Shown here in pieces: positions 1 through 46,545 of a stretch of DNA of 46,545 nucleotides. This DNA is from Chloroflexota bacterium (GTDB lineage: Bacteria; Chloroflexota; Dormibacteria; Dormibacterales; Dormibacteraceae). The notes below the pieces were generated by a model, which worked only from the letters and a program-made list of their open reading frames with translations, had not been told where the DNA came from and made no database searches. The translations under genes were made by a program, and so were the position numbers. The stretch covers positions 1 through 46,545 of the forward strand of contig VBGP01000030.1 of the NCBI GenBank assembly GCA_005880795.1, written 5' to 3'. Within the stretch, counting starts at the first letter, position 1, and each line of letters opens with the position of its first letter.

Positions 1-564
1 TTAACTAGAACGCTTCGGGTGCGACCTCTTTGCGGGTTGGGCGCGCCGACCGGCCAGCTGCTCTTCGTAGCGGCCGAGGACGAACAGCAGAAGGCTCAGC
101 CGGTTCAGCCAGCGCACGACGGCTGGATTGCCCAAACCGCCGGAGCGTTCGAGGGTCACGCACCGCCTCTCCGCGCGGCGGGTGATGGCGCGGGCGAGGT
201 CGAGCGCCCCCGACGCCGCCGTGGCGCCGGGCAGGATGAAGCCGGCCGGCATGGTCACCTCGTCCTCGAGCTCCTCGATCAGGTGGTCGAGGCGCCCGAT
301 CTGGGCATCGCCTGTCGTGACGAAGGCCGTTTCCGCGTCGGGGCTGGTCCCAAGCTCCGCGCCCACCGCGTAAAGCCCACGCTGCAGCTCCTCGCAAATC
401 GAGCCGACGCGCGCATGAGGCGTCAGCGCGCGGGCGAGGCCAAGCGCGCTGGACGCCTCGTCGACAGTGCCGAACGCCTCGATCCGTGGATCGTCCTTGG
501 GGGCGCGCCCGCCGCCAAGCAGGCCGGTCGTACCGTCATCGCCGGTGCCGGCCAGCTCGAGCAT
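1..564 (-). CDS. Cob(I)alamin adenosyltransferase, PduO/MMAB type
   Basis: Transfers the 5'-deoxyadenosyl group of ATP to cob(I)alamin to make adenosylcobalamin. The 187-residue protein has the PduO-family N-terminus (GTGDDGTTGLLGGG, about residues 6-19), then KDDPRIEAFGTVDE and the C-terminal RRAERRCVTL block with a conserved Arg cluster, and ends in a basic tail. Length is normal for the family. It starts at ATG 564 and its TAA stop is the first three bases of the window, so the gene is complete. It follows the phosphofructokinase by 31 nt and is probably last or late in the operon HAD-PFK-ATR. A B12-dependent enzyme must lie elsewhere; none is visible here. Confidence 0.93.
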   Translation of the reverse strand: MLELAGTGDDGTTGLLGGGRAPKDDPRIEAFGTVDEASSALGLARALTPHARVGSICEELQRGLYAVGAELGTSPDAETAFVTTGDAQIGRLDHLIEELEDEVTMPAGFILPGATAASGALDLARAITRRAERRCVTLERSGGLGNPAVVRWLNRLSLLLFVLGRYEEQLAGRRAQPAKRSHPKRSS

Positions 565-595
565 GCGCTTCTTGCGGGCCCTCGGCCCTGCCGTC

Positions 596-1630
596 TTACT
601 CGAAGACCTTGCTGAGGTCGTACAGCTCCTTCGGCACCCGCCGCGTCTCCTTTATCACCTCGGTCAGGGGGACGACCTCGACATCGCCGTTGCGCCGGAT
701 CGGGATGACGCCGCTCTTGCCTCCGACGATCAGGTCTGCCGCCGCGACCCCGAGCCGCGTCGCCCAGATGCGATCCACGGGCGACGGTGATCCGCCGCGT
801 TGAAGATGTCCGAGCACGGTCACCCTAGTCTCGAAGCCGGTTTCGTCCTCCACCCTGCCGGCAAGCAGGTCGCCCAACCCGCGCTTGGCGAGCCGGATGT
901 GCCCGAACGCATCTTTTTCGGCCTCACCGCCCATCTCCCTTTCCAGCTCCGGGATGTGGGCGCCTTCCGCGACGACGATGATGCTGAAGAGCTTGGCCTC
1001 CCCGCGGCGGCGGTAGAGGTGAGCGACCACGTCCGAAAGCGGGACCTCGAACTCGGGGATGATGATCAGGTCGGCGCCACCCGCGACACCGCCCATCAAC
1101 GCGACCCAGCCCGCGTCGCGACCCATCACCTCGACGACCATCACGCGGTGGTGCGCGGACGCCGTGGTATGCAGGCGGTCGAGCGCCTCGGTGACGACTC
1201 CGACCGCCGTGTCGAAGCCGATGCAGAACTCCGTGACCGCGAGGTCGTTGTCGATGGTCTTGGGCACGCCGACCGTGCGGAATCCGGCTTCGTGCAGTGC
1301 GGCGGCGACGCTCAGCGTGTCGTCGCCGCCGATCGGCACGAGCGCGTCGATGCCGTTGTGCCGAAGCGCCTTGATGACCCGGTCGATGCCGTTCTGCTCC
1401 TTCAGCGGATTCGTCCGCGAGGTGCCGAGGATGGTGCCTCCTTGCGGGAGGATGCCGCGTACGTCGGCAGGCTTGAGCTCGTCGATGAGGCCTTCGCCAA
1501 GACAGCCCGCCCAGCCGTTCTTGACGCCACTGACCTGGTGCCCGAGCTGAAACGCACGACGAGCCACCGCCCGGATGGCGGCGTTGAGCCCGGGCGCGTC
1601 TCCGCCTCCGGTGAGAACTCCGATCCGCAT
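596..1630 (-). CDS. 6-phosphofructokinase, predicted pyrophosphate-dependent
   Basis: Phosphorylates fructose 6-phosphate to the 1,6-bisphosphate. The start is ATG 1630, giving 344 residues beginning MRIGVLTGGGDAPGLNA; an upstream extension in frame is low-complexity and overlaps the HAD gene. Motifs visible: GGGDAPGLNA (8-17), IGGDDTL (100-106), VPKTIDND (122-129), and MGRDAGW. Residues 104 and 124 in E. coli PfkA numbering decide the phosphoryl donor: ATP enzymes have Gly at both, PPi enzymes have Asp and Lys. Here they are Asp104 and Lys124, with numbering that coincides exactly with E. coli. The enzyme is therefore predicted to use PPi and to be reversible. It lies between a HAD phosphatase and a cobalamin adenosyltransferase on the same strand. 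Confidence 0.92.
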   Translation of the reverse strand: MRIGVLTGGGDAPGLNAAIRAVARRAFQLGHQVSGVKNGWAGCLGEGLIDELKPADVRGILPQGGTILGTSRTNPLKEQNGIDRVIKALRHNGIDALVPIGGDDTLSVAAALHEAGFRTVGVPKTIDNDLAVTEFCIGFDTAVGVVTEALDRLHTTASAHHRVMVVEVMGRDAGWVALMGGVAGGADLIIIPEFEVPLSDVVAHLYRRRGEAKLFSIIVVAEGAHIPELEREMGGEAEKDAFGHIRLAKRGLGDLLAGRVEDETGFETRVTVLGHLQRGGSPSPVDRIWATRLGVAAADLIVGGKSGVIPIRRNGDVEVVPLTEVIKETRRVPKELYDLSKVFE

Positions 1631-1641
1631 CGGGAAATAGG

Positions 1642-2304
1642 TTAAGGCGTCGCGGTCAGGCGCTCCAGCAGCTGGGTTAGTGAGAATTCGGCGAGCGAGG
1701 TCAAGATCAGGTCGGCCTGGCTGAGGTCTAGCCGCGCGGTGATCGAGTTGGGAATGGCGACACAGCGCATGCCCGCGCGCTTGGCAGCCGCAACTCCATG
1801 GGGCGAGTCCTCGATCGCGAAGGCCTCCGCGGCGGCTACGCCCAGGCAGTCGAGCACGGCGATGTAGAGGTCCGGCTCCGGCTTCGCGTTCGTCACGTCG
1901 TCGCGGCAGCGCAGGCAGTCGAACCGCTCGAGTATCCCGAGGCGGGCCAGGTGGCCCCGGACCCACTCGCCCGTCGAGCTGGATGCAACGCCCAGCTTCA
2001 GGCCGAGCTCGCGTGCTTCATCCAGGCGCTGCACGACGCCCGGCAGCACCCTCTGCGCCAGGATCATCTCGGTCCGCCGGTCGAGGCGGCGGTCGAGCAC
2101 CTCTTTGGGCAGCGGCCGGCCGAGCCGCTCCTCCAGGTGGTGCTGGGGATGAAAACCGATGGTGGTCGAACCTACGATCTGCACCCAGCGCTCGAAAGGC
2201 AGGTCTTCGCCGTGCGCCTCATACACCTCGAGCCAGGAACGGTAGATCGGCTCCTCGGTGTCGAGGATCAGCCCGTCGAAGTCGAAGACGATGGCGCGAA
2301 TCAA
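1642..2304 (-). CDS. HAD-superfamily phosphatase (beta-phosphoglucomutase-like)
   Basis: A 220-residue haloacid-dehalogenase family hydrolase of the subfamily with a helical cap between motifs I and II. Motif I is DFDGLILDTE (residues 8-17) with the nucleophile and acid/base Asp pair; motif II is the SSS near residue 107; motif III is KPEPDLY; motif IV is EDSPHG. Relatives act on sugar phosphates or nucleotides; the substrate cannot be read from sequence. The start is TTG 2304. Its stop lies 11 nt before the phosphofructokinase ATG, so the two are probably cotranscribed, which hints at a sugar-phosphate substrate but does not prove it. Confidence 0.88.
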   Translation of the reverse strand: MIRAIVFDFDGLILDTEEPIYRSWLEVYEAHGEDLPFERWVQIVGSTTIGFHPQHHLEERLGRPLPKEVLDRRLDRRTEMILAQRVLPGVVQRLDEARELGLKLGVASSSTGEWVRGHLARLGILERFDCLRCRDDVTNAKPEPDLYIAVLDCLGVAAAEAFAIEDSPHGVAAAKRAGMRCVAIPNSITARLDLSQADLILTSLAEFSLTQLLERLTATP

Positions 2305-2351
2305 TGTCCCAAAGATTAGGATCGCCGTTGCCGTGATCCGGAAGGTGTCAA

Positions 2352-4019
2352 ATGCCTGAGACGAAACCGAAATCCCGTGCGCAGAGCTCGCGGCAAAGCT
2401 CGATCGGCTGGGGCGGCGCCGTCCTGTCGGGCCTTGCGCTGGTAACGGTCGCCGTCATGCTCGTGGTGCTCTTCGGCTTCCTCGACGCCCTGCATTTCGG
2501 CTCGATCGCCGACTTCTTCACGCCGGATTCGGCTGCCGCCGCGGGAACGCTCGGCCTGGTCGGGGGCGCCGAGGGCGTCACCCTGAGCATCGTCCTGCTG
2601 GGTGTCATGTTCGGGATCCAGACCTCTTCGTCGCGCTACTCGCCCCGAATCATCGGCATCTTCACGCGCAACCCGCTCAACGCCCTCGTCCTCAGCTTCG
2701 CCCTGGCCTCGATTCTCTACACCTTCCTCGTCCGCTCCGAGGTGAAGGTCAACTACGTACCCATGGCGAGCGTCGCCGTCGCCGAGGTGCTTGCACTCAT
2801 CAACTTCGCGCTTCTCTTTCCGTACGTCCTCTACACGTTCGAGGTCATGCGGGCCGAGACGCTTGTCTCCGGCATCATGCGGCGCGCGAGCAAAGAGCTG
2901 CGCGGTGGCACGCGCCGCCGGGAAAGCCTTCAGCACAGAAGCGCACTGCTGACGTGCTGCGCCCAGGTCTCAGACATCGCCTTCGGCTCCGTGGAGCTTG
3001 GCGACATGCCGGTTTGCCTGTTGTGCATCGAGGTCGTGGGTGACTTCCTCGCGAAGGAGTACCTCCCGGCGAAGAAGAACCTCGACCCGGAATGGCTGAA
3101 GGTCGGCCATGCCGAGCTTCCTGGCGCGTCAGACCAGATAGTCGCCGAGGTCAATCGTGCCGGCACCTGGTTCGCGTACATCGTGATGTCGAGTTTCGTC
3201 GACATGATCGGGCTGGCGCCGATCCATCGCAAAGAGGCCGTTCACGCGCTCGCCGTGGCGACGCGGAGAATCGGGTTGGCCGCGATCGAGGCCGGCGACT
3301 CGGAGGTCGCCGAGCTCTGTCTGCGCTTCTTCAACACATACCTGCGAGCCGCGATCAACCGCTCGGCGCCGACGTTTGCGTCGGTGATCATGAACGAGTA
3401 CCGGCGCTTTGCGATCGGGGCGCTCGAGTGGAGGCGCGACCTTGCGGTTGAGGCGGCCGCTCACCTGCTTCGCTACGGGCGACACTTCGACGAAGCGGGC
3501 ATGCCCGCCATCTTCGGCGCTGCTGCGGAGGACGTCGCCGACCTGGCCATTGAAGCCCGAGTCCGCGACCCGCAGGTGTCATTCCGCCTCGCGCAGCTGC
3601 TCGTCCGAAACCTTCTCGACCTGATCCCTGACGCGCGGCCCATTGGCCTCAACGGACTTTTCAAAGGCGTCGCGAAATTGACGTGCTGGGCGATGGCCTC
3701 CGACCAGAAAGACATCGCGCACGTCCTCGTCGAGGGGATTGCCGCGGCGCCCCCGGATTTCGTCGACGCCGCGCTTGGCCGGATGGAGGCGATGCAGAAC
3801 GGCCTGTTCTGGGAGGTCAACGAGCGCGTCATCTCGTTCGACTGGCTGGAGCAGCCGCTGCGCGAGCAGATTCCCGGACTGCGCGCGGCGCTGCGGCGGG
3901 CGAAGACGTCCGGCAATGGAGCGCTGCTCGACCTCGAGGACGCACCCGTGGTCGCCAAAGACCTGGTGCAGCCCGCGCCTGCTAGCGCGCCGCCGGCGAC
4001 TCCTCAGGTGGCTGGTTGA
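2352..4019 (+). CDS. DUF2254-like integral membrane protein
   Basis: A 555-residue protein with four predicted membrane segments in the first 165 residues (about 22-45, 73-93, 109-130 and 138-160) and a long soluble, helix-rich C-terminal part. Between TM2 and TM3 is SSSRYSPRIIGIFTRNPLN, which resembles the (S/F)SPR signature of DUF2254 membrane proteins. No catalytic residues can be assigned. The start is ATG 2352, preceded by GAAGG at 2341. It diverges from the HAD gene across 47 bp. Its last 38 bp overlap the end of the convergent haemoglobin gene. Function unknown. Confidence 0.75.
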   Translation: MPETKPKSRAQSSRQSSIGWGGAVLSGLALVTVAVMLVVLFGFLDALHFGSIADFFTPDSAAAAGTLGLVGGAEGVTLSIVLLGVMFGIQTSSSRYSPRIIGIFTRNPLNALVLSFALASILYTFLVRSEVKVNYVPMASVAVAEVLALINFALLFPYVLYTFEVMRAETLVSGIMRRASKELRGGTRRRESLQHRSALLTCCAQVSDIAFGSVELGDMPVCLLCIEVVGDFLAKEYLPAKKNLDPEWLKVGHAELPGASDQIVAEVNRAGTWFAYIVMSSFVDMIGLAPIHRKEAVHALAVATRRIGLAAIEAGDSEVAELCLRFFNTYLRAAINRSAPTFASVIMNEYRRFAIGALEWRRDLAVEAAAHLLRYGRHFDEAGMPAIFGAAAEDVADLAIEARVRDPQVSFRLAQLLVRNLLDLIPDARPIGLNGLFKGVAKLTCWAMASDQKDIAHVLVEGIAAAPPDFVDAALGRMEAMQNGLFWEVNERVISFDWLEQPLREQIPGLRAALRRAKTSGNGALLDLEDAPVVAKDLVQPAPASAPPATPQVAG

Positions 4020-4383
4020 TCATCGCCGAGGAAGCTGTCGCGAAGTAATCGAGCAGCGCCTTGCGCACAGGCAGCGCGAGGGCCAGCGATTCGACCGCCG
4101 CGGTCATGTGGCCGAGCCATGCATCGCGTTCGGCCTGGCCGATGGCAAAAGGCTGATGGCGCATGCGCAGACGCGGGTGGCCGCGCTGCTCGCTGTAAGT
4201 CGATGGGCCACCCCAGTACTGGATCAGAAAGAGGGTCAGGCGCTCAGTCGCCGGCGAGAGATCCGCTTCCGGATAGACGGCCCGCAGCAGGGGGTCACGC
4301 GCGACGCGGGCATAGAACCGCTGCACCAGCAGCCTGAACGCCGCCTCGCCGCCGGCAAGGTCGTAGACGCTCTTGTTGAGCAC
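3982..4383 (-). CDS. Group II truncated haemoglobin (TrHbO/GlbO type)
   Basis: A 133-residue haem protein. It shows the TrHbO pattern: a Phe-Tyr pair in helix B (RFYARVARDPLLRAVYPEAD), QYWGGPSTYSEQRGHP, RLRMRHQPF with the proximal His, and the ERDAWL segment with the Trp G8 typical of group II. Such proteins bind O2 and CO tightly and are linked to NO or peroxide detoxification and to electron transfer in redox stress. It starts at GTG 4383 and is convergent with, and overlaps by 38 bp, the DUF2254-like gene. It appears monocistronic. Confidence 0.93.
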   Translation of the reverse strand: MLNKSVYDLAGGEAAFRLLVQRFYARVARDPLLRAVYPEADLSPATERLTLFLIQYWGGPSTYSEQRGHPRLRMRHQPFAIGQAERDAWLGHMTAAVESLALALPVRKALLDYFATASSAMINQPPEESPAAR

Positions 4384-4478
4384 AACGCGATGCTAGGAGT
4401 GCAGGTCTGAATTGCGCACGGCTGACGCCAGACGTGCGGAAGATCGCCGAGCCCAATCAGTTGGTGCCGGGCTGTACC

Positions 4479-5360
4479 TCACCGCCGAGCTCCCTCGAAA
4501 ATCTCAGACACCGGGCGCACGATCACCTGTGCGGCCTTGAGGCCGGTCCTCTCCAGGTAGCGCTCAACGAGCCGCCGGCCGACCGCGTAGCCGCCCATGT
4601 GCGGGACGCCAACGGGTCGGACGCCGATTCGTTCGGCCACGAGGTCGCCCAGGACATAAGGCGTCCACTCTTGAAAGCCACTGCCCGTGTCGAACGCGCC
4701 CGTCACCTTCTCGAGCGCGGCGTCCAGCACCGAGCCCGTGACGTCGGCATACCAGGCGCCCGTCGACTCCGGACCGCAGACCTCGACCGTGAAGACCTCC
4801 GCCAGCCCTTCATGGATCACCCACTCTGCCAGGTTGAATCCGGTTTCGATGTTCGGGGTGCGCAGATTGTGCGCCAGCTCGTGCACGGCGCAGGCTCCGA
4901 TCCGCGTGATGTTGTAGTCCGTCGGCCAGGCGACGAGCCAGATCGTGCCGGGCACGGCGCCCATGCCGTAGTAGCCGTGGGTGCGCTCGACGAACACAGG
5001 ATCGTCGGGGTTGCCCAGCGTGAGCGTGACGTCGATCCGGTCGGGGTGCCGGATGCCGGGCAGGACGGAACGCTGGTATTCCCAAGCTCGAGCCAGCTCG
5101 CGTCTCAATTGGCCCCACGCGTCGGCTTCAACGAGGCGTTGCAATGCCGGGGCGTAGCGTGGATCGTCTGTGTTGACGCGAAAGCCGTCGCCGATCTCGT
5201 GCGTCTGTCGCAGGCGCGTCATCGCGACCTGATCGAAGGTGGATATCCCCTGCATCTCAGCCAGCGCGGCCAGACGAGCCGAGGGCGGCAGATCGAGAAT
5301 TCGCGCAAGCCCGGGTGCATCATCGTGGACATCGATCTCTATCTGGTCGTCCGTGGTCAT
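4479..5360 (-). CDS. DUF2268-type zinc metalloprotease
   Basis: A 293-residue predicted Zn-dependent protease. The active site is HELAHN, with a second conserved Glu in IHEGLAEVF about 20 residues later, the spacing seen in DUF2268 proteins related to bacterial gluzincins. No signal peptide is visible, so it is probably cytosolic. I chose ATG 5360 (MTTDDQIEID); the 39 residues encoded further upstream are Arg/Ser-rich and overlap the MFS gene. Its start lies 10 bp beyond the stop of the MFS gene on the same strand, so the two are likely cotranscribed. The substrate is unknown. Confidence 0.85.
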   Translation of the reverse strand: MTTDDQIEIDVHDDAPGLARILDLPPSARLAALAEMQGISTFDQVAMTRLRQTHEIGDGFRVNTDDPRYAPALQRLVEADAWGQLRRELARAWEYQRSVLPGIRHPDRIDVTLTLGNPDDPVFVERTHGYYGMGAVPGTIWLVAWPTDYNITRIGACAVHELAHNLRTPNIETGFNLAEWVIHEGLAEVFTVEVCGPESTGAWYADVTGSVLDAALEKVTGAFDTGSGFQEWTPYVLGDLVAERIGVRPVGVPHMGGYAVGRRLVERYLERTGLKAAQVIVRPVSEIFEGARR

Positions 5361-5370
5361 GGCCACGCGT

Positions 5371-6573
5371 CTACACCCGCTCTCCGGCCGCGCGCAGCGG
5401 CTCCTGCCGGGCTGCGTAACGCTCGATCTCGTCTTCGCGCGGGAGGAACCACGCGATGCCGATCGTCGCGATGACAAGGATCACGTGCGTCATCAATGAT
5501 TTCTGCAGCCCGATGGCATCGCCGATCGCACCGTTGATCGGAACCCCGATCGCGCCGGTCACGAAGCCAAGGCCCATCACCAACCCTGAGGCGAGGCCGG
5601 CGCGAGAGGCCATCAGCTGCTGCGCCATAAGCAGCATCAGCGGTGCGGTCGACGCGGCGAGAACGCCGATCAGGATCGCAGTGGCAAACGCCCACGGACC
5701 GGGATACAGCGTGAACAGAAGCACAGCCGGCACGCTGAGCACTAGAGTCGCGAGGATTATGGTTCGCCGGCCGTAACGGTCGGCGAGCGACCCGCAGCCC
5801 ACCGTGCCGGCCGCGCTCGCGAGCACCAGCGTGGTGGCGAGCGGTCCGTAGAACTCCGGCCCATAGCCGAGCTGGCGATACCACGTCGGCGTGAAGGCCT
5901 GGAATACGTTGACCGTCCAGCTGCGCGACATCATCACGCCGATGACGGCCGCGAGCGCAAACAGGGGCACGGCGTGTGTGGAGCCGGCCGCTTGCCGGAC
6001 AGCCGCGCCGGCCCCGGCCACGCGGCCACGCATGCGCCACAGCAGGTAGCCGCCTGTGGCCAGCCCCGGAATCACCAGCAGCCCGGTGCCATGCATTCCG
6101 AAAGCGCCGAAGAGCACGATCCCGATGAGTGGTCCGGCCGCGACGCCGACGGTTCCCGCCGTCACGTAGATGGACATACCGAAGCTCCGCCGCCAGGTGG
6201 GCAGCAGCCCGCGCACATCGAGCGCGCCGAGGGGATGGAACGCACCCGAGCCGAGGCCCGAGGCCAGCGCGAGACCGAGCAGGAGCGGAAAGCTGTTGAC
6301 GAAACCGACGACGGAAAAGGTGATCGCGGTCCAGGCGAGGGCGAGACCGGTGAAACGGGTCCCGAAGCGATCCGCAATGAGCCCAAACAACGGTTGTGAG
6401 ATGGCGGCCATGCCGCTGTAGGCGAGACTGACCAGACCGACAGTCGCGAAGCTGAGCTTGAATCGTCCTATCAGCAACGGGTACAGGATCGGGATGACTC
6501 CGACATAGCTGTCGACCGTGAGGTGGCCAAGCATGAGGGTCAGCAGCTTGCCGTTCCGCAGGTAATCCCTCAC
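5371..6573 (-). CDS. MFS transporter, fosmidomycin-resistance (Fsr)-like
   Basis: A 400-residue, 12-segment major facilitator. The N-terminus (LGHLTVDSYVGVIPILYPLL) and LFGLIADRFGTR between TM2 and TM3 match the Fsr branch, as does GSGAFHPLGA in TM4/5. Relatives export fosmidomycin and other small molecules; the substrate here is unknown. The start is GTG 6573, only 9 bp from the ATG of the divergent cyclodeaminase-like gene. An alternative start is ATG 6534 at the LGH motif, but that would remove residues normally present. It is followed by the zinc protease. Confidence 0.88.
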   Translation of the reverse strand: MRDYLRNGKLLTLMLGHLTVDSYVGVIPILYPLLIGRFKLSFATVGLVSLAYSGMAAISQPLFGLIADRFGTRFTGLALAWTAITFSVVGFVNSFPLLLGLALASGLGSGAFHPLGALDVRGLLPTWRRSFGMSIYVTAGTVGVAAGPLIGIVLFGAFGMHGTGLLVIPGLATGGYLLWRMRGRVAGAGAAVRQAAGSTHAVPLFALAAVIGVMMSRSWTVNVFQAFTPTWYRQLGYGPEFYGPLATTLVLASAAGTVGCGSLADRYGRRTIILATLVLSVPAVLLFTLYPGPWAFATAILIGVLAASTAPLMLLMAQQLMASRAGLASGLVMGLGFVTGAIGVPINGAIGDAIGLQKSLMTHVILVIATIGIAWFLPREDEIERYAARQEPLRAAGERV

Positions 6574-6582
6574 GACACCTCT

Positions 6583-7545
6583 ATGATCGCGGCGGTGGGC
6601 GATCTGCTGTACCTCAGCCGCGCGGACGTCGAGAGCCTGCTCGACCCGGACGCGATGCTCGACGCGCTTGCCGACGCGCTTGTGATCTTCTCCTCAGGCG
6701 TCACGTCGGTGCCGCCGCGAACTGCGGCGCGGGTCAGCGACCGCAACCTGCTCGGAGTTATGACCGGATATGTGCCCGGAGTCGCGCTCGAGAGCAAGCT
6801 CGTCTCAGTCTTTCCGGACAATGACCACGACGGGCTTCCGTCACACCAGGCCCTGATCGTGCTGTTCGACGAAGCCTCCGGCACGCCGGTTGCTCTCATG
6901 GACGGCACCTACATAACGGCAATCCGCACCGGCGGTACGGCTGCGGTGGCCGCTCGCGCGCTGGCGCGCGAAGACTCGCGCGTGTTGGCGATCCTGGGCG
7001 CGGGTGTCCAGGGCAAATCGCATCTCGAAATGTTTCCTCGCGTGCGCGATTTCGCAGAGATTCGAATCGCGTCCCGCAGCCTGGACCGGGCCAAAGAACT
7101 GGCCGCGCGCAGTCCGCGCGCCCGCGCCGTGGAGTCTTTCGAGGAGGCGGTACGCGGTGCGGATGTCGTCGCGTGCTGCACCGACGCGCGGGCGCCGGTT
7201 CTGAGGCGTGACTGGCTGAAGCCCGGCGCGCATATCAGCTCCGTGGGAGGCACGTTCGGACCGGAGATCGATCGGGACACGGTTGAGGCCAGTCGCGTGT
7301 TCGTCGAGTGGCGCGGCGCCGTTACGAACCGGCCCCCCGCAGGTGCGCACGAGCTGCAAGGCCTTGATGAGGAATCGGTCACCGAGGTGGGCGAGGTTCT
7401 GGCCAAGGCCAAGCCGGGCCGACAGACCGCGGACGAGATCACCCTCTACAAGTCCACCGGCCACGCGGTCGAGGACGCGGCTACCGCGAGGTTGGTGTAC
7501 GACCAGGCCCGACAGCTCGGGGCAGGAGTCCGGCTGCCGCTATAG
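6583..7545 (+). CDS. Ornithine cyclodeaminase / mu-crystallin family enzyme
   Basis: A 320-residue NAD(P)-dependent enzyme of the OCD/mu-crystallin family, members of which are cyclodeaminases, imine reductases or amino-acid dehydrogenases. Visible: LYLSRADVESLLD at the N-terminus, the substrate-Lys region SKLVSVFPDN, the RTGGTAAVAARALAR helix, the Rossmann motif LGAGVQGKSH, and CTDARAPVL followed by GGTFGPEID. Length is typical. I chose ATG 6583; GTG 6595 is an alternative. No Shine-Dalgarno site is visible, which suits a leaderless or near-leaderless transcript. It diverges from the MFS gene. The exact substrate cannot be told. Confidence 0.88.
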   Translation: MIAAVGDLLYLSRADVESLLDPDAMLDALADALVIFSSGVTSVPPRTAARVSDRNLLGVMTGYVPGVALESKLVSVFPDNDHDGLPSHQALIVLFDEASGTPVALMDGTYITAIRTGGTAAVAARALAREDSRVLAILGAGVQGKSHLEMFPRVRDFAEIRIASRSLDRAKELAARSPRARAVESFEEAVRGADVVACCTDARAPVLRRDWLKPGAHISSVGGTFGPEIDRDTVEASRVFVEWRGAVTNRPPAGAHELQGLDEESVTEVGEVLAKAKPGRQTADEITLYKSTGHAVEDAATARLVYDQARQLGAGVRLPL

Positions 7546-7554
7546 CCCGGCGCA

Positions 7555-8193
7555 TCAGATTTCGATGACGCGCGAGGGAACGACGTTGATCACGCGGGTT
7601 GGGCCGACCCTGCGCTCAGGCAAGACACGTCCATACGGATGGATGTGGCCATGCACGGCTAGCGCCGGCCTGAAGTTGCGGATCAGGCGCAGAAAGGCGA
7701 CGAATCCCACGTGGGCCGAGTCCACGGCTTCGGCGGCTCCGAAGGGCGGCGCGTGCGTGACCAGGATGTCCAGCTTCCGGCCGCGCAGGACACGCTTCAG
7801 CCGGATGCTGAGCTCGAGCCTGATCGCCCGCCGCCCCATCTGGCCCTGCGAGTACTGGTTGGGCCCCTCTTTGTAGCGAATGCTTCCGCCAAGCCCGGCG
7901 ATGCGCAGCCCGTGCGCCTCGATAAGGCGCCCGTCGATGTTGATGCATCCCTGAGGACCCGGAAGCGGCGGCAGCTCTGAGCGCAGCGGCATCCACGTCA
8001 TGTCGGGATGCCCTAGGCCGGGGTCATGGTTGCCCAGCACGTAAAGAAGCGGAACGTCGAGCCGGCTCACCAGGTATTCGAGGTAGTCGAATGGCAGGTC
8101 ACCGCAACCCAGCACGATGTCGGGTTTGATCCCGTCGAGCCTGTCGCCATAGTAGGCCTCGTCGACCTCGTCGGCGACGGCGAGGATGCGCGT
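7555..8193 (-). CDS. Calcineurin-like metallophosphoesterase, start codon non-canonical
   Basis: A metallophosphoesterase with the ligand motifs ADEVD, GCGDLP, LGNHDPG, VTHAPP and VHGHIHP in order. These proteins bind two metal ions and cleave phosphoesters; the substrate is unknown. The first canonical start in frame is GTG 8115, but that would remove the conserved RILAVADEVD strand with the first metal-ligand region. The frame stays open to the TAA of the upstream gene (8197-8199), and the only plausible initiator is ACG 8193, giving M-RILAVADEVD and 212 residues. A base error or coupled reinitiation is the alternative. It follows the DUF3052-like gene directly. Confidence 0.85.
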   Translation of the reverse strand, partial: TRILAVADEVDEAYYGDRLDGIKPDIVLGCGDLPFDYLEYLVSRLDVPLLYVLGNHDPGLGHPDMTWMPLRSELPPLPGPQGCINIDGRLIEAHGLRIAGLGGSIRYKEGPNQYSQGQMGRRAIRLELSIRLKRVLRGRKLDILVTHAPPFGAAEAVDSAHVGFVAFLRLIRNFRPALAVHGHIHPYGRVLPERRVGPTRVINVVPSRVIEI

Positions 8194-8196
8194 GGG

Positions 8197-8664
8197 TTAG
8201 AGACGCTTGAAGCGGAGCGCGGTCCAGACGCTGTCGATGGCGACGAAGGCGACAGGCTTGTACCCGGTCTCCGACGTGATCTCGCCAAGGACGTCGCGCT
8301 GGACCCACCAGGGCGTCGCGGGAAGGTCCGTGGCACCGCGTATCTTGCCGCCCTTCGGATAGGTGATCCACAGCAGGCCGTTTGGCTTGGCGGCGCGGAT
8401 CGCCGCGGGCCCGAGACGCCGCAGCTCGGCGGTGTCCTTCACGAAGAGGAGGACGGCGTCATATGCCTGGTCGGGCTGCAGCGCGGTCTTGATGTCGGGC
8501 GGTCCAGGGTTGAGCTGCGCGAGGTAGCCGTCGGGCGCGTTCAAGACGGCTACGGTGTGCTGCGCGGCCAGTCGAAGCTTCTTCGCCAGTGGGCTGAGCC
8601 CGGTCTTGTCCGCTCCGATTACCGGCAAAGAGCGCTGCGTGTCCAGGTGGCCCACGCTGAGCAC
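8197..8664 (-). CDS. DUF3052-like protein
   Basis: A short alpha/beta protein. Landmarks are PLAKKLRLAAQ, VAVLNAPDGY, YDAVLLFVKDTAELRRLGPAA and GLLWITYPKGG, which I associate with the DUF3052 family of unknown function. I placed the start at GTG 8664 (155 residues); GTG 8655 is equally possible, and the frame stays open to 8709, but that would overlap the divergent lipoprotein gene. Its TAA stop abuts the reading frame of the metallophosphoesterase, so the two are almost certainly one transcript. Confidence 0.7.
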   Translation of the reverse strand: MLSVGHLDTQRSLPVIGADKTGLSPLAKKLRLAAQHTVAVLNAPDGYLAQLNPGPPDIKTALQPDQAYDAVLLFVKDTAELRRLGPAAIRAAKPNGLLWITYPKGGKIRGATDLPATPWWVQRDVLGEITSETGYKPVAFVAIDSVWTALRFKRL

Positions 8665-8717
8665 ATTAAAGGTATGACCGCAAGATGGTTGCTGCGGACC
8701 GAATATCATCCGCGGCG

Positions 8718-9194
8718 ATGTTGCGGCTCCTCGCCACCCTCATCGCGGCAGGCTGTCTGGGGGCTTGCTCGTCCGGTGGCACGCCGACGTTCGCTCTGAC
8801 TTCGGCGTCTGTCGACCCCACCTACTGGTGCCCCGGGGGCGCCAACAATGCCCCATACGACATGCACGCGACGATCGCCGCGCGCAACGGGACCAACAAG
8901 CCGGTGACCATCCAGTCTGTGAGCGCCCAGATGACGTTGGTCTCGATCCACGGCAGCTGGCTCGAGCGGGTTGGCGACCATTACGACGCCGCCAGCGTGT
9001 CGTTCTCGCCGGCGACCGTGGCCTCCGGCTCGAGCGTGACTCTCAGGGCCAGCATTCCCAGCGCCTGCACCAGCGGCAGCTACGCCGATGAAAGCTCGAG
9101 CTCAGCGGATTACCAGGTGACGATGCACGTCGCCACCTCGGCCGGGGGGTTCTCGATCATCGCCAGCAACAAACACGAAATCCTCGCTGCATAG
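8718..9194 (+). CDS. Small secreted lipoprotein, unknown function
   Basis: A 158-residue protein that starts at ATG 8718 with a lipoprotein signal peptide: MLRLLATLIAAGCLGAC, where LGAC is the lipobox and Cys17 the predicted lipidated residue. The mature part is Ser/Thr-rich, with alternating hydrophobic residues that suggest a single beta-sandwich domain, and has two further Cys (about 35 and 115) that could form a disulphide. I do not recognise a family. No Shine-Dalgarno site is visible. It diverges from the DUF3052-like gene. Confidence 0.7.
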   Translation: MLRLLATLIAAGCLGACSSGGTPTFALTSASVDPTYWCPGGANNAPYDMHATIAARNGTNKPVTIQSVSAQMTLVSIHGSWLERVGDHYDAASVSFSPATVASGSSVTLRASIPSACTSGSYADESSSSADYQVTMHVATSAGGFSIIASNKHEILAA

Positions 9195-9214
9195 CAGTCC
9201 TAAGTGGAGCTGAA

Positions 9215-9233
9215 GCCCGGATTCATTCCGGGC
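9215..9233 (+). terminator. Hairpin after the lipoprotein gene
   Basis: Perfect 7-bp stem GCCCGGA / TCCGGGC with a TTCAT loop, 20 nt after the lipoprotein stop. It has no T-run, so it is either a weak intrinsic terminator or a 3'-end stabilising hairpin. Confidence 0.45.
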
Positions 9234-9276
9234 GTACCCTGGCGGCGCTGTAATCACTCCAGGCAACCTCAATGTC

Positions 9277-9309
9277 AAAGGGGGGTCCCGCGGGGAGATC
9301 CTGACCCCC
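9277..9309 (-). terminator. Terminator of the glycosidase gene
   Basis: Inverted repeat GGGGGTC (9281-9287) / GACCCCC (9303-9309), just past the glycosidase stop. Read on the minus strand the stem is followed by CTTTGAC, a short T-rich tail. Confidence 0.5.
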
Positions 9310-9314
9310 GCGCC

Positions 9315-10367
9315 TTACGGCGCTCGGAGGATTTCGATGGCTCTGCTCCCCGCGGACAACCAGGTTGGGTCGGCGAGCCACGTGTCGACCCCCCACATCA
9401 GGACGACCTGCAGCGGTTCCTGCCTGTAGTCGATCGCGCTCTCGACAAGGTCTTGCGGCGAGAAAGTCCCCGATTCGCCCCAGGGTTGAGCCTGCATCTC
9501 GGCCAACCAGATGTCCTTGCCCTGCTTGCTTGCCCGGTCGGCCCAGAACGACACGGCTTGCTCCTTCCACGCCTCGCGCAGGTTCATGGTCGTGAGATGG
9601 CGGAACGAGACGTTGGGCCCGTCGACGTAAAGGTCGAGGCCTAGCGCGTCGCCCGCTTGCAGGGCGCCCTCGGGGTGTCCGTTGGGACCAAAGGCCCCCA
9701 GCACCTGCGGCGCCCACAGCTGCAGCATGTCGATGTTCACGTTCATGCCGTTGTAGGTCGTGATGAGGGCCTGGTGGTCGGGGTCGAGACGATGCACCTC
9801 GTCGATCTCCCAGGCGAGCTGCACGGCTGTGATCTGGTCCGCGCCGGTCGAGATGTTGCCGACGTAATCGAACGGTTCGTTCTCCACCTGCCACGCATAA
9901 AGCAGCGGGGAGCCGCGATAGCGCGTGAGGCTCGCGTCGAAGTACGCGCGATACGCGGTGCCTGATTGCGCCAGGTCGAGGTAGGGCTGCTGTCGAGGGC
10001 CTGCCCAAATGGGTTCATGCAACTCCGGGTAGAGAAAATTGCGGGCACCGATCGTGAGCACGATGCGCGTCTGGACGGGAGACGTCATGTTGTGCACCCC
10101 AACCACGTCGAGCAGCTGGTCCACAGAGCTGAAATCGAGAACATCGGGCGTCGGTTCCACCGTCTCCCAGTACACGGGTAGTCGCACCAGGTCTGGGTTG
10201 GTTGCATCAAGCAGGCGCGCGAGGTCCTGGGCGGGATCGCGTCCCGCGTTTTGGGAGGTCACCGGGCTGTAGCTGAACCCGGCGAGTGGCGGGGCCGGAG
10301 CGGCCTGGGGCCAGGATTCGCTGCCGAGCAAAAGGGCGGCAACGATCATCAGGAAGAGGCCCTTCAC
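9315..10367 (-). CDS. Secreted clan GH-A glycoside hydrolase-like protein
   Basis: A 350-residue protein with an N-terminal signal sequence (residues 1-22, hydrophobic core LFLMIVAALLLG). It shows TIM-barrel GH-A features: VRLPVYWETVEP near residue 61, the acid/base Glu in WQVENEP (Glu164), and a candidate nucleophile Glu290 in DIWLAEMQAQPW. These features fit GH5-like or related glycosidases; the exact family and substrate are not decidable by eye. The start is GTG 10367, with ATG at codon 7 as alternative. It diverges from the LCP gene across 83 bp, which suggests a link to cell-surface polysaccharide. Confidence 0.75.
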   Translation of the reverse strand: MKGLFLMIVAALLLGSESWPQAAPAPPLAGFSYSPVTSQNAGRDPAQDLARLLDATNPDLVRLPVYWETVEPTPDVLDFSSVDQLLDVVGVHNMTSPVQTRIVLTIGARNFLYPELHEPIWAGPRQQPYLDLAQSGTAYRAYFDASLTRYRGSPLLYAWQVENEPFDYVGNISTGADQITAVQLAWEIDEVHRLDPDHQALITTYNGMNVNIDMLQLWAPQVLGAFGPNGHPEGALQAGDALGLDLYVDGPNVSFRHLTTMNLREAWKEQAVSFWADRASKQGKDIWLAEMQAQPWGESGTFSPQDLVESAIDYRQEPLQVVLMWGVDTWLADPTWLSAGSRAIEILRAP

Positions 10368-10450
10368 CTCGTTAACAACGCGGCGGCCGCGCCGGGCACG
10401 GGTTTTTGACTGGTTTCAGACGTTCCTCGGGTGGAGGGTCGGACGCTGTT

Positions 10451-11383
10451 ATGCCACGTGCCTGGATCGTCGTGCTTGGATTCGTGCTGGCCGGAGTTGG
10501 AGGGTTGGGCGCCTATTTCTTGCCCCTTTTCCAGACCGCCGCCAGTTCGTCGTCGGCCGGCCCGGGCGCGATTCCGAACCTGAACCCGATCACGGCCTCG
10601 ACTCAACCGTTCACCGTCCTGCTGCTCGGATCCGACGACGATGCCAAGTTCGTGCCTGACCGCCTGAACACCCAGTCGATGATCCTGGTCCGGGTCGATC
10701 CTAGCTCCAAGCACGCAACCATGCTCTCTATACCCCGCGACCTGTGGGTGCCTATTCCAGGCCAGGGCGTCGGCAAGATCAGCACGGCCTACCAGCTCGG
10801 GGGCGCCCAGGCCGCGATCGGTGTGGTCGAGAGCAACTTCAAAGTCCACATCGACGACTACGTGTGGATAGGCCTCAACGGCCTCGTCAAGCTGATTGAC
10901 AAGCTCGGAGGTGTTGATCTTCAAGTCACGAATCCAGTCATGGACGACTACTACCCTGCCGATCTCAACAGTGCCAATGATCCTTATGGGTATTACCGCG
11001 TCGCCGTGCTTCCGGGTGCAAGCCACATGGACGGCGTGCGCGCCCTCGAATACGTTCGCTCCCGACACGGCGACGTGCGAGGCGATTTCGCCAGGTCTGA
11101 ACGGCAGCAGCAGCTTCTCCTGGCGATCAAGGCTCAGGCCTCGCACATCAGCATCGCCGACCTGCCGAACCTGGCGAGCTCTTTCAACGGCGAGATCAAG
11201 ACCAGCATCGGGCTGGACAGGCTGCGCGCCCTTCTCGCGATCGGGAATGATTTCAACGGGGCCAACATCCATCGAGTGGTGCTCGTTCCGCCCTACACCT
11301 CAGAGGGGTGGGCGGCCGGACAGAGCGTCGTCTTTCCCGACTGGACGCAGATCCTGCCGCTCGTCCACCAGACCTTTCCTTGA
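10451..11383 (+). CDS. LytR-CpsA-Psr (LCP) family transferase
   Basis: LCP proteins move undecaprenyl-phosphate-linked glycopolymers onto peptidoglycan or protein. This 310-residue protein has one N-terminal membrane anchor (residues 5-30), then the LCP core: LLLGSDDD, RLNTQSMILVRVD, LSIPRDLWVPIPG with the conserved Arg, KISTAYQLGG, and ALEYVRSRHG...GDFARSERQQ. I chose ATG 10451 because GGAGGG stands at 10433-10438. The stop TGA overlaps the ATG of the next gene (TGATG), so the two are translationally coupled. Confidence 0.92.
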   Translation: MPRAWIVVLGFVLAGVGGLGAYFLPLFQTAASSSSAGPGAIPNLNPITASTQPFTVLLLGSDDDAKFVPDRLNTQSMILVRVDPSSKHATMLSIPRDLWVPIPGQGVGKISTAYQLGGAQAAIGVVESNFKVHIDDYVWIGLNGLVKLIDKLGGVDLQVTNPVMDDYYPADLNSANDPYGYYRVAVLPGASHMDGVRALEYVRSRHGDVRGDFARSERQQQLLLAIKAQASHISIADLPNLASSFNGEIKTSIGLDRLRALLAIGNDFNGANIHRVVLVPPYTSEGWAAGQSVVFPDWTQILPLVHQTFP

Positions 11384-12393
11384 TGCGCTGGTTGATAGGC
11401 GCGGCCCTTTTGTGCGCCATGGTCGTCTTTGGCATCGGCGTGTACCACGCTGCTGGGTATCTGAAAGGCGGTCGGCCAGTAGTGCATCGTCCGACCGAAG
11501 TGAGTGCACCTTCGCTCCCTGGAACCATGTACCTGGTCCAGGCCGGAGCGATCTACCGGTTTCAGCACGGAAACTTCACCCAGATCACCAGAGAGGATGG
11601 CTGGATGCAGCCTGCGGCGTCTCCCGATGGGAAACAGCTGGTTGTGGTCCGCCGCGAGCCAAACTACGCCGATCTCTATCTCCTTACGACCACCGGAAAG
11701 CAGACGGCTCAGCTGAGCCACAACTCGGCGCCCGGACCCGCCGAGGACAACCACTGGACCTTTTATCCGCGATTCAGCGCAGACGGACAAACCGTGTTCT
11801 ACGACTTCGATCCCAAGGATTACTTCAACAGCTACCGCATCGACCTCGCGATATTTGCGAGCCGGCTCGATCCAACTTCCCGTGCGGTGGAGTGGACCGT
11901 GCCGAACGATTACACCGGCGGCGACGTCAGTCCCCTACCTCTGAAGAACGGCGGACTCCTTTACACGAAGTATTCGATCGACGACTCGTTCCAGGTCCAC
12001 TCGCAGATCTGGAGCCAGAACCGGCCCCGCACCGCAGGCCAGGCGCTCACCGCCCCTGCGCTCGATTGCGGTCAGCCTGCTTTGTCGGCCGACGAGAAGC
12101 TGATCGCGATGATCTGCACCAACGGGTCGAACCAGTCCGCGGAGCTTGACGTGGCCACCTTCGACGCGGCGACCCTGACGATGGGCTCGCCAGCGACGCT
12201 GGTCAGCCGTCAGCTGGTCACCGCGCCCGTCTTCTCGCCCGACGGCAAGACGATCGCCTACCTCGCACCTTCCATGCCGGGGGGCAACTTCCAGCTGTGG
12301 ACGGTCAACTCCTCGGGGCCCGCTTCGGTCCGCGACATCACGTCGGACCTCGGACTCGACTCCTTGTCCCCGCCTGTCTGGTTAGGCGGGTAG
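11383..12393 (+). CDS. Membrane-anchored TolB-like beta-propeller protein
   Basis: A 336-residue protein starting at ATG 11383 with a membrane anchor or signal segment (residues 3-25), followed by PD40/TolB-type propeller repeats: ASPDGKQLVVV, FSADGQTVFYDF, LSADEKLIAMIC and FSPDGKTIAYLA. Such domains usually bind protein or glycan ligands and have no catalysis of their own. The start overlaps the LCP stop by one base, implying equimolar synthesis and a shared task at the cell surface. Confidence 0.85.
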   Translation: MRWLIGAALLCAMVVFGIGVYHAAGYLKGGRPVVHRPTEVSAPSLPGTMYLVQAGAIYRFQHGNFTQITREDGWMQPAASPDGKQLVVVRREPNYADLYLLTTTGKQTAQLSHNSAPGPAEDNHWTFYPRFSADGQTVFYDFDPKDYFNSYRIDLAIFASRLDPTSRAVEWTVPNDYTGGDVSPLPLKNGGLLYTKYSIDDSFQVHSQIWSQNRPRTAGQALTAPALDCGQPALSADEKLIAMICTNGSNQSAELDVATFDAATLTMGSPATLVSRQLVTAPVFSPDGKTIAYLAPSMPGGNFQLWTVNSSGPASVRDITSDLGLDSLSPPVWLGG

Positions 12394-12472
12394 CACAACG
12401 GTGGAATTTCAGAACCATCCAATAGTGGTAGTTGCTCGGCGGCTGCATGCGCGTTTTGGAAGTAGGAGACGA

Positions 12473-12655
12473 ATGGTGAGGTTCAGAACAAAGTCCGACG
12501 CACCCGACCTCCACAGCCAGCTCGAGTCGCTGCTCGACCAGGTGTGGCGTTCGGAAAGTGATTGGCGGCTGTGGGATCGCCTGGACGCCGCGGACATGCT
12601 CGAGACTCAACGCGAGAAGCGGCGCAAAGACCACGGCACCAGCAAGGCGGCCTGA
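12473..12655 (+). CDS. Small hypothetical protein (60 aa)
   Basis: Starts at ATG 12473 with AGGAG at 12464-12468. The product is charged and helical, with the segment LHSQLESLLDQVWRSESDWRLWDRLDAADMLE, and shows no membrane segment or metal motif. It lies between the propeller gene and the patatin gene, 26 nt before the latter. Not recognised. Confidence 0.5.
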   Translation: MVRFRTKSDAPDLHSQLESLLDQVWRSESDWRLWDRLDAADMLETQREKRRKDHGTSKAA

Positions 12656-12681
12656 CTGATGGGACCCACCCGCCTGTCGCG

Positions 12682-13584
12682 ATGATCCGGGCCCTCGCCG
12701 CGAGACGCGCGGAGAGGAACCGGCGTGTCGCCTTCGTCCTCTCCGGCGGCGGAAGCCTGGGCGCGGTCCAGATCGGGATGCTTCAAGCGCTCCTCGAAAA
12801 GGGCATCCGCCCCGATTTCCTGGTCGGCACGTCGGTGGGAGCGATCAACGCGGCCTGGGTCGCCGGCCGGCCTGACCATGACGGCATCCTCGAGCTGGCG
12901 GACATCTGGCTCGGCCTGCGTCGGCGGCACGTGTTTCCGATCAGCCCGCTGACGAGCGCCGCCGGCCTGCTGGGCCGGAGCAACCACTTCATCTCGAATC
13001 AAAACCTGCGTTTGATCCTCGAGAGGTACGTCCCGTTCAAGCGAATCGAGGAAGCGGCTGTGCCCCTGCACGTCGTTGCCACGGACCTCAAGAGCGGGCG
13101 CGCAGCCGTCCTCACGTCAGGACCTGCAATCCCGGCCCTGCTCGCGAGCTGCGCCATCCCCGGCGTGTTCCCGCCCGTTACGATCGGACGCCGCGAGTAC
13201 GTCGACGGCGGCGTCGCCAACCACACCCCGATCACAGTCGCGATCGAGACGGGCGCAACCGAGATCTATGTCCTGCCGGTAGGGTACCCGTGGCTCAACC
13301 GCGAGCCGACCAACGCCCTGGGGATGGCTCTCAACGCGCTCGCTCGGATCGTCGAGCAAAAGCTGGACGCCGAGGTTGCGGCGCACAGGGACTCCACCAA
13401 CATCCACGTCATGCCCGCCCTCGACCTCGCCGACGTCTCGCCCGCGGACTTCAGCCGGACCAGGGAGCTGATCGACTGGGGGTATCGGTCGGCCAAGCGT
13501 GCCCTCACCGCGGGGAACGGCCGCACGGTGCTGCCCGAAAAGGCGAAAAAGACTCTCCGCCTGACCCCGGCCGAGGCGGCCTAG
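12682..13584 (+). CDS. Patatin-like phospholipase
   Basis: A 300-residue serine lipid acyl hydrolase. It has the oxyanion loop GGGSLG (22-27), the nucleophile elbow GTSVG with Ser51, and the catalytic Asp175 in DGGVANHTPI, which together make the Ser-Asp dyad of bacterial patatins. No signal peptide. I chose ATG 12682; earlier in-frame codons encode a Gly/Arg-rich stretch overlapping the small upstream gene. No clear Shine-Dalgarno site precedes it. Substrates are probably membrane phospholipids or other acyl esters. Confidence 0.9.
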   Translation: MIRALAARRAERNRRVAFVLSGGGSLGAVQIGMLQALLEKGIRPDFLVGTSVGAINAAWVAGRPDHDGILELADIWLGLRRRHVFPISPLTSAAGLLGRSNHFISNQNLRLILERYVPFKRIEEAAVPLHVVATDLKSGRAAVLTSGPAIPALLASCAIPGVFPPVTIGRREYVDGGVANHTPITVAIETGATEIYVLPVGYPWLNREPTNALGMALNALARIVEQKLDAEVAAHRDSTNIHVMPALDLADVSPADFSRTRELIDWGYRSAKRALTAGNGRTVLPEKAKKTLRLTPAEAA

Positions 13585-13606
13585 ACGTATGAGAGGGAAC
13601 CCAGAG

Positions 13607-13638
13607 GCCTTCTCAAGGGGCCAATGCCTTCTCAAGGG
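13607..13638. repeat. 13-bp direct repeat
   Basis: GCCTTCTCAAGGG occurs at 13607-13619 and again at 13626-13638, in the 200-bp gap after the patatin gene. Two copies only; the role is unknown. Confidence 0.5.
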
Positions 13639-13743
13639 CCCGGGCCGCTTCGCGACCGGGGCTGCTCTCTTTCCGGTATACGGTTGGGACTTTTCTAAGT
13701 AGCCCTCCGCAGACGCCGCCTGGGTGGCCAGAAAGACAAAGTC

Positions 13744-13766
13744 GCGGCCGGGATGAACCCGGCCGC
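13744..13766 (-). terminator. Hairpin between convergent genes
   Basis: Perfect 9-bp stem GCGGCCGGG / CCCGGCCGC with an ATGAA loop. On the minus strand it follows the 94-aa membrane protein gene and is trailed by GACTTTGTCTTT, a T-rich run, so it probably terminates that gene. Confidence 0.6.
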
Positions 13767-13784
13767 CAAAGCGACGCTGGTTGT

Positions 13785-14069
13785 TTAAAGCGCGCGCTTG
13801 ACTTGGGCTCGGACGCCCTGGGGGAGATCGCGGACTGAATCAGGCAGCGCGTCTTGCAGCCGCTGCATGATGGTGCGCCGGCGCCGGCTGCGGTATACCA
13901 GCCAGCCCACGATCCCTAGCGCAACAACCGCGGTCACCAGCCCGGCCGCAACCAGGCCGGCAGGCGGCAGGCTGGGCATATCGATGTCCTTCATATCGCC
14001 CACCGACCGCTCGATGGACTTCCGGCCAGCGTTTATCTGCTTGTTGATGTCGCCTGCAAGCGTGCTCAT
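13785..14069 (-). CDS. Small single-pass membrane protein (94 aa)
   Basis: Starts at ATG 14069 with a strong GAGGAGG seven bases upstream; an ATG six codons earlier lies before that site. An amphipathic N-terminus (MSTLAGDINKQINAGRKSIE) leads into one membrane segment (about 41-60) and an Arg-rich cytosolic tail. The arrangement resembles the DUF3618-type protein at 20354-20809, though the sequence is different. Function unknown; a stress-related envelope role is a guess from context. Confidence 0.65.
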   Translation of the reverse strand: MSTLAGDINKQINAGRKSIERSVGDMKDIDMPSLPPAGLVAAGLVTAVVALGIVGWLVYRSRRRRTIMQRLQDALPDSVRDLPQGVRAQVKRAL

Positions 14070-14218
14070 CTCGGCCTCCTCAGTCATTTGAACTCATTCT
14101 CCCTCCAAGAGAGAACGAACTTGAAGCCGGTACCGGCGAAGCCATCCGCGTTTTCTAGATGAGGCGCTCGGGCCGCAAGGTTCGAGCGCTTCATACCTCG
14201 CGTGCGGAGGGTAGACGA

Positions 14219-14380
14219 GTGAAGTGTGAAATCTGCAACGAGGAGTTCGCCAACTCAATCGAGCTCGACAAGCACAAGGAACGGGAGCACCCGATGGGCA
14301 CCGGCGACGAAGACCTGGAGAAGCCCGACATGCTTCAGGAACAGGAGAACCGCGCGCCAATCGTCCCGGGCAAGAACTAG
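14219..14380 (+). CDS. C2H2 zinc-finger microprotein (53 aa)
   Basis: Starts at GTG 14219 behind a strong GGAGGG (14206-14211). Residues 3-24 form a classical C2H2 finger: Cys3-x2-Cys6-x12-His19-x4-His24, with Phe10 and Leu16 in the hydrophobic-core positions. The acidic rest (MGTGDEDLEKPDMLQEQE) is probably disordered. Nothing else is fused to it. A DNA-, RNA- or protein-binding role is possible; none is shown. It is divergent from the 94-aa membrane protein gene and is followed by a strong hairpin. Confidence 0.75.
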   Translation: MKCEICNEEFANSIELDKHKEREHPMGTGDEDLEKPDMLQEQENRAPIVPGKN

Positions 14381-14406
14381 CTCCCCTTTCTCGAATCGGG
14401 TCAAGG

Positions 14407-14430
14407 CCGGCGACGCTGACGCGTCGCCGG
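14407..14430. terminator. Bidirectional hairpin terminator
   Basis: Perfect 10-bp stem CCGGCGACGC / GCGTCGCCGG with a TGAC loop, between the convergent zinc-finger and anti-sigma genes. The plus-strand side is followed by TTCGCTTTACC. Confidence 0.6.
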
Positions 14431-14436
14431 TTCGCT

Positions 14437-15186
14437 TTACCCCACGTCTCCGTAAAGCTGCGGTTGCTGCGTCGGCGCCGCCGATCCGTCCGGACCAGGC
14501 TCATTGGTGACCGCCATCACGGCGTAGCCCGCGAGCGACCGGTTGACGAGCACAACCTTGCCGCCGTTGCTGTCCGGGACGAACACCGAGACAGATTCCG
14601 GGCTACCTCCCTTCGGGATCAGCCAGACCTCATAGACCCGCCCGGCGCCAGGCTGCGGCAGTCCCCTGAAATCGACCAGCGTCAGGCCGTCCGATTTGAG
14701 GTCGATCACGCTGGCCTGCGCCCCCGACATGTCCTGGTGGCCGGCCATGGTGAACCGGGAGACCTGGCTTTGGACCGGCCGTTGGGTTTCGCGGAACGCA
14801 ACCTCGCCGACCAGAACGCCGGCGAGCAGTGTCACCAGGGCGAGCGCCGCCGCGGCGTAGACGGGAACCCGGCGGCCGGATCGAACCAGTGGCGAAGGCG
14901 TGGGCGCGCGGAGCGGTGGACGCGGGGCAACGACGGCAAAGGGTGCGGATGAGGGACGTCTGGACGCAGCTGCCGCCGCGAGCACGCGCTCGCGCAGCCG
15001 TGGCGGGGGAGCCGATTCTTCGACCGCAAGGGGAAGCGCGGCGACGACACGGCGGAGCCGGCTCGCCACCTCGCGGCATGTCGGACAGGCCTCGACGTGC
15101 GCGCGGACGGCCTCAGCGTCTTCTGGGTCGAGGGCGCCAAGCACCCACGCCGCCACCGAGCCCTCGAGCTCTTCGTGGTCAGACAT
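14437..15186 (-). CDS. RskA-type anti-sigma factor with zinc-binding N-terminus
   Basis: A 249-residue membrane protein that should hold the adjacent ECF sigma factor inactive. Residues 1-75 carry the zinc anti-sigma motif His-x3-Cys-x2-Cys (HVEACPTC). A proline-rich linker leads to one membrane segment (VYAAAALALVTLLAGVLVGE), and the outer part resembles the anti-sigma-K factor RskA domain (VIDLKSDGLTLVDFRGLP, YEVWLIPKGG). The start ATG 15186 overlaps the sigma stop by 8 nt (15179-15186), so translation is coupled. Confidence 0.9.
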   Translation of the reverse strand: MSDHEELEGSVAAWVLGALDPEDAEAVRAHVEACPTCREVASRLRRVVAALPLAVEESAPPPRLRERVLAAAAASRRPSSAPFAVVAPRPPLRAPTPSPLVRSGRRVPVYAAAALALVTLLAGVLVGEVAFRETQRPVQSQVSRFTMAGHQDMSGAQASVIDLKSDGLTLVDFRGLPQPGAGRVYEVWLIPKGGSPESVSVFVPDSNGGKVVLVNRSLAGYAVMAVTNEPGPDGSAAPTQQPQLYGDVG

Positions 15187-15850
15187 CGACCGTCCCTCGT
15201 CCACGCAGATACGAACCCATCTTCTCGAGCGCCAGGCGCATGCGGCCCTTGACCGTGCCCAGCGGCACACGCGTCATGCCTGCGATCTCGGCATGTGTGT
15301 AGCCACCGAAGTAGGCCATCTCGACGACCTGGCGCTGCTCGGTCGGGAGGCTCGCCATCGCATCGCGGACCGCGGCACGTTCGAGGGACAGGGCGACCTC
15401 CCGCCACGGATCTGAAGTAGACACCGCGTATGCGAGCTCGGGCTGCAGCTCGCGCTCCTGTCGCTCGTGGGCGCCCCGTCCGCGCAGATAGTCGATGCAC
15501 CGGTTGCGCACCGATGTGAGGAGCCACGCGCGAAGCGAGCCGCGCTCTAGATCCAAACCCGCCGCACGATTCCAGACGTTCATGAAGGCGTCCTGCACGG
15601 CGTCCTCGGCGCGGCCGGGGTCGCCCAGCACGCGAATCGCCACGCCGTAGGCGAGCCCCGCATATCGGTCGTAGAGCTCGGCGAGCGCCTCATGATTGCC
15701 GGCCGCAAGCCCGGCGGCGAGTTCCTGGTCGCCGCTTGCCGCTACGACCTGCCCGCCTCCTGCGGAACATCGCGGCGGCCAGTCAGTTGACCGGCCGGCG
15801 AATGCTTCGGAGGCTTGATCGCCCACTCCTCGTTTTCGATCAGGCGCCAT
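15179..15850 (-). CDS. ECF sigma factor (SigK/RpoE-like)
   Basis: Region 2 is visible as LAELYDRYAGLAYGVAIRVLGDPGRAEDAVQDAFMNVW, and region 4 as LPTEQRQVVEMAYFGGYTHAEIA...PLGTVKGRMRLALEKM. Partner of the RskA-type anti-sigma factor that follows. The start is uncertain: ATG 15850 and GTG 15826 both lie inside the upstream diiron-protein gene, while the expected N-terminus, right after GGAGG near 15760, has no ATG, GTG or TTG. Signals sensed by such pairs are usually envelope or redox stress. Confidence 0.88.
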   Translation of the reverse strand: MAPDRKRGVGDQASEAFAGRSTDWPPRCSAGGGQVVAASGDQELAAGLAAGNHEALAELYDRYAGLAYGVAIRVLGDPGRAEDAVQDAFMNVWNRAAGLDLERGSLRAWLLTSVRNRCIDYLRGRGAHERQERELQPELAYAVSTSDPWREVALSLERAAVRDAMASLPTEQRQVVEMAYFGGYTHAEIAGMTRVPLGTVKGRMRLALEKMGSYLRGRGTVDV

Positions 15851-16662
15851 GCCCACTGCGGATTGCGGCGTGCGCGCTCCCGGGCGGCGTACAGCGACCG
15901 GGACATCAGCTTGATTCCGGCAAGTCCCGGCAGCTTCCCGATCTTGGCGTCGAGCTCGAGCAGCTCTTCCTCGCCCTGCTCATCGTCGAAGAGATAGATC
16001 GCGAGAGCATCGACCTCCTCCTGCCTCTTTACACCCTGGCCGACCGGTACCCACACCCGGTCGAGCATCCAGCGGTCGAGCTTTTGCGCCCGCTCGTTGC
16101 CGCTGAGCCACTCCTTGGCCGAGTTGAAGTAGAAGGCGAAGTGACGTCGCTCGTCCTTGATGATGCGGCCGAGCAGGTCTTTCAAAACCGGGTGGCCGGA
16201 CTTGCGGATCAATGCGCCGTAGCCGGTGAGGGTCGTCAGCTCATTGATGGCTCCCATCGACAGGTAGACGGCCGAAAAGTTCTTGAGCAGCCAGGAGCCC
16301 GCCATGGTGGTCAGGATGCTCAGGCTGTTTTGCACGCCGAGGTTGGCGCGCACGTTGGCGATGCGGTCCTGGGTGTCGAACTCGACTCCATAGAGGTTGA
16401 GAAGACGACCGATGTTCTCGCCGTGCCAAAGCTCCTCGTAGTTCCAGCACGCCAGGAAAGCGGTGAGGATCGGGTCCATGCAGGCGCGCGTCACCAGCAG
16501 GTGCGACAGGTAGAGAGGAACGTGGTTCTCGATGTCCATCATGTAGTGCAGGCAGAAAAGGTCGCCCTTCGACAGGGGATGCGCGGCGACTTCGCCCCAC
16601 GCGATCCCGGTGACGTCGACCTTCTTCGACTCTTCCTTGTAGCGCTCGATGCTGAAGCTCAT
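15742..16662 (-). CDS. Ferritin-like diiron protein, acyl-ACP desaturase-like
   Basis: A 306-residue helical protein with the six-ligand pattern of a carboxylate-bridged diiron site: Glu45 (IENHVPLY), Glu77-x2-His80 (EELWHGE), Glu141 (INELTT) and Glu171-x2-His174 (DERRHFAFY). This matches the acyl-ACP desaturase/ferritin-like superfamily; whether it desaturates a fatty acid or does another oxidation is open. It starts at ATG 16662. The last 25 residues (from about 280) look non-conserved and overlap the sigma-factor frame. It is upstream of the sigma/anti-sigma pair on the same strand. Confidence 0.75.
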   Translation of the reverse strand: MSFSIERYKEESKKVDVTGIAWGEVAAHPLSKGDLFCLHYMMDIENHVPLYLSHLLVTRACMDPILTAFLACWNYEELWHGENIGRLLNLYGVEFDTQDRIANVRANLGVQNSLSILTTMAGSWLLKNFSAVYLSMGAINELTTLTGYGALIRKSGHPVLKDLLGRIIKDERRHFAFYFNSAKEWLSGNERAQKLDRWMLDRVWVPVGQGVKRQEEVDALAIYLFDDEQGEEELLELDAKIGKLPGLAGIKLMSRSLYAARERARRNPQWAWRLIENEEWAIKPPKHSPAGQLTGRRDVPQEAGRS

Positions 16663-16805
16663 ATCAACCCCTACGGAATTCGCGCGCGAATGGATCAGCG
16701 GGTCTTAGCCAAATCCCAGCCTCCTCACACGGCGCGCTGAGCGGCCGCCGCCAGTCTAGGTCTCGACGCTCGAGGAACGAGCGATCAAAACAAGGAGGCA
16801 GTCCA

Positions 16806-17054
16806 ATGAACGGAGTTCGCAAGACAGTCGCAGCGGCCGCCATTGCAGGTTCGATGCTGGTAGGAGGTGTTGCGGGTGCGGTCCTATACGGAGCAACCAC
16901 GCTCGCCGCCCAGGCGGCCTCACCGTCGCCGAGCCCTTCGTCAGGCACGTCGTCCGGTACGTTCGTCTCCAATGAGACCGCGGCTCATGAGGCCGGGGAA
17001 AGCGCCGCGCGCGAGGCGCAGGAGAACGCGGGCCAGGTCCCGACCGTTCCCTAG
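16806..17054 (+). CDS. Small secreted protein (82 aa)
   Basis: Starts at ATG 16806 behind AAGGAGG (16792-16798), one of the strongest ribosome sites in the window. Residues 1-37 form a signal peptide or signal anchor (AAAAIAGSMLVGGVAGAVLYGA). The mature part is Ser/Pro-rich, then Ala/Glu-rich (ETAAHEAGESAAREAQENAG), probably disordered or helical. No family is recognised. The strong start suggests an abundant product. It diverges from the diiron gene. Confidence 0.65.
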   Translation: MNGVRKTVAAAAIAGSMLVGGVAGAVLYGATTLAAQAASPSPSPSSGTSSGTFVSNETAAHEAGESAAREAQENAGQVPTVP

Positions 17055-17091
17055 CGGGACGGCGGGTCTCCCCCGCTCCCTGCAGAGGTAA

Positions 17092-17118
17092 GCCCCTCTC
17101 CCCGGCGGGGAGAGGGGC
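17092..17118. terminator. Perfect 12-bp hairpin between convergent genes
   Basis: GCCCCTCTCCCC / GGGGAGAGGGGC with a 3-nt GGC loop, between the small secreted protein and proline dehydrogenase. There is no T-run; it may act as a bidirectional terminator or transcript-end stabiliser. Confidence 0.55.
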
Positions 17119-17140
17119 ACGCGGCGCCTTTGCAAACGCA

Positions 17141-18064
17141 TTACGGCAGGAGTTGTCTTGCCACGAACCAGACGTTGGCGGGGCGCTCCGCCAGGCGCCG
17201 GAGGTACCAGGCATACCAGGCGTCGCCATAGGCGATGAGGTCTCTTACACCAAAACCCTCCCGCGCGAGGCGGAGCTGTTCGTCGGTCCGGATTCCGTAC
17301 AGCATCGCGACCTCGAGCTGCTTTCGCTCGATGCCCAGCGCCTGCGCAAAACGCCACGCTTTCGCGACCATGTCCGTGTCGTGCGTGGCGAGCACGAGGC
17401 GTAACCGCTGCTGCTTGACCTCGGGCAGCATCAGCACGCACAGGGCCAGGTAGTTGGCGTCGACTTCCTTCTTCGCCGCGAAGGCGATCGTCGAAGGCTC
17501 GGCGTACGCGCCCTTGACGAGCCTGATCGCGGGCTTCAGGGCCATCAGCTCGACCACGTCGCTCACAGTGCGGTGAAGGTATGCCTGCAGAGCGATGCCG
17601 ACGTTGGGGTGCGCGGTCCGCACGCGGCGATACAGTTCGAGCGTCCGCTCCGTGTACTCGCTCCCCTCCATGTCGATCCAGAGGTAGCTCTTGGCCTGGG
17701 TGGCCGCCCGAGCCAGGCGGTCGAGGTTGGTGTAAGCCGCGGCCGCATCGATGTCGAGGCCGAGCTGAGTGGGCTTGACGGAGATCTCCGCCTGCAGGCC
17801 GGTCGAGGCTGCGAGGACCTCCTCGTAGTGGGCGACCACGCGCTTTGCGTCTTCTAGGTCGGTGATGTTCTCGCCTAGCAGGGTGAAGAGGGCGCCGACG
17901 CCCTGGGCCTTGAAGTGCGTCGCCGCCTTCAGAGCGGCGTCAAACCCCTCGCCCGGGAGAAAGCGCCTGACCGCGCGCTGCGCGAAGCGCCAGCGCGGTA
18001 CGTGGGAGGCTAGCCAAGGGTTCCGGGCACACCACAGCAGAAGCTGTCGCATCAGGCTCTGCAA
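17141..18064 (-). CDS. Proline dehydrogenase (monofunctional)
   Basis: Oxidises L-proline to pyrroline-5-carboxylate with FAD. The 307-residue protein has the PRODH barrel landmarks: SVKPTQLGLDID, WIDMEGSEYTERTL, LQAYLHRT, RLVKGAYAEP, LATHDTDM, AMLYGIRTDEQ, and the C-terminal YLRRLAERPANVWF that contacts substrate and flavin. Length matches single-function enzymes such as those of Deinococcus or Bacillus, not PutA. It starts at 18064, or at Met5. No P5C dehydrogenase lies next to it. A long hairpin precedes it by 9 nt. Confidence 0.92.
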   Translation of the reverse strand: MQSLMRQLLLWCARNPWLASHVPRWRFAQRAVRRFLPGEGFDAALKAATHFKAQGVGALFTLLGENITDLEDAKRVVAHYEEVLAASTGLQAEISVKPTQLGLDIDAAAAYTNLDRLARAATQAKSYLWIDMEGSEYTERTLELYRRVRTAHPNVGIALQAYLHRTVSDVVELMALKPAIRLVKGAYAEPSTIAFAAKKEVDANYLALCVLMLPEVKQQRLRLVLATHDTDMVAKAWRFAQALGIERKQLEVAMLYGIRTDEQLRLAREGFGVRDLIAYGDAWYAWYLRRLAERPANVWFVARQLLP

Positions 18065-18072
18065 AGACTAAT

Positions 18073-18100
18073 GAGCGGGAGCCGCTTCGGACTCCCGCTC
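18073..18100 (-). terminator. Long hairpin just upstream of proline dehydrogenase
   Basis: GAGCGGGAG (18073-18081) pairs with CTCCCGCTC (18092-18100), with an inner CCG/CGG extension and a bulged A. It sits 5 nt after the zinc-ribbon gene stop and 8 nt before the proline dehydrogenase start, with little T-run. Either a terminator of the upstream gene or a structure that limits access to the proline dehydrogenase start. Confidence 0.5.
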
Positions 18101-18105
18101 AGTCC

Positions 18106-18342
18106 CTACGCAGGTCGATCGCCCCCCAGCGAACACTCGACGCTGCAGAAGGCATCCTCACCCCGCCACACGGCGCCGAAGTCGATCGGCGCGGCGCAGC
18201 TCGCACAGTAGGTAGGCGCCGGTGTCTGACGCTGCACCAGTTGAAGCGCAGCTCCAAACCGGCTTCCCGCCAGCCCCCGACGTAGGGCGACGCGCTCGGC
18301 GCTGCCCGACGCCCTATCGAATGGAAGCTGCACGATGCTCAT
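18106..18342 (-). CDS. Small zinc-ribbon-like protein (78 aa)
   Basis: Starts at ATG 18342 behind GGAGAGGA. The C-terminal half has two cysteine pairs, YCASC and FCSVEC, separated by 17 residues, suggesting one zinc ribbon; the N-terminal half is basic (RVALRRGLAGSRFGAALQ). Not recognised as a family. The gene precedes proline dehydrogenase on the same strand, separated by a hairpin. Confidence 0.6.
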   Translation of the reverse strand: MSIVQLPFDRASGSAERVALRRGLAGSRFGAALQLVQRQTPAPTYCASCAAPIDFGAVWRGEDAFCSVECSLGGDRPA

Positions 18343-18458
18343 TTCCTGTCCTCTCCACCAACGCAACCCGCGGCTGACAGGGCAAGTATCGACCCCGTAG
18401 AGATTCTGTCACCGTACGGCTGTAGGAGACAAGGCTCATACGCGCCGTAAGTTTTTGT

Positions 18459-18492
18459 AAAGGAAAAGGTGCCCGCTTCCCACAGGCACCTT
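18459..18492 (-). terminator. Intrinsic terminator of the small hydrophobic protein gene
   Basis: AAGGTGCC (18466-18473) pairs with GGCACCTT (18485-18492); on the minus strand the stem is followed by TTCCTTTAC. Confidence 0.65.
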
Positions 18493-18513
18493 GTCAACGC
18501 TGCGGTGTGCCGT

Positions 18514-18681
18514 TTACCAGTAGTACCAGCGGCTGCCTTCGGCCGAGCGTACGAAGAAGCCGAGCAACCAGAGGATCAGCCCGATGACGAGCAGAATCCA
18601 GAGGATGTGAAGCGCTGGTGCCAGCAGACCGCCCCCGCCGAGGAGCAGCAGCAGCAGGATCAAAACGATCAACGCAACCAC
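18514..18681 (-). CDS. Small 'hydrophobic protein' of actinobacterial type (55 aa)
   Basis: Starts at GTG 18681 with AAAGGAGGTG upstream (18691-18700), a near-perfect Shine-Dalgarno. The product is two membrane segments, VALIVLILLLLLLGGG and HILWILLVIGLILWLLGF, ending GSRWYYW. The ILW...LWLLGF core and aromatic C-terminus match a widespread small membrane protein of actinobacteria annotated only as 'hydrophobic protein'. Function unknown; a terminator follows it. Confidence 0.75.
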   Translation of the reverse strand: MVALIVLILLLLLLGGGGLLAPALHILWILLVIGLILWLLGFFVRSAEGSRWYYW

Positions 18682-18803
18682 TCTTGATTACACCTCCTTT
18701 TCGAACTGTGCCTCGATGAGGGCCAGCCGGGATCTAAGCCTCTGCTTGAGAAACGCCTCTGCCAAGGCGCGTTACTCAGGGTTCGGACGCAAGGCGCTCG
18801 GCC

Positions 18804-18840
18804 AAAGAAAAAGGGCCGCTCCACGAAGGACACGGCCCTT
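18804..18840 (-). terminator. Intrinsic terminator of the two-TM protein gene
   Basis: AAGGGCCG (18811-18818) pairs with CGGCCCTT (18833-18840); on the minus strand the stem runs straight into TTTCTTTGG. Confidence 0.75.
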
Positions 18841-18871
18841 CAGCTCCCCTGAGGAGGGTCAGGGAGACCGG

Positions 18872-19201
18872 TTAGGACGGAGACGGCTTGGCGCTTGGTG
18901 AAGCGCCCCCGCCGCCGCTACTCGGCATCGGCGAGGTCACGGACGGGTTGTTGATCGTCGACGGCGCGCCGGACCGCGTGCCGAACCAGTTCCACTGCGT
19001 GAAGCCGAAGAACAGGAGGATCAGCACAAGCAGGGCAAGGATCGCCGCGGCGACTCCCGCTCCCGCCCCAGAATCCGTGCCGCTTGTCTCGACGACCTCG
19101 GAGCCGGCCGGGCTCCAGTAGCGCCGAACGCTGTACCCACCGGCTCCCAGGAGCACGGCGAGCACCAGGATGATCAGCAGTACGAAAAGCAGGAATCCCA
19201 A
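18872..19201 (-). CDS. Two-pass membrane protein with Ser/Pro-rich tail (109 aa)
   Basis: I chose TTG 19201 because AAAGGAGG stands nine bases upstream; the longer Arg/Ser-rich extension upstream is not credible. TM1 is residues 2-22, a loop with WSPAGSEVVETSG follows, TM2 is about 48-68, then FTQWNWFG and a low-complexity Ser/Pro/Gly tail. Unrecognised. Its neighbours are also small envelope proteins with strong ribosome sites. Confidence 0.6.
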   Translation of the reverse strand: MGFLLFVLLIILVLAVLLGAGGYSVRRYWSPAGSEVVETSGTDSGAGAGVAAAILALLVLILLFFGFTQWNWFGTRSGAPSTINNPSVTSPMPSSGGGGASPSAKPSPS

Positions 19202-19331
19202 ACGTACGAACCTCCTTTGCTCAACTACGACCCTTGCTTCCCTCTCAACTCGCCGCTTGGGCCGCTCATCTCGGTAACGCCCGACGCCGGGGCGACTACC
19301 TTCGCTCGAACTCGGGTTGAACTCGGGCCGA

Positions 19332-20342
19332 CTAGGCCTCCGTGCTGGGGCGGCGTCGCCTGACCAGGCCCGCGGCCACCGCCAGGGCGACCACCGCCCC
19401 CAGCGCGACGCGCTGAAAGATCGAGCGTCGCGGAGGTATTGGCGGCTGCACTTCGGCTTTTTTCTGCTCGATCGACTCGACCGGCCTTCGCTTCTCCCTC
19501 GACTCATCCATCGGGCTCGCGATCAGGCCCCGGGTTGCCGGCTCGCCCAGCCGGAACCGGTTGAAGACCGCCCCCAGCAGGATCAGCTGGCTGAGCAGGT
19601 AGAACCACGTGGCGAGCAGGAAGAACAGCGCGAACTGGGCGCCATAGGTGTTGAAGCTGCCCGCGATCCGGGCGTAAAGCGGAAAGGCGAGCGAAAGGAT
19701 CTCGATGAGCACTCCCGCCAGCAGCGCCCCCGGGATGACATCCCGCATGCGGAATGTCCGGTTCGGGACAAACCTGTAGAGGGCGACCAGCAGCGAAACC
19801 ATCACGACGGAGCCGATCACGAAGCTGATGACGGCCCCGACCATTGGGACCGGGACGAAGCTCGCGATGGCGTTGACGCCGACCGTCACCACGATCGCAA
19901 GCACGAGCAGGACCATCATGATCAGGCCCATCAACCGCTGGCGCAGCATGTCCCGCTGCCGCGTGCCGAAGATCTCAGTGAGCGAGAACTCCATGGTGGC
20001 GAAGATGCTGCTCGCACTCCACAGCAGGCCCCCGATGGAAACCAGCCCCAGCAAACCCGCGGACTCGCGAACCCCCTGCAGGGCCTTTTGTAGCTCAGGC
20101 TGGGCGCTGGTTGGAAATACCTGAATCACCAGGATCTGAAAGTGCATGTTCGTCGCCGGGTCGCGGATCGCGAGCCCGATGATGGCCAGGGCGCCGAGGA
20201 TCATCGGAAACATCGACATGAAGCCGGCGAAGGCAAGCGCCAGGGCGTAGTTGCTGGCCTGACTCTCGCCGTACGCGGTGAGGACACGCGCGGGCAGCGT
20301 CTTCTGCGCCCGCTCGGCGAGCGCCTGGACCCGAGCTTTCAA
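19332..20342 (-). CDS. YihY/BrkB family membrane protein
   Basis: A 336-residue protein with six predicted membrane segments, YihY-type: NYALALAFAGFMSMFP near the N-terminus, GLLGLVSIGGLLWSASSIFATME, RFVPNRTFRMRDVIPGALLAG, and SFNTYGAQFALFFLLATWFYLLSQLILLGA. The C-terminal 70 residues are basic, with a last hydrophobic stretch and RRRR. The role is unresolved; it is not RNase BN despite the old name. It starts at 20342, 11 nt after the DUF3618-like gene, and completes a three-gene membrane operon. Confidence 0.9.
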   Translation of the reverse strand: MKARVQALAERAQKTLPARVLTAYGESQASNYALALAFAGFMSMFPMILGALAIIGLAIRDPATNMHFQILVIQVFPTSAQPELQKALQGVRESAGLLGLVSIGGLLWSASSIFATMEFSLTEIFGTRQRDMLRQRLMGLIMMVLLVLAIVVTVGVNAIASFVPVPMVGAVISFVIGSVVMVSLLVALYRFVPNRTFRMRDVIPGALLAGVLIEILSLAFPLYARIAGSFNTYGAQFALFFLLATWFYLLSQLILLGAVFNRFRLGEPATRGLIASPMDESREKRRPVESIEQKKAEVQPPIPPRRSIFQRVALGAVVALAVAAGLVRRRRPSTEA

Positions 20343-20353
20343 TTCCGCGATGT

Positions 20354-20809
20354 TCAGTCCGCCTGTGGCGGCGAGTGTCGGAACTCCGTCTCGCCCGACG
20401 GCCGCGCGACCCTCTCGAGGAGCGCGGTCGATGCGGTGCCGGCGAGCGCGGGCGCGACCTTACGCAGGATGCTCTCGATCATCCCCGGCTCGCGCTCGGC
20501 CTTCTCGTTGACCGTGACGGTCACTGAAGGGAGCTCATCCTTCAGCCGGCCCGAAAGGTCTTCGGCGAGGGAGCGCAGCTTCACTACCGAAAGACCATCC
20601 AAGCGGTCTTTGAGAGTCGGCTTTCGCATCCGGCGATAGATGAAAATGGCCGCGGCCCCGGCGGCAAGGACACCGAGGCCGATCGCGGCAAGGCGGCCGA
20701 AGCGGGCGGCGCTGGAGGCGGCCCGGCCCTCGAGCTCGGTCAAGTTGTCATCCATCCGGTCGCGCGTCTCTTTTATCTGCCGTTCGATTTCACGCGCCGA
20801 AGCGCCCAT
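20354..20809 (-). CDS. DUF3618-like membrane protein
   Basis: A 151-residue protein starting at ATG 20809 (AAGGA upstream). The N-terminus (EIERQIKETRDRMDDNLTELEGR) is the DUF3618 signature helix, followed by a single membrane segment (about 38-56) and an amphipathic C-terminal part. Its start overlaps the holin-X-type gene by 37 nt. This gene order recurs in Actinomycetota and Chloroflexota; function unknown, probably envelope or stress related. Confidence 0.8.
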   Translation of the reverse strand: MGASAREIERQIKETRDRMDDNLTELEGRAASSAARFGRLAAIGLGVLAAGAAAIFIYRRMRKPTLKDRLDGLSVVKLRSLAEDLSGRLKDELPSVTVTVNEKAEREPGMIESILRKVAPALAGTASTALLERVARPSGETEFRHSPPQAD

Positions 20810-21186
20810 TCCTTGTTCTCCTTCAGGCTTTCGATCGTCCGCGGAGGCAGACGGAGCTGCAATCGGGATTTGCCGATGCTGACCAGGGCGAGGCCGACGA
20901 CCATGTACGCGGCCAGCCATACGGCCGCCGCCTGCCAGTGCCAGGGCACGAGGATCACCACTAGCGACGGCAAGACGACGAGCAACCCGAAAACGAGCAG
21001 CAGGCCACCGAATGCCATGAGCCCGGCGGCAATCGCGTTGCCGGTGGCGAGCTCTTTCAGCTCTTGCCGGGCAAGCGCGATCTCGAGTGATACCAGGCGC
21101 TGTGCGTCGCTGATCACCGAGGCGATCAAGCCGCGTGGCCTCACGCTCTGGTCGGTCGCGGTGGTTTCGACAGCGGGCGGTCGCAC
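20773..21186 (-). CDS. Holin-X-like (phage holin superfamily III) membrane protein
   Basis: A 137-residue protein with two membrane segments (about 54-77 and 86-105) and an N-terminal amphipathic helix (ISDAQRLVSLEIALARQELKELA), the layout of 'actinobacterial holin-X' proteins (PF07332). Despite the name these are chromosomal, and no phage genes are near. It starts at GTG 21186 and heads the operon holin-X, DUF3618, YihY. Confidence 0.8.
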   Translation of the reverse strand: MRPPAVETTATDQSVRPRGLIASVISDAQRLVSLEIALARQELKELATGNAIAAGLMAFGGLLLVFGLLVVLPSLVVILVPWHWQAAAVWLAAYMVVGLALVSIGKSRLQLRLPPRTIESLKENKEWALRRVKSNGR

Positions 21187-21251
21187 TCGTGCCTCACTGC
21201 TTGAACGCTCCGCGTATTGGCCTTACGCGCAGGCGTTGACTCTAAGTGGGA

Positions 21252-22223
21252 ATGAAGGTTGAGCTCGGCTACACGCTCTCGAGCGAGGAGCGCCAGCCGG
21301 AAGAGCTCGTGAGGCTCGCTCGGCTGGCCGAGGAAACGGGATTCACCTACGCTCTGGTGTCCGACCACTTCCATCCCTGGACCGACCGCCAGGGAAGCTC
21401 ACCGTTCGTATGGGCGGTCCTCGGAGGAATCGCGGCAACCACGAAGCGCCTCCGCGTCGGAACGGGCGTTACGTGCCCGATCATGCGCATCCATCCGGCG
21501 ATCATCGCCCAGGCCTCGGCCACGATCGGCTGCCTCATGCCGGGGCGCTTTTTCCTCGGCGTGGGTAGCGGCGAGAGCCTCAACGAGCATGTGACCGGCC
21601 AGGGCTGGCCGCCGCCGGACATGCGCCAGGACATGCTCGAGGAGGCGGTCGAGATCCTGCGCAACCTTCACCGAGGCGGCGAGCGAAGCCACGACGGAAA
21701 GTTCTTCCAGGTCCACGACGCCCGCCTCTACAACCTGCCGGAAGAGCCTGTGCCTATCTACATCGCCGCAGCGGGCCAGCAGGCGGCCAAGCTGGCGGCG
21801 CGGGTCGGCGACGGTCTCATCTGCTCCGCTCCCTCCGCCGAAAGCGTCGCGGCGTTCGACGCCGGAGGAGGCGCCGGAAAACCTCGCTACGGCCAGCTGA
21901 CGGTGTGCTGGGCGAAGACTGAAGAGGACGGTGTCCGCACCGCGCATGAGTACTGGCCCATCTCGGGTTTGAGCGGACAGTTCAAGAATGAGCTAGCGCG
22001 CCCGGCGTACCTGATGCAGGCGTCGGAGCTGGTGACCCCAGAGATCGTGAAGAAAGAGATCGTCTGTGGCCCTGACCCCGAGCGCCACCTCCAAGGGATC
22101 GCAAAGTTCGTCAAGGCGGGGTTCGACCACGTGTATGTGCACCAGGTTGGCCCGGACCAGGAAGGCTTCATGCGCTTCTACGAACAGGAGATCTTTCCTC
22201 AGGCGGGCGCGATCGCGGCTTAA
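21252..22223 (+). CDS. LLM-class oxidoreductase, F420-dependent type (TIGR03557-like)
   Basis: A 323-residue luciferase-like TIM-barrel enzyme. It matches the F420-binding glucose-6-phosphate dehydrogenase-like group: [67 protein letters not shown] and [19 protein letters not shown]. The cofactor is assigned by family, not shown by the sequence alone. GTG 21246 is an alternative start two codons earlier. Its TAA shares bases with the stop of the convergent transporter gene (TTAA at 22220-22223). Substrate unknown. Confidence 0.88.
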
Positions 22224-23518
22224 CCCGGCAGCCCGTTGGTCGCGACCTGGTAGACCAGTGCCACGTCGGCCAGGACCATGACGCCGGCGGCCCCCCACCC
22301 GACAACCTTGGTCGCCATTCCGTTCACGAAATCGCCCATCACCTTGCGGCTGGAGGTGATCAGCAGCATCAGGACGATCAGGAAGGGGGCGATCAAGCCG
22401 TCGAGGACCTGCGAGTAGAAGAGCGCTTTGATTGGGTCGATCGATGAAATCGCGAGCTCCATCGCGACGAGGAAAGCGAGTCCGATCACGAGATAGAACT
22501 GCGGCGCGTTGCGAGCTTTTCGGCCGAGGCCGCGCCGCCATCCGGCCAGGCCCGCGACGCCGAATGCAGCCGAGGCGGCGAGAATCGGAATCGCGAGCAG
22601 ACCTGCGCCGATGATTCCCACCGCAAACAGAGCCGTCGCGTAGTGGCCGGCGAACGGCTCGAGTGCGCGAGCAGCGTCCGCCGCCGTTCTGATCTGAGCG
22701 TGATGTGAGAACAGGACCGCGCCCGTGGCGACGATGATGAAGAAAGCCGTCACGTTCGACCACACCATTCCGATCGTGATGTCGAGGTTCGAACGGCTCA
22801 AGCGCTGGACGCCGCGCTTCTCCTCCACCTCACCGCTCGTCTGCCAGAAAAAAAGGTACGGCGTGATCGTTGTGCCCAGCATGCCGACCGACGCAAGGAG
22901 AAAGCCCGCGTTGAGCTCCACGTGCGGGACGACCGTGCTGCGCAGCACATCCGACCAGTTGGGCCGCGCGAGAAAGGCGGCGAGGATGTAAGTGGCGAAA
23001 ACCGCGACCAGCCACAGCATGTATCTGCTGATCACGCGGTAATCGAGAAAGATCGTGAAGCAGGCCATCGCGGCGGCGAGCGGAACGATCCAGTAGATGA
23101 ACCTGATCCCCGTGAGCAGCTGGATCGCTGCCCCCATCGCGATCAGGTCCGCACCCATAGTGATCACATTTGCGATCACCATCAGCAGCACCGCCGGTGT
23201 CGCGACCCGGGCGCTATAGGTGGTGCGAAGAACGGTGGCGAGGTCCGTCTTCGTCACATGGGCGACCTTGGCCGACATCTGCATGACCACGATCAACAGC
23301 GGGGTGGACAGAAACAGGAGCCAGTTCTGGGCGAAACCGGCTGTTGCGCCGACGATCGAATAGGTCGCAATCCCCGCCGGGTCGTTGTCTGCCCCGCCGG
23401 TGATGACTCCCGGACCGATGCTCTTCAGGATGTCGACGGGCGAGAGGCGCTCCTTGACCGCCTCGCGCGCGGAGGGAGCTTGCGGCTTGCGGGCCGTGCG
23501 CCTCCCTACCTCTGCCAT
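22220..23518 (-). CDS. Nramp-related metal transporter, NRMT-like (predicted Mg2+/Mn2+)
   Basis: A 432-residue, 11-segment SLC11/Nramp-family transporter. Classical Nramps bind Mn/Fe with Asp-Pro-Gly-Asn in TM1 and a Met in TM6. Here TM1 reads [14 protein letters not shown] (Asp46-Pro-Ala-Gly49, so Asn is Gly) and TM6 reads [11 protein letters not shown], with Thr where the Met would be. These two changes are those described for Nramp-related magnesium transporters. It is therefore more likely an Mg2+ (or Mn2+) carrier than a classic MntH. Its N-terminus overlaps the preceding gene's end by 13 nt. Confidence 0.82.
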
Positions 23519-24111
23519 CTACTTGCACCGATCACGCTGGGCGGCGTGGCGATCGTCCAGCTGCTCCTGGTGTCCTCTTCGAGGATCTCGCGCACGAGGA
23601 ATACGTCTGTCTCATCGACCCTCATCACCAGCAACGCGTCCCCGTTCTCGACGCGTCGTCGAGCGTCTTCGACAAACTCTTCCAGAAGCAACTTGCGCAG
23701 GTCGCCCGCGTTGCGACGATCGACGATCGCCTGCTGGTACGGAGTGACACGGCTTCGCTCGAGGACGAACTTGCACGCGAGCTCAGCTGTCTCGCGGTCG
23801 GGAAACGCGGCGATCAGCGTCTGGTCGAGCAAACCGGGGGTTTCATGACGATCGGCAACCTTGAGGTGAGACGTGTCCAGCTCCTTGATGCCACGCCCGA
23901 TGCGCGCGCGCGCCTGTTTCACGAGCTCGTCGCGGTCATCGCTCCGATCCAGCTGCCCCGAGATCACGAGGCGCTCGCCGGCCACGCGCACCGAAACCCG
24001 GTCGCCGAGGACGGGATGCGGCTCGCCGGTTTCTCCCGCCAGCACGGCATTCCACCAGTGCGCGATCCCTGAGCCATCCCCTTCCCGAGGGGGCGCTTTG
24101 CTGCGCCTCAT
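23506..24111 (-). CDS. Hypothetical protein with BON-like N-terminal segment
   Basis: A 201-residue soluble protein. Residues 35-75 ([40 protein letters not shown]) look like a BON-type alpha/beta unit; the rest contains [18 protein letters not shown] and a long helix. I do not recognise the whole. It is the first gene of a two-gene operon with the Nramp-related transporter, whose start it overlaps by 13 nt, so a role in metal homeostasis is possible but unproven. Confidence 0.65.
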
Positions 24112-24161
24112 CCCAGAACCAGAACGCGTGCGCAGCCACGAGCGGCCGTTGCGCGTTCCTT

Positions 24162-24725
24162 ATGCAGATGCACACACCGCAGATCGAGCCACCGCGGATC
24201 CTGCCCGAAAGCGTCGACCGGCGGCTGTACTTGATGATCCATGGCCTCCCCCATTCGCCTGTCGGAGACCGCTACGTGACGCTGCTCTCCGACCTGGGCG
24301 AGGGACTTGGGTGGGTGGGCGCGGGCGTCGCGCTGGCCTGGCTTGGGGGATCTCGCGGCCGGCGGGCGGGTCTCGCCACCGCGATCGCCTCGTTGGGCAC
24401 GACCTATCTCGTCCAGCGGATCGTGAAGCCGGTCTTCAAGCGCCACCGTCCACACGTCGGGCGCGATGTCCTGGTCGTCGGCATCCGCACGACCGACGCG
24501 TCGTTTCCTTCCGGCCACTCCGCGTCGTCGTTCGCGGCAGCCACCGCGCTGACGGCCTTCTATCCCAAGTCCGGTCCTCTTGTCTTCACGCTCGCGACCG
24601 GCATCGGCGCATCGAGGGTGCATCTCGGGCACCACTTTCCGAGCGATGTCGCGGTAGGGGCGCTGATTGGAGTCGCCACGGGCGCCTTCATCGCGTGGCT
24701 GATCAAGGTCCCCAAAGCCCTCTAG
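24162..24725 (+). CDS. PAP2-family membrane phosphatase
   Basis: A 187-residue protein with the three PAP2 motifs in order: KPVFKRHRP (motif 1), FPSGHS (motif 2, with the catalytic His) and ASRVHLGHHFPSD (motif 3). Membrane segments flank them. Such enzymes dephosphorylate lipid phosphates such as phosphatidic acid or undecaprenyl diphosphate. It starts at ATG 24162 or Met3. Divergent from the BON-like gene. Confidence 0.9.
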   Translation: MQMHTPQIEPPRILPESVDRRLYLMIHGLPHSPVGDRYVTLLSDLGEGLGWVGAGVALAWLGGSRGRRAGLATAIASLGTTYLVQRIVKPVFKRHRPHVGRDVLVVGIRTTDASFPSGHSASSFAAATALTAFYPKSGPLVFTLATGIGASRVHLGHHFPSDVAVGALIGVATGAFIAWLIKVPKAL

Positions 24726-24734
24726 AGGCAGAGT

Positions 24735-24764
24735 GGAGGGCTCGGCCATTGCTGGCCAAGCTCC
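24735..24764 (+). terminator. Hairpin after the PAP2 gene
   Basis: An imperfect stem around GGCCA-TTGC-TGGCC (24744-24757), extended by GGAG/CTCC, ten bases after the PAP2 stop. It lacks a T-run. Confidence 0.4.
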
Positions 24765-24815
24765 CCCAACTCGTTAACGGGTCACGCCGCCCCACTACTG
24801 AAAATTTCTAAAGGG

Positions 24816-25316
24816 CTATCCACTTTCCGGACGTGGCCGCCCGGAGTCGAGCGGCGCCTCGACGGGCGCGGCCTCCATCGCACCCGCTGCCCGGAGCAGC
24901 TCTTGGGCTTCCTCCAGGCGCGGCCCCGACACGCTGACCAGGAACCGACCCGACTCGACCTCCTGCTCGTAGAAGAGGGCACGGTCGCCGGAGGCCGCCA
25001 TGCTCAAGAGTGCCCCCGCGAGGCCGCCGGTCGCGGCCCCCGCCACCGCGGCGAACAGGAAGGTCGCCAGAAGGTTCCCCGGGACCAACGGGTGGACGCC
25101 GGGCACCATCCCCGTCGCGATCGCCCCCACCAGGGCGCCCAGCACCGTGCCCGCCACGATGCCTCCCAGCACCTTGAGGCCGTAGTGACCGCGCCGACCG
25201 GTGTGGGGCGTGGACACCGCGACCTCGTCGGGCCCGAACCCCGCCTCCTTGAGTTTTCGAAGGGCCGCGTCAGACTCCGGGCGGGATCTGAACAGGCCTA
25301 CGACTGTGTCAGGCAT
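24816..25316 (-). CDS. YflT-like general stress protein with Gly-zipper membrane segments
   Basis: A 166-residue protein. The N-terminus (TVVGLFRSRPESDAALRKLKEAGF) resembles the heat-induced stress protein YflT/17M fold. The centre holds two Gly/Ala-rich membrane segments (LGGIVAGTVLGALVGAIATG and FLFAAVAGAATGGLAGALLS), and the C-terminus repeats a small alpha/beta unit (GRFLVSVSGPRLEEAQELLR). It starts at ATG 25316 behind AGGAGG (seven-base spacing). Function unknown; stress is the family's usual theme. Confidence 0.75.
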   Translation of the reverse strand: MPDTVVGLFRSRPESDAALRKLKEAGFGPDEVAVSTPHTGRRGHYGLKVLGGIVAGTVLGALVGAIATGMVPGVHPLVPGNLLATFLFAAVAGAATGGLAGALLSMAASGDRALFYEQEVESGRFLVSVSGPRLEEAQELLRAAGAMEAAPVEAPLDSGRPRPESG

Positions 25317-25360
25317 TAGACATCCTCCTGTCTAGAGGTAACGCCTATCCTGTTGCGACC

Positions 25361-25837
25361 GTGGCGATCCGGTCCGAGCTTGCAGGTCTCAGCACCGCCC
25401 AGGCGAGGCGCATCCTGGAGGGTCTGCCGCGTTGCGATTACGAGGTCGTGGTCAGGCCCCTCCGCTACCGCTGGGAACCGCACCTGGCGGCCCGGTGCGA
25501 GTTCGAGGAGAGGCGCATCGTGCTCCAGGTGCCGATCCCCTTCAAGGCCTTCCGCGAGCCGGTGATCTATGCGGCGCGGCGCAAGCGCGGCGAGGGGATG
25601 CGCTTTGCATGGGCATCAGAGACCGTTTACTTCAGGGGCAAGCGAGACGTGCTGCGGTTCCTCTACTGCCACGAATGGCTGCACTGGTATCTCCACGAAG
25701 TGCTCGGCAAGGGGTCCTCCGCAGAAACGGCGTGCGACCGCTTCGCGCTTCGCAACTTCCGGCGCCGATATGTGACGACCGATGACGCCGACGCCGCGCT
25801 CAAGCGGCGCTCACTCAAGGCGCGCGCATCGGGCTGA
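25361..25837 (+). CDS. Hypothetical protein with HExxH metalloprotease-like motif
   Basis: A 158-residue soluble protein starting at GTG 25361. Residues 107-111 read HEWLH in FLYCHEWLHWYLHEVLGKG, matching HExxH, with a further acidic residue in SAETACDRFALRNF at SprT-like spacing. The N-terminal half is rich in Arg and aromatic residues. No family is recognised with confidence; a zinc-peptidase fold is likely from the motif only. It diverges from the stress-protein gene. Confidence 0.65.
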   Translation: MAIRSELAGLSTAQARRILEGLPRCDYEVVVRPLRYRWEPHLAARCEFEERRIVLQVPIPFKAFREPVIYAARRKRGEGMRFAWASETVYFRGKRDVLRFLYCHEWLHWYLHEVLGKGSSAETACDRFALRNFRRRYVTTDDADAALKRRSLKARASG

Positions 25838-25858
25838 GACCGGCTGTCGCCGCCGCGT

Positions 25859-26233
25859 CTATGAAAACGCCTCTCGATCCTTCCGCAGCAATATGAGCAC
25901 AGCGAACGGGACCGCCACGTTGACCAGGATCGAAACAAGCCCTCGATTGAATCCGAGCGGGATGAGCAGCAGCACAGCCGAACCGGCCAGGCATGCGACC
26001 TCGAGGCCGATCACGACCGTTCTCGCCCACCTCCGGCGCCACAGCACGCCAATGGCGCACATGCAGGTCCCAAGCGCGAGCAGCAAGGTGAGCAGCGCCA
26101 GGCCGGCCATGAAGACCTCGCCGGCCAGCGCGAATGGGGCGGCCGAAATTCCGGCGATGACCCAGAAGATGCTCTGCATCAGCAGCAGCACGAACGCGGC
26201 CTCCGGCCGGCTGGACGCTTCAGCCCTGATCAA
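25859..26233 (-). CDS. Four-pass small membrane protein
   Basis: A 124-residue protein with four predicted membrane segments (about 13-32, 38-63, 70-92 and 97-116) separated by a short basic loop (WRRRWAR). It starts at TTG 26233 and overlaps the preceding His/Met-rich membrane gene by 14 nt, so it is the last gene of the two-component operon. Unrecognised. Confidence 0.7.
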   Translation of the reverse strand: MIRAEASSRPEAAFVLLLMQSIFWVIAGISAAPFALAGEVFMAGLALLTLLLALGTCMCAIGVLWRRRWARTVVIGLEVACLAGSAVLLLIPLGFNRGLVSILVNVAVPFAVLILLRKDREAFS

Positions 26234-27290
26234 TTTGCTTCACCACCTTCGAGTCGATGTCTACGGCGAATGGGCCGCCCGGGTTGTCCACGATCCACAC
26301 ATGCAGCATCGGCGGCACGCTGATGTCGATCGAGCCGAGGGGGCACGTCGCGGTCGGGGTCATCAGGCTGAACTCGACGCCGAACGGCGTGAAGCAGATG
26401 TTTTGATGCTGATGCCATGCGGTGAGCGGACCGCCCGGGTCGGGACCGAACTGTCCGATGTGCTGCATCTGGAACATCGCGCCGATCAGCACGGGCCCGT
26501 GCTTGGTGTTGGCGTAAACGAGACCCTGCGGGCGGCGAGGGTCCATCACGTAGCCCGCGTCGACGTAGCGCTGGTTCATCCAGTGCGTGGAGGGGGTGTT
26601 CTGAGGGCCGGGACGATAGCCTGCGGCCCACGCCGCGTGCCAGTCGCGATATGGCGCGATGGCGGCCACAGTTTCGTCGTACAGCTTTTGCGCAGCCCCC
26701 ACTTGTTCGGGAGATGCTGTGTCGTTCGTGGCCTGCAGGACCGCGCCCGCGTGAGCGTGCTGCGCATCGGGCCGCGCCAGGTCGTCGATCCACACGACTG
26801 AAACAGTGACCATCGTCATCAGTGGCAACGCGACGCTGAGTACCGACCATCTCGACCTGCGCCGCAACGTCTCACCGCGCACCGGGACAAGTACGAGGCC
26901 GAGAGTCGTCAGCTCGAGGAGCTTGGTCGCGATCGCGACCTGGTCCGGCGTGTCGAAGTTGAGAACTATGTACCCCAGGTAACCGGTCAGGGTCGCCGTG
27001 ATCAGTGCGACCGACGCCGGTCGCCACCAGCGCCAGGTGTAGAGCTGGGACAGCACGACATATGAAGCGCCATTCATCACGAACAGCAGCGCGGTGATGG
27101 TTTCGCCGCGATGAGTCCACACAAGGCCGAGGTGGATCGCGCCGGCAATCGCCATCAGCACGGACGCTCCCAGCACCGTTCCAGGCACCCCACGCGCGGC
27201 GGAGCGGAGCCGGAGCGCGAGCAGAGCAAAGGGCAGCGTAAGCAGACCGGCGTAAAGACCTATCGCGTGATCCGGCGCAATGTCGAACAT
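26220..27290 (-). CDS. Membrane protein with His/Met-rich extracytoplasmic domain
   Basis: A 356-residue protein. The first 175 residues make about six membrane segments; the last 180 form an exported domain with conserved-looking clusters: STHWMNQRYVDAGYVMDP, FQMQHIGQFGPDPGGPLTAWHQHQNICF, TCPLG and PPMLHVWIVDN. I recall similar C-terminal domains (HWMN... WH.HDNLC) in uncharacterised actinobacterial proteins. The His, Met and Cys residues could bind a metal such as copper; this is inference. It lies 22 nt after the histidine kinase, in the same operon. Confidence 0.7.
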   Translation of the reverse strand: MFDIAPDHAIGLYAGLLTLPFALLALRLRSAARGVPGTVLGASVLMAIAGAIHLGLVWTHRGETITALLFVMNGASYVVLSQLYTWRWWRPASVALITATLTGYLGYIVLNFDTPDQVAIATKLLELTTLGLVLVPVRGETLRRRSRWSVLSVALPLMTMVTVSVVWIDDLARPDAQHAHAGAVLQATNDTASPEQVGAAQKLYDETVAAIAPYRDWHAAWAAGYRPGPQNTPSTHWMNQRYVDAGYVMDPRRPQGLVYANTKHGPVLIGAMFQMQHIGQFGPDPGGPLTAWHQHQNICFTPFGVEFSLMTPTATCPLGSIDISVPPMLHVWIVDNPGGPFAVDIDSKVVKQIDQG

Positions 27291-27312
27291 GCCACGATCG
27301 TGGCGGCCGCGC

Positions 27313-28659
27313 TTAAGAAGCGGGTAAGAGAGGAAGGTCCACTACAAACGAGGCCCCGCCCAGGGTGGACTCGGTCGCGAGGATCCGGCCGCGATGCTGG
27401 GCGACGATCCAGCTGGCGATGGAAAGGCCGAGTCCCGAGTGAGAGCCCCCCCGTGATGGGTCCGCCCGGTAAAACCTCTCGAAGATTCGCGCCCCATCCC
27501 CAGCCGCCACGCCCGGCCCGTCATCGCCAACCAGCACCCGGGCCCACCCAGCCTCGGTGTAGAGCCGGACCTCGACCGCCGACGACGCGTAGCGAAACGC
27601 GTTGTCGAGAAGGATCCACAGCAGCTGCCGGAGCGCGTCTTCGTCGCCGTCCACCGACGCGTCGCCGGTCTCGACCCGCAGCTTCTCGCGGGGATGCGCG
27701 GCGGCCGCCTGGCGGCAGACCTCGTCGACGACCGGCTTTAAAGGGACGGCCACGAGGTGGAGCTGCAATCCCGAGTCGGCCCTCGCCAGCGTGAGCAGGC
27801 GGTCAACCAGCCTGGCCATACGTCCGCTCTCCTGGACGACGTCGGCGACCGCCGCCTGCCTGACATCCTCCGAAACCGAACGCGAGGCGAGCAAGCCCGC
27901 GTTGCCCTGGATCGTCGTCAGTGGCGTACGCAGCTCATGTGAGGCGTCCGCGACGAAACGCCGCTGCGACTCGAACGCATCCTGCAACCGGCTCAACATC
28001 TGGTTGAAGCTCGCGGTCAGCCTTGCCACCTCGTCTCGGCTGCGCCGGGGAGGGAGCCGTCGCCCGAAATCGCGGGTGCGACCGATTTCCTCAGCCGCAA
28101 CGGCGACTGACTTGAGAGGCGCGAGGGCTCGTCCTGCGACAAGCCACGAAGCCAGAGTCGCGGCCAGCAGCGCGAGGCTGCCCGAGATCACCAGGAATGC
28201 CACAACGCCAGAGAGGTTGGACTGCAGCACCCGGGTGGACTGACCGGTGACCACGTAGCCGTCGCGATAAGCCACCGCATAGAGCCGGAAACCGTTCTCG
28301 GTTTCGTAGACGCCACTGAGATAAGCGGTTTGGGCCTCGGCTCGCAGCTTCGCGCTGACCTGGGGTGGCGATCCGTTCATGACTGCTGTCGAATAGAGGA
28401 CGGACCAGCCGGGGTCAAAAATCTCGACGAAGACGTCCGCGCTGGTACGCAGGTCCGACGGCGCAACTGGTCGTGCGGCGCCTTTGGCTGGCGAATCGCT
28501 CAACGAAGCGACCGCCTGCGTCGACCGCGCGCGCAGCGCGTCGTCCTGGTTGGTCACCGCGCTCCGTGATAGAAGCGCGTAGAGCAGCAGCCCGAACACC
28601 ACCAGCGCAAGCGCGACGACGCCAGCGCCGAACAGTGCGAGCCGGAGGCGCAGGGACAC
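27313..28659 (-). CDS. Sensor histidine kinase (HAMP type)
   Basis: A 448-residue membrane kinase. TM1 is residues 7-30, an extracytoplasmic sensor domain follows (31-150), TM2 is about 151-174, HAMP about 176-225, the dimerisation helix carries the phospho-acceptor His241 in DASHELRTPL, and the ATPase domain shows DNAFRYA, DDGPGVA and GLGLSIA. The start GTG 28659 shares its G with the response regulator stop (TAGTG), so translation is coupled. The signal is unknown; the downstream His/Met-rich membrane protein suggests a metal. Confidence 0.93.
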   Translation of the reverse strand: MSLRLRLALFGAGVVALALVVFGLLLYALLSRSAVTNQDDALRARSTQAVASLSDSPAKGAARPVAPSDLRTSADVFVEIFDPGWSVLYSTAVMNGSPPQVSAKLRAEAQTAYLSGVYETENGFRLYAVAYRDGYVVTGQSTRVLQSNLSGVVAFLVISGSLALLAATLASWLVAGRALAPLKSVAVAAEEIGRTRDFGRRLPPRRSRDEVARLTASFNQMLSRLQDAFESQRRFVADASHELRTPLTTIQGNAGLLASRSVSEDVRQAAVADVVQESGRMARLVDRLLTLARADSGLQLHLVAVPLKPVVDEVCRQAAAAHPREKLRVETGDASVDGDEDALRQLLWILLDNAFRYASSAVEVRLYTEAGWARVLVGDDGPGVAAGDGARIFERFYRADPSRGGSHSGLGLSIASWIVAQHRGRILATESTLGGASFVVDLPLLPAS

Positions 28660-29315
28660 TATTCGTGCAGCGCGTAACCCGCGCCGCGGACTGTGTGGAG
28701 CAGGCGCGGCTCGCCAAGCTTGTGGCGCAGGTATCCGATGTAGACCGCCACGACGTTGTCGGATTCGGCCTCGCCCTTCCACACTGCGTCGATTAGCTGC
28801 TCGCGCGAAAGCACCTGCCTCGGATGGCGCAGAAAGTGCTGCAGAAGGTCGAACTCGGTGGCTGTGAGGTCGATCGCGTGCTCGCCGCGCCAGGCGCTGC
28901 GGCTCGCCGGCTCGAGGCGCAGGTCACCGAACCGAAGATGGTCGGCCGGCGTCGTCCGGCGAAGCAGCGCCCGCACACGGGCCAGCAATTCCTCGTAGGC
29001 GAACGGCTTGACCAGGTAGTCGTCCGCTCCGGAATCAAGGCCTCGAACTCGCTCTTCTGTGCCGCCGAGCGCGGTCAGGAGCAGGATCGGGACGGAGCCG
29101 GCGGCGCGGAGGCGCCTGCAGACGGCTATGCCGTCGAGACCCGGCAGCATGACGTCCAGCACGACCAGGTCGAAGGGCCGCCCTCGGGCGCGGCGGAGCG
29201 CCTCGTTGCCGTCGGCGGCGATCTCGACGTCGTGGTCCTCAGCGACGAGCACGCGCTCGACTGTTGCCGCCAGCCTTGGGTCGTCCTCGACCACGAGGAT
29301 CCTGGAGCCTGCCAT
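28659..29315 (-). CDS. OmpR/PhoB-family response regulator
   Basis: A 218-residue regulator. The receiver has the acidic pair Asp11/Asp12, phospho-acceptor Asp54 (VVLDVMLPG), and Lys in DDYLVKPF. The C-terminal winged helix shows LTATEFDLLQHFLRHPRQVLSREQL and AVYIGYLRHKLG...IRGAGY-type ending (VRGAGYALHE). It starts at ATG 29315, two or three bases after the predicted transcription start, so its mRNA is probably leaderless. First gene of the operon RR-HK-membrane protein-small membrane protein. Confidence 0.95.
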   Translation of the reverse strand: MAGSRILVVEDDPRLAATVERVLVAEDHDVEIAADGNEALRRARGRPFDLVVLDVMLPGLDGIAVCRRLRAAGSVPILLLTALGGTEERVRGLDSGADDYLVKPFAYEELLARVRALLRRTTPADHLRFGDLRLEPASRSAWRGEHAIDLTATEFDLLQHFLRHPRQVLSREQLIDAVWKGEAESDNVVAVYIGYLRHKLGEPRLLHTVRGAGYALHE

Positions 29316-29323
29316 CCGAGCGA

Positions 29324-29353
29324 TTTATAGCCCGGTGCGTGTGGATTTCGTAA
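29324..29353 (-). promoter_or_regulatory. Predicted sigma70-type promoter of the two-component operon
   Basis: On the minus strand the -10 is TATAAA (29324-29329) and a -35-like TTACGA lies at 29348-29353, 18 bp apart. The ATG begins nine bases after the -10, which implies a leaderless or near-leaderless transcript. Confidence 0.5.
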
Positions 29354-29426
29354 GAACTGTCGATTCCGGCCATGTCCGATCGTCGTCTGGTTTGAGTCCA
29401 CGGAGATCATTCAGGAGGAGATCGGC

Positions 29427-29747
29427 ATGGCAAATTTCGTGCTTCTTTACAGCGGAGGCAGCGCAGGGACGACGCCCGCGGAGCGGGAAAAGGTGATGCA
29501 AGCGTGGGGCGGCTGGTTCGGCAAGCTGGGGGACAAGATCGTCGACGCCGGTAACCCATTCGCGGAGCACGCCAAGAACATCACCAACGGCGCGGTCCAC
29601 GACGGCGCGGTAGGCAACCCGCCGGCGACCGGCTACTCGATCCTCAAGGCCGACTCGCTGAACGCGGCGGCTGAGCTCGCGAAGGGCTGCCCGGTGCTGC
29701 AGTCCGGCGGCAAGATCACGGTCTACGAGATCACGCCGGCGATGTAG
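29427..29747 (+). CDS. YCII-like small protein
   Basis: A 106-residue protein of the ferredoxin-like YCII/YciI type (MANFVLLYSGGS..., KVMQAWGGWFGKLGDKIVDAGNPF, ATGYSILKADSLNAAAELAKGCPVL, ITVYEI). Family members are small stress or catabolic proteins without a settled reaction. It starts at ATG 29427 behind AGGAGGAG. Its stop abuts that of the convergent transglutaminase. Confidence 0.75.
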   Translation: MANFVLLYSGGSAGTTPAEREKVMQAWGGWFGKLGDKIVDAGNPFAEHAKNITNGAVHDGAVGNPPATGYSILKADSLNAAAELAKGCPVLQSGGKITVYEITPAM

Positions 29748-30611
29748 CTATCCGACGTCGACCAGCGACACTCGCTTGGTTGCCGTCAGCCGGCCTCGGG
29801 CGCCCGAAACGTAGGTGCCCGAGGTCGGCGCCACGTCCGAGTAGTCGCCGCCGACGGCAACCTTCACGTAACCAAGGCCGCCCCGGCTGGCGTGCGTCGG
29901 ATCGAATGCGTGGGCGATGGCGTCGCCCGTTCCGTCGCGGGTCGGCAGGATGACCTCGACCCAGGCATGCGTGCCGCCCTGGCCAAGCAGGTGGCCCGAC
30001 ACATATCTCGAGGGCAGGCCCAGGGCGCGGCAGAGGGCGAGCATCAGGTGCGCGTAGTCCTGGCAGACCCCGGCGCCAAGCGCGAGCGCCTCAGCCGCCG
30101 TGGTGCGCACCCCGGTCGCGCCGTAGCGGTAGGTCATCGACTGGTAGACCCAGTCGTTGATCCGGTCGGCTAGCGGCAAACCCCACTCGGCTGCGGTCGC
30201 GAGGTCGTCCGCGGCACGCATGATCGCGTCGTCTGCGGCAGTGAGGGCGGACGGCTCGAGCAGGTAGCCCTCACTGAGCCAGCCGTCGGCGAGACGGTTC
30301 GGCTCGGCCGCCCGGCGCTCGACGGAGACCTCGGCGACGAACTCGATCGTGGCCGGCACCTGGGGCGCGAACACGTTGAAGATCACGTTGCCGAATCGGT
30401 CGCTGCGGTTCTCCAACCGCGCGCCGTCCAACCCCACAGAAACGTCATGCCAGAGCCGCGTCTGGTCACCGAACCGCGCCGGCGGGATCACGACGAGCCT
30501 ATGGCTCAGGTTGCGAATCGGCTCCGGATATTCGTAGCGGAAGCTCTGCCGCACCAAATACGATGCGCGCCTCGCGTTCGCCCAGTCGACCGATGCCGGA
30601 TCGATCGCCAT
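29748..30611 (-). CDS. Transglutaminase-like protein 1
   Basis: A 287-residue cytosolic protein with an N-terminal beta domain (SYLVRQSFRYEYPEPIRNLSHRLVVIPP) and a transglutaminase-like cysteine-protease fold. Catalytic triad: Cys in GAGVCQDYAHLMLALCRALG, His in GTHAWVEV, Asp in AFDPTH. It starts at ATG 30611, whose A is the last base of the upstream TGA (TGATG), so it is coupled to transglutaminase-like protein 2. Members next to ATP-grasp and alpha-E genes are thought to work on peptides or amide bonds; the substrate is unknown. Confidence 0.88.
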   Translation of the reverse strand: MAIDPASVDWANARRASYLVRQSFRYEYPEPIRNLSHRLVVIPPARFGDQTRLWHDVSVGLDGARLENRSDRFGNVIFNVFAPQVPATIEFVAEVSVERRAAEPNRLADGWLSEGYLLEPSALTAADDAIMRAADDLATAAEWGLPLADRINDWVYQSMTYRYGATGVRTTAAEALALGAGVCQDYAHLMLALCRALGLPSRYVSGHLLGQGGTHAWVEVILPTRDGTGDAIAHAFDPTHASRGGLGYVKVAVGGDYSDVAPTSGTYVSGARGRLTATKRVSLVDVG

Positions 30612-31423
30612 CAACTTGCCCTGTCCAAGTCCGCCCACACCACCATTGACTTGAACGCTGCTGGACCGAATGTGGTCATCATCGCCACGTCGAGCGCGTC
30701 GCGGCCGCGTCCGATCAAGACCCGGCCGACTCGACGTTCGTTGTTGCGCGGGTCGAACGTCCACCAGCGATCGCCGAGGTATACCTCCATCCAGGCGGCG
30801 AAGTCCATCGGCGCGGGGTTGACCGGCACATAGATGTCGGGCAGGTAGCCGAAAACATACCGAGCTGGGATGTTGAGGGCCCGGCAGAACGTGATGGCGA
30901 GGTGGGCGAGGTCGCGGCAGACACCCTTGCGGCGCTGGAGCACGTCCACCGCGGTGGTCAGCGGGTTGCTCGTGCCGTACTGGAACTCGATGTTGTCATG
31001 GACCCAATCGCAGATCGCCTGCACCCGGGCGCCACCCGGTTCCGTCTGGCCGAAGAGCTCCCAGGCCCTCCCCATCAGCTCGTCAGAAAGGCAGTAGCGG
31101 CTAGGGAGCGTGAAGTGGAGGAGCTCGCCCGGGATCTCGTCGACAGGGCGCTGGGGTGCCGCGGCGGCGTCCAGGTCGGGCTCGTCCGGTACAGCGACCA
31201 CAGCGTCATAACGCAGAACCAGCTCGCCCTGCGGCATGACGAGGCGTTTGACCGGGTTGCCGTAGTAGTCGGCGTACTCGTCGATGGGGACCGGCGGCTG
31301 GGTCAACCAGCTCTCGGTGACGAGCTGGTGCCGGGCATCGGAGCGCGGGCGGACCTGGACGGTGGCAACGGTCGGGCCGCTCACGTCGTATTTGAACTCG
31401 CAGCCGACCCGTAAATTGAGCGT
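30611..31423 (-). CDS. Transglutaminase-like protein 2, start and catalytic His unusual
   Basis: Homologous N-terminus LNLRVGCEFKYDVSGPT begins right after ACG 31423. The reading frame has no ATG, GTG or TTG between there and the coding region of the divergent ATP-grasp gene, so I place the start at this ACG (270 residues). Catalytic Cys is in RRKGVCRDLAHLAITFCRAL and Asp in WWTFDPRNN, but the position usually held by His in HAW reads MDFAAWMEVYLG, with Ala. Either the subfamily does without that His or this copy is inactive. It is coupled to protein 1 by TGATG. Confidence 0.82.
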   Translation of the reverse strand, partial: TLNLRVGCEFKYDVSGPTVATVQVRPRSDARHQLVTESWLTQPPVPIDEYADYYGNPVKRLVMPQGELVLRYDAVVAVPDEPDLDAAAAPQRPVDEIPGELLHFTLPSRYCLSDELMGRAWELFGQTEPGGARVQAICDWVHDNIEFQYGTSNPLTTAVDVLQRRKGVCRDLAHLAITFCRALNIPARYVFGYLPDIYVPVNPAPMDFAAWMEVYLGDRWWTFDPRNNERRVGRVLIGRGRDALDVAMMTTFGPAAFKSMVVWADLDRAS

Positions 31424-31459
31424 TTTCGCAGATTGCGGGATGGCGCAGACACTATAGCG

Positions 31460-32929
31460 GTGGGTTTCGTGAATCTCGATGCCAACTACCAGTTCAACGG
31501 GTTCTATGACGAGATGCTTGCGGCCCGCGGAAGGCCGCGACCCGCCTACCGTCGACTTTACGACCAGCTGAACCGCCTCGGCCCGGATGAGCTCCAGCGC
31601 AGGCACAAGCTCGCGATGGAGATGTTCCGCAACCACGGCATCACCTTCGCCGTGTATCCGGACGCGCAAGGCACCGAGAAGGTTTTTCCGTTCGACGTGA
31701 TCCCCAGGGTCATCGACGCCCGCACCTGGCAGCACCTGGAGGCAGGGCTGGCGCAGCGGCTCCGCGCCCTGAACCTCTTCCTGGACGACGTCTACGGCCG
31801 CAAGCTGATCCTGAGGCAGGGGGCGATCCCGCCTGAGATCGTGCTCAGCAGCTCGCTCTACCTACGCGAGATCGAAGGGCTGAAGGTGCCGCACGGCATC
31901 CACTGCAACATCGCGGGCATCGACCTGGTCCGAAACGAGAAGGGCGACTTTTTCGTCCTCGAGGACAACCTCCGCACGCCCTCGGGCGCCTCGTACGTCC
32001 AGGCCAACCGGTACGTCATGAAGCGCATCCTGCCCGACCTCTTCGCCGGTTATCCGGTGCGGCCTGTCGAGGGCTACATCCATGAGCTGCTGCGCCACCT
32101 CCGCTGGCTTGCGCCCGGAGGCGTCGACGACCCCACCGTCGTCCTCCTGACGCCCGGGATCAACAACTCCGCGTACTACGAGCACCTTTACCTGGCCAAG
32201 CAGATGGGCGTGGAGCTCGTCGAAGGCAGCGACCTGGTCGTCGATGACGACCACGTCTTCATGCGCACCACACGAGGCTTGCGCCCGGTGCATGTGATCT
32301 ATCGACGTATCGACGATGAGTGGCTCGACCCGATCTTCGGCCGGCAGGAGTCTTTGGTCGGTGTGGCCGGCCTCGTCAACGCCTATCGCGCCGGCAACGT
32401 CGCGATCGCCAATGCTCTGGGCAACGGCGTCGCGGACGATAAGGCGGTTTACGCGATGGTGCCGAAGATAATCCGCTACTACCTCGACGAGGACCCGATC
32501 CTGCCCAACGTCGAGACCTACCTGTGCGCGAACGAATCCGACCGCAGGTATGTGCTGGAGCACCTCGACAGCATGGTCGTCAAGACGGTGGACGCGTCCG
32601 GTGGTTACGGGATGCTCATCGGCACCGCCTCAACCGCCGAAGAACGTGAGGAGTTCCGCCGCCGGATCGTTGCCGCGCCGCGTGCGTTCATCGCGCAGCC
32701 GGTGGTCGCACTGTCGATCCAGCCGGTGCTCGACGGCGGAACGCTCCGACCAGGCCACCAGGACCTGCGACCGTTCGTGCTCACAGGGCCCGACGTTTAC
32801 GTCACCGCGGGCGGCCTGACGCGCGTCGCGTTGAGGCCCGGTTCGCTCATCGTCAACAGCTCTCAGGGCGGCGGCAGCCGGGACACTTGGGTCATGGCGG
32901 ACGACGAGTTCCAGGGTCCCGATGCTTAG
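31460..32929 (+). CDS. Circularly permuted ATP-grasp type 2 protein (DUF404/DUF407)
   Basis: A 489-residue protein with the DUF404/407 landmarks: FNGFYDEMLAARGRPRPAYR, FDVIPRVIDARTWQHLEAGL, NLFLDDVYG, GIDLVRNEKGDFFVLEDNLRTP, RYVMKRILPDLF, and SGGYGML near the C-terminus. These are ATP-grasp ligases with rearranged order, thought to form amide bonds in an unknown peptide or tag. GTG 31460 and GTG 31469 are both possible starts; a TATAGC box at 31453-31458 favours the second as a leaderless start. It overlaps the next gene by 8 nt. Confidence 0.9.
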   Translation: MGFVNLDANYQFNGFYDEMLAARGRPRPAYRRLYDQLNRLGPDELQRRHKLAMEMFRNHGITFAVYPDAQGTEKVFPFDVIPRVIDARTWQHLEAGLAQRLRALNLFLDDVYGRKLILRQGAIPPEIVLSSSLYLREIEGLKVPHGIHCNIAGIDLVRNEKGDFFVLEDNLRTPSGASYVQANRYVMKRILPDLFAGYPVRPVEGYIHELLRHLRWLAPGGVDDPTVVLLTPGINNSAYYEHLYLAKQMGVELVEGSDLVVDDDHVFMRTTRGLRPVHVIYRRIDDEWLDPIFGRQESLVGVAGLVNAYRAGNVAIANALGNGVADDKAVYAMVPKIIRYYLDEDPILPNVETYLCANESDRRYVLEHLDSMVVKTVDASGGYGMLIGTASTAEEREEFRRRIVAAPRAFIAQPVVALSIQPVLDGGTLRPGHQDLRPFVLTGPDVYVTAGGLTRVALRPGSLIVNSSQGGGSRDTWVMADDEFQGPDA

Positions 32930-33881
32930 CCGAGCCGCCACGTCGCTCGCTCTGCTCGGACGCCACCTCGAGCGAGCCGACCACCTGGCGCGCATCCTCG
33001 GAGTGCACGTTTCGCTCTCGCTCGACCGGGCGGATGAACCAGGACCCGACTTCTGGGTCGGCTTCATGGAGCTCGCCGGCTGGCCTGGCAGCGATACCGG
33101 GCGGCGCGAGCAGGCGATCGAGATGGTGGTCGCGGGCACGCTCGGGCCATCGGTCCGCGCCAGCATCGCCTCCGCCCGACTGGCGGCCCAGGCCGTCCGC
33201 CCGTCCCTACCGACCGAGCTCTACGAGCAGGTCAACGCCTTGCACTGGCGCGTGCAGGAGGCCGTCGGGCAGCCGGACCTCTATACGTTTCTCATGGACG
33301 TGCAGATGAGCATCCGGCTCGTGGACGGTCTGCTCGAAGACACGATGTTCCATGACGAAGCCCGCGATTTCGTTCGGCTTGGCAAGTTCATCGAACGGGC
33401 GGCGAACGTGACCCACGTCGTGACGCAGAAATCCGCCGAGCTCGCGGACTCGCCCGAGGATGCCCTCGAGTGGACGGCGGTGCTGAAGTCGTGCTTTGCG
33501 TTCGAGTCCTACCAGGCCCGTTACGGCGGGGGTGTGACCGCGGACCGAGTCATCGAGTGCCTACTTCTCGATGACTCGCTGCCACGTTCCGCCCGGTTTG
33601 CCACAGCGACCTCGCTGGAGGCGGTGACCCGGATCGAAGGCAACGCACGCAAGTCGAAGCCACTGCGGCTGCTGGTCCAGCTCAACGGTCTCTTCCGGGA
33701 GGCAAACACGCAGTCGGTCATGCAGAGCCCACTCGAGTTCGACGCCGGCTGCCGCGGCCTGCTGCGACAGCTCGAGCTGGCCATGCGCGAGACCTACTTT
33801 CACCCGAGCAAGGTGCCGGCCGCCGTCTCCGGAGAAGAAGGACGCGGCGTGCCGCAACAGCAGCAACAGGTCGAGAAATGA
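32922..33881 (+). CDS. Alpha-E domain protein (DUF403)
   Basis: A 319-residue all-helical protein opening with MLSRAATSLALLGRHLERADHLARIL, the alpha-E hallmark, and containing FLMDVQMSIRLVDGLLEDTMFHDEARDFVRLGKFIERAANV. The family has no known catalysis but always accompanies the permuted ATP-grasp gene. The ATG overlaps the ATP-grasp stop by 8 nt and its own TGA overlaps the next ATG (ATGA), so the three genes are tightly coupled. The C-terminus is Gln-rich. Confidence 0.92.
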   Translation: MLSRAATSLALLGRHLERADHLARILGVHVSLSLDRADEPGPDFWVGFMELAGWPGSDTGRREQAIEMVVAGTLGPSVRASIASARLAAQAVRPSLPTELYEQVNALHWRVQEAVGQPDLYTFLMDVQMSIRLVDGLLEDTMFHDEARDFVRLGKFIERAANVTHVVTQKSAELADSPEDALEWTAVLKSCFAFESYQARYGGGVTADRVIECLLLDDSLPRSARFATATSLEAVTRIEGNARKSKPLRLLVQLNGLFREANTQSVMQSPLEFDAGCRGLLRQLELAMRETYFHPSKVPAAVSGEEGRGVPQQQQQVEK

Positions 33882-34690
33882 AACTCGAGATCCTACACAG
33901 CACTCGCTATCACTACACCGGTCCCATCGCGGAGACCGTGATGGAGGTGCGGCTGCAGCCGATGGACGGCAACGGGCAGCGCTGCACCGACTTCAGGCTC
34001 GAGGTCAGCCACGGGGTCAAGCCTCGGACATACGTGGACGGATTCGGCAACCGTGTCCACTACTTCAACCTCGTCCGCCCACATGCGGGACTGAGCGTGG
34101 TCAGCCGCTCCACGGTCGAGACCGGCCTCGGTCCGGACGAGCAGCAGGGCGAGGAGCTGGTGCAGGACTTCCTGCGCTTTCGATCACCGGTAAGAGACGT
34201 CGAGGGCGTGCGCGAGCTCGCACTCCGGCACACCATCTCGGACCCGACCGCACCCGGCGCGGCCGAGCAGGCGCTCGACGAGCTCACGATCGCCATCAGC
34301 CGCGATTTCACGTACGACCGCACGGTGACGAACGTCTACAGCTCGGTCGAGGACGTGCTCAACCTACGCGCGGGGGTCTGCCAGGACTTCGCTCATCTTT
34401 TCATCGCGGTCGCGCGGGACATGGGCGTGCCCGCTCGCTACGTCAGCGGCTACATCCACACACCCGGCGAGCGGGCCGCGACCGCGTCGCACGCTTGGGC
34501 TGAGGCGTGGGTGGCCGGTCGGGGCTGGATCGGCTTCGACGCCACCCATCCGATCCGGACCACGCCGCACCACGTGCGGCTTGCGGTCGGACGCGACTAC
34601 ACGGACGCGGCGCCGACGCGGGGGGTCTACGTAGGCTCGGCGACGGGCACGATGGCGATCAGCGTGAAGACCCGCGACGTATCCGGATAG
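33878..34690 (+). CDS. Transglutaminase-like protein 3
   Basis: A 270-residue protein with the N-terminal bacterial transglutaminase beta domain (LEILHSTRYHYTGPIAETVMEVRLQP) and an intact triad: Cys in RAGVCQDFAHLFIAVARDMG, His in SHAWAEAWVAG, Asp in GFDATHP. It is the third gene of the operon ATP-grasp, alpha-E, transglutaminase, joined by a 4-nt overlap. Together with proteins 1 and 2 it gives three transglutaminase-like paralogues around one ATP-grasp gene. Confidence 0.92.
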   Translation: MKLEILHSTRYHYTGPIAETVMEVRLQPMDGNGQRCTDFRLEVSHGVKPRTYVDGFGNRVHYFNLVRPHAGLSVVSRSTVETGLGPDEQQGEELVQDFLRFRSPVRDVEGVRELALRHTISDPTAPGAAEQALDELTIAISRDFTYDRTVTNVYSSVEDVLNLRAGVCQDFAHLFIAVARDMGVPARYVSGYIHTPGERAATASHAWAEAWVAGRGWIGFDATHPIRTTPHHVRLAVGRDYTDAAPTRGVYVGSATGTMAISVKTRDVSG

Positions 34691-34704
34691 TCCGGACTAT
34701 CCGG
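34683..34704. terminator. Perfect 22-bp palindrome at converging gene ends
   Basis: CCGGATAGTCC followed by its exact reverse complement GGACTATCCGG, starting inside the stop region of the third transglutaminase gene and ending 5 bp before the ACT-domain gene end. A hairpin with 9-bp stem and CCGG loop forms on both strands; probably a bidirectional terminator, though a protein site cannot be excluded. Confidence 0.55.
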
Positions 34705-34709
34705 GGAGT

Positions 34710-35372
34710 TCAGAAGCGCTTGCCGCGCACGTGCTCGATCGAAAACTTCGCCGTGTCGGCGATCAGCATCACAGCCATGACGCCTGCCTCGACCGGGTCG
34801 CTCACAACAACGTCCGCCGCGTCGGGCACGGAGCCGGCCATGCTCGTGCAGAGGACCAGGATTCCGGCCTCACGGATCTCGCGGACCGCGTTGCTGATGT
34901 CGCCGCCCATCAACGCACCGGCCAGCACGAGCGCTCGGGCGCGATGCAGGCGCGCCACCGCCCTCACCGCGTCGGCCAGCTGCTCCTCGCCGACGAGCGG
35001 AATCGTGTCGACCGAGATGCGCTCACCGCGGATGTTGTGGCGGTCGGCCTCCGAGATGGCGCCCTGCGCCACCATGCCGACCTGCGCACCGCCCCCGATG
35101 ACGATCACGCGCTTGCCGTAGATCATCTGGAAGGTCGGCACCACGCCGACGTGCATGACGCCCGACACGGCTTCGAGGTCGGCGATCAGTCGGCTTTGAT
35201 CAGGCGCGCCGGAGATCTCCAGCTGAAGCTCGGCGATCGTCTCGCGGCGAGCACCTCCGGCGACGTAGCTGATGTTGGCGCCATGGCGAAAGATCGCCTC
35301 GGTGATCCGGTAGAGCACACCCGGTTCATCGCGGCACTCGACGAGCAGCCCGGTCGCTGCAGACTCGCCCAT
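34710..35372 (-). CDS. ACT-domain protein with DUF5612-like C-terminus
   Basis: A 220-residue protein. Residues 6-75 are an ACT domain (GLLVECRDEPGVLYRITEAIFRHGANISYV). The C-terminal part begins YGKRVIVIGGGAQVGMVAQGAISEADRHNIRG, a GxGxxG-like segment, and continues LVGEEQLADAVRAVARLHRARALVLAGALMGGDIS. I associate the pair with DUF5612 proteins; the ligand, probably an amino acid, is unknown. It lies 15 nt after the IclR gene on the same strand and may be cotranscribed. Confidence 0.7.
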   Translation of the reverse strand: MGESAATGLLVECRDEPGVLYRITEAIFRHGANISYVAGGARRETIAELQLEISGAPDQSRLIADLEAVSGVMHVGVVPTFQMIYGKRVIVIGGGAQVGMVAQGAISEADRHNIRGERISVDTIPLVGEEQLADAVRAVARLHRARALVLAGALMGGDISNAVREIREAGILVLCTSMAGSVPDAADVVVSDPVEAGVMAVMLIADTAKFSIEHVRGKRF

Positions 35373-35387
35373 GGCCGAGAAAGATAA

Positions 35388-36194
35388 CTAAGCTTCGGCC
35401 GCGTAAGGCCAGCGCGCCGCCCCTAGCTCGCGCGAGACTCCACGCGCTGCCTCGCTCACAGCGGCGCCGAGCCCGCGTACAAGTCCCCGCGCAAAGATGC
35501 GGTCCGTCGAGTCGACCACGCCGATGGCGCCCACCGCCTGGCCGCCGTGATCGAAGATCGGGGCCGCGGCGCTTGACTCCCCGAGCACCGCCTCATCGCG
35601 TTCAGTTGCGATGCCGGAATCCCTGATCACGCTCAACTCACGGCGGAGGTCGGCATCACCCAGTGTCTGCTTCGTCAGGCGCGGCAGTGGCTCTACCAGC
35701 AGGTCTTCGACCATTTGCAGCGGGGAGAAAGCAAGGATCGCCTTGCCCAGCGCGCTCGCGTGAAGCGGCAGCTGGATGCCCACCTCGAGTACGCCAAACG
35801 TCGCGTCCGGCCGAAACACATGGTGCACCACCACCACGCTCGATCCGTGCATGACGCCTACGCGAACGGCAGCGCGCGTCCGCGTCGCGAGATGGTCCGC
35901 ATGACCGATTGAACGCGCCCTCAGCTCGTTGAGGTCCAGGTATGAGTAGCCGAGCTGGAGGAGGCCTGGACCGAGTTGGTACTTGTCGGAGTACGAGTCT
36001 TGTTCGACGAAACCGTGTGCCTGCAGTGTCTGGAGCAAGCCGTGGACTGTCGGCCGGGCGAGACCGAGACGCTCCGCGAGCTCACTGACACCCAGGCGAC
36101 GCGGACCGCTCGCCAGAGCCTTGAGGATCGCGGTCGCGCGGTCGAGGGATTGGATCGAGGACCGCCGTTTTGTGCGTGAGCTGCTATTCGGCAT
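35388..36194 (-). CDS. IclR-family transcriptional regulator, predicted repressor of the dihydroxyacetone genes
   Basis: A 268-residue regulator. The N-terminal winged helix is visible as SLDRATAILKALASGPRRLGVSELAERLGLARPTVHGLLQTL, then the linker and the GAF-like effector domain (RVGVMHGSSVVVVHHVFRP, LPLHASALGKAILA, SGIATERDEAVLGESSAAAPIFD). ATG 36194 is the start; it sits at the centre of a 17-bp near-palindrome that recurs at glpF. Position between divergent dhaM and its own promoter makes it the likely local regulator, probably responding to dihydroxyacetone, glycerol or a phosphate ester. Confidence 0.9.
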   Translation of the reverse strand: MPNSSSRTKRRSSIQSLDRATAILKALASGPRRLGVSELAERLGLARPTVHGLLQTLQAHGFVEQDSYSDKYQLGPGLLQLGYSYLDLNELRARSIGHADHLATRTRAAVRVGVMHGSSVVVVHHVFRPDATFGVLEVGIQLPLHASALGKAILAFSPLQMVEDLLVEPLPRLTKQTLGDADLRRELSVIRDSGIATERDEAVLGESSAAAPIFDHGGQAVGAIGVVDSTDRIFARGLVRGLGAAVSEAARGVSRELGAARWPYAAEA

Positions 36195-36202
36195 TGCTGA
36201 AT
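36186..36202. promoter_or_regulatory. Predicted IclR-type operator, copy 1 (iclR/dhaM)
   Basis: ATTCGGCATTGCTGAAT, a 17-bp palindrome with one mismatched pair. It covers the iclR start codon and the -35 region of the predicted dhaM promoter, so one bound dimer could block both. Thirteen of its central 15 bases match the site in front of glpF (41016-41032, read in reverse complement). Confidence 0.6.
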
Positions 36203-36222
36203 TGCTGTCGGTAGTGTAGACT
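36194..36222 (+). promoter_or_regulatory. Predicted dhaM-ptsH promoter
   Basis: TTGCTG (36194-36199) and TAGACT (36217-36222) with 17-bp spacing. The -35 lies inside the predicted operator. A weaker opposite promoter for iclR, TTCCGG (36235-36240) and TACACT (36213-36218), can be read on the minus strand. Confidence 0.45.
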
Positions 36223-36261
36223 GACGACCGTCGTCCGGAACTTAATGGGAGTGTGAATCGG

Positions 36262-36648
36262 TTGGTCGGGATTGTACTGGTCTCCCACAGTTTTGAGCTC
36301 GCCCGCGGTCTTGCCGCGCTCGCGTCCCAGGTGGCCGGAGATGATGTCCGCGTCGAGCCGGCTGGCGGTGGACCTGACGGAACGTTGGGTACGACTGGCG
36401 ATGCGGTCCGCATAGCGATCACAAAAGCGGACTGCGGCCAGGGGGTCGTCGTGCTGGCCGACCTCGGCAGCTCGGTCCTCACGGTGCGTCACCTCCTCGA
36501 AGAAGGACGCGGCAATGGCCATGTCCGGCTCGTCGACGCGCCGTTCGTGGAGGGAGCGATCGCCGCGGCGGTGATGTCTTCCGCCGGCCAGGGCCTGGAC
36601 GACGTGGCCCGAGCAGCGGAGGAGGCGCGCGGTGCAAGTAAATTCTGA
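36262..36648 (+). CDS. dhaM: PTS-dependent dihydroxyacetone kinase phosphotransfer subunit DhaM
   Basis: A 128-residue EIIA-Man-like protein that passes phosphate from HPr to the ADP held by DhaL. VGIVLVSHSFELARGL places the phospho-acceptor at His9, as in E. coli DhaM, when TTG 36262 is taken as start; GGGAG at 36247-36251 gives proper spacing. GTG 36253 is an alternative but has no room for a ribosome site. DLGSSVLTVRHLLE is also typical. The protein has only the EIIA-like domain; HPr and EI are separate neighbouring genes. Overlaps ptsH by 17 nt. Confidence 0.92.
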   Translation: MVGIVLVSHSFELARGLAALASQVAGDDVRVEPAGGGPDGTLGTTGDAVRIAITKADCGQGVVVLADLGSSVLTVRHLLEEGRGNGHVRLVDAPFVEGAIAAAVMSSAGQGLDDVARAAEEARGASKF

Positions 36649-36901
36649 AATCGAGGTCGCTCTTCCCGCAGCTGTCGCGCTGCACGCGCGTCCCGCGGCC
36701 ACCTTCGTCAAGACGGCGATGCGTTTTCGATCCCGCACGACTGTGGGCGTCGACGGCAAGGTGGCCGACGCGAAGAGCATCCTCGCCGTGCTTGCCCTCG
36801 GCGCAACCGGCGGCACCCTGCTCCGCATCAGCGCCGAGGGTGAGGACGCGCCCGCCGCCCTAGACGCGCTCGCGGCTTGCGTGACCGGCCTCATCGAGTA
36901 A
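36632..36901 (+). CDS. ptsH: HPr phosphocarrier protein
   Basis: An 89-residue HPr. The active His18 is in VALHARPAATFVKTA; the regulatory Ser position is Ser49 in ADAKSILAVLALGA. It carries phosphate from EI (ptsI, convergent) to DhaM. It starts at GTG 36632 inside the dhaM end. Its last 42 bp overlap the 3' end of ptsI on the other strand. No sugar-specific PTS permease lies near, so it may serve the dihydroxyacetone kinase alone. Confidence 0.93.
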   Translation: MQVNSEIEVALPAAVALHARPAATFVKTAMRFRSRTTVGVDGKVADAKSILAVLALGATGGTLLRISAEGEDAPAALDALAACVTGLIE

Positions 36902-38488
36902 CTTCTGCGACTGTCGGCGAGAGGTCGCATAACGCATTTCGCGGACCCACTGCCGAACCACGCCCACGCGCGCTGCGGCGACGCTGAGCTCGTCCACCCC
37001 AAGGCCGACCAGGACAGACATCGCGCCTGGCTCGGACGCAGCCTCGCCGCAGACATCGACCGGGATGTGCGCCGCATGTGCGGCCCGCGAGGTCGCCGCG
37101 ATCAGCCGGAGCACGCGGACGTCGAGCACGGGCGCGGTCTTTGATTGCTCGCGATCCAGTCCAAGCACCAGCTGGGTCAGGTCGTTGGTGCCGATGCTCA
37201 AAAACTCAGCGACCGCCGATATCGCCTGCGCGGAGGCGGCGGCTTCGGGTGTTTCGATCATCGCGCCGAGCTGCGCGCGGCGCCCGCCGAGCACCTCGTT
37301 GAGCAGGCCGCGCGCCGCCTGCATCTGCTCAGCCGACGTCACCATGGGGACGAGGATGCGTAGGTCGGTCTCTCGACCCGCCTCGACGATCGCGGCAAGC
37401 TGCGTTTGCAGCGCCTGCGGTGCGTCCAGGAGCAGGTCGATGCCGCGCGCGGAGGCGCCGCGCAGGAAGGGCGGCGTTTTGTCGCCGCCGAAATCGAAAA
37501 GACGGACCGTCGCGGTCGTGCCGCGCAGGCGGCTCAGCACCGGCCGAAGAACCCTGACCTGCTCTTCGAATGTGGGCCAGGCCGGCGCCTCCAGGAACAG
37601 CAGCTCGCTGCGCAAGAGTCCGACCCCTTCGGCGCCTTGCTCCATCGCCTCCCGTAGCTCCGCCGCGGTCGAGGCGTTGGCGAGAACTCGGACGCGATGC
37701 CCATCCTTGGTCTGCGCAGGCTCCAGTCGCCGGGCCACGGCAGCCTCTCGGGCCAGGCGCCGGCGCTCGGCCTCCGCGCGGGCGACTGAGATCCGCCCGA
37801 CGTCCGGTCCCCGGACGACGATGCCGCGGTCGCCGTCGACGAGGACCTCCTCCCCATCGCCGATCGCGAGCAGCTCGGCGCCCAGTCCCACGACCATCGG
37901 CAGCCCCAGCGACCTCGCGACGATGGCCGCGTGCGCGGTGACTCCTCCGCCCGCGAGTGCAATTCCCTTCGCCTTTGGTGCGAGCTCGGCCACGTCGGCC
38001 GGGCCCAATGTGCGTGCCACAATCACGCCTTCGATTACGGTGCGGGCTGCACCGGCGACGCAAGCTGCAGCCCGGCGGCCCACGCTCCGCACATCGTCGG
38101 CGCGCAGAGCGAGCGCCGGATCCGGAAGCCGCGCGAGCTCGGCTGCGGTCTGGTCCGCGGCTTCACGAAGGGCGACTTCGGCGCTGACTCCGAGGTCCAC
38201 GATGAGCGCCTCGACGCGCGCGCTCAACTCCGGGTCGAGAGCCATGAGCACGCCGGTCTCGACGATTTCAGCCTCAGCGTCACGGCCCGCCTCGCGGAGA
38301 TCTTCGGCAATTCGCTCCAACTCAGAGGCAGTCAACTGGAGCGCATCCGCGGCGCCCTGCGCCTCGACGGCGCGTTGTGCGACCGAGAGCGTCGCGGCAT
38401 CGGCGTTGCGAGCGCCGTCGAGCACGACCGCGTAGCCCATCGTGATTCCGGGGGCGGCGCTGACGCCGTGGAGGACGACCTCGCCCAT
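36860..38488 (-). CDS. ptsI: PTS enzyme I (PEP-protein phosphotransferase)
   Basis: A 542-residue EI, slightly shorter than the 575 of E. coli. The active His186 is in GGGVTAHAAIVARSLGLP; the PEP-binding barrel shows GVGLLRSELLFL, TVRLFDFGGDKTPPFL, LGAMIETPEAA, LSIGTNDLTQLVLGLDR and VDVCGEAAS. It starts phosphate flow from PEP to HPr and DhaM. The ATG overlaps the dhaL stop (TGATG), so it is coupled to the kinase subunits rather than to ptsH. Confidence 0.95.
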   Translation of the reverse strand: MGEVVLHGVSAAPGITMGYAVVLDGARNADAATLSVAQRAVEAQGAADALQLTASELERIAEDLREAGRDAEAEIVETGVLMALDPELSARVEALIVDLGVSAEVALREAADQTAAELARLPDPALALRADDVRSVGRRAAACVAGAARTVIEGVIVARTLGPADVAELAPKAKGIALAGGGVTAHAAIVARSLGLPMVVGLGAELLAIGDGEEVLVDGDRGIVVRGPDVGRISVARAEAERRRLAREAAVARRLEPAQTKDGHRVRVLANASTAAELREAMEQGAEGVGLLRSELLFLEAPAWPTFEEQVRVLRPVLSRLRGTTATVRLFDFGGDKTPPFLRGASARGIDLLLDAPQALQTQLAAIVEAGRETDLRILVPMVTSAEQMQAARGLLNEVLGGRRAQLGAMIETPEAAASAQAISAVAEFLSIGTNDLTQLVLGLDREQSKTAPVLDVRVLRLIAATSRAAHAAHIPVDVCGEAASEPGAMSVLVGLGVDELSVAAARVGVVRQWVREMRYATSRRQSQKLLDEAGHASRERV

Positions 38489-39135
38489 CAGCGGTTCTGG
38501 TAGACGACGGCCTTCTGCAGAGCGCGAATGACAAGGGCGGTCGATGTCGCACCTGGGTCCTGATGGCCGACCGACCGCTCGCCCAGATACGACGCGCGAC
38601 CCTTGCGCGCCTGGATCGGGATCGTCGAGCGCATACCTGCTTCCGCCGCGGCAGCCGCGCCCTCGAGCGCGTCCTCGACGGTCGCCCCGTCGGTGAGCCG
38701 CGCGCGCAGCTTTTCGACCGCCGGCTCGAGCGCGTCGACCATCGTCTTGTCGCCGACCGCGGCCGTGCCCAGGTCCTTCACCGAGGCCAGCGCAGCGGCG
38801 AGGACCTCGACGAGCTGCGCGCCGTCAAAGCTGCCCTGGTCACCAAGCACCCGGCCGCCGCTGCGCAGCGCGGAGCCCCAGAGCGGTCCGCTCGCCCCGC
38901 CGACCGTGGACACGAGGGTACGGCCGGCGAGGATGAGCAGCTTTCCGGGCGGCGATTCTGGATCCGCGTCGAGCGCCTGCCCGAGAGCCAAGACCACGGC
39001 CTCGAATCCCCTGGTCATGTTGGTGCCGTGGTCTCCGTCACCGATCGCCGCGTCGAGCTGGACCAGGTGATCCCGCTCGGCGCGTACCGATGCATTGATC
39101 TCGCGCATCCATGAGGCGATGGTGGCCGCGTTCAT
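38488..39135 (-). CDS. dhaL: Dihydroxyacetone kinase ADP-binding subunit DhaL
   Basis: A 215-residue all-helical nucleotide subunit. DAAIGDGDHGTNMTRGF carries the Asp residues that hold Mg-ADP; GGASGPLWGSALR and VGDKTMVDALEPA follow; ASYLGERSVGHQDPGATS is the C-terminal signature. ADP stays bound and is rephosphorylated by DhaM. I chose ATG 39135 (GAAAGGG upstream). It lies 26 nt after dhaK and is coupled to ptsI. Confidence 0.95.
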   Translation of the reverse strand: MNAATIASWMREINASVRAERDHLVQLDAAIGDGDHGTNMTRGFEAVVLALGQALDADPESPPGKLLILAGRTLVSTVGGASGPLWGSALRSGGRVLGDQGSFDGAQLVEVLAAALASVKDLGTAAVGDKTMVDALEPAVEKLRARLTDGATVEDALEGAAAAAEAGMRSTIPIQARKGRASYLGERSVGHQDPGATSTALVIRALQKAVVYQNR

Positions 39136-39161
39136 GACCCTTTCGCTGATCAAGTTAATCG

Positions 39162-40184
39162 CTAGACGCCCCAGCGCAGGGCGGCCGTGTGCACCGGCGC
39201 GTCCCAGTACTTCGTCAGCTCTTCGTCGAGCTCGAGGACGGTCAGCGAGGCGCCCGCCATCTCGAGTGAGGTGATGTAGCTGCCGACGAGGTTCCGGACC
39301 GGTTCCAGACCGGCCGCGCGCAGCTTCTTGTCAACCTCGCCATAAAGGAGGTAGAGCTCGAGCAATGGAGTGCCGCCCATGCCGTTCACGAAGGCGAGCA
39401 CCTTCGAGCCTCTTTTTGCTTTGAGATCTGACACGACGGCCTCGACGATCACGTCGACGACCTCTGTCGCCGAGCCCAACGGAGCGCGCCTACGTCCTGG
39501 CTCGCCGTGAATGCCGATGCCGAGCTCGACCTGGCCCTCGGGAAGGTCGAAGATCGCCTTGCCCGAAGCGGGTGGCACGCACGAGGAGAGCGCCACGCCA
39601 AACGAGCGCGACCGGTCGTTCACACGCTTCACGATGTCAGTCACCTTCGCCAGGTCGGCGCCGCTTTCCGCCGCGGCTCCGGCGATCTTTTCCGCGAGCA
39701 CGGTTGCACCCACTCCGCGCCGGCCCGCCGTGTACAGCGAGTCCTGGACTGCGACGTCATCGTCGATCACCACCGATGTGACCTTGATGCCTTCGTCCGC
39801 GGCGTCTTCGGCCGCCATTTTGAAGTTGAGCACGTCGCCCGTGTAGTTCTTGACGATGTGGACCACGCCCGCGCCGCCGTCCACCGCTTTGGTGGCCGCC
39901 AGCATCTGCTCGGGTACCGGTGAGGTGAAGACCTCGCCGGGGCAAGCAGCGTCAAGCATGCCGAGCCCGACGAACCCGCCATGTAGGGGCTCATGGCCCG
40001 AGCCGCCGCCCGAGATGAGCGCCACCTTTCCCTTCTTCGGCGCGTCCTTGCGCACGATGATCTGCTTTACGGCGTCGTAGCGGAGGAGGTCTCCGTGGGC
40101 GGCGGCCAGGCCGACCAACGATTCCTTGACCACGTGGGCGGGATCGTTGAGGAATTTACGCATCTGGTTGGTTTCGACTGCCAT
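39162..40184 (-). CDS. dhaK: Dihydroxyacetone kinase substrate-binding subunit DhaK
   Basis: A 340-residue subunit that binds dihydroxyacetone covalently through a His hemiaminal. The residue is His226 in GIGIHGEPG; GGGSGHEPLHGGFVG, KNYTGDVLNF and ALSSCVPP complete the pattern. The product is dihydroxyacetone phosphate for glycolysis. The start ATG 40184 has AAGGAGCG upstream and stands 10 nt after the glpF stop. With DhaL and DhaM it makes the PEP-dependent, not ATP-dependent, kinase. Confidence 0.96.
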   Translation of the reverse strand: MAVETNQMRKFLNDPAHVVKESLVGLAAAHGDLLRYDAVKQIIVRKDAPKKGKVALISGGGSGHEPLHGGFVGLGMLDAACPGEVFTSPVPEQMLAATKAVDGGAGVVHIVKNYTGDVLNFKMAAEDAADEGIKVTSVVIDDDVAVQDSLYTAGRRGVGATVLAEKIAGAAAESGADLAKVTDIVKRVNDRSRSFGVALSSCVPPASGKAIFDLPEGQVELGIGIHGEPGRRRAPLGSATEVVDVIVEAVVSDLKAKRGSKVLAFVNGMGGTPLLELYLLYGEVDKKLRAAGLEPVRNLVGSYITSLEMAGASLTVLELDEELTKYWDAPVHTAALRWGV

Positions 40185-40194
40185 CTTTCGCTCC

Positions 40195-40983
40195 TTAGTG
40201 GGCGGCGGCGACGTGCGCCGGCGCCTCTTCGTGGGTAACCGCTTCCTCGATCGGCTGCTCGACGTGGCGCGGGTTGGCCAGGTAGTCGTAAACGAACGAC
40301 GCCAGGGCGGCGCCGACGAGTCCCGGAATCAGGTAGACGGGGATGTACTGCGCCCAGTAAGTCGTGCCGCCAGCGATCGCCTGCACCAGCTCGGGACCGA
40401 AGGCGCGGGCCGGGTTTAGGGATGCGCCGGTGACAGGGCCGAAGATGAGGATGATCCCGACGACAGCACCACCGATGACAAGTCCGGCCAGCTGCTGCGG
40501 GGATCGGCCGTCGACGATGCCGAGAATCGCGAACAGCAGCAGGCCGGTGCCGATCGCTTCGGCGAGCGCCGCCTGCAGGTAGTAGGAGGTGGGCGCATCG
40601 GAGGCGAAGTGGGTCTGGCCCATGCCGAATGTGACCGCGTTCGCGCCGAACACACCCCAGATGGCAAACGCGCCGATCACCGCGCCGGCGAATTGAGAGA
40701 CCCAGTAGACGGGAACCTCTCGCCAGGGAAACCGCCTGGTGATCGCCAGGGCAAACGTCACCGCCGGGTTGATGTGGCAGCCCGAAACCTTGCCGATCGC
40801 ATAGACCAGGGCCGTGATGATGAAGCCGAAAGCGAAGCTGATCCCCAGCAGGTCAGCCTCGGTCACGGCCGGCACCGCCTTGCCCGCCAACGCCAACGTC
40901 GCGATCACGGAGCCGGGCCCGACGAGGACCAGTGCTGCCGTGCCGAAGACTTCCGCCAACGCCCGCTGTCGAATCGAGAACAT
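40195..40983 (-). CDS. glpF: MIP-family channel (glycerol/dihydroxyacetone facilitator or aquaporin)
   Basis: A 262-residue, six-segment major intrinsic protein with both NPA boxes: CHINPAVTFAL and SLNPARAFGPEL. Operon position with dhaK and dhaL argues for glycerol or dihydroxyacetone uptake. The residue after the second NPAR, Asp in E. coli GlpF, is Ala here, as in many water channels, so the substrate is not certain from sequence. It starts at ATG 40983 with AGGGGG upstream, first gene of glpF-dhaK-dhaL-ptsI. The C-terminus is His/Glu-rich. Confidence 0.85.
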   Translation of the reverse strand: MFSIRQRALAEVFGTAALVLVGPGSVIATLALAGKAVPAVTEADLLGISFAFGFIITALVYAIGKVSGCHINPAVTFALAITRRFPWREVPVYWVSQFAGAVIGAFAIWGVFGANAVTFGMGQTHFASDAPTSYYLQAALAEAIGTGLLLFAILGIVDGRSPQQLAGLVIGGAVVGIILIFGPVTGASLNPARAFGPELVQAIAGGTTYWAQYIPVYLIPGLVGAALASFVYDYLANPRHVEQPIEEAVTHEEAPAHVAAAH

Positions 40984-41015
40984 CGCCGCGAAACCCCCTA
41001 TTTATTCTGACTGCT

Positions 41016-41032
41016 GTTCGACAATGCCGAAC
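41016..41032. promoter_or_regulatory. Predicted IclR-type operator, copy 2 (glpF)
   Basis: GTTCGACAATGCCGAAC, a 17-bp palindrome with one mismatched pair. It lies just downstream of the predicted glpF transcription start (about 41037), where bound repressor would block elongation. Its reverse complement shares 13 of 15 central bases with the iclR/dhaM site. Confidence 0.6.
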
Positions 41033-41043
41033 GCGCTTCGCAA

Positions 41044-41072
41044 AACGTAAGGCGTGGCAAGGGTTTTGTCAA
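41044..41072 (-). promoter_or_regulatory. Predicted sigma70 promoter of glpF-dhaK-dhaL-ptsI
   Basis: On the minus strand a perfect -35 TTGACA (41067-41072) and a -10 TACGTT (41044-41049), separated by 17 bp. The start would be near 41037, giving a leader of about 54 nt that contains the operator. This and the cimA leader account for the 348-bp gap 40984-41331; I see nothing clear in 41073-41200 apart from a weak TAGGCT box at 41202-41207. Confidence 0.65.
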
Positions 41073-41218
41073 CAGGCAATTAAGCAGCGGCCCGGAGATT
41101 CGGTTGGCCCGCACGTGGTTCGCGTCCCGGCTGTCCCCGCCGCACTAACACCTGCCTCACCGATTGGTGGCCAAAGCCATACATCGCCGCCCGCCATGGA
41201 TTAGGCTTCGCTCCCACA

Positions 41219-41275
41219 GTGCGTAATCGGATTGCGATCGGGATCGAGATTAGCCGGGGAGGTCCCCCGACTTAG
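41219..41275 (+). CDS. Isoleucine-rich leader peptide of cimA
   Basis: An 18-codon frame starting at GTG: MRNRIAIGIEISRGGPPT, stop TAG 41273-41275. Four of its codons are Ile (ATT 41231, ATC 41237, ATC 41243, ATT 41249), at every second position. It has no Shine-Dalgarno site; a TAGGCT box ends 11 nt upstream, so the mRNA may be almost leaderless. Ribosome stalling on these Ile codons would free 41254-41265 for antiterminator pairing, while a ribosome at the stop would cover it. Citramalate synthase feeds isoleucine synthesis, which makes the codon choice meaningful. Confidence 0.75.
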   Translation: MRNRIAIGIEISRGGPPT

Positions 41276-41331
41276 CGCGCGTCGCTGATTCGGTGGACCT
41301 CCCGGCCTAGAGAAGGTCGGGAGGTTTTTTT
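41254..41331 (+). promoter_or_regulatory. Transcription attenuator of cimA
   Basis: Segment 1, CCGGGGAGGTCC (41254-41265), complements segment 2, GGACCTCCCGG (41295-41305), with one bulged G: the antiterminator. Segment 2 also pairs with segment 3 as a 12-bp stem ACCTCCCGGCCT (41297-41308) / AGGTCGGGAGGT (41314-41325) with an AGAGA loop and seven T (41325-41331): a strong intrinsic terminator that touches the cimA ATG. The GGGAGG inside segment 3 (41319-41324) is also the cimA ribosome site, so the same hairpin would hide it. Confidence 0.8.
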
Positions 41332-42915
41332 ATGTCCGCCAGAAGGATCGTGGTGTACGACACCACCCTGCGCGACGGGGCGCAGGGTCCTGCTGTCTCG
41401 TTTTCCGCCGCCGACAAGGAACGGATCGCGCGGCTCCTCGACGGGCTTGCCTTCGACTATGTCGAGGGCGGGTTTCCTGGCTCAAACCCCAAGGACGAGG
41501 AGCTGTTCGCGCGCCTCGCGGCGGAACCTCTCGCGCACGCGCGGCTGGCGGCGTTCGGCGCAACCCGGCGCGCGGGCGGGACCTGCGAGGAGGACGCCAA
41601 CCTCAAAGCGCTCGCCGAGAGCAATGCTCCGGTATGGACACTCGTGGGCAAAAGCGATGCCTGGCAGGTCGCGACCGTGCTGCAGACGACGAACAACGAA
41701 AACCTGGCGATGGTCGAGGAGTCGGTCGCCTACGCGGTGGGCCTTGGTCGCGAGGTGATCTTCGACGCCGAGCACTTCTTCGACGGCTTCGTACGTGACG
41801 CCGAGTACGCGACCGAGGTCTGCCTCTCGGCCGCGCGGGCCGGCGCGACCTGGGTCGTCCTCTGCGACACCAATGGCGGCAGCATGCCGTCCGCTGTCAG
41901 GCGTGGCGTTGAAGCGGTCCGCGACGCGCTGCGCCAGATGGGCAGCCCGGCTCGAGTCGGAATCCATACCCACAACGACTGCGAGCTCGCGGTCGCCAAC
42001 ACGCTCGAGGGCGTGATGGCGGGCGCCGACATGGTGCAGGGCACCATCAATGGATATGGCGAGCGCTGCGGTAACGCGAACCTCGTCTCGGTGGTTTCCA
42101 ACCTTGCTCTCAAGCTCGGAGTCGACTCACTTCCAGATGCCTCGCTGGCCCAGTTCACCGAGCTGTCGCGCACCGTCGCCGAGATCGCCAACCTCGCGCT
42201 CCCCCTGCAGCAGCCTTTTGTCGGATACGGCGCTTTCGCGCACAAGGGTGGCCAGCATGTCGCCGCGGTCCTTCGGCACAAGGACGCCTACCAGCACATC
42301 GATCCCGGCGTGGTGGGAAACGAGGCCCGCGTCCTGGTCTCCGAGCTTTCTGGCCGAGGCAACGTGCTGGCCAAAGCCCGCGAGTTCGGTCTCGAGCTCG
42401 ACCGCGACGACCCGCAGACGCGTCAGCTCGTGAATCACCTGAAGGAGCTCGAGCACCAGGGGTACTCCTACGAGGCGGCCGATGCATCCTTCGAGATGCT
42501 GGTGCGACGCCTGCAGCCCGGCTATTCCGCGCCGTGGTCTGTGGCGGACTTCACGACACAGGTGCGCAAGAATGGCGGGTCAGTCCACGCCGAGGCCACG
42601 GTGAAAGTCGATGTCGGCGGCACCTTGTATCACACGGCGGCGTCGGGCAACGGTCCCGTCAACGCCCTCGACGCCGCGCTGCGCAAGGCGCTCAGTCCAC
42701 GCTTCCCGGCGCTCGATGACGTGAGCCTCCACGATTACAAGGTGCGGATCCTGAACGGCGACGCCGGAACCGCGGCCACGACACGGGTGCTCGTCGAATC
42801 GGGCATCGGGACAAGGCGATGGACCACCGTCGGATGCTCGAGCAACATCATCGAGGCGTCTCTGCTCGCACTGGTCGACTCTCTCGAATATGTCGTCTCC
42901 AGACCCATTGAGTAA
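41332..42915 (+). CDS. cimA: (R)-citramalate synthase
   Basis: Condenses pyruvate with acetyl-CoA to (R)-citramalate, the entry to 2-oxobutyrate and isoleucine without threonine. The 527-residue protein has the HMGL-like TIM barrel (VVYDTTLRDGAQGP, VEGGFPGSNPKDEE, LCDTNGG, GIHTHNDCELAVANT, GTINGYGERCGNANL) and the C-terminal LeuA allosteric domain (about 390-515, with TTVGCSSNIIEAS). The fit is to CimA of the long type rather than to isopropylmalate or homocitrate synthase. Expression is predicted to be attenuated by isoleucine supply. Its end overlaps ppc by 26 nt. Confidence 0.94.
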   Translation: MSARRIVVYDTTLRDGAQGPAVSFSAADKERIARLLDGLAFDYVEGGFPGSNPKDEELFARLAAEPLAHARLAAFGATRRAGGTCEEDANLKALAESNAPVWTLVGKSDAWQVATVLQTTNNENLAMVEESVAYAVGLGREVIFDAEHFFDGFVRDAEYATEVCLSAARAGATWVVLCDTNGGSMPSAVRRGVEAVRDALRQMGSPARVGIHTHNDCELAVANTLEGVMAGADMVQGTINGYGERCGNANLVSVVSNLALKLGVDSLPDASLAQFTELSRTVAEIANLALPLQQPFVGYGAFAHKGGQHVAAVLRHKDAYQHIDPGVVGNEARVLVSELSGRGNVLAKAREFGLELDRDDPQTRQLVNHLKELEHQGYSYEAADASFEMLVRRLQPGYSAPWSVADFTTQVRKNGGSVHAEATVKVDVGGTLYHTAASGNGPVNALDAALRKALSPRFPALDDVSLHDYKVRILNGDAGTAATTRVLVESGIGTRRWTTVGCSSNIIEASLLALVDSLEYVVSRPIE

Positions 42916-45457
42916 GACCCGGGAGACCGCTCGCCAGGAGATCCCCGATCCGCTGCGGCGGGACGTGCGCCTCCTCGGTGACCTGCTCGGCAGGGTGATC
43001 GCCGACTACGGCGGAGCGAAGCTGCTGCGTGACGTCGAGCGGTTGCGCGGCCTGGTGATCCGCGCTCGGGAGGACCGGCGCTTCGAACGCCAGGCGGAGA
43101 AGGTGGTCGCCTCGTGGCCGCTCGATCGCGCTGAGATGGTGGCCCGCGCCTTCACCTGCTACTTCCATCTGGCAAATCTTGCCGAGGAGCATCACCGGGC
43201 ACGCGTTCTGCGCGAGCGCGACTCGGGTCCTCAGCCTCTTCCAGAGACGCTGGCGGCAACGGTGACCGAACTCCGTGCAAAGATCGGGCGCAAGCGCCTC
43301 GATGCGCTCATCGCGACGCTCGAGATCCATCCCGTCTTCACCGCTCATCCCACCGAGGCCCGCCGTCGCGCGATCGTGACCGCGATCCGACGCGTGGGCG
43401 AGCAGCTGGAACGCCTCGATGATCCCCGCATCTCCGACAGCGAGCGGCACGAGGCTGACCGACGGCTGGTCGAAGAGGTCGATTCATTGTGGAGGACCGC
43501 ACAGGTGCGCTCGGCGCACGTCCAACCACTCGACGAGGTGCGCTCGTTCATGGCCGTTTTCGACGAAACGCTTTTTCGTGTCGCTCCGGAGCTCGTGCGC
43601 TCGCTCGACACCGCCCTGGGCACGCCGGCTCCGCCTTTTCTCCGTTTCGGGACCTGGATCGGCGGCGATCGCGACGGCAATCCCGCAATCAACGCTGAGG
43701 TGACCGCCGAGACGATGGCCATCCAGGCCGAGCATGCGCTCCTCGCGCTGGAGGCGGTGGCCAACCGCGTGGGCCGCGCGCTGACGGTCGACGCGGTGAC
43801 GACTCCGCCATCCCAAGCCCTCCGACGCCGATTGGGGGCGCACTCGACCGAGCCGCACCGAGAGTTCCTGCTGCAGGTGGCGCGCCGGATTCGCGCGACG
43901 CGATTGGGTGAGCATCCGGCGGCATATCGGTCTCCTACCGACCTGCTCGGCGACCTGCACGTGCTGCGCGATTCGCTTGCGGCAGCGGGGGCGAACCGAC
44001 TCGCGTCCGGCGAGCTGCAGCACCTGCTGTGGCAAACCCAGACATTCGGATTTCACCTCGCCGAGCTCGAGGTCCGGCAGCACAGCACGGTGCACGAGCG
44101 CGCGCTCGCCGAGGTGCGCAGCGGAAATGCAAGGTCGGACCTCACACGAGACCTGCTCGACACGCTCGGTGTGATGGCGACGCTTCAGGCTCGATTCGGT
44201 TTGGATTCCTGCCGCCGTTACGTGGTCAGCTTCACGCGGAACGCGGAGGATGTGGCCGCGGTCCATGAACTGGCCCAGCACGCAACCGGCGGAATCGCAC
44301 CCGTCATCGACGTGGTCCCTCTGTTCGAAACTCTCGAGGACCTGTCACGCGCGTCAAACGTGATGGACGGCGTGCTCGACCTCGAGCCGGTGCGCAAGCG
44401 GCTCGCAGGCAACCAGCGGCGCATCGAAGTGATGCTCGGATACTCCGACTCGGCGAAGGAGGTGGGGCCGCTTTCGGCCACTATCGCCCTCCACGACGCG
44501 CAGGCGGCGCTCGCCGCGTGGGCGAAGCGCAACCGCCTTCACCTGACGTTGTTTCACGGTCGTGGCGGTGCGCTCGGCCGGGGCGGCGGCCCGGCCAACA
44601 GGGCGGTCCGCGCACAGGCGCCCGGCTCTGTGAACGGCCACTTCAAGGTGACCGAGCAGGGCGAGGTGATCTTCGCGCGGTACGGAAACCGCGCCATCGC
44701 CCGCCGCCACCTCGAGCAGGTGACGTCCGCGGTGCTCGAGGCGTCCGTGCCGCGGTCGCCGCGAAGCGACCCGGCGAACGCATTTCGGGAGCTTGCCGCG
44801 AAGGTTGATGCACCATCACGCGCCGCGTATCGCAAGCTGGTCGAGGCCCCAGGGTTCGAGGACTGGTTTCTGAAGGTCAGCCCGATCGAGGAGCTGGGCC
44901 GGCTGCGGATCGCGTCGCGGCCTTCGCGCCGAGCCGGCGGCCGGCGCGAGGGCCTGGAAGACCTGCGCGCCATCCCCTGGGTCTTCGCATGGTCGCAGAT
45001 GAGGCTCAACCTGCCGGGGTGGTACGGCATCGGAAGCGGCTTGTCCGCGGCTCCGTTACAAGATCTGCGCCGCGCCTATGCGGAATGGCCGCTGTTCAAC
45101 GCGACGCTCGACAACGCGGAGATGAGCCTCGCGAAGACCGACCGGCCGATCGCGGAGCGATACCTGGCGTTGGGCGGCCGAGAGGACCTTGCGTCGATCG
45201 TGCTGGCCGAGTACGACCTGACGAAACGAAAGGTGCTTGAGGTGACCGGCCATCGCCGGCTGCTCGAAGACCGCCGCGTGCTGTCGTGGGCAATCGAGCT
45301 GCGCAACCCTTACGTCGATGCCCTCTCGCATCTCCAGCTTCGGGCGCTGCGCGCGCTGCGGCATCCAAAGACAGGTCGGCGAGATCGGGCGCATGCCGAG
45401 CGGGTGTTTCAGCTCACGGTGAACGGTGTGGCGGCAGGCCTTCAGAACACGGGGTAG
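42890..45457 (+). CDS. ppc: Phosphoenolpyruvate carboxylase
   Basis: Carboxylates PEP to oxaloacetate, replenishing the TCA cycle and aspartate-family precursors. The 855-residue protein (E. coli 883) carries the catalytic His in VFTAHPTEARRR, the GGDRDGNP loop, MLGYSDSAKEVG, the mobile HGRGGALGRGGGP loop and the conserved C-terminal LQNTG. The ATG lies inside the end of cimA, so the two are cotranscribed and probably coupled, and ppc would also fall under the isoleucine-sensitive attenuator. PEP is shared with the neighbouring PTS-type kinase. Confidence 0.95.
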   Translation: MSSPDPLSKTRETARQEIPDPLRRDVRLLGDLLGRVIADYGGAKLLRDVERLRGLVIRAREDRRFERQAEKVVASWPLDRAEMVARAFTCYFHLANLAEEHHRARVLRERDSGPQPLPETLAATVTELRAKIGRKRLDALIATLEIHPVFTAHPTEARRRAIVTAIRRVGEQLERLDDPRISDSERHEADRRLVEEVDSLWRTAQVRSAHVQPLDEVRSFMAVFDETLFRVAPELVRSLDTALGTPAPPFLRFGTWIGGDRDGNPAINAEVTAETMAIQAEHALLALEAVANRVGRALTVDAVTTPPSQALRRRLGAHSTEPHREFLLQVARRIRATRLGEHPAAYRSPTDLLGDLHVLRDSLAAAGANRLASGELQHLLWQTQTFGFHLAELEVRQHSTVHERALAEVRSGNARSDLTRDLLDTLGVMATLQARFGLDSCRRYVVSFTRNAEDVAAVHELAQHATGGIAPVIDVVPLFETLEDLSRASNVMDGVLDLEPVRKRLAGNQRRIEVMLGYSDSAKEVGPLSATIALHDAQAALAAWAKRNRLHLTLFHGRGGALGRGGGPANRAVRAQAPGSVNGHFKVTEQGEVIFARYGNRAIARRHLEQVTSAVLEASVPRSPRSDPANAFRELAAKVDAPSRAAYRKLVEAPGFEDWFLKVSPIEELGRLRIASRPSRRAGGRREGLEDLRAIPWVFAWSQMRLNLPGWYGIGSGLSAAPLQDLRRAYAEWPLFNATLDNAEMSLAKTDRPIAERYLALGGREDLASIVLAEYDLTKRKVLEVTGHRRLLEDRRVLSWAIELRNPYVDALSHLQLRALRALRHPKTGRRDRAHAERVFQLTVNGVAAGLQNTG

Positions 45458-45462
45458 GGCGC

Positions 45463-45480
45463 GGGGAGGCAGGCCTCCCC
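45463..45480. terminator. Hairpin between ppc and the HD-GYP gene
   Basis: GGGGAGG (45463-45469) pairs with CCTCCCC (45474-45480), six bases after the ppc stop and eight before the end of the convergent gene. No clear T-run. Confidence 0.5.
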
Positions 45481-45488
45481 CGGCTTAG

Positions 45489-46448
45489 CTAGGCCGCACC
45501 CAGGTGCTGGATAGCCGGCAGCTCGCTCGCGAGCAGGTCGACCGTCTCCGGGTCCCACTGCGTCCCCGCGCCGGCGCGAAGGACCGCAAGAGCCTCTTCT
45601 GTCGAGCGCCGCAGGCGGTAGGGCCGGTCGTTGACCAGCGCATCGAATGCGTCGCAGACGGAGACGATCCGCGCGGCGCGCGGGATCTCTCGGGCGCGAA
45701 GCCCGTCCGGGTAGCCGAGCCCGTCGAATCGCTCGTGGTGGTGGCGGATGATCGGCAACAGGCCGAAAGTCGAGCGGAGCGGCCGCACGATGCTCTCACC
45801 GATCGCGACATGCGCCTGCATCATGGGCACCTCACTCGCGTCGAGCGGACCGGGCTTGTGCAGGATCGAATCCGAGACGCCGATCTTGCCGATGTCATGG
45901 ATGATGCCCCCTCGATACAGCACGTCAAGCGTCGGCCCGGAAAGACCAAGCCGCTCCCCGATGAACCGAGCCGACTCGCCGACCCGCTGCGTGTGCCGCT
46001 CGGTGAAAGAGTCCTTCGCCTCGACGGCCGTGGCGAGCGAGAAGATCACGTGCTCGGCGCCGTCGAGCGTGTTGTAGAGCTCCTTGAGGCGCAGCGCCGA
46101 TCGCACCCGCGCAATCAGCTCGGCGCCCTCGACCGGCTTGGCCATGAAGTCGTCGGCGCCCGCTTCCAGCGCGGCGACCCGGTGCGCGGTCTGGCTGAGG
46201 CCAGTGATCATCACCACCGGCAGGAGCCGTCCTCGCGGCATCGCCTTGATGCGCCGGCAGACCTCATAGCCGTCCATGCGCGGCATCCGCACGTCGAGGA
46301 GGACGAGGTCGGGCGGGTCGGCTTCGATCATCGCCAGCGCTGTCACGCCATCAGCGGCCAGGCGCACCTCGCAGTCGATGCTCGAGAGATAGAGGCGGAT
46401 CAACTCGCGGTTGGCAGCCCCATCGTCGACGACCAGGACGGCCGGCAT
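45489..46448 (-). CDS. Response regulator with HD-GYP domain
   Basis: A 319-residue two-domain protein. Residues 1-120 are a receiver with Asp8/Asp9, phospho-acceptor Asp52 (LLDVRMPRMDG) and Lys in DDFMAKPV. The rest is HD-GYP: ERHTQRVGE, HDIGKIGVSD, HVAIGE, HHHERFDGLGYPDGL and SVCDAFDAL. Such proteins hydrolyse cyclic di-GMP, or sense it, under control of phosphorylation. It starts at ATG 46448. The partner kinase is not in the window. Confidence 0.93.
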   Translation of the reverse strand: MPAVLVVDDGAANRELIRLYLSSIDCEVRLAADGVTALAMIEADPPDLVLLDVRMPRMDGYEVCRRIKAMPRGRLLPVVMITGLSQTAHRVAALEAGADDFMAKPVEGAELIARVRSALRLKELYNTLDGAEHVIFSLATAVEAKDSFTERHTQRVGESARFIGERLGLSGPTLDVLYRGGIIHDIGKIGVSDSILHKPGPLDASEVPMMQAHVAIGESIVRPLRSTFGLLPIIRHHHERFDGLGYPDGLRAREIPRAARIVSVCDAFDALVNDRPYRLRRSTEEALAVLRAGAGTQWDPETVDLLASELPAIQHLGAA

Positions 46449-46545
46449 CAGCTCAAACGCCCCCTTCAGCCTGAGAGTCCCGCTCTATTTCAACCCAGGT
46501 GGGCCGAGGCTTGCAAGGGGAACGCCCGGGTGGGGCGTGCCAACC
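46449..46545 (-). other. Upstream region of the HD-GYP gene, cut by the window end
   Basis: 97 bp without a gene. GAAGGGGG about 10 nt before the ATG is a likely ribosome site. I see no promoter that stands out, and no other feature. Confidence 0.4.

Follow-up and report, generated by a model that had tools for sequence, protein, structure and literature searches.

A divergent Nramp-related transporter with a predicted Mg-permissive site and an adjoining BON-like companion protein in Dormibacterota

Canonical Nramps are described as carrying the paired motif DxxN-A/CxxM at the metal site, in place of which the Nramp-related Mg2+ transporters (NRMTs) have DxxG-TxxA/T (Ramanadane et al., 2022, PMC8806188). 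By the same account EleNRMT carries Mg2+ and Mn2+ without protons and excludes Ca2+. The canonical EcoDMT given the NRMT site residues is reported there to have kept Mn2+ transport and to have shown no transport of Mg2+, and the NRMT motif is therefore not sufficient. Shin et al. (2014, PMC4072509) treat the M-box as a useful sign of Mg2+ cargo and list some NrmT genes without one. Among the proteins they describe is an NrmT-group member from Acidobacterium capsulatum, lacking an M-box and encoded beside an MgtE-like gene, which is mainly a Mn2+ carrier, rescuing fully with Mn2+ and with Mg2+ only at low millimolar concentration. Two other Nramp-related proteins, YcsG/MntG (PMC10448178) and MumT (PMC5050338), are reported to act in Mn2+ uptake, and Nramp-related groups other than those of EleNRMT and MntG are described as uncharacterised by Ray et al. 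(2026, PMC12873925). A mutational scan of DraNramp (2026, PMC13060092), from a library skewed to residues of natural relatives, names Y54, A85, M230, H232 and L381 as the core anti-Mg2+ positions, and gives as Mg-permissive the changes Y54D with N275A, M230 to A, S, T, G or C, and H232Y with L381 or C382 changed.

The gene considered here lies in a 46,545-nucleotide contig, the whole of which is called the window (VBGP01000030.1, assembly GCA_005880795.1), from a draft Chloroflexota genome of 217 contigs and 3.2 Mb; its nearest named relatives are soil Chloroflexi/Ca. Dormibacterota MAGs. An earlier sequence-only reading, which gave no strand, had proposed that the product is probably a magnesium carrier. 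The reading frame is on the minus strand (Table 1), and its product matches the Pfam Nramp family (PF01566, E = 1.8e-79). Against its 87%-identical ortholog (L034) pN/pS is 0.18, and against a 75%-identical one (L040) it is 0.27; in the AlphaFold model (mean pLDDT 86.2, from a 30-row alignment) TM1 and TM6 are broken at the site residues. The low pN/pS and the position of these helix breaks together indicate that this is not a chance ORF. Two orthologs have altered frames, through either decay or assembly error: that of genome G007 (L045) is divided into two ORFs of 97 and 323 aa, and that of G017 (L047) lacks about 30 residues past TTITPYLFF.

Table 1. Features of the transporter locus, numbered along the window
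Feature	Position	Strand	Basis or remark
Nramp-related (PF01566) class II transporter, 432 aa	22220..23518	minus	open ORF, Pfam, tree, fold
TM1 unwound segment D44-N-D46-P-A-G49, predicted metal site	23372..23389	minus	DNDPAG, residues 44-49
TM6 unwound segment T216-T-I-T219-P-Y221, predicted metal site	22856..22873	minus	TTITPY, residues 216-221
TM3 Asp124	23147..23149	minus	position of DraNramp E134 / EleNRMT Glu
Companion, 201 aa, BON-like N-terminal part and ferredoxin-like C-terminal domain	23506..24111	minus	ORF overlaps transporter start by 13 nt
PAP2 phosphatase	24162..24725	plus	conserved upstream flank of the slot, outside the pair
Luciferase-like monooxygenase	21246..22223	plus	convergent neighbour, varies among congeners
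BrkB-family (19332-20342), DUF3618-like (20354-20920) and Holin-X-family (20773-21186) genes	19332..21186	minus	conserved downstream flank

By sequence and by fold, EleNRMT proved to be the closest solved structure. It is the top Foldseek match of the model (E = 1e-22, TMt 0.88), it gives a VIA Z of 48.5 where the next Nramp gives 45.9, and it is the best phmmer match among solved structures (252 bits, E = 1e-73; next, 1.7e-25). None of the three NCBIfam matches of the protein reaches its threshold: MntH scores 118 of 430 bits, nramp 61.5 of 272.5 and Nramp_1 45.2 of 50. The forecast that automatic annotation would call it a Mn/Fe transporter was partly right: among 40 plasmid records listed of 155 matching, 27 read “divalent metal (cation) transporter”, one “natural resistance-associated macrophage protein”, 12 have no label, and Mn or Fe is named in none.

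Similar comparisons can be carried down to single residues. In wider context the two unwound segments read G-A-D44-N-D46-P-A-G49 and G-T216-T-I-T219-P-Y221, and alignment with DraNramp pairs D56 with D46, N59 with G49, M230 with T219 and H232 with Y221. The earlier observations that TM1 has DPAG in place of DPGN, and that the TTITP of TM6 lacks the selectivity Met, are thus borne out, as is the remark that these are the substitutions reported for NRMTs (PMC8806188): D46-P-A-G49 and T216-T-I-T219 correspond to DxxG-TxxA/T, and G49, T216 and T219 all depart from the Slc11/MntH motif. The absence of H+-coupling residues on TM3 and TM9, also characteristic of NRMTs, is shared by the window protein, in which the proton-path positions D131, E124, R352 and R353 of DraNramp are occupied by M121, V114, V344 and I345. 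On this alignment, Thr, Gly and Tyr take the places of the canonical Met thioether, TM1 Asn and TM6 His, the Y54 position is occupied by an Asp, and the predicted proton path is gone.

At the positions of DraNramp Y54, N275, M230, H232, L381 and C382, the window protein has D44, A258, T219, Y221, D373 and G374 (in EleNRMT, G, A, A, W, N and G). A85 corresponds to L75, with Leu also in EleNRMT, and is the sole core position at which the residue is not among the Mg gains reported (PMC13060092). Identity to DraNramp is 22%, and the columns of A85, N275 and L381 (TM2, TM7 and TM10) are less sure than those of TM1 and TM6. Read against the DraNramp scan, the predicted metal site is Mg-permissive.

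Two classes of Nramp-related protein, given the labels I and II in this analysis, can be told apart by their motifs: class I has NDxGG in TM1 and a TM3 Glu, and class II has [DN]DPxG, a TM3 Asp and TTI[TS]PYLFFWQ. In a careful tree of 64 rows, the clade of canonical Nramps, supported at 100/100, leaves out the window protein, which, as had been anticipated, lies outside the classical MntH group. Class I (97/95, 20 rows) includes EleNRMT, all seven M-box-linked proteins described below and a paralog encoded on contig C116 of the window genome, and class II (100/100, 40 rows) has the window protein inside it. A quick tree of 97 rows again places the canonical Nramps apart and recovers class II (64 rows, support 99), with class I in two groups. 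An AU test rejects a group of the window clade with EleNRMT and six M-box proteins (p = 1.5e-29), under a constraint that also splits class II. The trees, which took in no CabNRMT, Acp2977 or YcsG sequences, are best explained if class II is the sister of the EleNRMT/M-box branch. Membership of the MntH clade is ruled out by the tree and the site residues. A place inside the EleNRMT/M-box clade is unsupported by the careful tree, despite high raw similarity to EleNRMT; this similarity is a point against separating the two classes, the C116 class I paralog scoring 199 bits to EleNRMT by phmmer, below the window protein, and the rank of EleNRMT as top fold match is another. Overall, the best explanation is that the transporter imports divalent cations, has the LeuT fold and is related to Nramps, in a branch other than that of the canonical Mn/Fe members.

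Class II extends over several bacterial phyla and archaeal MAGs, and no member with a measured transport substrate was met in the literature found, in which subscription journals are thinly covered. Residues were counted after 11 of 147 rows, divergent or broken, had been set aside. All 105 class II rows have Asp at the Y54 position, Gly at the N59 position and the metal-binding Asp of TM1, and all but four have Asp at the TM3 position (101/105); the 26 class I rows all have Glu there. The M230 position is Thr or Ser in 104 of the 105; Thr at this site is over-represented because 64 of the rows came from a search with the patterns TTITPYLF and I[TS]GGADND.

The regulatory evidence for Mg2+ falls on class I. 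An M-box search of 47 genomes found five positive, with seven copies (L134-L140; judged by these loci, the five belong to Eremiobacterota and relatives). Every copy lies upstream of a PF01566 gene, on the same strand, and all seven of these genes are class I; a PRC-MgtE_N-CBS gene intervenes in four. The five genomes hold 21 PF01566 genes, namely eight of class I (seven with M-box), ten of class II (none) and three others (none), and the difference between 7/8 and 0/10 gives a Fisher p of 2.5e-4 with kinship ignored. M-boxes were absent from all 14 Dormibacterota genomes searched, and neither the window nor ten ortholog loci gave an Rfam match. Two further PF01566 genes are present in the window genome. 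One, on C196, is a canonical MntH (DPGN, MPH); the other, on C116 (L003, 1135-2781), encodes the 548-aa class I paralog, with NDAGG and TTVAPW, and comes directly after an MgtE_N-CBS gene (2788-4029). For Mg2+-linked transport, the C116 gene is a stronger candidate than the one in the window. A class I gene with MgtE_N-CBS also occurs on the conjugative Citrobacter freundii plasmid pPSV (L187), in the company of an ArsR-type regulator, a heavy-metal P-type ATPase and a Tn3 transposase.

Other routes for Mg2+ were compared in the same way. The window genome has one CorA, and an MgtE membrane domain was not found in it. Across 192 Patescibacteria genomes, all draft genomes and compared by statistics that ignore kinship, relatives of the window protein were detected in 15 of the 69 that have CorA and in 57 of the 123 that lack it (Fisher p = 0.001; 0.011 for matches of E<=1e-60 only), and in 19 of 77 with CorA or MgtE as against 53 of 115 with neither (p = 0.004). 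This anti-correlation, in a modest table, weakly favours a role in common with CorA. In 62 of the 192, no CorA, MgtE membrane domain or window-protein relative was detectable. Among 21 other class II-bearing genomes, ten have CorA, two MgtE and nine neither; the count of ten is uninformative by itself because 122 of the 192 Patescibacteria lack CorA anyway.

With these comparisons in hand, the reading preferred here, by a little over an even chance, is that the protein is a proton-uncoupled importer that would take both Mg2+ and Mn2+. The site would be wider and all-oxygen and would suit a hard cation that keeps part of its water (Mg2+, with Mn2+ too, as in EleNRMT); the membrane potential would drive its movement, uncoupled from protons. 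Since envelope and stress-type genes cluster around them, the transporter and its companion may adjust divalent cations under stress. Against such an importer, the M-box never marks class II in the 47 genomes, and the altered EcoDMT is reported without Mg2+ transport (PMC8806188).

That the protein is instead a Mn2+ importer in vivo, tolerating loss of the Met ligand and serving the stress-linked cluster, seems rather unlikely. It would accord with the EcoDMT M235A and triple mutants, reported still to carry Mn2+ (PMC8806188), with the preference of the A. capsulatum protein (PMC4072509), with the Mn2+ uptake ascribed to YcsG/MntG and MumT, and with the stress-type genes near class II genes at four of eight annotated plasmid loci. 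It is opposed, however, by the canonical MntH already encoded on C196 and by the Rfam search of the window and ten ortholog loci, which returned no Mn-responsive element; moreover, the pxp-linked, MntG-like protein L205 resembles class II so little (18% identity, and the TM1 Asp is missing) that MntG says little about this class.

That the protein is dedicated to Mg2+ import and works as an NRMT is improbable. The NRMT motif, the closeness of EleNRMT by sequence and fold, the raw phmmer score that exceeds the class I paralog's, the Mg-permissive residues at most core positions and the CorA anti-correlation in Patescibacteria would all suit it, but the protein belongs to a branch separate from EleNRMT and every M-box-linked gene, the M-box contrast between the classes runs the other way, and the genome already has CorA and a class I paralog. 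These points, with the absence of an M-box and the precedents of EcoDMT (PMC8806188) and the A. capsulatum protein (PMC4072509), make “probably a magnesium carrier” too strong a description; judged from its sequence, Mg2+ transport by the window protein is possible. Another cargo, whether Ca2+, Co2+/Ni2+ or, as for other members of the LeuT-fold superfamily, a solute that is not a metal, is very hard to credit: EcoDMT without the Met is reported to admit Ca2+, and Asp at both the Y54 and E134 positions in nearly all class II rows makes an unusually acidic site, yet Ca2+ is excluded by EleNRMT, whose site is similar (PMC8806188), and the metal-binding Asp of TM1 is invariant.

Where the selectivity Met is missing, the protein is often taken for a “Mg transporter”. 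The Met-less motif is common to two branches and the Mg2+ regulatory evidence belongs to one only, so that the motif alone is insufficient for annotating cargo. More interesting than the cargo claim are the pairing of the window-type transporter with its companion and the exchange of transporters in place.

At all 14 ortholog loci the companion adjoins the transporter. Among 61 whole genomes it is found in 15, exactly those with a window-type transporter and always adjacent to it, and in none of the other 46. Of 80 loci from the pattern-based search, overlapping in part with the 14, it occurs in 18, all of them loci at least 48% identical (trees and alignments); it was found in none of the other 62 at E<=1, and three matches with filters off (E 0.32-0.67) were taken as noise. 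Its pN/pS of 0.37 and 0.45 indicates purifying selection, weaker than that on the transporter. The model (mean pLDDT 89.0, pTM 0.70, built without the first Met) comprises an alpha-beta-beta-alpha-beta part and a ferredoxin-like domain. For the former, the matches are weak: Pfam BON is matched by 6 of 15 members (best E 0.0027), and OsmY by profile at E 0.026 and by fold at E 4e-3. CutA1 and PII lead the fold list of the ferredoxin-like domain at Z 8-9, not clear of unrelated rows; CutA1 itself is matched by Foldseek at E 1.2e-3 and by VIA at Z 8.9 (rmsd 3.2, 87 aligned), and unrelated rows score equally. The companion is not described in the literature found, again with thin coverage of subscription journals.

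The idea that class II transporters generally have a BON companion was considered and rejected: 20 upstream ORFs at other class II loci, some of them doubtful, gave no BON match at E 0.01. The exception is a plasmid of Rhizobium sp. CB3090 (L198, 4276-6281), where the gene immediately upstream of a class II gene codes for a CBS-CBS-BON protein (BON, 35.1 of 27 bits), an independent case of a BON neighbour. When small upstream proteins from Patescibacteria were searched with the companion profile, nothing scored better than E 0.013.

Of the 17 genomes in the window's genus, 11 carry the BON-paired transporter and six a different class II transporter, with none having both (E<=1e-70) and none neither (p = 8e-5). 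The alternative type (about 40% identity, open frames of 455-545 aa, DPSG/TTIS) occupies the same slot, from PAP2 to holin-DUF3618-BrkB, in all six congeners (L051, L209-L213), and the companion is absent genome-wide from all six. At three loci from other genera, two of them short stretches, the slot neighbours are absent. From this in-place exchange, the two subtypes seem exchangeable and the companion tied to one. The exact co-occurrence and adjacency of companion and window-type transporter, and the replacement in the slot among congeners, are new here, and a natural subtype swap at one locus offers a ready comparison for metal choice and for the companion's role. The stress-type neighbours of plasmid class II genes include Hsp20; universal stress proteins; catalase, trehalose and BrkB; and DUF3618/holin (L182, L184, L201 and L202). 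Such neighbours also occur at L186, a member of another group, and the window likewise has BrkB, DUF3618, Holin-X and PAP2.

From its genomic link with the transporter, the companion may regulate it. Conceivably, this cytosolic BON/ferredoxin-like protein, encoded just upstream in overlapping or abutting frames, could bind the transporter and adjust its activity, much as the PRC-MgtE_N-CBS protein possibly does for class I; that another class II type occupies the same slot without a companion counts against the link. GlnK, with AmtB, and SbtB, with SbtA, are PII-type regulators of transporters. By analogy, class II might be a functionally distinct branch of hydrated-divalent-cation carriers, and its BON-paired clade a transporter-regulator unit in which the companion would sense a metal or nucleotide in the cytosol and gate the carrier as PII gates AmtB, a proposal that we consider quite doubtful. 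If true, the SLC11 fold would have in the companion its first regulator of this kind beyond the MgtE_N-linked branch.

The window protein shares with MntG/YcsG and MumT an Nramp-related character and a place outside the canonical clade. It differs from the MntG type as represented by the pxp-linked plasmid protein L205, which lacks the TM1 Asp and has GGTVGGY in TM6; L205 is equated with YcsG from its operon, because phmmer of L205 against the PDB gave nothing at E 0.01. The window protein was rejected as an MntG/YcsG, with 18.4% identity to L205 and no pxp or urea-carboxylase neighbour in the flanks read. Nramp genes were absent beside PxpA in ten Dormibacterota loci, and five other pxpA regions have no Nramp annotation, including the unannotated L208, which has no tblastn match to L205.

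Like the PRC-MgtE_N-CBS proteins of class I, the companion is soluble and its gene immediately precedes that of an Nramp-related transporter, but the two have no domain in common, CBS and MgtE_N standing against BON-like and ferredoxin-like parts. Like GlnK and SbtB, it is a small ferredoxin-like-domain protein encoded with a transporter; the resemblance is by fold only, as there is no sequence family match, and the companion has an extra BON-like part. With canonical MntH/Nramp proteins (DraNramp, BfraNramp, C196), the transporter shares the overall fold and the TM1 Asp, whereas identity is 21-24% and the site Asn, Met and His and most proton-path residues are replaced. Unlike EleNRMT, it keeps the TM1 Pro (DPAG, against DAGG), has Asp where EleNRMT has Glu in TM3 and Gly at the Y54 position, reads TPYLFFWQ in place of APWMMFF, and belongs to a separate branch, with no M-box and no MgtE_N partner. 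Like EleNRMT and the NRMTs generally (Ramanadane et al., 2022; Shin et al., 2014), it combines the PF01566 fold and a DxxG-TxxA/T site with the loss of proton-path residues, and EleNRMT, at 34.6% identity over 407 columns, is its best structure match.

Follow-up and report, generated by a model that had tools for sequence, protein, structure and literature searches.

A candidate isoleucine attenuator in front of the citramalate synthase gene of uncultured soil Chloroflexota, with apparently re-coded relatives in a sister family

The enterobacterial ilv, leu and thr leaders depend on ribosomes stalling at codons for the end product, with Thr and Ile codons mixed in the thr leaders, and T-box leaders sense tRNA charging through a choice between antiterminator and terminator. 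In the leaderless, cysteine-rich leader ORFs of mycobacteria, the peptide is probably translated from the RNA 5' end, as it would be in the leader described here. Candidate cys leaders are presented in PMC1262725. The Mycobacterium tuberculosis ilvB1 attenuator, as far as the accessible text of PMC13236596 describes it, combines a short frame rich in codons for branched-chain amino acids (BCAA) with two exclusive hairpins ahead of a BCAA gene; a ribosome at the stop codon masks the antiterminator, and there is no pause hairpin. The leader that we describe appears to resemble it on each of these points. Actinobacterial ilvB leaders (Corynebacterium, Mycobacterium and Streptomyces) and trp leaders likewise carry codons for the end product, and a complementary triple common to both of their hairpins is conserved over long distances (PMC1262725, PMC11857589).

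The locus studied here lies in a window of 46,545 nucleotides, i.e., the whole stretch of DNA that was analysed, from a Chloroflexota metagenome assembly of 3.2 Mb (G000). Upstream of the citramalate synthase gene cimA, the window contains an Ile-rich short frame followed by an antiterminator and a terminator that are mutually exclusive and have one strand in common, as is typical of attenuators. Judging from the sequence, we consider it highly probable (roughly 0.88) that this element governs cimA-ppc by ribosome-mediated transcription attenuation in response to charged tRNA-Ile. Its parts and the two genes are as follows.

41163 to 41178 (approximate to 1 nt), + strand: TTGG-N9-CCA dyad upstream of the promoter, a putative activator or regulator site, conserved in position
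41202 to 41207, + strand: -10-like box TAGGCT, of the TANNNT form found in all leaders
41219 to 41275, + strand: leader peptide gene with GTG start and TAG stop (41273-41275), reading VRNRIAIGIEISRGGPPT
41254 to 41265, + strand: segment 1, the antiterminator 5' arm, whose GGAGGT core encodes the leader Gly-Gly (pairing, folding, covariation)
41267 to 41293, + strand: inner antiterminator hairpin with the leader stop codon (folding; compensatory changes at pair 41269-41291)
41295 to 41305, + strand: segment 2, the antiterminator 3' arm and also the terminator 5' arm (pairing, covariation)
41297 to 41325, + strand: terminator hairpin (41297-41308 with 41314-41325), -24.1 kcal/mol
41319 to 41331, + strand: GGGAGGT, the cimA Shine-Dalgarno sequence in segment 3, plus T7, abutting the ATG at 41332 (sequence)
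41332 to 42915, + strand: cimA, citramalate synthase (TIGR00977, 635 bits against a cut-off of 450; PF08502 LeuA allosteric domain)
42890 to 45457, + strand: ppc, phosphoenolpyruvate carboxylase (NF000584, 758 bits, under its 815 cut-off)

The TIGR00977 score bears out the original prediction that the downstream gene encodes citramalate synthase, and the closest named records for the protein, 78% and 64% identical to it, come from assemblies of soil Chloroflexi. The start of ppc overlaps the end of cimA, and the two genes are probably co-transcribed; a ppc homologue adjoins cimA on its 3' side in 20 of the other loci of the window's family. The gene 5' of cimA encodes an aquaporin and is divergent, on the minus strand. 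It stands in a row with DhaK, a DhaL-like ORF and a PTS enzyme I-like ORF (36860-40983, minus strand, divergent from cimA; the latter two ORFs were named by eye), perhaps a PEP-dependent glycerol/dihydroxyacetone unit. Inside cimA, at 41338-41394, the TTLRDGAQG codons make a GC-rich hairpin with a weak OmrA-B score, probably a coding constraint. Elsewhere in the assembly, a REP-like palindrome, CTCCCCATTTATGGGGAG, is dispersed over contigs C72, C83, C211, C7 and others. In a check of cimA-carrying genomes for biosynthetic ilvA, matches to TIGR01127 were under the cut-off everywhere and mixed related PLP enzymes; among the matches listed, those that were near full-length, running through the C-terminal regulatory part, came from five genomes of the window's family without cimA and from none with cimA, a pattern that is no more than suggestive of cimA-carrying genomes in this family lacking the biosynthetic enzyme.

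The Ile-rich frame that had been proposed before cimA is present, from GTG41219 to TAG41273-41275, with Ile at positions 5, 7, 9 and 11; residue 1 is M only as the initiator, since the start codon is GTG. The probability of at least 4 Ile in 17 codons is 0.003 for this frame alone, given the local Ile frequency of 3.6%, and across 23 cimA leaders the Ile share is 20% versus 3.6% locally. A leader frame rich in codons for the amino acid that its pathway makes is characteristic of attenuators. Ile is kept at -7, -5 and -3 from Gly-Gly (21/23, 22/23 and 23/23 cimA leaders, respectively), and the codons between these positions vary, specifying Ala, Gly, Ile, Arg or Glu; the family pattern reads M/V-[R/..]-..-I-x-I-E-I-x-R-G-G-P-P-T-stop, with minor variations. 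ATC and ATT alternate at the -7 codon, and the -3 codon, the last for Ile before Gly-Gly, is ATT in 23/23 leaders, with cimA itself using ATC over ATT 11:1. Both codons are normally decoded by the same tRNA-Ile, so that a preference for the rarer one at -3 would fit a sensor.

To follow the element through related genomes, we used the window's family (f1, 37 genomes) and a sister family of the same class (f2). The cimA gene is present in 25 of the 37 same-family genomes, and a covariance model of the leader matched all 25 (E <= 2e-21) and 0/12 genomes without cimA, conservation that we regard as decisive evidence that the element exceeds chance. The original prediction had made its case dependent on the Ile codons and both pairings being conserved in relatives; these are kept, as are the position of the stop codon, T7 and the abutting ATG. 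Within G000, no copy besides that at cimA was found with either the model or the pattern GGAGG-CCTCC-GGAGG, whose count was no different from that of its control.

The same covariance model recovered full-length relatives in the sister family. In 14 genomes, the module precedes the threonine synthase gene thrC (TIGR00260, 265 bits versus 167) and carries a Met/Thr/Ile-rich peptide, e.g., MSTPSSITMMMRRGGFRT and VLTPRVVLATMIMPRGGFRT. In 1 genome (L152:1001-1370), it stands before the gene for the large subunit of acetolactate synthase (TIGR00118, 628 bits), preceded by a small, IlvM-like ORF that weakly matches an ACT domain; the leader peptide, MCSTRIRGIVGPGGSRT, has Ile/Val codons. Leaders of both families share, with few exceptions, the almost fixed spacing GGAGGT-N6-ACN-TA[AG], the motifs CCTC[CT]CGG and GAGGT, and the T tract. 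In the sister family the leader codons differ according to the gene, as leader-peptide attenuation would predict, and it seems that a single RNA module was re-coded to serve several amino-acid genes. We also observed that the thrC leader peptides built on this module in L150, L151 and L153-L164 are Met-rich (..TMMMRRGGFRT). Beyond the two families, the covariance model revealed no module in 400 Chloroflexota genomes; its matches there, namely, T-boxes (trpE, ilvB), PyrR-type attenuators, an L10 leader and bare terminators, were rejected after inspection.

Both pairings proposed for the switch are present in the window, with a correction to one of them. The terminator is as predicted, 41297-41308 with 41314-41325 and a tract of seven T (T41325-41331) directly followed by ATG41332, leaving only ~7 nt between stem and ATG; an intrinsic terminator with a T tract ahead of the structural gene is what an attenuator should have. 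The antiterminator does pair 41254-41265 with 41295-41305, with one bulged G, but is longer than the prediction had it: the hairpin runs on inward through 41267-41277/41283-41293, so that the leader stop TAG lies inside a single hairpin of 18-20 bp. Folding of the nascent RNA through segment 2 gives the antiterminator, at -46.2 kcal/mol (z -2.9, 0/200 shuffles as good), and with segment 3 included the minimum-energy fold contains the terminator (z -2.7). All 38 leaders of the two families have the same two hairpins, with slight differences in stem length and a single 18-20 bp antiterminator in nearly all, and mean energies in cimA leaders are -37 kcal/mol for the antiterminator and -21.6 for the terminator. 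GAGGT with at least 6 T/C letters precedes the start codon in every member, and the T tract after the GC-rich stem is kept in all, being C-interrupted only in L152 and L153. A local segment-1 hairpin (CGGGG-AGGTC-CCCCG), paired in 93% of cells in the window's family without covariation, was considered as a 1:2 pause hairpin and rejected, as it is not conserved in the sister family, where its counterpart in thrC leaders is weak (-4 kcal/mol).

Covariance analysis of the alternative pairings shows that the antiterminator covaries across the two families. It is paired in 93.2% of cells, with 23 cells carrying double-sided changes against a shuffled mean of 8.4 (0/500 shuffles as high) and a covariation score of 0.236 against 0.169; in none of the 500 shuffles did the pairing, the score or the number of double changes come up to the observed value, and slid controls lay far lower. 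Among the compensatory changes, pairs 41264-41296 and 41265-41295 go from C-G to U-A and pair 41269-41291 from G-C to A-U. We take this as strong, not independent, evidence, given that two families evolving apart can inflate the counts. The terminator is paired in 94.4% of cells over both families (0/500 shuffles). Within the window's family alone there was no covariation signal; the pairings hardly vary there, and the comparison is uninformative because of this scarcity of variation.

In 38/38 leaders, the start codon is preceded at 7-12 nt by a TANNNT box, whose position would place the RNA start at or within ~6 nt of the start codon (5' UTR about 0-6 nt). The leader transcript is thus probably leaderless, or nearly so, and no Shine-Dalgarno sequence is evident for the leader. 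Because this -10-like box stands upstream of the leader in all cases, it argues against a cimA transcription start downstream of 41275, which the original prediction had recognized as incompatible with the switch. In 23/23 cimA leaders, the TTGG-N9-CCA dyad (TTGT in two) lies ahead of the -10 box at a distance of 38-39 nt, roughly the location expected for a class II activator site; it is absent from thrC leaders, and no -35 consensus was seen in cimA leaders. The dyad is likely a regulator site, and a putative transcription factor likely adds a layer of control on the cimA promoter.

In the mechanism that we propose, transcription would begin at or a few bases before the leader GTG, and the leader would be translated from the (nearly) leaderless RNA directly behind RNA polymerase. 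When charged tRNA-Ile is scarce, a ribosome stalled at the Ile codons would leave free the GGAGGT arm, encoded by Arg-Gly-Gly, to form the long hairpin with the ACCTCC arm that follows; with ACCTCC held from the second GGAGGT, the polymerase would read on and the cimA ribosome site would stay open. When Ile is ample, the ribosome would reach the TAG within the hairpin and cover the antiterminator 5' arm, and ACCTCC would pair with the second GGAGGT in the terminator, which, with T7, would halt transcription just before the cimA ATG. In any read-through RNA, the ribosome site would be closed within the same terminator stem. In almost all members, the Shine-Dalgarno sequence GGGAGGT is part of the 3' arm of the terminator, which makes a second, translational layer on cimA plausible.

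We modelled the geometry with equilibrium folding and a ribosome whose leading edge lies 11-13 nt past the A-site codon. Without a ribosome, the equilibrium probability of the terminator in the window is 0.92. Early stalls had been predicted to leave segment 1 free, and in the model a stall at Ile5 or Ile7 does so, raising the antiterminator to 0.63-0.89; a stall at Ile9 gives a mixture, and a ribosome at Ile11 or at the stop codon gives the terminator, i.e., a stall at Ile11, the last Ile codon, would itself block segment 1. The model also supports the idea that a ribosome at TAG 41273 covers segment 1, with a terminator probability of 1.0 in 12/12 leaders modelled; the stop codon stands at a near-fixed distance, placed for a finishing ribosome to block the antiterminator, as in attenuators. 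Early stalls favour the antiterminator at equilibrium in most of the 12 leaders, not all: in L018, L012, L151 and L164 the terminator is favoured even with an early stall, so that the switch would have to rely on co-transcriptional order. Such order should help, because the antiterminator is the first of the two to form and its energy is ~15 kcal/mol below that of the terminator. In thrC leaders, the modelled effect of a stall at the Met codons near segment 1 is to favour the terminator, opposite in sign to a stall further upstream. A more far-reaching reading, which we put forward as speculative and hold to be unlikely in its entirety, is that a leaderless attenuator RNA, with Gly-Gly codons copying the ribosome site of its target, was transferred to, or kept in, different pathways and given new codons (Ile at cimA, Ile/Val at acetolactate synthase, Met/Thr/Ile at thrC), and that the thrC Met codons might give the opposite sign, Thr/Ile shortage turning expression on and Met shortage turning it off.

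The overlap of terminator and ribosome site invites the alternative that attenuation is purely translational, in which case the stem would act by masking the ribosome site of cimA and T7 would cause little or no termination. GGGAGGT is an obvious Shine-Dalgarno sequence at the right distance from the ATG, in the 3' arm, and segment 1 copies it, so that segment 2 would in effect be an anti-Shine-Dalgarno sequence choosing between the two. However, a switch of that kind would not need the T tract that all members have kept, and we consider it improbable that translation alone is controlled. Transcription attenuation by a translating ribosome also has to be weighed against the idea that the short frame is no sensor and its Ile codons are incidental, with the hairpins under the control of a protein or small molecule (riboswitch or PyrR-type). 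Segment 1 and the stop-codon region are strongly conserved in nucleotide sequence, which would suit such control, and PyrR-type and T-box terminators do appear among the other Chloroflexota matches of the model. Nevertheless, the window has no Rfam match at gathering score, Ile codons, reading frame and stop are conserved at the codon level, the amino acids of the sister family differ along with the gene, and a structure inside a coding frame has little room for an aptamer, all of which makes a non-sensing frame very unlikely.

Terminators are often found between genes, and the hairpin could in principle end an upstream transcript, with the frame arising by chance and cimA driven by a constitutive promoter of its own. 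Yet the upstream aquaporin gene is divergent (minus strand), so that there is no evident transcript to end, the hairpin is conserved together with the frame in 25/25 genomes, and its stem nearly touches the ATG (~7 nt); we give this explanation almost no credence.

Known classes of leader RNA were sought as well. No T-box match precedes cimA in the window's family, and the Rfam leader families (Thr, Leu, His, Trp and others) gave 0 matches at gathering score in the window; weak matches in the region to NsiR1, OmrA-B and rdlD were rejected, being under their gathering scores and terminator-like. The sole T-box match in the window's genome is a T-box-like RNA (L251, G000:C63:12098-12283, minus strand; 52 bits, below gathering score) before ileS (TIGR00392), and the window's family has this single T-box before ileS and a leader-peptide switch at cimA. 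In the sister-family genomes, leuB precedes cimA with no leader between, and the cimA contigs of two of them (G039 and G059) carry a T-box several kb upstream, ahead of a row of ilv-leu genes. For other genes, T-boxes and leader peptides are known to replace one another (PMC2965389); the passage of cimA from an ilv-leu-cimA operon with an upstream T-box, as in these two genomes, to a leader switch of its own would be a clean case of sensor exchange.

Consistent with the original prediction, which knew of no described Ile attenuator for cimA, we found no cimA attenuator in the open-access literature searched, and its absence from the literature as a whole is only probable; nor did the open-access literature searched yield a leader-peptide attenuator in Chloroflexota. 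As far as that literature shows, no earlier attenuator has been described for cimA, and this element would be the first. Its hosts are a group of uncultured soil Chloroflexota, and it would show how a threonine-bypassing supply of isoleucine can come under Ile control. With the re-coded relatives at hand, the way in which the position of a codon determines the sign of attenuation can be tested directly.

Attenuation itself is known, and the novelty here lies in the controlled gene (cimA), in the lineage and in the apparent re-coding of a single RNA module (Ile, Met/Thr and Ile/Val). With the enterobacterial leaders the cimA leader would share the stalling principle, but theirs add a 1:2 pause hairpin and a leader peptide led by a Shine-Dalgarno sequence, whereas the cimA leader has a single antiterminator, lacks a pause hairpin common to the two families and has no obvious Shine-Dalgarno sequence of its own. 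For the mycobacterial cys leaders no obvious terminator has been reported, whereas the intrinsic terminator of the cimA leader is strictly conserved. The ilvB1 attenuator differs in its LVVI codons, its 166-nt leader RNA and a gene well past the terminator (PMC13236596); the cimA leader, in contrast, is probably leaderless, and its terminator abuts the ATG and contains the ribosome site. The actinobacterial ilvB and trp leaders differ in sequence, gene and phylum, with no cimA case in the accessible portions of PMC1262725 and PMC11857589. Their complementary triple nevertheless has an equivalent in GGAGGT-ACCTCC-GGAGGT, and the cimA leader would work much like M. tuberculosis ilvB1 (PMC13236596) and the actinobacterial trp/ilv leaders (PMC1262725).
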